Shown: positions 1-21,801 of the stretch, in pieces
Numbering within the stretch: the stretch's first letter is position 1
Layout: each line of letters starts with the position of its first letter
IMG/VR virus record: IMGVR_UViG_3300002145_000119
Coordinates: 1-21,801 of that record
Origin: a virus
DNA length: 21,801 nucleotides
Direction: 5' to 3' (one strand)
Position numbers and translations under genes: made by a program
Notes under the pieces: model-generated
The model's input: only the letters and a program-made list of their open reading frames with translations
Told to the model about the DNA's origin: nothing
Database searches by the model: none

Positions 1-606
1 GGCGTGGGTAGCTTCCTCAACTCGACGGCCACGCTCGACGGCGCCGTTCACAGCCATCTCAACGAGCTCGGCAGGAACGCCGGCTGCGGTCAGAGCAGCG
101 ACCTGATCTTCCGAGAGTTTCCCGGAGGTTGAGATCGATTCTCCGTAGCGTTGCATGGCTTCCTGACCAAGAACCGGAGCGAGGTCCGTCGGAGCGGTGG
201 GTTCCTTATCACCGTTGCGGAGCTTCGTCTCAAGTTCCCTGATGCTGTCCGCCATTGCCTGGACGTCCGGGACGCCGTCACGGAGGAACTTCTCGGGGAC
301 CGTCACTGCACCATCCGGCGGTGTTTCGACAGGCGGCGTCGTCGGCTCGACCGGAGTGACCGGAGCCGGCATGGCCGGAGTGACCGGCTCGACCGGAGTG
401 ACCGGAGCCGGGGGTGCGACAGGGTCAGGAGCGAGCGCCTGTGTCATACGAACGCGGGAAGCCTGCGGGTTGTTGTGGCGCGTACCTGGATTGACCACCA
501 TGTCGGGGCCTTTGGGTTTGGCAGGTTCGCCACCGGTACCCTCAACAAAGCTGGGGGTACCGGCGAGACTCGCCTTAGCGGACACGGAAAGTTGCGGGTA
601 AGACAT
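1..606 (-). CDS. Scaffolding / capsid assembly protein, N-terminal part (cut by window edge)
   Basis: An open frame starts at ATG 606 and runs off the left edge without a stop, giving 202 visible residues (MSYPQLSVSAK...). Only 5 bases separate it from the portal stop, and no clear Shine-Dalgarno is present. Residues about 60-95 are Pro/Val/Thr-rich with the block PAPVTPVEP twice; the rest is charged and probably helical (for example AMADSIRELETKLRNGDKEP). No hydrophobic segment is seen. In T7-like phages the gene directly after the portal encodes the internal scaffold (gp9) that guides procapsid assembly, and a disordered, acidic, helical protein fits that. The assignment rests mainly on position and composition; I see no diagnostic motif. 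The C-terminal capsid-binding helix would lie outside the window. Confidence 0.7.
   Translation of the reverse strand, partial: MSYPQLSVSAKASLAGTPSFVEGTGGEPAKPKGPDMVVNPGTRHNNPQASRVRMTQALAPDPVAPPAPVTPVEPVTPAMPAPVTPVEPTTPPVETPPDGAVTVPEKFLRDGVPDVQAMADSIRELETKLRNGDKEPTAPTDLAPVLGQEAMQRYGESISTSGKLSEDQVAALTAAGVPAELVEMAVNGAVERGRRVEEATHA
344..411. repeat. Direct repeat, 26 bp twice at period 42, in the scaffold gene
   Basis: The same 26 bases (starting ggctcgaccggagtgacc) occur at 344-369 and 386-411. In the scaffold reading frame they encode the repeated PAPVTPVEP block. It is an in-frame duplication that lengthens a Pro-rich linker. Confidence 0.85.
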
Positions 607-611
607 AGTCG

Positions 612-2195
612 TTACTGGTTGGTGGGTTGGGGTTGCGACTGGTTACCGGCCTGTGTCAGCCCTGTTGCTAACGGCCCGGTGGCTTGTTGAAGCATGATCT
701 TCAACTGCTCGTTCTCTTGTTCAAGCTGGTTGAGTTGGTCGACTTCGTCGTCCGTACGGATAGCTCCTGGGATGTCGAGGCCGGCGGACGTCATCATGAA
801 CGAGAGGATGACACCGGAGTTTACACGTTTGACGAACTCTACTTGAGGTATCACTTTCATCGCGCTGTCGAACACGACGCTCATTTTCTGTAGGTCCTGA
901 CCGCGTGCAAGCGCGTCGATACCAGTGAGTGGTGTCGGCTTGATGTTGTCGGCGACCTTCTTGTTCGAGACCTTACCGATCGAACCCTCGGCCTCCAGGC
1001 GTCGAATGACACCCTTCACCCAAGGTAGTTGGAACTCCAAGGAAAGTCGAATGAAGACGCCCGAGTGTGTTGTTTCGAGCTCCTGCGCGAACATGCGGAT
1101 CTCTTCGGCCGTAACACGCTCGGCGTCTCGGGCGAAGTTGAGAAGGAAAACAGAAGACATGGCACGGGTCATCTCATCCAACTGCTTGGCAGCGGTTGTG
1201 AAGTCCGCGTACTTCTGGACTTGAAGGAACGTAACATCACCCTCCTTACCAGCAATCGCTTGACCGTTCTCGGCTTCGTCTAGGTCACGTGGGTCGACGT
1301 ACCCGGTGGGGTTCACCAGAGGCACGACACGCGCCGCGATCTTTGCACCGTCTGACAGGGACTTGGTGAGACTTTCGATCTCTGCCAGGGTTCCCTGGTA
1401 CTGCGACAGCAGACTGTTACCGTACGCTTGCTTGGCTTCACGCTCCCAGCGGAGTGCGGCCCACGGCATCGTCTCGGGCGTGTACGACTCTTCTGTTCCG
1501 TCCACCGCAAAGCCGTTGATTTCCTGTACCGACTTCCACATGTCGCCATCTTTGTACACCTTGGTGTAGACGGTGACAACCTCGGGCGCAACAGCGCCGG
1601 CGCCAAACTCGTTGGGGTCTGGGTGGGTCATGATCCAATCACGGGTGACCGCGTCGATCGTCTGCGAAGTCAACTCCTCTCGAAGCACAATGCAGAGGAG
1701 GTTGTCCGAACGGTCACGCTCGACGACATACTCGCGAAGCGTGAAGTACGTGGGCTCCCCGGTCTTGGGGTATCTCGTCAGTACGTTACCGACCACGACA
1801 AGCTGTTTGATTACGTCTGCGCCGACAACGCGGAGTTGACTCGAAGCGACGTGCTTTTGGATCTCTCGCTCGATGTCGGCCAAGTCTTTCTCTACAGCAG
1901 CCCGGACCGCCTCGTCTTCGGAAAGGACTTTCAAAGCCTTACCGTTAGGGACCATCCGCACAAACTGCGAACCGGCCGGGAAGGTCGCCATAAGGATGCG
2001 CGACGTGATGTGGTTGACACCGCGGGCGCCGACCCAGTTGCGAGGCCGCGGCAGCGAGCCACGACGACCCTCCGGAGGAAAGACGGCCGGCAGCGTAAGC
2101 ATGGCGCACTGTTCAGCAGTGTCGATGTACGGTTGGCGATCCGCCTGTAACCGTTCGTATAGCTGGGAGGCCGTGGTGTTCTCGTAGGGGTTCAT
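612..2195 (-). CDS. Portal protein (head-tail connector, T7 gp8-like)
   Basis: The 527-residue protein matches T7 gp8 (536 aa) in length and type: MNPYENTTASQLYERLQADRQPY at the start, a region with QFVRMVPN, then YGNSLLSQYQGTLAEIESL and LLNFARDAERVTAEEIRMFAQELE, a pattern typical of podoviral portals (the 'AERVTAEEI' segment is especially characteristic). The family forms the dodecameric ring at one capsid vertex through which DNA is packaged and ejected and to which the tail binds. The start is well supported: GGGAGGTGA lies 9-16 bases ahead of ATG 2195. The C-terminus is Gln/Pro-rich (QPQPTNQ), a probable disordered tail. It sits between a small gp7.3-like gene and the scaffold gene, as expected for a T7-like late operon. 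Confidence 0.95.
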   Translation of the reverse strand: MNPYENTTASQLYERLQADRQPYIDTAEQCAMLTLPAVFPPEGRRGSLPRPRNWVGARGVNHITSRILMATFPAGSQFVRMVPNGKALKVLSEDEAVRAAVEKDLADIEREIQKHVASSQLRVVGADVIKQLVVVGNVLTRYPKTGEPTYFTLREYVVERDRSDNLLCIVLREELTSQTIDAVTRDWIMTHPDPNEFGAGAVAPEVVTVYTKVYKDGDMWKSVQEINGFAVDGTEESYTPETMPWAALRWEREAKQAYGNSLLSQYQGTLAEIESLTKSLSDGAKIAARVVPLVNPTGYVDPRDLDEAENGQAIAGKEGDVTFLQVQKYADFTTAAKQLDEMTRAMSSVFLLNFARDAERVTAEEIRMFAQELETTHSGVFIRLSLEFQLPWVKGVIRRLEAEGSIGKVSNKKVADNIKPTPLTGIDALARGQDLQKMSVVFDSAMKVIPQVEFVKRVNSGVILSFMMTSAGLDIPGAIRTDDEVDQLNQLEQENEQLKIMLQQATGPLATGLTQAGNQSQPQPTNQ

Positions 2196-2200
2196 CGTGG

Positions 2201-2220
2201 TTCACCTCCCTAGCTAGGGA
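2201..2220 (-). promoter_or_regulatory. Portal ribosome binding site joined to a 14-bp perfect palindrome
   Basis: On the minus strand TCCCTAGCTAGGGA (2207-2220) is a perfect 14-bp palindrome that runs straight into the portal Shine-Dalgarno GGGAGGTGA. It also contains the TAG stop of the small upstream gene. In RNA the palindrome could pair within or between transcripts and cover part of the ribosome site, but this is inference. Confidence 0.5.
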
Positions 2221-2386
2221 TGTTGAGGCTGGTTCGGGGGATGTACAACGACGTCTTCGGAAGACCGGCGAGTTTGTCGGCCTGTGCGTTCGCGGTTACC
2301 TGTGAGACAGGCGCCTTTGAGACGGCAACGGGCGCGGCAGGAGGCTTCGGAGGTTCGAGGAGTTCGGGGGTACCGGGGAAGCACAT
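2210..2386 (-). CDS. Small Pro-rich protein upstream of portal (T7 gp7.3-like)
   Basis: A 58-residue frame starts at ATG 2386, four bases after the previous stop, and ends in TAG 2210-2212 just ahead of the portal site. It begins MCFPGTPELLEPPKPPAAP, has a Pro/Ala-rich middle, and ends KTSLYIPRTSLNIPS. Many T7-like phages carry such a small protein immediately before the portal; T7 gp7.3 (a tail/host-range protein) ends with a comparable 'KKSLSVARSSGGGINI' type of tail. The basic/hydrophobic C-terminal motif ending in LNI is the best clue. No Shine-Dalgarno is seen, so coupling to the upstream gene is likely. The family link is by position and tail pattern only. Confidence 0.6.
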   Translation of the reverse strand: MCFPGTPELLEPPKPPAAPVAVSKAPVSQVTANAQADKLAGLPKTSLYIPRTSLNIPS

Positions 2387-2390
2387 TGTG

Positions 2391-2624
2391 TTACCGGGGT
2401 TTGGTGTTTGTCGGGGCCTTCACGCGGATGCGTGCCTGGCTCTGTCGCTTGTGCTGCTCGTTGAGCACGCCGCGTAAAAAGTTGACGACACTCCGGCGAC
2501 CGGCTCGGTACTGCGAGGCACCGATGTCGACCGTCTCGGCGGTTTCTTCCGGAAAGATCCGGTCAAGTTCGGCAACCAGGTCCGCTTCGATCCGGACACT
2601 GATTCCCATTACAGTTTCGTTCAT
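2391..2624 (-). CDS. Small protein, possible ribbon-helix-helix DNA binder
   Basis: This 77-residue protein starts at ATG 2624 behind a good site (AACAGGAG, 6-7 bases before ATG). The segment GISVRIEADLVAELDRIF resembles the strand-plus-helix opening of ribbon-helix-helix proteins, and RRSVVNFLRGVLNEQ could be the second helix; the turn between them is longer than usual. The C-terminus is basic (KRQSQARIRVKAPTNTKPR). It sits at the border between replication and structural genes, so a regulatory role is plausible, but the RHH reading is only a pattern match. The gene itself is convincing from its site and packing. Confidence 0.65.
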   Translation of the reverse strand: MNETVMGISVRIEADLVAELDRIFPEETAETVDIGASQYRAGRRSVVNFLRGVLNEQHKRQSQARIRVKAPTNTKPR

Positions 2625-2646
2625 ATAAGACTCCTGTTATTTTACT

Positions 2647-3237
2647 CTAACTTTGCGTTAGGTACTGGGCGAGGCTGTTGGCGGCTACGCGAAGCGTTGC
2701 AAGGTCGCTGTTGTTTTCGATGGTGAAGTCCCACGCCCAGTCGTCCAGGTCGTGCTCCGAATCGTGTGTATCTGACGGTACACCGGCGCGGTCTACCTTC
2801 ACTGTGATGCCTCCCTGCTCCAGGGTTGCCAGAGTCTCGTTCTTGAAGCGTGTGTCCGTAACGATTAGGAAGTCCGGGGCAGGTCGGCGCCGCTTCTTGA
2901 GGACTGCGTCGACCCAGATGTTCGGCATGTTTTTGCGCATGATGTCTGTGCCGAAAATCTGGAGTAGTTCGCGGGTCGTTGAAACCGGCCTACCAAGTAC
3001 TCCCTCGGCGTGACTGCGCACGGAAGGGGGTAGGTAAGCATCCCGTAGTTCACTACGCCCGAACAGGCTGGAAGCCGGCGGCTCGAAGAGAATACTCACA
3101 ATGTCCTTCAACGCTCGGGCAAACGATGTACGCTCCACCCGAGCTCCGTACGCAGTCACAAGTTCGTGTTCGAGCATACTCCCGAACGTGTCTTTTCCAG
3201 TCCCCTTGCGGTGACCGATGGCGATGATTTGGGTCAT
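2647..3237 (-). CDS. Deoxynucleoside monophosphate kinase (phage dNMP kinase-like)
   Basis: The 196-residue protein begins MTQIIAIGHRKGTGKDTF, a P-loop of the form GHRKGTGKDT found in phage deoxynucleotide monophosphate kinases related to T4 gp1. Later segments fit the fold: a phage-typical LLQIFGTDIMRK, then DFLIVTDTRFKNE, which matches the Walker B-like 'DvRfpnE' strand where nucleotide-binding residues lie. The enzyme would phosphorylate dNMPs to dNDPs in the host cytoplasm to feed replication. I prefer ATG 3237 because it overlaps the exonuclease stop as ATGA; a GTG five codons upstream (3252) is possible, with weaker support. It is next to the exonuclease and polymerase genes, in keeping with nucleotide recycling from degraded host DNA. 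Confidence 0.85.
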   Translation of the reverse strand: MTQIIAIGHRKGTGKDTFGSMLEHELVTAYGARVERTSFARALKDIVSILFEPPASSLFGRSELRDAYLPPSVRSHAEGVLGRPVSTTRELLQIFGTDIMRKNMPNIWVDAVLKKRRRPAPDFLIVTDTRFKNETLATLEQGGITVKVDRAGVPSDTHDSEHDLDDWAWDFTIENNSDLATLRVAANSLAQYLTQS

Positions 3238-3995
3238 ACTTTGGGCTTCCACTTCATGATTTGTTTCTTCGAGTTCCAGTCACCTTTGCGGCAGATCCGG
3301 GCCAAGCGGGCCTGTTGGATCATGTCTTCCTTGGTGAGGCCGGCGGACAGATACTTGTTCAGGACCGCGCTCCAAAGAGTCTTCTCGGTGTGGAGCTTTC
3401 CGACAACCTTCTGGGCAGCTACCGGACCGACGCCTTTCACGCCGGGGTAGTTGTCCGTGGTGTCACCGGTCATGGCCTGGACTGCGAGGAAGCGGTTGGC
3501 TTCCAGTTTGGTGATCTCGCGGATACCCTCCTCCGGTCGGTCCCAGTTGTACAACGAGCACGGGATCGTTGCGAGGTCCTTGTCGATCGTTGCGACAACA
3601 GTACCGGCCGGGTCCTTCGTGGCCTCGATGCCCATAACATCGTCCGCCTCAAGCCCCGCCATCTCCAGACACTCGAAGTGCTCGCGGCACCAGTCCACGA
3701 ACTTACGGTACCCGAGGGGCTTCCGGGACTTCCGGTTCGCCTTGTAAGCGGGGTACTCCCACTTCCGCCAAGTTCCATTAGGGTCGGAGAAGCACATCAA
3801 CGGGCGAACATCGCGCTCGTCGAGTAGCCGCCCCACCTCTTTCGTAACTTGGAGGGCGTGGTTGATGATGATCTGTCTGGCGAGCTTGTGGTCGCACGTC
3901 AGGCTCCAGTTGTCGTCGTCCCACTCCGTCTCCACCTCTGCGGCGGACGTTGCTCGGAACGCCATAACGTCGGCGTCAATCAGTAGTCGAATCAT
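3234..3995 (-). CDS. 5'-3' exonuclease (T7 gp6-like, FEN/PIN family)
   Basis: The 253-residue protein carries the acidic signature of the FEN superfamily: LLIDADVMAF (D7, D9), GLEADDVMG (E116, D118, D119), TIDKDL (D138, D140) and MTGDTTDNYPG (D178, D181), followed by the helix-three-turn-helix GVKGVGPVAAQKVVG that grips DNA. KWEYPAYKANRK is the family's arch/helical gateway region. T7 gp6 (300 aa) removes RNA primers and degrades host DNA; the same role is expected here. It is shorter than gp6, mainly at the C-terminus. The start ATG 3995 lies inside the end of the HNH gene (20-base overlap) and lacks a Shine-Dalgarno, so translation is probably coupled. Confidence 0.93.
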   Translation of the reverse strand: MIRLLIDADVMAFRATSAAEVETEWDDDNWSLTCDHKLARQIIINHALQVTKEVGRLLDERDVRPLMCFSDPNGTWRKWEYPAYKANRKSRKPLGYRKFVDWCREHFECLEMAGLEADDVMGIEATKDPAGTVVATIDKDLATIPCSLYNWDRPEEGIREITKLEANRFLAVQAMTGDTTDNYPGVKGVGPVAAQKVVGKLHTEKTLWSAVLNKYLSAGLTKEDMIQQARLARICRKGDWNSKKQIMKWKPKV

Positions 3996-4347
3996 TGTGG
4001 TGTGTGTGGTGTCGTAGGTAAATGATAGACTTCCAGAGGAGGTCGGTCGAGTCGTTGAAAAGTCCGAGGGCTAGGTTGCACCTCCGACACAAGAGGCCGC
4101 GTACCGCCCCGGTAGTGTGGTCGTGGTCCACGGCGAATCGCTGCTTTGCTGGGTGGCGGTGGCACACGGCACACTCACCTCTTTGGTAATCGAACAGGGT
4201 GTTGAACTCCTGTAGCGTCACCCCGTAACGCCGTAGAAGGTCCTGACTTCGACGACACTCCCGGCAGTCCCCCCGCCGTGAGGCGAAAGAGGTAGCCGGG
4301 AGTACGCGTTTGCAAGGACCACGGCACTGTTTGTGGTCTTCGTCCAT
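3976..4347 (-). CDS. HNH endonuclease, recombination endonuclease VII-like
   Basis: The 123-residue protein has an N-terminal four-cysteine zinc site (KQCRGPCKRVLPATSF...DCRECR) and a core of the endonuclease VII family: GECAVCHRHPAKQ, FAVDHDHTTGAVRGLLC and RRCNLALGLFND. The D-H-D-H motif holds the catalytic His and metal ligands, and the CxxC pairs bind the structural zinc. Family members either resolve branched DNA or act as free-standing mobile nucleases. Its position directly after the polymerase matches the small HNH genes (such as T7 gp5.3) that often sit there. The start ATG overlaps the polymerase TGA as TGATG. It could serve replication or be a homing passenger; the sequence does not decide. 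Confidence 0.88.
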   Translation of the reverse strand: MDEDHKQCRGPCKRVLPATSFASRRGDCRECRRSQDLLRRYGVTLQEFNTLFDYQRGECAVCHRHPAKQRFAVDHDHTTGAVRGLLCRRCNLALGLFNDSTDLLWKSIIYLRHHTHHNDSTTD

Positions 4348-6164
4348 CAGTGTGTCTTCGACCAGTCGGGGCCGATTTTGTATTCGCCGTCCAGCGGACA
4401 GCGTGACTTGAGAATGACTCCGGCCTCACGAATGCACTCAACGGCAAGTTTGCCGAGCGTGTCCGCAAGTTCGGGTACAACCTCGAACTGGAACTCGTCA
4501 TGAACGTGGGCGAGGTTCGCGTAGTTCTCTCCAAATATCAGGCCGCGGTTAGGCGCCTCTCGGTGGAGTAGGACGGTAGCGAGCTTCATGACATCCGCCT
4601 CGAATGAGGTCAGGATGTAGTTCAAGGCGTGGCGGGAAGTCGGCAGAGGTACCGGACGTCCCATGAGTGAGCGGAGGAAACCGCGCTCGTTGTAAACCCC
4701 TTCGAGTCCGTCCTTCAAATCCTGGAGACCGACGGTTCGCTTCGCGAAGTTCCGCATGGCTTTGTCACCGGCCTTACGGATAGCGGCCTCGCCTTGCGTG
4801 TCCGGCTCGACGGCAGCGCCGAGTAGTTTAGGACCAGCACCGAACAGGTAGGCGTAGATAAAAGTCTTCGCACCGTCCCTGGTCTTGATGCCGGCCGCAA
4901 CGCGGTTCGCTTCGTGAGGGTCTGCCTCCGTGACAATCTTGACGTACTTGCCGCCGTCGTACGGGGCTAGGTAGTGAGACAGGGCACGAAGCTGGATACC
5001 GCTTGCGTCCGCCCCAACCATGACCCAGTTGCCGGGGGTGGCTGAAAAAAGACTGCGACATTCGGCACCGTACTCGACCTTCAAGCTAGGGGTCTGTGCG
5101 ACGTTCGGGCTTGAGTGTCCACAACGTCCGTGAGGTGTTCCGACGTTGACCACACGTCCGTGGATTCGCCCGTCTTCACCGACCTTCTTGAGCCACCCCT
5201 GCTTACCTGTAGCCAACTGCCCGATGCGCTTCTCAAGCATGAGGTAACGCGCAAGCATGTTGGTCTCGGGGAAGCCGAGGTTCTCCAGGACTTTCTCGTC
5301 GATGATGGCATTACCGGCCTTCGTGTACTTCTCCGGCTTCCAGTCGTACTTGCCTTCGAGACGTGACACGATCTGCTGCCGAGACGCTGGGTTGAATGGG
5401 ACCGTCTCCTCTTTGCGGATCTTCTTCACCTTCGTGTAGGTGACCTTCACCTCCGGTGGAAAGAGTTCCTGCAACTTGTCCGCGATCTCCGCACGTTCGG
5501 TCATGAACTTCGCGACCAACTCCTGCGCACGATCCACGTTGAAGTGGAACCCACGGGTTTGTTGTAGCGACATGATTACGGCGAACTCCTGTTCAACGTC
5601 CCGGAGCAGGTCACTGTACGTCTTTCCTCCGAGGAACAGCCGCAAGGCGACACAGACGCGAACGTCCTGCACGCAGTACATGAGCATGTCCATGTCGAAC
5701 ACGTCCCAGTCGGTGCGCTGCTTTCCGTAGCTACCTTTGTGGATGCCGAGCCTGTAGCCCCACGCTTCGAGCATGTGACTACCGATCAGGTTCCCTGGCA
5801 TTGGCGTTTGTCCGAGTCGTTTGACGCGGTTCCGAACGCGCATGTCGCGATCCTTCACGTCCGGGACCAGTACTTGAGCGGCGATGTACGTGTCGTAGAT
5901 GTCCACCTGTTCAGGTGGCTCCCAACCATACAGCCGCTCAAGTACCGGCAAATCGAATCCCTTGATGTTGTGTCCAGAGATTTCCGTGGCCTTCTCAAGA
6001 AGTTTGAGGCAGTCCTCGATCGAACCATCCGCCGGTACGCGGTAGTTCTTGTTCGCGAACGTCCACTCCCTACACGAGTCCAGGTCGATCACGCTTACGC
6101 AGTGAACGATCAGGTCCTCTCGACTTAGGAATCCGTTCGTCTCGATGTCAAAGTTTAGTCTCAT
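4347..6164 (-). CDS. DNA polymerase, family A, T7 gp5-like, with 3'-5' exonuclease
   Basis: This 605-residue replicative polymerase has an intact proofreading domain: FDIETN (D6, E8), GHNIKGFDLPVL (D71) and MYCVQDV (Y163, D167). The polymerase domain follows with SSPNVAQTPS, motif A GADASGIQLRALSHYL (D386), motif B TRDGAKTFIYAYLFGAG (about 428-444), and motif C HVHDEFQFE (H555, D556). The end, GPDWSKTH, resembles the T7 gp5 end GPNWAICH. T7 gp5 has 704 residues; almost all the difference is upstream of motif A, where the roughly 76-residue thioredoxin-binding insertion of T7 is replaced by a short stretch around residues 235-257. GAAGAG lies ahead of ATG 6164. It overlaps genes on both sides and is flanked by HNH and HTH genes. 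Confidence 0.97.
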   Translation of the reverse strand: MRLNFDIETNGFLSREDLIVHCVSVIDLDSCREWTFANKNYRVPADGSIEDCLKLLEKATEISGHNIKGFDLPVLERLYGWEPPEQVDIYDTYIAAQVLVPDVKDRDMRVRNRVKRLGQTPMPGNLIGSHMLEAWGYRLGIHKGSYGKQRTDWDVFDMDMLMYCVQDVRVCVALRLFLGGKTYSDLLRDVEQEFAVIMSLQQTRGFHFNVDRAQELVAKFMTERAEIADKLQELFPPEVKVTYTKVKKIRKEETVPFNPASRQQIVSRLEGKYDWKPEKYTKAGNAIIDEKVLENLGFPETNMLARYLMLEKRIGQLATGKQGWLKKVGEDGRIHGRVVNVGTPHGRCGHSSPNVAQTPSLKVEYGAECRSLFSATPGNWVMVGADASGIQLRALSHYLAPYDGGKYVKIVTEADPHEANRVAAGIKTRDGAKTFIYAYLFGAGPKLLGAAVEPDTQGEAAIRKAGDKAMRNFAKRTVGLQDLKDGLEGVYNERGFLRSLMGRPVPLPTSRHALNYILTSFEADVMKLATVLLHREAPNRGLIFGENYANLAHVHDEFQFEVVPELADTLGKLAVECIREAGVILKSRCPLDGEYKIGPDWSKTH

Positions 6165-6384
6165 GTCTCTTCTTGAAAAGGGTTGTCGCTTTCGCGATGA
6201 GTTTTTTATGGAGCAGGATGTACAAGCGGTCGCTCATCTCCTCGCTCAACGGACACTCAACGCCATGCAGTTCGGCAGTCACTACCGTCGCCTCCCCGGC
6301 GTAGCGTAGTTCCGCCGCCAGGAAGACCGTGTTCCAGTCTGTGTGAAGGAACGTAGGCTCATCGAGCAGGTAGTGAATCTCCAT
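6148..6384 (-). CDS. Hypothetical protein, 78 aa
   Basis: I do not recognise this protein. It begins MEIHYLLDEPTFLHTDWNTV, has a mixed alpha/beta look (FLAAELRYAGEATVVTAELHGV) and a basic end (LFKKRHETKL). It starts two bases after the previous stop, has no Shine-Dalgarno, and ends 17 bases inside the polymerase frame, so it is translationally tied to both neighbours. The small slot before the polymerase is occupied by unrelated short genes in many T7-like phages. Confidence 0.7.
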   Translation of the reverse strand: MEIHYLLDEPTFLHTDWNTVFLAAELRYAGEATVVTAELHGVECPLSEEMSDRLYILLHKKLIAKATTLFKKRHETKL

Positions 6385-6386
6385 CG

Positions 6387-6623
6387 TCAGTTCGTGATCT
6401 TACGGACCCCGCGCATACGGTACGATGTGAACCGCTTACCGTCGACGGTGCGCCACTTCGACTCGATCGGCCAGCCGGCGAGGATCAGTTCCCCGATGCG
6501 AGCGGCCAGTCGTTCAACGCCCCACCACGCCCGCGCATCCGAGGAGGACAGGCGCCCGCCGTCGGCGAGGTAGTCCAGGATGAGTTGGCGTTGGGACTTG
6601 GAGTAGGTCTGGGTTTTAGCCAT
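6387..6623 (-). CDS. Small winged helix-turn-helix domain protein
   Basis: The 78-residue protein reads as one helix-turn-helix domain: SKSQRQLILDYLADGGRLSSSDARAWWGVERLAARIGEL, then ILAGWPIES and a wing-like GKRFTSYRM. This matches small phage and bacterial HTH proteins of the type 'QR..IL.yL..G..lt..eA....gi.RLaaRI..Lr..G..I' (HTH_39-like). It would bind DNA, but its target and role are unknown. Start ATG 6623 has AACAGGAC about 8 bases upstream, and it starts just after the primase-helicase stop. A role in replication or late transcription control is only inference from position. Confidence 0.8.
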   Translation of the reverse strand: MAKTQTYSKSQRQLILDYLADGGRLSSSDARAWWGVERLAARIGELILAGWPIESKWRTVDGKRFTSYRMRGVRKITN

Positions 6624-6625
6624 AG

Positions 6626-8329
6626 TTAGTAGTCCTGTTGAGGATCTCCGGTAGCTTGTTTGCCGGCATTACTGTCGGCGGGGAACCCTGTGGGCTCGGG
6701 TACTGACTCCATCCAACCAGTCTCGTCATTGTACGAGACGTAGCCGGCAGGTCCAACACGTCCCGTACGCCTGTTTTTCAAGATGCGCACGAGTGTGATG
6801 TTTTGCGTCCCGTCCGTCGCCTGTTGGTTACGTTCGAGACCGATGCAGATGTCGGACAGTTGCCCGATCGAGGCCGAACCTCGTAGCTGTGACAAGGACG
6901 TACGGCCACCTTCTTCGTGCGGGATACCTTGCGGGCGCTTCAAGTGCGAGATGCAGATTATTACCGCGCCGGTCTCTTCGGAGAGGGACCGTAGCTTCGT
7001 CATAACGCGGTCGATTGTCCGCCGCTCGTCCTCTTCCGATTCGAGATCAGATACGAGGATTGACAGGTGGTCCAACACAATCACGTCACACTGGAGACCG
7101 ACCCGCATGAAGCGGACTTTGGAGAGTAGGTTCTTCTCACCGACCGAACCCCAGTCGTCGTAACAGTACAGCTTGTCTTCGAAGTAGGCCCGCCCTTCTT
7201 CCCAACGTGGATGCTCGTACGGTGCTGAATACGTACCGTCCGGCCGTAGGTCCTCCCAGATGTCAAGTCTCTCCCGGATGTGCAGACCGACGAAACCTGT
7301 AAGGCTTCGGTCGACGCTTTCTTCCAGTCCGACGTGACCGACGCGGAGTCCCTGCCCGATGAGATCGTAGCTAAACTGCCTCGCGAACTCGGTCTTACCC
7401 ATCCCGGAACCTCCGCACACCATCCACAACTGGCCGCGTACGATGTGACGCGTCTTGGCAAACAGTTCTTTTGTGAACGGCATCGCCAGGGGTTGTAGTG
7501 CCTCACCTGCCATCATCTTCTCGACGATGTCGGTGACCGATAGGATACCGTCGGGTCGGTAGGGACTCGCGTTCCAGAAAGCCGTCACGAGTGCCGCGGT
7601 GTTTCCCTTCTGTAGGGCGTCCGACGCATCCTTGCAACCGTTCGGTAACCGTGCGATACATCCCTTACCAGGTGAGAGTAGCTGGGCGACTTCCGCCGCC
7701 GCTTCCTGTCCCGCCTCATCACCATCGAACATGATGACAACGCGGTCGAAACTCTCTACGAACTCCAACTGCGCGGCGACTGCTTTCTTTGCACCGCCGG
7801 CGCCGTTCGGTACGGACACTACAGGCCACTTCAAGTCCTGGACCTGCGACATAGAAAGTGCGTCGAGCTCTCCCTCGGTTATCACGAGGTTCCTCCCGCC
7901 TTTCGCCCACAACCACTGACCATACAGGCGCATCGCCTTCGGGTTACCGAGGATGGTGAACTTCTTGTCACGTGTTCGGACCTTCTGGGCAACTACGTTT
8001 CCTTGGTCGTCCAGGTAGTTTGCAACCTGGCGACCATCCTCAGTCACACCGTACTTCCAGAATCGGCACGTCTCTTCGTTGATGCGCCGCTTCCCGAGTG
8101 GGGTGTAGGTGACCGATAGCAGACCACCCTTGTGTTTGTCCTTGGGTGGCGTAGTTTCAGTGTTGTCCATACGTCCCTCCATTTGGTTGGACGTCCAGTA
8201 CTTATCACAAGAGAAGCAGAATCCGTGGCCGTCGGTGTAACGACCACAAGCGTCGGAGCTACCACAGTCGAACTCGTCCGGACAAGGCCCGTGGCCGATC
8301 AGACTACTGGCTGTCTCCTGGTTGCTCAT
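6626..8329 (-). CDS. Primase-helicase (T7 gp4-like)
   Basis: The 567-residue protein has the two-part layout of T7 gp4 (566 aa). An N-terminal zinc module uses C16, C22 (or C28), C38 and C41 (GFCFSC). The TOPRIM primase part follows, with ITEGELDALSM (E152, E154), VPNGAGG and MFDGDEAG (202-207). The DnaB-type helicase has Walker A GGSGMGKTE (306-314), GLEES, Walker B DVIVLDHLS (415-423), ISHLKRP and an arginine-finger region LKNRRTGRVG. The C-terminus (GDPQQDY) is acidic and ends in an aromatic residue, like T7 gp4. AGGAGGTGA precedes ATG 8329. It unwinds DNA ahead of the polymerase and primes the lagging strand. A second, internal start at Met54 is well supported (separate entry). Confidence 0.97.
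   Translation of the reverse strand: MSNQETASSLIGHGPCPDEFDCGSSDACGRYTDGHGFCFSCDKYWTSNQMEGRMDNTETTPPKDKHKGGLLSVTYTPLGKRRINEETCRFWKYGVTEDGRQVANYLDDQGNVVAQKVRTRDKKFTILGNPKAMRLYGQWLWAKGGRNLVITEGELDALSMSQVQDLKWPVVSVPNGAGGAKKAVAAQLEFVESFDRVVIMFDGDEAGQEAAAEVAQLLSPGKGCIARLPNGCKDASDALQKGNTAALVTAFWNASPYRPDGILSVTDIVEKMMAGEALQPLAMPFTKELFAKTRHIVRGQLWMVCGGSGMGKTEFARQFSYDLIGQGLRVGHVGLEESVDRSLTGFVGLHIRERLDIWEDLRPDGTYSAPYEHPRWEEGRAYFEDKLYCYDDWGSVGEKNLLSKVRFMRVGLQCDVIVLDHLSILVSDLESEEDERRTIDRVMTKLRSLSEETGAVIICISHLKRPQGIPHEEGGRTSLSQLRGSASIGQLSDICIGLERNQQATDGTQNITLVRILKNRRTGRVGPAGYVSYNDETGWMESVPEPTGFPADSNAGKQATGDPQQDY
8168..8180 (-). promoter_or_regulatory. Internal ribosome binding site for a helicase-only form
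   Basis: Inside the primase-helicase gene the minus strand reads GGAGGGACGTATG: a full Shine-Dalgarno at 8174-8180, then ATG at 8170 (Met54). Translation from here would give a 514-residue protein without the zinc module, the counterpart of T7 gp4B made from an internal start of gene 4. The match is seen directly; use of the site is inferred from T7. Confidence 0.65.
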
Positions 8330-8666
8330 CGGTGGTCACCTCCTCGGACTTCTTCGAAGCCTTCGTGGCCTTAGCCTTCGCGGGCTTGTCGGGTTTGGAT
8401 TCCTCGGCGGCTTCTTCGCGGTCAAGTCGCAGAGCTTCCGCCAACTTCTCGGCAAGTTCTCGGACTGCGCGGAGGTCTTCAAGCACAGCGTAGCCGGAGT
8501 CGGTGCTGGTACTACTGTACACATCGCCAACGTAGAGTGGGCGGACGGTGTCGATGAAGTCGATCAGTGCGATCGGGCAAGTGGATGCGAACAGCGGCGT
8601 CACGCGGCCCATCAGAACGTAGGTTTTGATGGGGGAAGCGGAGTAGGTTGGTTCGATGCGGCTCAT
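8304..8666 (-). CDS. Hypothetical protein with Lys/Glu-rich tail, 120 aa
   Basis: I do not recognise this protein. The first half (MSRIEPTYSASPIKTYVLMG...) looks folded, with the hydrophobic stretch CPIALIDFIDTVRPLYVGDV; it is followed by a helical DLRAVRELAEKLAEALRLDREEAAEE and a disordered tail of alternating Lys, Ala, Glu and Ser. I start it at ATG 8666, which overlaps the upstream stop as ATGA and has AAGGAAG before it; the frame is open further upstream but those residues look like a shadow of the nuclease gene. Its last 26 bases overlap the primase-helicase start. Position suggests a role at the replication fork, but nothing proves it. Confidence 0.7.
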   Translation of the reverse strand: MSRIEPTYSASPIKTYVLMGRVTPLFASTCPIALIDFIDTVRPLYVGDVYSSTSTDSGYAVLEDLRAVRELAEKLAEALRLDREEAAEESKPDKPAKAKATKASKKSEEVTTDEQPGDSQ

Positions 8667-9061
8667 TTGGTTTCTTCCTTGAAGTCTGTCTCTGTGATGT
8701 GAACGATGCGGACCTGCCAGACAGCACGCCCCCCTTTCTTGAGTGGCTTCTTGTGCCACCCGTGGATGTCGATTGTGCCTCCGGCCTGTAGCCAGCCGAG
8801 GGCGCGTGGTTCTGCGAGGATCTTCTTCTTCCGTGCGGACACGCAAGAGTACGAGGTTGTCTGAACGAGCAGGATGTCCTTGATAGGACGCCGAGCTCCG
8901 GGACGGAATGCGATGATGTCCGCGAAGTTGTAGAGGTCCTGGCGGATTCCCCTACCACCCCCCGGACGTGGTGCGAACCGGTTCCAAACTTCAACGACGG
9001 CCGGATCGTAGCCCTCATCTCGTAGCCACTGGAGGGATCGGGACGTTGGGCTAGGCGCCAT
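8663..9061 (-). CDS. Nuclease-like protein (possible PD-(D/E)XK fold) in the endonuclease I position
   Basis: The 132-residue protein matches a phage family of the pattern W.. F....R.DL..F.D..A......LLVQ.TS...V..R..KI......WL..GG.I..HGW.K. Here these are EVWNRFAPR, RQDLYNFADIIAF, DILLVQTTSYSCVSARKKKI and LGWLQAGGTIDIHGW. The D48 ... Q67-T-T arrangement is what a restriction-endonuclease fold would show, although the usual E-x-K is Q-x-T, so activity is uncertain. It lies between SSB and primase-helicase, where T7 has gp3 (endonuclease I, Holliday-junction cleavage), hence a likely DNA-processing role. A G-rich site (GGGGGTGG) precedes ATG 9061. Confidence 0.65.
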   Translation of the reverse strand: MAPSPTSRSLQWLRDEGYDPAVVEVWNRFAPRPGGGRGIRQDLYNFADIIAFRPGARRPIKDILLVQTTSYSCVSARKKKILAEPRALGWLQAGGTIDIHGWHKKPLKKGGRAVWQVRIVHITETDFKEETK

Positions 9062-9209
9062 GAAACCACCCCCTCACCCAGTCCGTCACCAGTGCGCATC
9101 CACCACAAACAACAAAGGCGGTACACACAGTGGTAACAAACAGGATGACAGGAATACCCGGGGGTTCCCCGAGCGTGGTCACGCATCCCCGTTTTGTGGG
9201 GAGCTTCAT
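9051..9209 (-). CDS. Small single-pass membrane protein, 52 aa
   Basis: A frame begins at ATG 9209, two bases after the SSB stop, and ends 11 bases inside the nuclease-like gene. It fills what would otherwise be a 150-base gap in a densely packed operon. The protein starts MKLPTKRGC, has one hydrophobic stretch IPVILFVTTVCTAFVV continuing into CGGCALV (residues about 19-41), and ends WVRGWFHGA. With a basic N-terminus and one helix it could be an inner-membrane protein; T7-like phages often carry tiny membrane proteins, but the function is unknown. There is no Shine-Dalgarno (TAA-CC-ATG junction). Confidence 0.55.
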   Translation of the reverse strand: MKLPTKRGCVTTLGEPPGIPVILFVTTVCTAFVVCGGCALVTDWVRGWFHGA

Positions 9210-9211
9210 GG

Positions 9212-9940
9212 TTAGTAGTCGCTCGCGCCGTCGGAACCCGAGCCGCTTTCCGTACCGTCTTCGAAGCCCGAGCCTTGCTCGACGAAGCCGTCCTCGACAA
9301 CGTCGAAGCCCTCAGCCGTTTCGTCGCGACCGCCACCTTGACGCGCCTGGATTACCTGGACCTTGCGGAGAGTGAGTTTCACGCCGCACCCGAGGGATGT
9401 GTTCCACCAACCACGAGCGTCGAAGATGATTCGGATCTCGGAGCCACCGCCGATCTCAACCGTGGTGGGTTGGAGGTTCGAGTCGAACAAAGCCGGCGAG
9501 AACTTGTACGTCTTGTTCTTCCGCTTCGAGAACACCTCGGCGTCCAGTCGGAAGTTGAACAACGTGTAGCCGGTGAGGTCCTCGGTCTCTTTGTTGTCCT
9601 CGTCGCGCTCGTACTCCTCGGTGTAGCCGACGTGACCGGAGTCCTTGGACTTGGACTTACCGTTCTCTTTGATGCTGTTCGCGATGTTTGCTTTCTGGAC
9701 AGCGTCGATGAGTTCGATCAGGTCCTGGGTCGCCTGGTCGTCAGTCTTCAAGCGGAGCAAGGTCGAGTAGCGCGGGCCTTTGTCGTAGCCCTCGATGTTG
9801 GGCATCGAAGGGCTGTTCAGGTGGGGGAACACGGCGATACCCGCCGACGTGATGATGTTCTTGATCTCGGGAGCCTCGTCCGTGGGGATGGGGCCGTCCA
9901 GGTCTTTCAGGGACTTGATGATCTTGGAGCTTTTAGCCAT
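9212..9940 (-). CDS. Single-stranded DNA-binding protein (T7 gp2.5-like)
   Basis: The 242-residue protein resembles T7 gp2.5-type SSBs (232 aa). The N-terminal half has SAGIAVFPHLNSPSMPN and YSTLLRL; the core continues with GYTLFNFRLDAEVFSKR, FSPALFDSN and IRIIFDARGWWNTSLGCGVKLTLRKVQVIQ, the strand pattern of the family's OB-fold with its typical 'gsGS.v.v....w.......Gv.l.l..vqv....' end. From about residue 205 the tail is acidic and Gly/Ser-rich and ends GASDY. In T7 the acidic tail with its terminal Phe contacts the polymerase; here the last residue is Tyr. It coats single-stranded DNA at the fork. It follows the RNA polymerase with a TGA-AAACCA-ATG junction and no Shine-Dalgarno. Confidence 0.9.
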   Translation of the reverse strand: MAKSSKIIKSLKDLDGPIPTDEAPEIKNIITSAGIAVFPHLNSPSMPNIEGYDKGPRYSTLLRLKTDDQATQDLIELIDAVQKANIANSIKENGKSKSKDSGHVGYTEEYERDEDNKETEDLTGYTLFNFRLDAEVFSKRKNKTYKFSPALFDSNLQPTTVEIGGGSEIRIIFDARGWWNTSLGCGVKLTLRKVQVIQARQGGGRDETAEGFDVVEDGFVEQGSGFEDGTESGSGSDGASDY

Positions 9941-9946
9941 TGGTTT

Positions 9947-12475
9947 TCAGTTGAAATAGTAGGTGGATTGCAGCACTTCCGAGGGATCGAGATCCCCGTA
10001 CTCGGGAAGGTCTGGGAGTGGTGAGCCGATCTGTTCCTCGAAGGACTGCTTCACAGTTCCGAGGATGTCGGTGGAGAACATGGACGCAGTCTCCTCGCGG
10101 AGTACAGTCCCAACCTCAGCCGCTGTTGCAGCGTGAGAGGTGTAACAGTCGTGGACAACGCCCAGGTGGGTGATGCCCCGGCCGCGAAGTGAGTTCACCG
10201 TGTTGACCAGGAGAGCAGAGTCCAGACTGTGGATGAAGTTCGGAGGAAGTCCGTTCGACTGCCTCTTAGTGTCCACCTTGTCGGTCTCTTCCCAGTAGTT
10301 ACGGTGAATGCGACAAGAGCGGCCGACCATCGTCGTTACCCTCTTGGCCTCGGAGTGGCGGTAGTCTTGTTGTACCCGGAACCCGCTTGGGGTGTCCCAG
10401 TACAGGCCGACTCCGGCGGCAGCGCCCAGAGACGCGGCCTTACGTAGCCAGTCCATCGCCTCGATCGACGAGCGGATCACAGTCCCCATCGCTTCCCACA
10501 GAACAGTGGCAAGCATGACGATGTGTGAGTTAGCGTCATCGAGCGGGGGGTTTTCCCAGCACTTGTTTTCGATCAGGTAGTCGTAGTACCATTCGTCTGT
10601 GTACTTGCGTGTCGAGTACCTGGTACCCCCGTACGGGAGGACCATAACAGGTCTCTTCGCAAGTGAACGGCTCAAGGAACCGTCCGTGATTGACAGCCAG
10701 TTCCGCGCAAAGCGTGGACCGAGCTCGTCGGCGTCCTCGGTCTTACCCCGAGCCCCGATGAATGCCCTACGCCGCCCCTCCATGATGTCGATCAGGTACT
10801 TACTAGCAACGTCGGCGACGTCCTGGTAAATGTCCTGGCGTTTACCGGAGGGAGTGACGTTAGTAGCATTAGCACCAGTACGGTCACGTAGTAGGAGGGA
10901 GTAAATCTGGAGTCCGGAGGACGTTGCGTCTTGGCTTACAGGAAGTGTTGATACAAGAGTTGTACCGTTTCTAGTACATTCCTCTAAGCGTTGCTTCTCG
11001 AAGCAAAACGCAAGGAACTGCCAGGGTTCAGATGCCTTTGTCCAATCTCGACAGTCGAGTGGATCGTTGGCAACACGCGTTATCATACCTAAGTTTTTCC
11101 TTACCCAGTCCACACGTTCGTTGAGCGGGGTCTTGTCCTCCCCAAACACGTTTGCTCCGTGTACATCGAGGGCCATCCGGGCAGCGTCGTTGTCGATCGG
11201 GAGACCTTCCGCGAACTGTAGGAGACCGCGGCCTAGGTCCGTACCCTGCGGGGACATACCGCACGTAGGGATGGGGTAGACGCGGGACCGGAAGTCCACC
11301 TTGTGTGGGTACCAGAAGGGCTGGTGTAGGAACGTACGGGCCGTATCATACGCGGCCGATACAATAGCGCGGTGGCTTGTGAGCTCGGTGTTACGCGTGT
11401 GAATGCGACGTGCGCGGCGCTTCCACTCCTTGACTTCCTCGCTTCCCTGAATCCACTCCCGAGGAGTGGGTGGTAGCTCGATCGGATTGACGGGCGGGAG
11501 CCCAGCAACCTCGTTACCCTCGTCTTTCCAGAGGTGGGCGAACGTCTCGAACACATCCCGGTTGACCGCCCACGGAGTTTCTTGGACCGTGTTCAGTGCG
11601 GCGTAGACTTTGGGGACGTTCTCGGCAGTGAGGTAGCCCCGGTGCGTCTTGGATGTCTTACAGATCGGCATCCGCCGGATGATGTTGGTGTGGTACCCGC
11701 CCACGAACTGCGACTCCCACGGGAGGGGAGGGATGACAGTGGGTAGGAAGGTGGCGACGTTGTTGCGACCAAACTCGGTGGCCTCTTTGAACCACGCCTC
11801 AGCCTCGGGTGTAGCAACTACGAGGAGTTCCTTCTCAAAGATCCGCTTACCCCCACGGCGCCGCATCTTGCTGATGCTCTTGATGCGGATGATCTTGGTT
11901 TTCCTCGCGACCAACTCGACCAGCACGGTACCGACCCGGAGGCGGTCGGCCCGTGTCCAGTCTTCACCCCACCCGAACGCTTTCACCGCCTCGGCCTTGT
12001 TCGCCATGAGGGTGAGGGACTTGTTCAGGTGCTTCCAGTTCTTGGACTTGTCCTTGACCGCCCGCTTGAGTTCGAGCCACGTGTCGGGTTCGTGCTCCGC
12101 GATGTAGCGGAACCTGGCCTCGGCACGTAGCTCGGACGCAATACGGAAGGCGATGGACCGGTAGTCCCTTACCTGTGAGAAAGAGTCGAGGATGATTTGA
12201 CACGCGATCAGTGACGCCTGTTCGTACCCGACCGTACGCAACTGGTCGAGCACGATGGGGAAGGTCTTGTTTCGGTTCTTGGACGCGGCTAAGTCCCAGT
12301 CAAAGAGCGCGGCACAGACATTGGAGACTGAGCTACGCAACAGGTGGTTGCCGGCTGGTGTTGTTGATTCGCGACCCATTTCGAGGGCGCGGCTGTACCG
12401 TGAATCGTAAGTTGCTTGACCCATCGACCGCATCAGGCTGTCGATTTCGTCTTGCGTCTTGGGCGTGTCAGTCAA
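9947..12475 (-). CDS. DNA-directed RNA polymerase, single-subunit T7 type
   Basis: The 842-residue enzyme (T7 gp1 has 883) has all core motifs: DFRSRVYPIP (394-403), motif A VSQDATSSGLQIYSLLLRD with catalytic D516, motif B RSLAKRPVMVLPYGGTRYS with K607 and Y615, LPPNFIHSLDS with H749, and motif C VVHDCYTSHA with D776. The C-terminus is STYYFN, where T7 ends in the essential FAFA 'foot'. It would transcribe the replication and structural genes after host polymerase makes the early messages. The start is TTG 12475, fixed by AGGAG six bases upstream and by the preceding stop; no better ATG exists until residue 15. I could not find a convincing conserved phage promoter for it within the window. 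Confidence 0.97.
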   Translation of the reverse strand: MTDTPKTQDEIDSLMRSMGQATYDSRYSRALEMGRESTTPAGNHLLRSSVSNVCAALFDWDLAASKNRNKTFPIVLDQLRTVGYEQASLIACQIILDSFSQVRDYRSIAFRIASELRAEARFRYIAEHEPDTWLELKRAVKDKSKNWKHLNKSLTLMANKAEAVKAFGWGEDWTRADRLRVGTVLVELVARKTKIIRIKSISKMRRRGGKRIFEKELLVVATPEAEAWFKEATEFGRNNVATFLPTVIPPLPWESQFVGGYHTNIIRRMPICKTSKTHRGYLTAENVPKVYAALNTVQETPWAVNRDVFETFAHLWKDEGNEVAGLPPVNPIELPPTPREWIQGSEEVKEWKRRARRIHTRNTELTSHRAIVSAAYDTARTFLHQPFWYPHKVDFRSRVYPIPTCGMSPQGTDLGRGLLQFAEGLPIDNDAARMALDVHGANVFGEDKTPLNERVDWVRKNLGMITRVANDPLDCRDWTKASEPWQFLAFCFEKQRLEECTRNGTTLVSTLPVSQDATSSGLQIYSLLLRDRTGANATNVTPSGKRQDIYQDVADVASKYLIDIMEGRRRAFIGARGKTEDADELGPRFARNWLSITDGSLSRSLAKRPVMVLPYGGTRYSTRKYTDEWYYDYLIENKCWENPPLDDANSHIVMLATVLWEAMGTVIRSSIEAMDWLRKAASLGAAAGVGLYWDTPSGFRVQQDYRHSEAKRVTTMVGRSCRIHRNYWEETDKVDTKRQSNGLPPNFIHSLDSALLVNTVNSLRGRGITHLGVVHDCYTSHAATAAEVGTVLREETASMFSTDILGTVKQSFEEQIGSPLPDLPEYGDLDPSEVLQSTYYFN

Positions 12476-12486
12476 GTTCTACTCCT
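12473..12486 (-). promoter_or_regulatory. Shine-Dalgarno that sets a TTG start for RNA polymerase
   Basis: AGGAG at 12482-12486 is followed after six bases by TTG ACT GAC. Among the genes here with a good ribosome site this is the only TTG start I could establish; a weak start codon could hold down polymerase synthesis. Confidence 0.7.
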
Positions 12487-12489
12487 GGG

Positions 12490-13743
12490 TTAGACGGGTA
12501 CGTATCCGGTGTTGGTGATCGTGCCGATGGTGACCGCGGTACCGTTGAAGGTCTGCTTCTGCTTCACAACGATCGGCGCGTTCTTGGCGAACACGTTGGT
12601 GAAGTTGAGGATCGGGTTTCCAATCACGATGATCTGGTTACCTTGGCAGACTGGCATGTCGAACACCACCTCTTCGAAGTCGACCTTGTACATCCCGTGG
12701 ATCTGCATGATCTGTTGGTCGCTGGCTGCGGACCGCAGAACGACACGCTTCAAACTGGCGTGACGCTCGTACGTATCTCCGGTACCTTCGTACCCTTCGA
12801 GGAGGAGACAGCCAGTGCTAAAGTCCTGCTCGTGTTTGAGGAGAGCCACGTCCTCAAGGATGACACTGTTACGTGCTGAGAAGAATGAGTACGTAAACGC
12901 CTCGCGAGGCATGTGCTTCGTACCCGAGCGGATACCTAAGACCCGGCGGAGGATGACGGGTAGACCTGGCGTGAAGTCGACGGTCGGGTTAGGGGTTTCA
13001 TGGACGTAGGCCGAGCCTGGAGCGACCTTCGAGATCGAGTAGTCATCTCGCGTCGTCGTTTGGACGTCCTGTCCACCGCAGTTCACGAACACACAATCCT
13101 CGACGAGGAGTGCGTGGGGGTTTGCCGGAGTCGCGCCGTTGATTCCGACGAGCGAACCGTAGATACCATGCTCTTCCAAGATGTCCTTGAACAGGACCTT
13201 ACGGAAGGTGACACCGTCGCGGATGCCGTACTGGCGGATACCCCACCGGTTCGTGTTGCGGATCTGACAGTCGTGCATCTCCCAGTTGTCGAAGTAGTCG
13301 TAGCTACCACCAGTTCCGGGGACGTGGACGAAGGAGCTCGTCGGGGCGGGGAGTTCAGTACCCGGTTCCACTCCGCCATCCCAAAGTGTGTAGGCAACCC
13401 CGCCGGACTGGGGCACGGTCCAGTGTCCTGCGTAGAAGTCGGCGGGAACAAAGGGTACGTACTGGTCGGCGTACTGATCCTCGACCGGGAACAGGATGCT
13501 CCACGGCAAGACCGAGAAGAGGTTGGACTCGATGGAGTCGATCGTGACGGCGGCGGGCGGGTAGGTACCAGCCTCGTATCCGGCCACACGCTGGAGTGCT
13601 TCGGTTGTGACACCGACGGAGGCACTGTAGGCAATCGTTGCCTCGGTCCAGTCAGTTGCTTGGAATGCCGAGACCATTTGGTTCTGTACCCCGAGGGCGG
13701 CAGCGACAAGTTCGGAAGTCGTGAGGTTTGCGTACGCGGTCAT
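12490..13743 (-). CDS. Right-handed parallel beta-helix protein of unknown role
   Basis: The 417-residue protein has an N-terminal part (about 1-105) with helices and Pro-rich segments that I do not recognise, then a beta-helix from about 150 onward: DNWEMHDCQIRNTNRWGI, VTFRKVLFKDILEEHGIYG, ALLVEDCVFVNCGGQD, VILEDVALLKH, ASLKRVVLRSA, VDFEEVVFDM. The repeating 'hydrophobic-x-hydrophobic-x-(D/N)-C/V-x-F' turns and the EEHGIYG step are typical of pectate-lyase-like folds used in phage tailspikes and in carbohydrate-active proteins. No signal peptide or membrane helix is seen. It is odd here, overlapping the integrase stop (ATGA) and preceding RNA polymerase, far from tail genes. It may be a receptor/exopolysaccharide enzyme, a lysogenic conversion gene, or something new. 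Confidence 0.75.
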   Translation of the reverse strand: MTAYANLTTSELVAAALGVQNQMVSAFQATDWTEATIAYSASVGVTTEALQRVAGYEAGTYPPAAVTIDSIESNLFSVLPWSILFPVEDQYADQYVPFVPADFYAGHWTVPQSGGVAYTLWDGGVEPGTELPAPTSSFVHVPGTGGSYDYFDNWEMHDCQIRNTNRWGIRQYGIRDGVTFRKVLFKDILEEHGIYGSLVGINGATPANPHALLVEDCVFVNCGGQDVQTTTRDDYSISKVAPGSAYVHETPNPTVDFTPGLPVILRRVLGIRSGTKHMPREAFTYSFFSARNSVILEDVALLKHEQDFSTGCLLLEGYEGTGDTYERHASLKRVVLRSAASDQQIMQIHGMYKVDFEEVVFDMPVCQGNQIIVIGNPILNFTNVFAKNAPIVVKQKQTFNGTAVTIGTITNTGYVPV

Positions 13744-14603
13744 TGGTTTTGTTGTTTGTTGAGGTTCAGGATTGCTTGCTGCTTCTCGTCGGAGGCAGCG
13801 TGTACGTATCGCATCGTCATCTGAATGTCGGAGTGTCCGAGTAGTTCGGCGATGACGTGAATGTTAGTGCCGGCCCTTGCAAGACGTGTGGCGAAGGTGT
13901 GGCGAAGTGCGTGAGGGACGAAGCCTTCCTCGTCGAGGTGGCTGAGTGTGCGAGCACGCTTCCAGACACGTGAGAACGTGGTCTTCGAGATGTCCGAGAA
14001 CGGTCCACGGTTTCCCGTACATAGGGTGAAGAGTTCGTGTCGACACGGGATGTCGCGGGGCTTCCCGGACTTGGAGTCAGGGATGCGGATCAGTGTGGCA
14101 TCGGTGATTGCGTTTGGGTCGGCTACCTTGATGTCCGTCCACTTGAGTTTCAGTAGCTCGGACAGGCGCATACCTGTCTCCCACAGTACGCGGATTGCGC
14201 GACCAACCTGGGTGTTGAGCTTGTAAGCACCCTCTCGGATCTTCTCGAACTCTTCGTCCGAGACCACCCGAGTGCGGCGCCCTTTCTCTTTCATCCAGAC
14301 AAGTCCGGGGATCTTGGGGTGAGGGTACTGCTCGAACGTGAACGCTGTTGCAATCACAGCAGACACGGCGGCGACCCTTCGGTTCACTGTTGCCGGAGAT
14401 AGACCGTACGTAGTCATCTTGTCGCGGAGCTCCAGTGCCTCGGATACCTTGAAGGACCGGACAGGAGCGCGAAGTCGTTTGGGGTCTTGTTCGAAGAACG
14501 CTAGAGCATTCTTCCGGGAACGTTTCCCGTCCTTCTGGTGACTCCAACGGGTCACGTACGTCTGTTCGATTGCTTGCTCTACTGTCCAGTCCTTGGTTTT
14601 CAT
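13740..14603 (-). CDS. int: Tyrosine recombinase integrase
   Basis: The 287-residue protein has the full catalytic set of phage integrases: R146 (WETGMRLSELLKLKW), K178 (DSKSGKPRDIP), H231 and R234 (HALRHTFAT), H257 (LGHSDIQMTMRYVH) and the nucleophile Y266. An N-terminal SAM-like core-binding domain (about 1-95, ATVNRRVAAVSAVIATAF) precedes it. All residues are present, so the enzyme should be active in cutting and joining phage and host attachment sites. It starts at ATG 14603, one base after the stop of the small membrane gene. Integrase upstream of RNA polymerase is known from some T7-like marine phages. No attachment site could be recognised beside it, because the flanking genes overlap. 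Confidence 0.95.
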   Translation of the reverse strand: MKTKDWTVEQAIEQTYVTRWSHQKDGKRSRKNALAFFEQDPKRLRAPVRSFKVSEALELRDKMTTYGLSPATVNRRVAAVSAVIATAFTFEQYPHPKIPGLVWMKEKGRRTRVVSDEEFEKIREGAYKLNTQVGRAIRVLWETGMRLSELLKLKWTDIKVADPNAITDATLIRIPDSKSGKPRDIPCRHELFTLCTGNRGPFSDISKTTFSRVWKRARTLSHLDEEGFVPHALRHTFATRLARAGTNIHVIAELLGHSDIQMTMRYVHAASDEKQQAILNLNKQQNQ

Positions 14604-14604
14604 T

Positions 14605-14769
14605 TTAGTGCCATCGTGGTGTGGTTGGAAAGGCTCCGTCGACAGTGTCCCCCGCTACGTACCAGTAGCAAGCAAGGACTGTCATGAACAACATGAGCGC
14701 GAAGAAGATGAGGGCGTCCCACTCGGGTGGTTCGCCATTTGTTGACTCGTCATACGCTGAGTATGTCAT
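14605..14769 (-). CDS. Small single-pass membrane protein, 54 aa
   Basis: The frame starts at ATG 14769, overlapping the sigma-like stop as ATGA, and ends one base before the integrase start. It reads MTYSAYDESTNGEPPEWDAL, then one strongly hydrophobic helix IFFALMLFMTVLACYWYVAG (residues about 21-40), then DTVDGAFPTTPRWH. The acidic N-terminus and lack of a signal cleavage site suggest a single-pass inner-membrane protein. The function is unknown; its place between a regulator and the integrase could fit exclusion or lysogeny-related membrane proteins, but this is speculation. Confidence 0.65.
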   Translation of the reverse strand: MTYSAYDESTNGEPPEWDALIFFALMLFMTVLACYWYVAGDTVDGAFPTTPRWH

Positions 14770-15401
14770 GAAAGCACCGGGGCGCCGTACTGTTTGATCC
14801 AATCCCGGAGTTTGTGGTATGCGGAGGACAAGAGGCGATCGACCCTGGTAGCGGAGACACCCAGTGCGATAGCGGCCTTGTTGCGGTTGGCCGCAAGGGC
14901 CGGGATGATGTGGACCTGGTAGAGCGCCGCCCGCTCCATTGCAGACAGCGAGGTGACAGTCGCGATCCACCTGTGAAGTGTACCACCAGTTCCCTTCTCG
15001 TTCTGCTCATTTTGCTCGGCGATATCGGAAGGTCCTGGGCGCGGGTCCTCCGGGTGCATGTCCTCGGGTAAGTCCTCGGGCCGTCCCTGCTTTGCCATGT
15101 ACCGCTTCGTCATGCCCCGACGTTTGACACCGGTGATGTCCCCGTCCTCCGCAAGGATGGTAAGGGCCTCCTCGTACGCGTACTTCCAGACGTAGGCGAG
15201 TAGGTTTGTACCTGCGGTCAGGTCCGCCTTGTTTGCGGCGATTGTGATCGCGGTGAACACCGCCGACGAGATCGCATCGAACGTCGGTTGGGTGTAGTGC
15301 TTCCGGATATGCATGATGAGCTTAGCCGGTATGTTTACCTTGAACGCGGCCTCGATCAGGTCATTCGGGGTGTCGGCGCGTAGTTGTGGAAGGGAGTTCA
15401 T
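14766..15401 (-). CDS. Sigma-70-like (ECF-type) transcription factor
   Basis: The 211-residue protein has two parts joined by a charged linker. Residues about 150-203 match sigma region 4: LSAMERAALYQVHIIPALAAN, RNKAAIALGVSATRVDRLL and SSAYHKLRDWI, a helix-turn-helix of the 'iA..LGvS...V...l..A..kLR' form that reads -35 DNA. Residues about 30-105 resemble a reduced region 2: FDAISSAVFTAITIAA, TNLLAYVWKYAYEEAL, then a basic VKRRGMTKRYMAK. The linker 107-137 is Pro/Glu/Asp-rich. It could redirect host RNA polymerase or act as a simple DNA-binding regulator. Region 2 is weak, so promoter melting is uncertain. The ATG 15401 overlaps the upstream TGA. Confidence 0.65.
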   Translation of the reverse strand: MNSLPQLRADTPNDLIEAAFKVNIPAKLIMHIRKHYTQPTFDAISSAVFTAITIAANKADLTAGTNLLAYVWKYAYEEALTILAEDGDITGVKRRGMTKRYMAKQGRPEDLPEDMHPEDPRPGPSDIAEQNEQNEKGTGGTLHRWIATVTSLSAMERAALYQVHIIPALAANRNKAAIALGVSATRVDRLLSSAYHKLRDWIKQYGAPVLS

Positions 15402-15637
15402 TGTGAGTTCCGGTGTTGGTTGGTCTTACGGGACTTGTGGGCACGTTTGTTTTTCTTACGAGTGATGGCGTACCACTCGTCGACCTGCGCCGCCAACCCG
15501 TCGGGGAAGTCGGGGACGTCGTACGCAGACTCGCGTTTGTCGTAGTCAAAGAATCCCTTGAAGAGTCTGGATGGGTCGAAGTAACCTCGGAAGAGCGCGG
15601 TGATGTCGGACCACAGTTGCTTGAGTTTGGTGAACAT
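15398..15637 (-). CDS. Hypothetical basic protein, 79 aa
   Basis: I do not recognise this protein. It starts at ATG 15637, one base after the previous stop, with GGAGGTGG in front, and ends overlapping the sigma-like start. It begins MFTKLKQLWSDITALFRGYF, an amphipathic stretch with Phe pairs (FRGYF, FKGFFDY), and ends with a strongly basic tail RKKNKRAHKSRKTNQHRNSQ that could bind nucleic acid or acidic lipid. The open frame reaches further upstream, but that part overlaps the neighbouring gene and has no ribosome site. Confidence 0.65.
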   Translation of the reverse strand: MFTKLKQLWSDITALFRGYFDPSRLFKGFFDYDKRESAYDVPDFPDGLAAQVDEWYAITRKKNKRAHKSRKTNQHRNSQ

Positions 15638-15638
15638 T

Positions 15639-15878
15639 CTAATCCACCTCCGCTTCGGCGAGGGCTTCGTCGCAGATGTCGTCGTTCTCGTCCAGGAGGC
15701 CGGCGCCACGGAACACCATGTACTGTCGGTGGTACGCGCCCTGGAGGTGTGAGAGTGTACCAGACTTGGCAAGATCGGAGAAGAGTTCGAGGACTTGACG
15801 AGGACCGAGCTCACCAGACTCGTAGTCCATGATTCGGTTGACGATGTTGGTGGCGTTGTTGTCGTTTGTGTTGCTCAT
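15639..15878 (-). CDS. Conserved small phage protein (DUF7417-like)
   Basis: The 79-residue protein contains IMDYESGELGPRQVLELFSDLAKSGTLSHLQGAYHRQYMVFRGAGLL, split here as the pattern 'YE.GEL....vleLF..L...G....LQG.Y.R......aGl'. Short proteins with this pattern are very common in phages of many kinds and have no known function. The end is acidic (DENDDICDEALAEAEVD). It starts at ATG 15878 with a TGA-ACCAACC-ATG junction and no Shine-Dalgarno. Confidence 0.75.
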   Translation of the reverse strand: MSNTNDNNATNIVNRIMDYESGELGPRQVLELFSDLAKSGTLSHLQGAYHRQYMVFRGAGLLDENDDICDEALAEAEVD

Positions 15879-15885
15879 GGTTGGT

Positions 15886-16497
15886 TCAGATTTTGCTGGG
15901 GTTGGTGAGTGCTTCGAGGAACGTGGAGATGTAGAAGGGTAGCTTGCGGCCGCTTTGTTTGGTCAAGGCAAGGATGCCGGACGCGGACGCCGGGACGTCA
16001 CCCTCGTCAAAAGTAGATCCGCTCGGGCAGGTGTACACAGTCTTGGTTCGACGGGCTCGGACTGTGACGTACTCGTGATCGTCGCCGTACTCGACTACGA
16101 ATCCATCCGGCGCCTCGGTGTCCTGCTTCGGCGCATCACACGCCTGCTTAGGCGCATCACACGCCTGCTTAGGCGCATCACACGCCTGCTTCCACTGTCC
16201 CGGACGTGGGTGGAGGTAGCCTTCCTCGATGGCGCCCCGGTTTACTAGGGTGCGGCGGTTCGCTGGGCTCGTAGGTGCTTTCACGTACCAGACTCCTTCC
16301 AAGGCGTCGTAGGAACCCTTGAGCGAGAGCGCAAGAGGGTACTGACCACACCTATCAATGACCGGGCGTGCGCCTTGGTTTGCGTCCGAGTACCAATGGT
16401 TGCGCCATTCAATGGCGTGTTGGAAGTCGTCGAAGACGAGGATTGGAAACTCGGGTGAGAAGACCTTAGCTGGTTTCGGTTTGTTTTCGTTGTACAT
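15886..16497 (-). CDS. Hypothetical protein with triple KQACDAP repeat
   Basis: I do not recognise this 203-residue protein. The N-terminal part (VFSPEFPILVFDDFQHAIEWRNHWYSD...) looks globular. A linker around residues 102-125 holds the heptad KQACDAP three times, then KQDTEAP. The C-terminal part includes DHEYVTVRARRTKTVYTCPSG and KLPFYISTFLEALTN. Three regularly spaced Cys in the repeat could form disulfides or bind metal, or the block may just be a recent slippage product. It begins at ATG 16497 with a GGTACCACC leader and no proper Shine-Dalgarno. Confidence 0.7.
   Translation of the reverse strand: MYNENKPKPAKVFSPEFPILVFDDFQHAIEWRNHWYSDANQGARPVIDRCGQYPLALSLKGSYDALEGVWYVKAPTSPANRRTLVNRGAIEEGYLHPRPGQWKQACDAPKQACDAPKQACDAPKQDTEAPDGFVVEYGDDHEYVTVRARRTKTVYTCPSGSTFDEGDVPASASGILALTKQSGRKLPFYISTFLEALTNPSKI
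16122..16191. repeat. 21-bp tandem repeat, three near-perfect copies
   Basis: The 19 bases gcgcatcacacgcctgctt recur at 16131, 16152 and 16173, each separated by two bases, giving a 21-bp period; a partial copy precedes them. It is in frame and produces the KQACDAP repeats. The near identity at DNA level shows recent expansion. Confidence 0.9.
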
Positions 16498-16505
16498 GGT
16501 GGTAC

Positions 16506-17096
16506 CTACTTGGTGGTGGTTTGGTTGTTGGCTTTCAGGATGATTTGTTCGACGATGTCGTCGAGACTGACGAGCATACGAGCGGCGCCGTACATGAGGT
16601 TTGCGAAGTCGTTCGCCTCTTGGATGGAGAACTCCACCTCGTCGTCGGACTCGCGGGTCCTGCTTGTGATGTAATGGTAGCGTTTGAGGAGCTCGGAGGC
16701 AAGTTCCAGGACGGTGAACTCAACGTCGATCGGCTCGTTGATGGTGATATGTGCGGTTGGAAGCACGGCTTGGAAGGTGGGCTCGGACATTGGTTGGTTG
16801 GTGGTGTCGGTGGTGTCGGGGACAACAATACGGAAACTCCGCGCGCAACAAAAGGTGCATACTGATCCGGCGGTGTTCGAGGATTTGGTGCGGTCGTAGT
16901 TTCTGAGTTGGACAGTACCCCTACGTGGGCAGTGTTTCGCGGTACAGATGAGTAAGTCCCGCTCATCCTGCGCCCAGCGGTCCGTCTGTGCTCGCACGCC
17001 GTCGTCGAAAAAGTCGTAGCTAGAGTTGCATTGCTCTCGGTTGCCCTTACGGATCTCGTTCGCCTTGGAGACGGTGATGGTTGCCTTGGTTTGCAT
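16506..17096 (-). CDS. Hypothetical protein with Cys cluster, 196 aa
   Basis: I do not recognise this protein. The N-terminal half carries a possible zinc site: LLICTAKHCPRRG (C51, C56) and SVCTFCCARSF (C80, C83, C84). The C-terminal half is acidic and helical (DVEFTVLELASELLKRYHYI..., DDEVEFSIQEANDFANLMYGAARMLV). The start ATG 17096 follows the previous stop as TGA-AACC-ATG. Met103 (ATG 16790) has the SD-less leader CCAACCAACCAATG typical of several starts here, so the C-terminal half could also be made separately, or the frame may be two fused genes. Confidence 0.65.
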   Translation of the reverse strand: MQTKATITVSKANEIRKGNREQCNSSYDFFDDGVRAQTDRWAQDERDLLICTAKHCPRRGTVQLRNYDRTKSSNTAGSVCTFCCARSFRIVVPDTTDTTNQPMSEPTFQAVLPTAHITINEPIDVEFTVLELASELLKRYHYITSRTRESDDEVEFSIQEANDFANLMYGAARMLVSLDDIVEQIILKANNQTTTK

Positions 17097-17100
17097 GGTT

Positions 17101-17895
17101 TCAGGTGGCGGCGGTAGTGGCGGTGGCGGTGTGGTACGAGTTGTCGATCTCGATCTCGATCTTCGTAAGGTCCGGTACGTCCGGGTACTTGTCGCTCTGG
17201 TTGGGAGTTTGGTTGTTGTAGGTGAAGTTCACGGAGCGTGTGTCGAATCCCCACCCATCCTTGGTGTCGAGTCGCCAGATCGTAAGGACCGATCCGTCGG
17301 AGTACACGTAGTCGGTCCATACCCGGCGGCTGGCGCGGTGGATGGAGTAGTAGGGGACGTCTCCGACTTGCTCCCACGTACCGATTGGTCCAAAGTAGTC
17401 GTTCAGGAATCGGTGGACACTCTCCGCTTGGGACAGCGCAAGCGGGTTGTCCTCGACGAAGTGTGCAATGAAGAACTCGAAGCGATCATGGGAGGTAGAA
17501 TCCCCGACCATGATTTCAATGTCCATGCCATTTGCGTCAGCTATGGTCACCCTTCCGGTTTTTATGTCGTGGAGGTCTTGCAGTGCGCTGAGTCCCCCTG
17601 GCTGGAGCGGCATGACGTCAACGAGTTGGCGGTGTCTGCGCAGAAGCGCAGCGGCGGATGCCCACAAGTTGTGGACGACGCCTTGGAAGGAGTCTGGGAT
17701 GAAGCAACCCACACCGCATCGGTTTCCGTTGCCTTGGTTGTAGTAGAGACATTGGGCTTCGATGTGGTCATCGCTGATACACCGCGTACCGTTGTTGCGG
17801 GTGAGGAGGGCGTTCCGGAAGGAAGGGATGGTCCACCCGTTTGTGAGTACGTGCCGTTTCGGCGCTTGCGGGTAGCTTATGAATGAGATGTCCAT
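17101..17895 (-). CDS. Paralogue with CGVGCFIPD motif plus C-terminal extension, 264 aa
   Basis: Residues 1-150 are clearly related to the next gene upstream: ALLTRNNGTR, QCLYYNQGNGNRCGVGCFIPD, QLVDVMPL, LSALQDLHDIKTGRV and HDRFEFFIAHFVE align with that protein in order. The family 'CL....G..C.vGCliPD ... LQ.iHD' is widespread in phages and has no known function; its conserved Cys residues suggest metal binding or redox chemistry. Residues about 150-264 are an extra domain (VWTDYVYSDGSVLTIWRLDTK, VNFTYNNQT) ending in a Thr/Ala run. The start follows a 16-bp repeat and has no Shine-Dalgarno. Confidence 0.75.
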   Translation of the reverse strand: MDISFISYPQAPKRHVLTNGWTIPSFRNALLTRNNGTRCISDDHIEAQCLYYNQGNGNRCGVGCFIPDSFQGVVHNLWASAAALLRRHRQLVDVMPLQPGGLSALQDLHDIKTGRVTIADANGMDIEIMVGDSTSHDRFEFFIAHFVEDNPLALSQAESVHRFLNDYFGPIGTWEQVGDVPYYSIHRASRRVWTDYVYSDGSVLTIWRLDTKDGWGFDTRSVNFTYNNQTPNQSDKYPDVPDLTKIEIEIDNSYHTATATTAAT

Positions 17896-17937
17896 GGTTC
17901 AGATGGTGGTGGGTTCAGATGGTGGTGGGTTCAGATG
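17896..17937. repeat. 16-bp tandem repeat in the leader of the 264-aa gene
   Basis: The unit ggttcagatggtggtg occurs at 17896 and 17912 with a partial third copy to 17937. On the minus strand this is CCACCACCATCTGAACC repeated up to the start codon. The unit contains the TGAACC-ATG junction sequence, so it looks like a duplicated start-region cassette. Confidence 0.85.
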
Positions 17938-18011
17938 TCGAGGTACCCTGTCCGATCAAGCGCCGGACTTGAGAGGATACGCCACACGGCGCAGAGTATT
18001 TCCAGAATCAT
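17931..18011 (-). CDS. Possible 26-residue leader peptide or micro-protein
   Basis: An ATG at 18011 overlaps the upstream TGA as ATGA and opens a frame of 26 codons: MILEILCAVWRILSSPALDR then TGYLDI and TGA. It lies in the 112-base gap between the paralogous pair and its stop falls at the 16-bp repeats. The N-terminal half is hydrophobic. The coupling overlap is the only support; it may be chance. Confidence 0.35.
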   Translation of the reverse strand: MILEILCAVWRILSSPALDRTGYLDI

Positions 18012-18499
18012 TGCTCGGTGGTTTCGTGCTCGGTGACGCAGTGCTCGGTGAAGAACCTGAACCGCTCATGGGTGTCGAGTTCTTCGCCATGCTTCATGTC
18101 CTTGATTGTGAAGAAGTATCCGTCATTGTCCGGGATGTCCACCCGATTAGTGTTCGTGTCGTGGATGGATTGGAGGGCCGTGAGTCCACGTGCTGCCCGA
18201 AGGTCGGTACGGTTGTTCAAAAGCGGCATCTTGTCCACGAGGTCCGGGTGGTCTTTGAGCAAGGCGCCAACACCGCCCCGGTTTCTCATCCCTGGATGTC
18301 CGTCCGGGATGAAGCATCCGACCCCACAGTGGTTGCCTTCCTCGTCCTCGTACAGACAGTGGGTGACGAGTTCACTATACGCCCGCTTCCCCTTGTTTCG
18401 GGTGAGTAGCGTTTGGAGGAACTGTTCCTTGGTGAGTCCGGGGCGGAGGACGTACCGTTTGAACGGCTTGTGGTTGTAAATGAATGAAGCAAGATGCAT
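18008..18499 (-). CDS. Paralogue with CGVGCFIPD motif, 163 aa
   Basis: The protein begins MHLASFIYNHKPFKRYVLRP and contains LLTRNKGKRAYSE, HCLYEDEEGNHCGVGCFIPD, LVDKMPLL, GLTALQSIHDTNTNRVDIPD and HERFRFFTEHC. It is the compact version of the family also present in the next gene downstream. The function is unknown; the 'CxVGCxIPD...LQxxHD' pattern recurs in many phages. The start is firm: AACAGGAGAAAACC precedes ATG 18499, a 19-base leader identical to that at 20153. Confidence 0.8.
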   Translation of the reverse strand: MHLASFIYNHKPFKRYVLRPGLTKEQFLQTLLTRNKGKRAYSELVTHCLYEDEEGNHCGVGCFIPDGHPGMRNRGGVGALLKDHPDLVDKMPLLNNRTDLRAARGLTALQSIHDTNTNRVDIPDNDGYFFTIKDMKHGEELDTHERFRFFTEHCVTEHETTEQ

Positions 18500-18537
18500 G
18501 GTTTTCTCCTGTTAGTTGTTTTCGGCTTCGTGGGGGT

Positions 18538-18555
18538 TCACTACTACTACTACTA
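18538..18555 (-). other. Six consecutive in-frame stop codons (TAG x5, TGA)
   Basis: The acidic 246-aa gene ends TAG, and the same frame continues TAG TAG TAG TAG TGA without a break. Each codon is read directly. It may be a trinucleotide expansion, or a guard against stop-codon readthrough. Confidence 0.9.
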
Positions 18556-19293
18556 GCCTCCGATGTAGAGGTCAGGGCAGCAGCGAACAGGGTGTCCGTC
18601 GAGTCGGGCGTAGAACTCCCCGCCTTTCCACTCGCCCGCGCCGTTGTCGTCCAGGTCCTCGGCGAGGGTGTGTGTCGGGGAGGACGAGTACCCGGTACTG
18701 TATCGCCCTTCCTCGTCCGCGCTCTCGCCGGGTACGATCTCTGGGCGGGGCTCGCAGTCGCCGAACTCCGGGAAGCTCGGGGTCAGTCGGTCCAGTTCTT
18801 GGTCGTCGTCGTCCGGGTCCAGCCACTCAACGTACCATCCGAGCTTCCAGTCGAGAAACCCGCTCTCGGCGAGGTCATCGAGCTTGTAGACCTCGGGCGA
18901 TCCGTAGTTTGACGATCCACGAGGGTCACCCCCATAGCGTTGGATCGTCACCGCGACGAGTACGTCCTCTGACGAGTACAGCCAGTCGCACTCGTCCGGG
19001 GAAGTGAACACGGTGAACACGAAGTCACGGTTGAAGTCGTTCTCGCAGTTATACGTGTTATCCCTGACCTGCTCGACGTACTCGGGCAGGTCACAGGCGA
19101 CAGGGATTCGCAGGTCATTGTCCCATCCCTCGCCGTCGTTTTCGGGGGGCGACTCGATGTCGTCTAGGTCGGGGAGTTCCAGTGGTTCCCCGAGGGTACG
19201 GGACAGGAACTCTTCAGTGTTGATGAGTGCCCCGAAGAGGTCAGTGCAGCCGTCTTCAGGCGTGAGGATGAGCGGGCGGTTTTCTTGTGTCAT
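18553..19293 (-). CDS. Large acidic hypothetical protein, 246 aa
   Basis: I do not recognise this protein. It starts at ATG 19293 with TAGGAACC in front; the frame is open upstream, but that part is a Thr/Arg-rich shadow of the next gene. The chain is very rich in Asp and Glu with few basic residues (LELPDLDDIESPPENDGEG, WLDPDDDDQELDRL, LAEDLDDNGAG) yet has aromatic-rich segments (FLDWKLGWYVEWLD) that suggest a fold. There are several Cys, including a terminal RCCPDLYIGG. Acidic early proteins of T7-like phages can mimic DNA (T7 Ocr blocks restriction enzymes), but no homology is claimed. Confidence 0.75.
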   Translation of the reverse strand: MTQENRPLILTPEDGCTDLFGALINTEEFLSRTLGEPLELPDLDDIESPPENDGEGWDNDLRIPVACDLPEYVEQVRDNTYNCENDFNRDFVFTVFTSPDECDWLYSSEDVLVAVTIQRYGGDPRGSSNYGSPEVYKLDDLAESGFLDWKLGWYVEWLDPDDDDQELDRLTPSFPEFGDCEPRPEIVPGESADEEGRYSTGYSSSPTHTLAEDLDDNGAGEWKGGEFYARLDGHPVRCCPDLYIGG

Positions 19294-19336
19294 GGTTCCT
19301 ACTACGGGTGGGTGTCGGGAATGTTTCGGGATTCTG

Positions 19337-19597
19337 CTAGTTTTCTTCGTCCTCGTCCTCGTCCTCGTCGTGCTCGTGCTCGCACTCGTCGTAGTCGTGC
19401 TCGAACCGGGGCGAGAGTTCGTTGGCGTCCAACATGTCAGCCACATCGGCGCTCGACATGTAGCTCAACGCTGCTAGGAGTAGGTCTCGGGCGTTGAACC
19501 CGTACCCGGCGTCGACTAGACCTAGTGCGAACGTGCGCGGCGCTTCTTCGAAGGCTTTCTGACGTTCCATATACGATTCACAGCTTTGGCAGGGCAT
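19337..19597 (-). CDS. Small protein with poly-acidic tail, 86 aa
   Basis: The protein reads MPCQSCESYMERQKAFEEAP, then ARDLLLAALSYMSSADVADML and DANELSPRF, ending in a run of Asp, Glu and His (HDYDECEHEHDEDEDEDEEN). The CxxC near the start may bind metal. 'YMS..DV.DML..NEL.PR' is a pattern seen in small phage proteins of unknown role. The start ATG 19597 has AAGGAAACTAA before it, after a (CCAA)4 stretch. The tail is coded by a 6-base repeat (about 19340-19370). Confidence 0.75.
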   Translation of the reverse strand: MPCQSCESYMERQKAFEEAPRTFALGLVDAGYGFNARDLLLAALSYMSSADVADMLDANELSPRFEHDYDECEHEHDEDEDEDEEN

Positions 19598-19634
19598 TTA
19601 GTTTCCTTGGTTGGTTGGTTGGTTTCTACACCTC

Positions 19635-20153
19635 TTAGATGAAGCACACCTTGACTTCCGCTTCGCGGACCAGTACCGCCTCTTGAGAGAAGGCAGTACG
19701 GAGTCGCTCGGCGAGCCGAAGAGCGCCAGCTTGGAACTCGCTTGCTTCACGGACAGCCGAGACGTTGACAGACGGTTCTTGGATCGGGCTTCCGTCGGCG
19801 TGGCTCCAGATACCGCGAGCTTCCGTGACTGTGCAGCCAAATGGGAAGTACAGTGCAGCCAAGTCGCAGATGCCGTGGAGTGAGCGCCGCTTTGAGAGTT
19901 CAATCACTGGGCCGAGTTGCCGGAGGTATTCGTGGACTTCCGCGCAGTTCCCGTAGTCCTCGTCTGTTTCGTATCCGTGGGTGCTGCCAATGTGGTCGAT
20001 GACGTCTCGGGCAGCACGTTTTCCGTAGGCGCTCAGAGTGTTCGAAAGTTGTGCCACCTTGTGGGCGAGTTTGGCGCCTTCCAAGGCGTGGTCCCGGAGC
20101 GGGTTCGGAACTGTCAAGCCCACGGTGATGTCGTACTGGATCATTTTCTGCAT
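19635..20153 (-). CDS. Hypothetical early protein, 172 aa
   Basis: I do not recognise this protein. I start it at ATG 20153 because AACAGGAGAAAACC precedes it; the longer open frame overlaps the upstream gene. It begins MQKMIQYDITVGLTVPNPLR, then a mostly helical middle (LEGAKLAHKVAQLSNTLSAYGKRAARDVIDHIG), a Cys/His-bearing GNCAEVHEYLRQLGPVIEL and LHGICDLAALYFPFGCTV, and a helical end (ALRLAERLRTAFSQEAVLV). It looks soluble, with no membrane helix. Confidence 0.75.
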   Translation of the reverse strand: MQKMIQYDITVGLTVPNPLRDHALEGAKLAHKVAQLSNTLSAYGKRAARDVIDHIGSTHGYETDEDYGNCAEVHEYLRQLGPVIELSKRRSLHGICDLAALYFPFGCTVTEARGIWSHADGSPIQEPSVNVSAVREASEFQAGALRLAERLRTAFSQEAVLVREAEVKVCFI

Positions 20154-20166
20154 GGTTTTCTCCTGT

Positions 20167-20715
20167 TTAGGCGCTGTGGTAGAGGATGCCGGAGTCGATG
20201 ACAGTCTCGACATTGTGTTCGTAGCAATCTTTCACGAAGCGACGTTGTTCCGTGGGAAACACTCCGTAGGTGGCGTGGTACTTGACTTGACCGTAGAGCT
20301 CGGCCCAGAGAACTTTGCGAGCATCGTCGCCGTCGATCTTGGACATTGCGTAGTGTGCCACACGTGTTTCGCCTTCGGCGTCAAACTCCGCGTTCAACTC
20401 CAGATGGTGCCAGTCGTGCCAAGCACGGGCAAGCCAGTTCATCCAGCTTTTCTCCCAGATGGTGTTGTCGCTGTTTGCCACGTCGACAGGGATGATGCGC
20501 TGGTAGACCGGACCGTTTGGCTTCACAATCCGGCCTGCATCGAGGGTGCCGCCGCTGCTGTGGGTGTTGATTCTCAGGTACGCTTCCTTCAGCTCCTTTA
20601 GGGAGGAAGGTGCGCCACTGGTCAAGGCGAGGCCGAGAATGTTTTCCCGAGTGCAGAGTTCCTGGATTTGTGATGCCAGGTCCCAGACTGCATTGTCAAA
20701 TGTGACGTGCGGCAT
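20167..20715 (-). CDS. Conserved phage protein with HDWHH motif, 182 aa
   Basis: The protein starts at ATG 20715 with AAAGGAGCC upstream. The core pattern LARAWHDWHHLELNAEFDAEGE followed by LWAELYGQVKYHATYGVFPTEQRRFVKDC resembles a family found in many phages and some proteobacteria ('raWHDw.H......f...GE......Q.........lraEi.GQv.Y....g.fP.dQr.F'), whose role I do not know. The clustered His, Asp and Glu residues suggest a metal site. It is the second gene to be transcribed from the right end, so an early host-takeover role is plausible. Confidence 0.75.
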   Translation of the reverse strand: MPHVTFDNAVWDLASQIQELCTRENILGLALTSGAPSSLKELKEAYLRINTHSSGGTLDAGRIVKPNGPVYQRIIPVDVANSDNTIWEKSWMNWLARAWHDWHHLELNAEFDAEGETRVAHYAMSKIDGDDARKVLWAELYGQVKYHATYGVFPTEQRRFVKDCYEHNVETVIDSGILYHSA

Positions 20716-20716
20716 G

Positions 20717-21007
20717 TTAGGCTCCTTTGATGGTATGGGACTCAAGAGCGACGGCGGCGGCAAGCGCACTGTCCAGAGTCTCGGTGGCGGCGAGTGTGAT
20801 CGTACCGTTGGTGTGCCAGAACGGGCGGAAGTAGTTCGCGGCCGCTTTCCCGAGTTGGTCGGCGATGGCCACCCACGCTTCCTCCTCCGCCTTGGTGCCG
20901 GAAGCGTGCTTCCGAATATCGGCGGCAAAGCCTACCGCGAAAGCCGACACCGTATGGGTGTTATCGGCGTCGTTCGTTTTGACTGATACGGAGAAGTGAA
21001 TGTCCAT
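20717..21007 (-). CDS. First early gene, hypothetical protein, 96 aa
   Basis: I do not recognise this protein. It begins MDIHFSVSVKTNDADNTHTV, has the hydrophobic AFAVGFAADIRKHA and an Ala-rich helical rest (EEEAWVAIADQLGKAAANYF, LDSALAAAVALESHTI). AACAGGAATCACAAATG provides a moderate ribosome site. It ends one base before the next gene's start. As the first gene after the leader it should be made earliest after infection. Confidence 0.75.
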   Translation of the reverse strand: MDIHFSVSVKTNDADNTHTVSAFAVGFAADIRKHASGTKAEEEAWVAIADQLGKAAANYFRPFWHTNGTITLAATETLDSALAAAVALESHTIKGA

Positions 21008-21029
21008 TTGTGATTCCTGTTTCGAGGTT

Positions 21030-21074
21030 CCTTTTCAAAGGCGCCGGATCAAGCGTGCAGCAACATCCGGCGCC
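21030..21074 (-). promoter_or_regulatory. 10-bp perfect stem-loop followed by TTTGAAAAGG
   Basis: GGCGCCGGAT pairs with ATCCGGCGCC across a 15-base loop (21040-21074). On the minus strand it is followed directly by TTTGAAAAGG, 22 bases before the first ribosome site. It could be a 5' UTR structure, a processing site, a weak terminator or a degenerate boxA-type element. Confidence 0.6.
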
Positions 21075-21075
21075 G

Positions 21076-21093
21076 CTAGGCTACCAAGCCTAG
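21076..21093 (-). promoter_or_regulatory. 7-bp perfect stem-loop
   Basis: CTAGGCT and AGCCTAG pair across a four-base loop. It is the middle of three consecutive hairpins. Confidence 0.55.
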
Positions 21094-21100
21094 TGACAGG

Positions 21101-21137
21101 GGCACGGTTCCTACATTTCGCCATCGGTCACCGTGCC
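21101..21137 (-). promoter_or_regulatory. 8-bp perfect stem-loop
   Basis: GGCACGGT and ACCGTGCC pair across a 21-base loop. Together with the two neighbouring hairpins, nearly all of 21040-21137 is base-paired, which suggests a structured RNA. Confidence 0.5.
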
Positions 21138-21350
21138 ACAGACCTTATACTGCCTCTCCACACTTGCGGCGCATGATTTCGGTCTGCCGTTTCTACTAGC
21201 CGTGCCTTTGACCCGTGAGCCCCCCTCCCGTTGCCAGCGGGACAGTGACGTGCGGCCAAGTGTCTCCCAAGCGTAGCCGGGCGCTCCCTCCACGGGATTG
21301 CAAGCGACGTACTCCGACGGTCCCTATGGGACGGGCGACTAGTGTAATGA

Positions 21351-21378
21351 GTTTTCAAAGAGCGCGGGGCTTTCCCCG
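21351..21378 (-). promoter_or_regulatory. Hairpin plus boxA-like element A
   Basis: The minus strand reads CGGGGAAAGCCCCG, a 5-bp stem with AAAG loop (21365-21378), directly followed by CGCTCTTTGAAAAC (21351-21364). The latter closely resembles boxA of rRNA antitermination sites (E. coli TGCTCTTTAACA; Bacillus leaders with GTTCTTTGAAAACT). Hairpin before boxA is the order of rRNA leaders. Confidence 0.5.
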
Positions 21379-21576
21379 TCACGGTCCTGTATTCGATCTA
21401 GTGTTCGCTTTATTTCCGGCTACTTCGATTTCTTTTCGGTGTCCCGGTTTGGGATCTTTCCGTTTCGAAGTGTAGGTGCCGTGTCCTTTGGTGGCCGATT
21501 GTGCGTCCGTCACCGAACCATAAAGGTCTCAGTCGTGACGAGTGCGCGGCCGTCGAAGGACGTGAGCGGACTTGAT

Positions 21577-21608
21577 CGGATTGTCAAAGAGCGCGGCGGG
21601 CTTTCCCG
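21577..21608 (-). promoter_or_regulatory. Hairpin plus boxA-like element B
   Basis: CGGGAAAGCCCG (21597-21608) forms a 4-bp stem with AAAG loop and is followed after two bases by GCGCTCTTTGACAATCCG (21577-21594), almost the E. coli rRNA boxA GCTCTTTAACAAT. Confidence 0.5.
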
Positions 21609-21801
21609 TCGTCATGACCCCTTATTCGGCGCGGGCCTCCGAATATTTCCGACATTCTCGGATTTTTTCGGGGAGGTCGCCGGATTGTAAGGGAGCGGGT
21701 CACGTCGGGCTTTCCCGTCGTCATGACCCCTTATTCGGCGCGGGCCTCCGAATATTTCCGACATTCTCGGATTTTTTCGGGGAGGTCGCCGGATTGTAAG
21801 G
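21597..21801. repeat. 109-bp-period tandem repeat at the window edge
   Basis: Bases 21597-21692 and 21706-21801 are identical over 96 positions at an offset of 109. The second copy is cut by the window edge, so more copies may follow. Each copy contains the cgggctttcccg hairpin, a 7-bp inverted repeat TATTCGG...CCGAATA (21623-21645 and 21732-21754) and a poly-T run. Sequence near 21351-21378 is a diverged relative of its start. Confidence 0.9.
21681..21717 (-). promoter_or_regulatory. Hairpin plus degenerate boxA-like element C
   Basis: The same CGGGAAAGCCCG hairpin (21706-21717) is followed by CGCTCCCTTACAATCCG (21681-21697), a weaker copy of element B. A further partial copy ends at the window edge (21790-21801). 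Confidence 0.4.

Follow-up and report, generated by a model that had tools for sequence, protein, structure and literature searches.

The window analysed here, a viral contig of 21,801 bases, probably represents about half of a genome. A full-length family A DNA polymerase ORF occupies positions 4347-6164, as the first-pass annotation had proposed, and lies on the minus strand. The encoded protein matched Pfam DNA_pol_A (E 1.2e-32) and PHROG 17 (E 2.3e-113), and its best solved relative in a sequence search of the PDB was T7 gp5 (E 1.9e-73). It combines a family A polymerase domain with a DnaQ-like 3'-5' exonuclease, the composition of the T7-type class, and its operon holds homologues of the gp1 RNA polymerase, gp2.5, gp4 and gp6, as T7-type operons do. 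The genes concerned are the following.

3234-3995, minus strand: 5'-3' exonuclease, gp6 homologue (domain search)
3976-4347, minus strand: endonuclease VII-type HNH protein, the start of which overlaps the polymerase stop
4347-6164, minus strand: T7-type family A DNA polymerase, gp5 homologue, 605 amino acids (Pfam, PHROG, PDB sequence search and AlphaFold2 model)
6626-8329, minus strand: primase-helicase, gp4 homologue, C-terminus ...DPQQDY (PHROG 239, E 1.3e-170)
9212-9940, minus strand: gp2.5-like SSB, acidic C-terminus ...DGASDY (SBB_T7 and PHROG 112)
9947-12475, minus strand: single-subunit phage RNA polymerase, gp1 homologue (domain search)

Read leftward, the genes follow the customary T7-like order of integrase, RNA polymerase, gp2.5-like SSB, primase-helicase, polymerase, endonuclease VII-type HNH protein, 5'-3' exonuclease, dNMP kinase and portal, which is the gene order of Pseudomonas phage LUZ100 and of roseophages. 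As in those phages, the tyrosine integrase gene (13740-14603, minus strand) is located just upstream of the RNA polymerase gene, and the window phage is possibly a temperate T7-like phage. At the DNA level no known phage record was close to the window, and a whole-protein search of genome contigs returned a single distant relative, with no kin among prophages.

Other ORFs of the minus strand were also recorded. The integrase and RNA polymerase genes are separated by an ORF of 417 amino acids (12490-13743) with zero matches in Pfam, PHROGs, NCBIfam, GenBank phages and IMG/VR patterns, and so large an orphan is unusual at this place. The ORF at 14766-15401 (211 amino acids) matched sigma-70/ECF very weakly (E 0.08) and is a possible phage sigma factor, while that at 15886-16497 contains a 21-base tandem repeat encoding QACDAPK three times. 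The neighbouring ORFs 17101-17895 and 18008-18499 look paralogous, since both carry the motif GVGCFIPD, and have no NCBIfam match. At the extreme right end of the contig (21594-21801) a 109-base unit is present nearly twice with 99% identity, either a terminal repeat or an assembly artefact.

Thumb tip and processivity

According to the first-pass annotation, the polymerase lacks the thioredoxin-binding insertion of T7 gp5, a claim to be checked by alignment and structure prediction against the T7 protein. Both analyses bear it out. HMMER aligned residues 5-234 of the window polymerase with T7 residues 5-261 and residues 252-604 with T7 residues 330-704, so that the alignment breaks exactly at the insertion, which stays unmatched. 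The spacing between two residues that are invariant in 102 polymerases, G205 and N258 (G231 and N335 in T7), is 53 residues in the window polymerase versus 104 in T7. The AlphaFold2 model (pLDDT 94.7, pTM 0.92) has the T7 fold (Z 43 over 568 residues, 3.5 A; Z 35.6 against Klenow), and DSSP assigns two strands, 238-243 and 250-255, to a hairpin at the insertion site.

5394-5459, minus strand: predicted short beta-hairpin at the thumb tip (residues 236-257), replacing the 76-residue thioredoxin-binding domain of T7 (spacing and model)

These results show that the insertion is missing from a polymerase of T7 fold, whose thumb tip is short and Klenow-like in the predicted structure, and in this feature it differs from the thioredoxin-dependent T7 gp5 subgroup, which carries the thumb insertion of about 76 residues. 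The motif that had been given as FNPSSR reads FNPASR in the window.

The same spacing was measured in 131 non-redundant polymerases, a sample skewed to window-like sequences, and ranged from 47 to 104: 19 of them fall below 60 residues, 44 between 60 and 75, 49 between 76 and 90 and 16 between 91 and 99, and only T7, Pf1 ERZ-2017 and Pasto reach 100 or more (n = 3). In GenBank T7-like isolates dominate; their matches are long, at about 2,100 bases. LUZ100, roseophages, pelagiphages and cyanophage P60 are also without the full insertion, and in phiCbK-like phages the loop is even longer (PMC3556154). Because most of the 131 relatives lie below the full T7 spacing, the short form is ordinary, and an absence common to most sampled relatives needs no special explanation for the window phage. 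We rejected the size of the domain as a novelty, given that the spacings form a continuum, and at the intermediate values length alone is no proof of thioredoxin binding.

The further claim that this phage must manage processivity differently from T7 stands in part. Use of thioredoxin in the T7 mode is unlikely, since the binding domain is absent, but this applies to most of the sampled relatives and is not specific to the window. The acidic, aromatic-ended tails of the T7 helicase and SSB contact the polymerase (PMC5997990, PMC12593628). Among phages without the full insertion, the last residue is F or Y in 59 of the 80 distinct helicase tails and in 46 of the 52 SSB tails, and the net charge is -3 or lower in 57 of the helicase and 49 of the SSB tails. 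The window tails end in ...QQDY (helicase, weakly acidic with a net charge of -2) and ...ASDY (SSB). As most of these phages keep tails of this kind, coupling of the helicase and SSB to the polymerase through them is plausible from the sequences; in the window phage the two proteins would hold the polymerase at the fork by their tails, and thioredoxin would not be used. The front basic patch of T7 (K587, K589, R590 and R591) corresponds to Y, E, R and G in the window polymerase (counted back from the LDGR motif), a patch poor in basic residues, and therefore the docking site must differ from that of T7.

Alternatively, processivity could depend on an unrecognised factor: host thioredoxin or a sliding clamp bound elsewhere, or the product of a small neighbouring ORF. 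Small ORFs of no assigned function do adjoin the polymerase gene (6148-6384, 6387-6623 and 8304-8846); however, the model shows no added domain beyond the T7 fold and the 21.8 kb record contains no thioredoxin gene, and we regard such a factor as unlikely.

Active-site residues and the coupling of positions 480 and 618

All catalytic motifs had been said to remain in this polymerase. This holds for the metal-binding and O-helix residues: the exonuclease carboxylates D6, E8, D71 and D167 and the polymerase carboxylates D386 and D556 are intact, as in T7-type enzymes, and so are R429, K433 and Y437 (the R/K/Y of the O-helix) and H555. It does not hold for Q391, F441, T519 and H345, which replace invariant or nearly invariant residues. 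Compared with 100 relatives, Q391, F441, M501, T519 and E522 depart from otherwise invariant columns, and H345 and P508 from nearly invariant ones. These changes, missed by the first-pass annotation, are the unusual part of the polymerase. Four of the codons concerned are listed below.

4599-4601, minus strand: GAG, encoding Glu522 where T7 has G618; coupled to Gln391
4608-4610, minus strand: ACC, encoding Thr519 where T7 has Q615 and Klenow Q849
4842-4844, minus strand: TTC, encoding Phe441 where T7 has Y530 and Klenow Y766
4992-4994, minus strand: CAG, encoding Gln391 at the steric gate, which is E480 in T7 and E710 in Klenow

The codons of the changed residues are ordinary, and sequencing error was rejected as their source, as D501M would require three nucleotide substitutions and other contigs carry the same pattern. 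The canonical family A pocket, that of Klenow, Taq and T7, consists of a Glu steric gate in motif A and an O-helix Tyr, and with Q391 and F441 the window polymerase departs from it. In Klenow the steric-gate Glu pairs with Tyr766. As the steric gate, Glu710/658 screens the 2' position and forms a bond with the nucleotide 3'-OH (PMC7200780), and E480 is its T7 equivalent (PMC13228545). In the model, residues 515, 519 and 522 belong to one helix (510-540), and helix geometry would place them on a common face. At the T7 Q615 position T, S or M occurs only in the kin of the window and in one other lineage. Polymerases of this kind include those of the window (Thr) and of loci L107 and L108 (Ser), and two others with the Gln gate, L196 (Thr) and L198 (Met).

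Relatives with the window residues were gathered by a search with the fragment from motif A to the O-helix. At T7 positions 480, 530 and 618, the resulting 178 polymerases read E/Y/G in 113 cases, Q/F/E in 61 and Q/L/E in two, with two incomplete; hence in the 176 with letters at both coupled sites there are 113 E/Y/G and 63 Q/(F,L)/E combinations and none that is mixed. Many of the 178 are near copies, so these counts refer to sequences and not to events. Over 200 polymerases altogether, a gate Q is always accompanied by E at 618 and a gate E by G or A, with zero exceptions. In a separate scan of 80 loci with a different query, each of the 13 Q-type loci has E522 and each of the 67 E-type loci has G or A, although at least 4 of the 13 are contigs already in the first set. 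When all alignment columns were scanned, 522 alone split perfectly with 391, and 441 came next. Q-type polymerases were found in cultured or named phages (Kolga, CRP-7, DSS3_PM1, Vibrio 1.208.B and 405E50-1), that of DSS3_PM1 retaining Tyr at 441. The alignments thus show a sequence-defined class with Gln at T7 position 480, Phe (rarely Leu or Tyr) at 530 and Glu at 618, in which, among the polymerases sampled, the residues at 480 and 618 are always exchanged together. We looked for a tie between thumb length and this pocket and found nothing clear, Q-type spacings running from 53 to 99. Among the other polymerase loci collected, the annotation of Desulfovibrio phage ProddE (6549-8989) shows an intron-split polymerase gene.

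The polymerases of Pelagibacter phage Kolga, roseophage CRP-7 and Vibrio phage 1.208.B share the Q..F..E pocket with the window polymerase but belong to a distant lineage and to other phage families, and are without its Thr519 and His345. Those of LUZ100, roseophage CRP-125 and pelagiphage HTVC019P resemble it in length (about 565-600 amino acids), absence of the full insertion and operon, whereas they keep the usual Glu/Tyr/Gly pocket at 36-42% identity. T7 gp5 shares the fold, the metal ligands of both active sites, the gene order and the acidic-tailed helicase and SSB partners, and differs in the thioredoxin-binding domain, in the residues at 480, 530 and 618 and in that at 615, which is Thr in the window. 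The Klenow portion of E. coli DNA polymerase I has a similar short thumb tip and the family A fold, but it carries the Glu710/Tyr766 gate pair and is a repair enzyme.

Interpretation of the altered pocket

The gate Glu, and usually the Tyr hydroxyl, is lost always together with the gain of a Glu one turn past Asn611/Gln615 on the same helix, which is best read as a relocated carboxylate. The pocket would need one carboxylate, provided in the usual enzymes by motif A, where it is bonded to Tyr530, and in the window class by the helix after Asn611/Gln615, where it would face the Gln. Such an exchange would largely keep function, the amide still shielding the 2' position of the sugar. On balance we consider it probable that the window encodes the replicative polymerase of a T7-like (autographivirus-type) phage, with processivity maintained through the helicase and SSB and with one pocket carboxylate relocated at little cost to function.

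It is appreciably less probable that the Q/F/E pocket alters the substrate (another sugar or a modified dNTP) or the balance of fidelity and speed and was selected for this in particular phages. Klenow Q849 is one of the residues that set sugar selection and fidelity, and the kin of the window are altered at T7 Q615 and T427 as well. E710/E658 and Y766 have the same role in Klenow and Bst (PMC7200780), and the exchanges arose several times. On the other hand, Gln and Glu are isosteric, and most of the ring contacts of Tyr are retained by Phe. PurZ was absent from all 16 records, some of them partial, including the partial 21.8 kb record of the window, and the NCBIfam DpoZ models scored far below their cut-offs (36 of 500 and 15.7 of 350 bits); a link with aminoadenine DNA is unlikely on these grounds. 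We see a similarly modest chance that a second, interchangeable sugar gate evolved repeatedly in phage family A polymerases, its carboxylate coming from the helix after Gln615 and not from motif A, and its different sugar or nucleotide selectivity suiting particular phages.

Shared ancestry of one odd clade could by itself produce the coupling of Q and E, and 26 of the 32 Q-type rows among the 131 non-redundant polymerases do belong to a single large clade that is mostly marine. Nevertheless, on trees built without the coupled columns (quick trees with long branches) three to six changes are needed, at least three of them well supported. The 62-row tree needs three changes, all three forced by supported branches, and the 77-row tree needs six, four of them forced, at both sites; only two are forced in separate N- and C-terminal half-length trees. 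Trait and partner move in the same direction in every independent pair of the 77-row tree, the four supported pairs being too few for significance in a sign test (p 0.125). The AU test rejects a single clade for 11 Q-type rows with the big marine clade left out (p 0.00018), and also for a narrower Q-type set (p 0.018). The cleanest case is the Q-type polymerase of locus L113, which groups with the E-type L114 and L115 at 99-100% support and lies among E-type kin in all of the trees. Transfer of a segment as its source is not supported, since its 341-460 segment is closest to the E-type sister. Shared ancestry alone is consequently improbable, and we read the Q/E exchange in these alignments as the linked shift of a single carboxylate that has recurred. 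That the enzyme is decaying or accessory, its several altered near-invariant residues reflecting relaxed constraint, is very hard to reconcile with a full-length ORF in a standard replication operon, its sole match within the record being itself, with intact metal and exonuclease ligands, R429, K433, Y437 and H555, and with the same triple kept in dozens of other phages.

A search of the open-access literature for a Gln gate ('E710Q', Glu710/Tyr766) found no description, and a survey of virioplankton PolA discusses position 762 and not 710. The absence of the insertion is real but ordinary, while the coupled Q/F/E pocket is, as far as we could search that literature, new. Absence of the domain in most sampled relatives suggests that the thioredoxin dependence of T7 is perhaps not the rule among its wider kin, and offers replisomes that may depend on phage proteins only for comparison with that of T7. 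For enzyme engineering the family A steric-gate glutamate, which is regarded as strongly conserved, is a leading target. A natural, repeatedly evolved and strictly paired replacement of it makes T7 480/618 a testable epistatic pair, with 530 as a third site, and makes the Q-type polymerases an untapped set of enzymes.

What the first reader, a model, noticed from the sequence alone, without database searches (positions are those of the whole stretch)
14766..15401. Sigma-70-like factor in a phage that has its own T7-type RNA polymerase
T7-like phages normally shift transcription with the single-subunit polymerase alone. A clear region 4 and a weak region 2 suggest that this phage also redirects host polymerase, perhaps for lysogenic or early promoters. 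The gene is directly upstream of a membrane protein and the integrase.
Basis: partly seen in the sequence, partly recalled or inferred. Interest (0 to 1): 0.6.

Follow-up and report, generated by a model that had tools for sequence, protein, structure and literature searches.

The report
Sigma-like gene in T7-like phage
A temperate relative of phage T7, which carries its own RNA polymerase, also carries a gene whose C-terminal half looks like the DNA-reading part of bacterial sigma factors, in an operon with the integrase where related phages often keep a different kind of regulator.

Summary
The 211-aa ORF at 14766-15401 (-) is a real gene, and the phage does encode a T7-type RNA polymerase. 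The sigma reading holds for the C-terminal half only. Residues ~143-208 match sigma region 4: 17.5 bits against a region-4 profile, reached by 0 of 20,000 shuffles; profile alignment probability 74, best shuffle 1.5 of 150; a single-sequence model of that half (pLDDT 72.5) draws sigma chains in 12 of its first 14 PDB rows, although no E-value is significant. Region 2 is not distinguishable from chance. All scores are below curated cut-offs. No sequence relative was found in phages, plasmids, viral or bacterial contigs. The gene overlaps its neighbours by ATGA on both sides, in an operon with a 54-aa membrane ORF and the integrase. In 30 of 52 integrase loci surveyed a MarR-like regulator lies near the integrase; this protein is not MarR-like. 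Best reading: a diverged ECF-sigma-like regulator of the lysogeny operon. Whether it binds host polymerase is untested.

The parts
14766..15401 (-). 211-aa sigma-like ORF (the finding)
14778..14975 (-). sigma region-4-like domain, residues 143-208, with helix-turn-helix
   Evidence: hhalign probability 73.7; region-4 profile 17.5 bits on the C half; PF04545 hit at 14805-14876; model pLDDT 72.5, four helices
15147..15326 (-). N-terminal helical part, residues 26-85, in the place of region 2; homology not demonstrated
   Evidence: TIGR02937 alignment begins at residue 31; region-2-only test not significant
14605..14769 (-). 54-aa single-pass membrane ORF, overlaps the sigma-like stop by ATGA; lower coding score than its neighbours
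   Evidence: hydropathy maximum 2.22 over 19 residues; ATGA at 14766-14769; coding score 0.148
13740..14603 (-). tyrosine integrase, ATG one base after the membrane ORF's stop
   Evidence: Pfam PF00589 E 8.7e-27; sequence
15398..15637 (-). 79-aa ORF of unknown function whose stop overlaps the sigma-like start by ATGA
15639..15878 (-). DUF7417 gene; matches in the phage collection are all from Streptomyces phages
   Evidence: PF24192 E 2.7e-12; 14 of 14 records
9947..12475 (-). T7-type single-subunit RNA polymerase

Best explanation
The gene encodes a strongly diverged, ECF-sized sigma-70-like regulator: an N-terminal helical domain, a polar linker and a C-terminal sigma-4 domain. It is made from the lysogeny operon and probably sets transcription of the integrase operon, and perhaps of the promoter region before the phage polymerase gene, by placing its helix-turn-helix on promoter DNA in partnership with the host RNA polymerase. 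It would take the role that a MarR-like repressor has in many other temperate T7-like phages. Shown: the gene, the operon overlaps, the sigma-4-like domain by sequence statistics and predicted fold, the absence of a MarR-like gene in the held 21.8 kb. [quoted passage not shown]
For: TIGR02937 (sigma70-ECF) is the only one of 18,950 NCBIfam models reported at E <= 10, and its alignment runs collinearly over residues 31-200 = model 20-163 of 165. A profile of 39 bacterial sigma factors gives 16.4 bits; 0 of 20,000 whole shuffles and 1 of 20,000 half-preserving shuffles reach it. Among 30,857 stop-to-stop ORFs from the loci held only a bacterial sigma factor scores higher with the whole-sigma profile. 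Region 4 alone: 17.5 bits on the C half, 0 of 20,000 shuffles. hhalign C half probability 74.1, best of 150 shuffles 1.5. The C-terminal model has four helices; its Foldseek PDB list starts with an ECF sigma (6dv9_F), 12 of the first 14 rows being sigma chains, and the best BFVD hit is named 'sigma factor 70, region 4 type 2'. ATGA overlaps on both sides and integrase co-orientation. [quoted passage not shown]
Against: No public model passes its cut-off. Region 2 is not detectable, and in the hhalign global alignment the query lacks the acidic/Gln motif of region 2.2 and the Asn, Asp and Arg of the helix after it (the role of these residues is recalled). No Foldseek E-value is below 0.4; VIA-align Z for sigma chains is at most 4.8 and the first row, a snRNP chain, has 5.5. 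PF04545 alone gives similar or better bits to ORFs of six other T7-like phages, at least three of them MarR-like, so that model does not separate sigma-4 from other helix-turn-helix proteins. No relative was found, so conservation could not be used.
Confidence: 0.5

Rival explanations
1. Sigma-4-only DNA-binding regulator: the protein uses a sigma-derived helix-turn-helix to bind operators or activate promoters (as the RinA/ArpU-type phage regulators are thought to do; recalled) and does not act as a sigma factor, the N-terminal half being an unrelated oligomerisation or effector domain.
For: Only the C-terminal domain has significant similarity. In 34 of 52 surveyed integrase loci a winged-helix protein of one of two kinds lies within 1.5 kb of the integrase start.
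Against: Protein length and domain order are those of an ECF sigma, and the TIGR02937 alignment crosses the N-terminal part. NCBIfam reported no other regulator family at E <= 10.
Confidence: 0.3
2. An unrelated helix-turn-helix protein whose resemblance to sigma region 4 is convergent.
For: Low absolute scores; PF04545 also rings on MarR-like and other ORFs in other T7-like phages; homeodomains and other helical proteins appear in the fold lists.
Against: Similarity extends over the whole four-helix region 4, including the helix before the HTH and the C-terminal A..KLR helix; shuffle controls; sigma chains lead the Foldseek lists.
Confidence: 0.13
3. An inhibitor or appropriator of host RNA polymerase: a sigma-4 mimic that occupies the beta flap or displaces host sigma to shut off host transcription.
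For: The sigma-4-like domain without a recognisable region 2 would suit it. T7-like phages use polymerase inhibitors (recalled).
Against: It lies in an operon with the integrase rather than among the first early genes.
Confidence: 0.05
4. A diverged member of the MarR-like regulators that accompany the integrase in many temperate T7-like phages.
For: Neighbouring position in the operon.
Against: -1.5 bits against the MarR profile, reached by 9,034 of 20,000 shuffles; hhalign probability 0.3; the chain ends after the last helix, without room for a wing.
Confidence: 0.02

Closest known systems
ECF (group 4) sigma-70 factors, NCBIfam TIGR02937
   Same: size, domain order, sigma-4-like C-terminus
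   Different: far below the cut-off (12.6 against 42.9 bits), no recognisable region 2
MarR-like regulator / integrase operon of temperate T7-like phages (LUZ100; Pasto has an HTH gene in the same place)
   Same: DNA-binding gene co-oriented with the integrase, both before the phage polymerase gene
   Different: other protein family; here a membrane ORF lies between the two and a 417-aa gene between integrase and polymerase
Phage-encoded sigma factors such as those that alter Bacillus sporulation (PMC9429907; search listing and abstract start only)
   Same: sigma-like gene in a phage
   Different: the named sigma hits in BFVD come from other phage groups by their names; here the phage also has a T7-type polymerase

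Membership tests
sigma-70 family (ECF type) | sigma region 4 (-35 helix-turn-helix domain) | tested here: met
   region-4 profile, 0 of 20,000 shuffles; hhalign 74.1 against at most 1.5 in 150 shuffles; Foldseek leaders are sigma chains; no public cut-off reached
sigma-70 family (ECF type) | sigma region 2 (core binding, -10 recognition) | tested here: inconclusive
   790 of 20,000 shuffles do as well; hhalign 0.7; PF04542 no match
sigma-70 family (ECF type) | curated cut-off of TIGR02937 | tested here: not met
   12.6 against 42.9 bits; it is therefore called sigma-like and not filed as a member
sigma-70 family (ECF type) | binding to core RNA polymerase and promoter-specific initiation | not testable with these tools
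   needs pull-down and in vitro transcription
MarR-like lysogeny regulators of T7-like phages | match to the family profile | tested here: not met
   -1.5 bits; hhalign 0.3
RinA/ArpU-type phage regulators | match to their NCBIfam models | tested here: inconclusive
   no NCBIfam model other than TIGR02937 reported at E <= 10; that the library holds these models is recalled
temperate T7-like phages | T7-type polymerase with integrase upstream, T7-like replication genes and portal | tested here: met

The most novel reading that the evidence does not exclude
A temperate T7-like phage in which the lysogeny decision is run by a sigma factor instead of a repressor: the phage sigma directs host polymerase to the integrase operon, the adjoining 54-aa membrane protein holds it in check as a tiny anti-sigma factor, and the single-subunit polymerase drives the lytic branch, so that two phage-encoded transcription specificities compete.
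Probability: 0.12. Interest if true: 0.7.

Novelty: new variant of a known kind. Interest (0 to 1): 0.42.

Why it matters
How temperate T7-like phages choose between lysis and lysogeny is only beginning to be worked out, and the proposed switch is a MarR-like regulator (passages of PMC10134795). A lineage with a sigma-like protein in the same operon would show that the switch can be built from a different kind of transcription factor, and would give a phage with two transcription specificities of its own. Five literature searches for T7-like phages or Autographiviridae together with sigma factors (listings only, apart from LUZ100 passages) listed no paper whose title or abstract start reports this combination; the full texts were not read.

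Tried and rejected
Sequence relatives: none in phages, viral contigs, genome contigs or PDB sequences (the four PDB rows at E 0.78-1.9 are enzymes); the one plasmid hit (E 0.2) lies over an annotated hydrolase gene and is taken as chance. DUF7463, a weak Pfam match, could not be placed: no hit in 200 genomes or the controls.

MarR homology rejected. ECF-like promoter pattern not enriched. Sigma-70-like promoters and terminators not above expectation in 9000-21801. No Rfam family at gathering threshold and no tRNA.

The full-length single-sequence model has pLDDT 43; its fold search is not used as evidence. VIA-align gave middling Z only.

Corrections: one of 40 sigma ORFs (L291) was a wrong frame and was dropped; the result did not change (16.3 to 16.4 bits). 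In one search the region-4 row was a stale file, and the region-2 and region-4 alignments failed; neither is used. In the block-shuffle controls single shuffles scored high: 16.9 and 17.8 bits on the whole-sigma profiles, 22.4 for an N-half shuffle on region 4, 21.3 for a whole block shuffle on region 4. The region-4 test on the whole protein gives 14.6 bits, reached by 1 of 20,000. The 52-locus survey was not purged of near-duplicates; 18 of the 52 had neither winged-helix type near the integrase, among them L002, the locus with the closest polymerase.

Full report
What was checked. The window is a whole virus record of 21,801 bases. It carries, on the minus strand, a T7-like module: portal, dNMP kinase, exonuclease, endonuclease VII, DNA polymerase, primase/helicase, ssDNA-binding protein, RNA polymerase and integrase. 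The ORF 14766-15401 has the phage's own codon usage in its frame and in none of the five others.

Sigma similarity. Pfam and PHROGs give no sigma family for the protein. NCBIfam gives one family at E <= 10, TIGR02937 sigma70-ECF, E 0.08, 12.6 bits against 42.9, aligned collinearly over residues 31-200; the six-frame scan of 50 records with the same model did not report it. In the window, PF04545 matches in one place only, inside this ORF (13.1 bits, cut-off 24.1); PF08281 and PF04542 do not match. To calibrate, sigma genes were taken from 14 bacterial genomes and built into a profile. With 40 rows the protein scores 16.3 bits; after one wrong-frame row was dropped, 16.4 bits, and none of 20,000 shuffles reaches that (best 10.2), one of 20,000 when the two halves are shuffled apart (16.9). 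Split models locate the signal: region 4, 17.5 bits on the C half, 0 of 20,000; region 2, 1.6 bits on the N half, 790 of 20,000. Profile alignment agrees: C half probability 74.1, best shuffle 1.5 of 150; N half 0.7, best shuffle 6.1 of 150. Of 30,857 ORFs in the loci held, only a sigma factor on a Planctomycetota contig scores higher with the whole-sigma profile; with the region-4 profile a 67-aa ORF also scores higher, and MarR-like proteins come close. PF04545 rings at E <= 0.01 in 7 of 50 T7-like records, this one included, and four of the other six score higher in bits; it rings in 0 of 50 further records. A helix-turn-helix alone is therefore not decisive; the neighbouring helices and the lack of a wing are what favour sigma-4.

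Fold. The full-length single-sequence model is poor (pLDDT 43). The C-terminal 85 residues alone give pLDDT 72.5 with helices at 2-24, 28-45, 47-54 and 58-79. Foldseek against PDB: best hit ECF sigma L of M. tuberculosis, E 0.78; 12 of the first 14 rows are sigma chains by description or by the usual chain and entry naming of these complexes (the latter recalled). Against BFVD: best hit a phage 'sigma factor 70, region 4 type 2', E 0.41, and four of the next five rows are named sigma factors. None is significant alone. VIA-align: best Z 5.5 for a snRNP chain, sigma chains up to 4.8.

Setting. The upstream ORF, the sigma-like gene and the 54-aa membrane ORF overlap by ATGA at 15398-15401 and 14766-14769, and the integrase starts one base after the membrane ORF's stop. 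[quoted passage not shown] Pasto has an HTH gene there. Survey of the loci held: 233 have a T7-type polymerase, 78 of these an integrase within 8 kb upstream; 52 of the 78 have at least 700 bases before the integrase, and of these 30 have a MarR-like protein within 1.5 kb, 4 another winged-helix type, 18 neither. No ORF within 6 kb upstream of the polymerase in these loci scores above 12.9 bits with the sigma profile, and the top one is MarR-like. The window has no match to either winged-helix type, and the sigma-like protein scores -1.5 bits on the MarR profile. The record holds about half of a usual T7-like genome (size recalled), so a MarR-like gene elsewhere is not excluded.

Relatives. 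The lineage is isolated: the best RNA polymerase match is 36% identical (L002), and no relative of the sigma-like protein was found. L002 has an ORF ending in a hydrophobic stretch before its integrase but nothing sigma-like upstream of it (read by eye).

Conclusion. A sigma-4-like domain is likely (about 0.85, my estimate). A working sigma factor is about even odds at best, because region 2 cannot be recognised. The finding is a new variant of a known arrangement: a transcription regulator beside the integrase of a temperate T7-like phage, here of sigma type.

Noticed in passing
15639-15878 (-): DUF7417 gene next to the sigma-like gene; all 14 records matched in the phage collection are Streptomyces phages (42-44% identity in the rows read), a hint of an actinobacterial host, unusual for a T7-like phage.
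   Followed up: partly
21594-21801: Tandem repeat, period 109, 1.9 copies, 99-100% alike, at the right end of the record; may be a terminal-repeat or assembly feature.
   Followed up: no
starts at 15878, 16497, 17096, 17895 (-): Several early genes have no purine-rich ribosome-binding site but C/A-rich stretches ending in ACC before the ATG; others have AGGAG.
   Followed up: no
17101-17895 and 18008-18499 (-): Two neighbouring early proteins look like paralogues (shared CGVGCFIPD stretch, read by eye); the second matches phrog_17693, E 2.4e-5.
   Followed up: partly
12490-13743 (-): 417-aa protein between integrase and RNA polymerase with a weak tail-spike match (E 0.013) and no phage match; an unusual place for a spike or depolymerase.
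   Followed up: partly
16122-16191: In-frame 21-bp tandem repeat giving QACDAPK repeats in an early protein.
   Followed up: no
L011, L012, L031, L055, L075, L191: A second winged-helix-like type (S-[PSD]-E-T-x-R-[RK]-A-V motif) stands before the integrase in some T7-like phages in place of the MarR-like regulator.
   Followed up: partly
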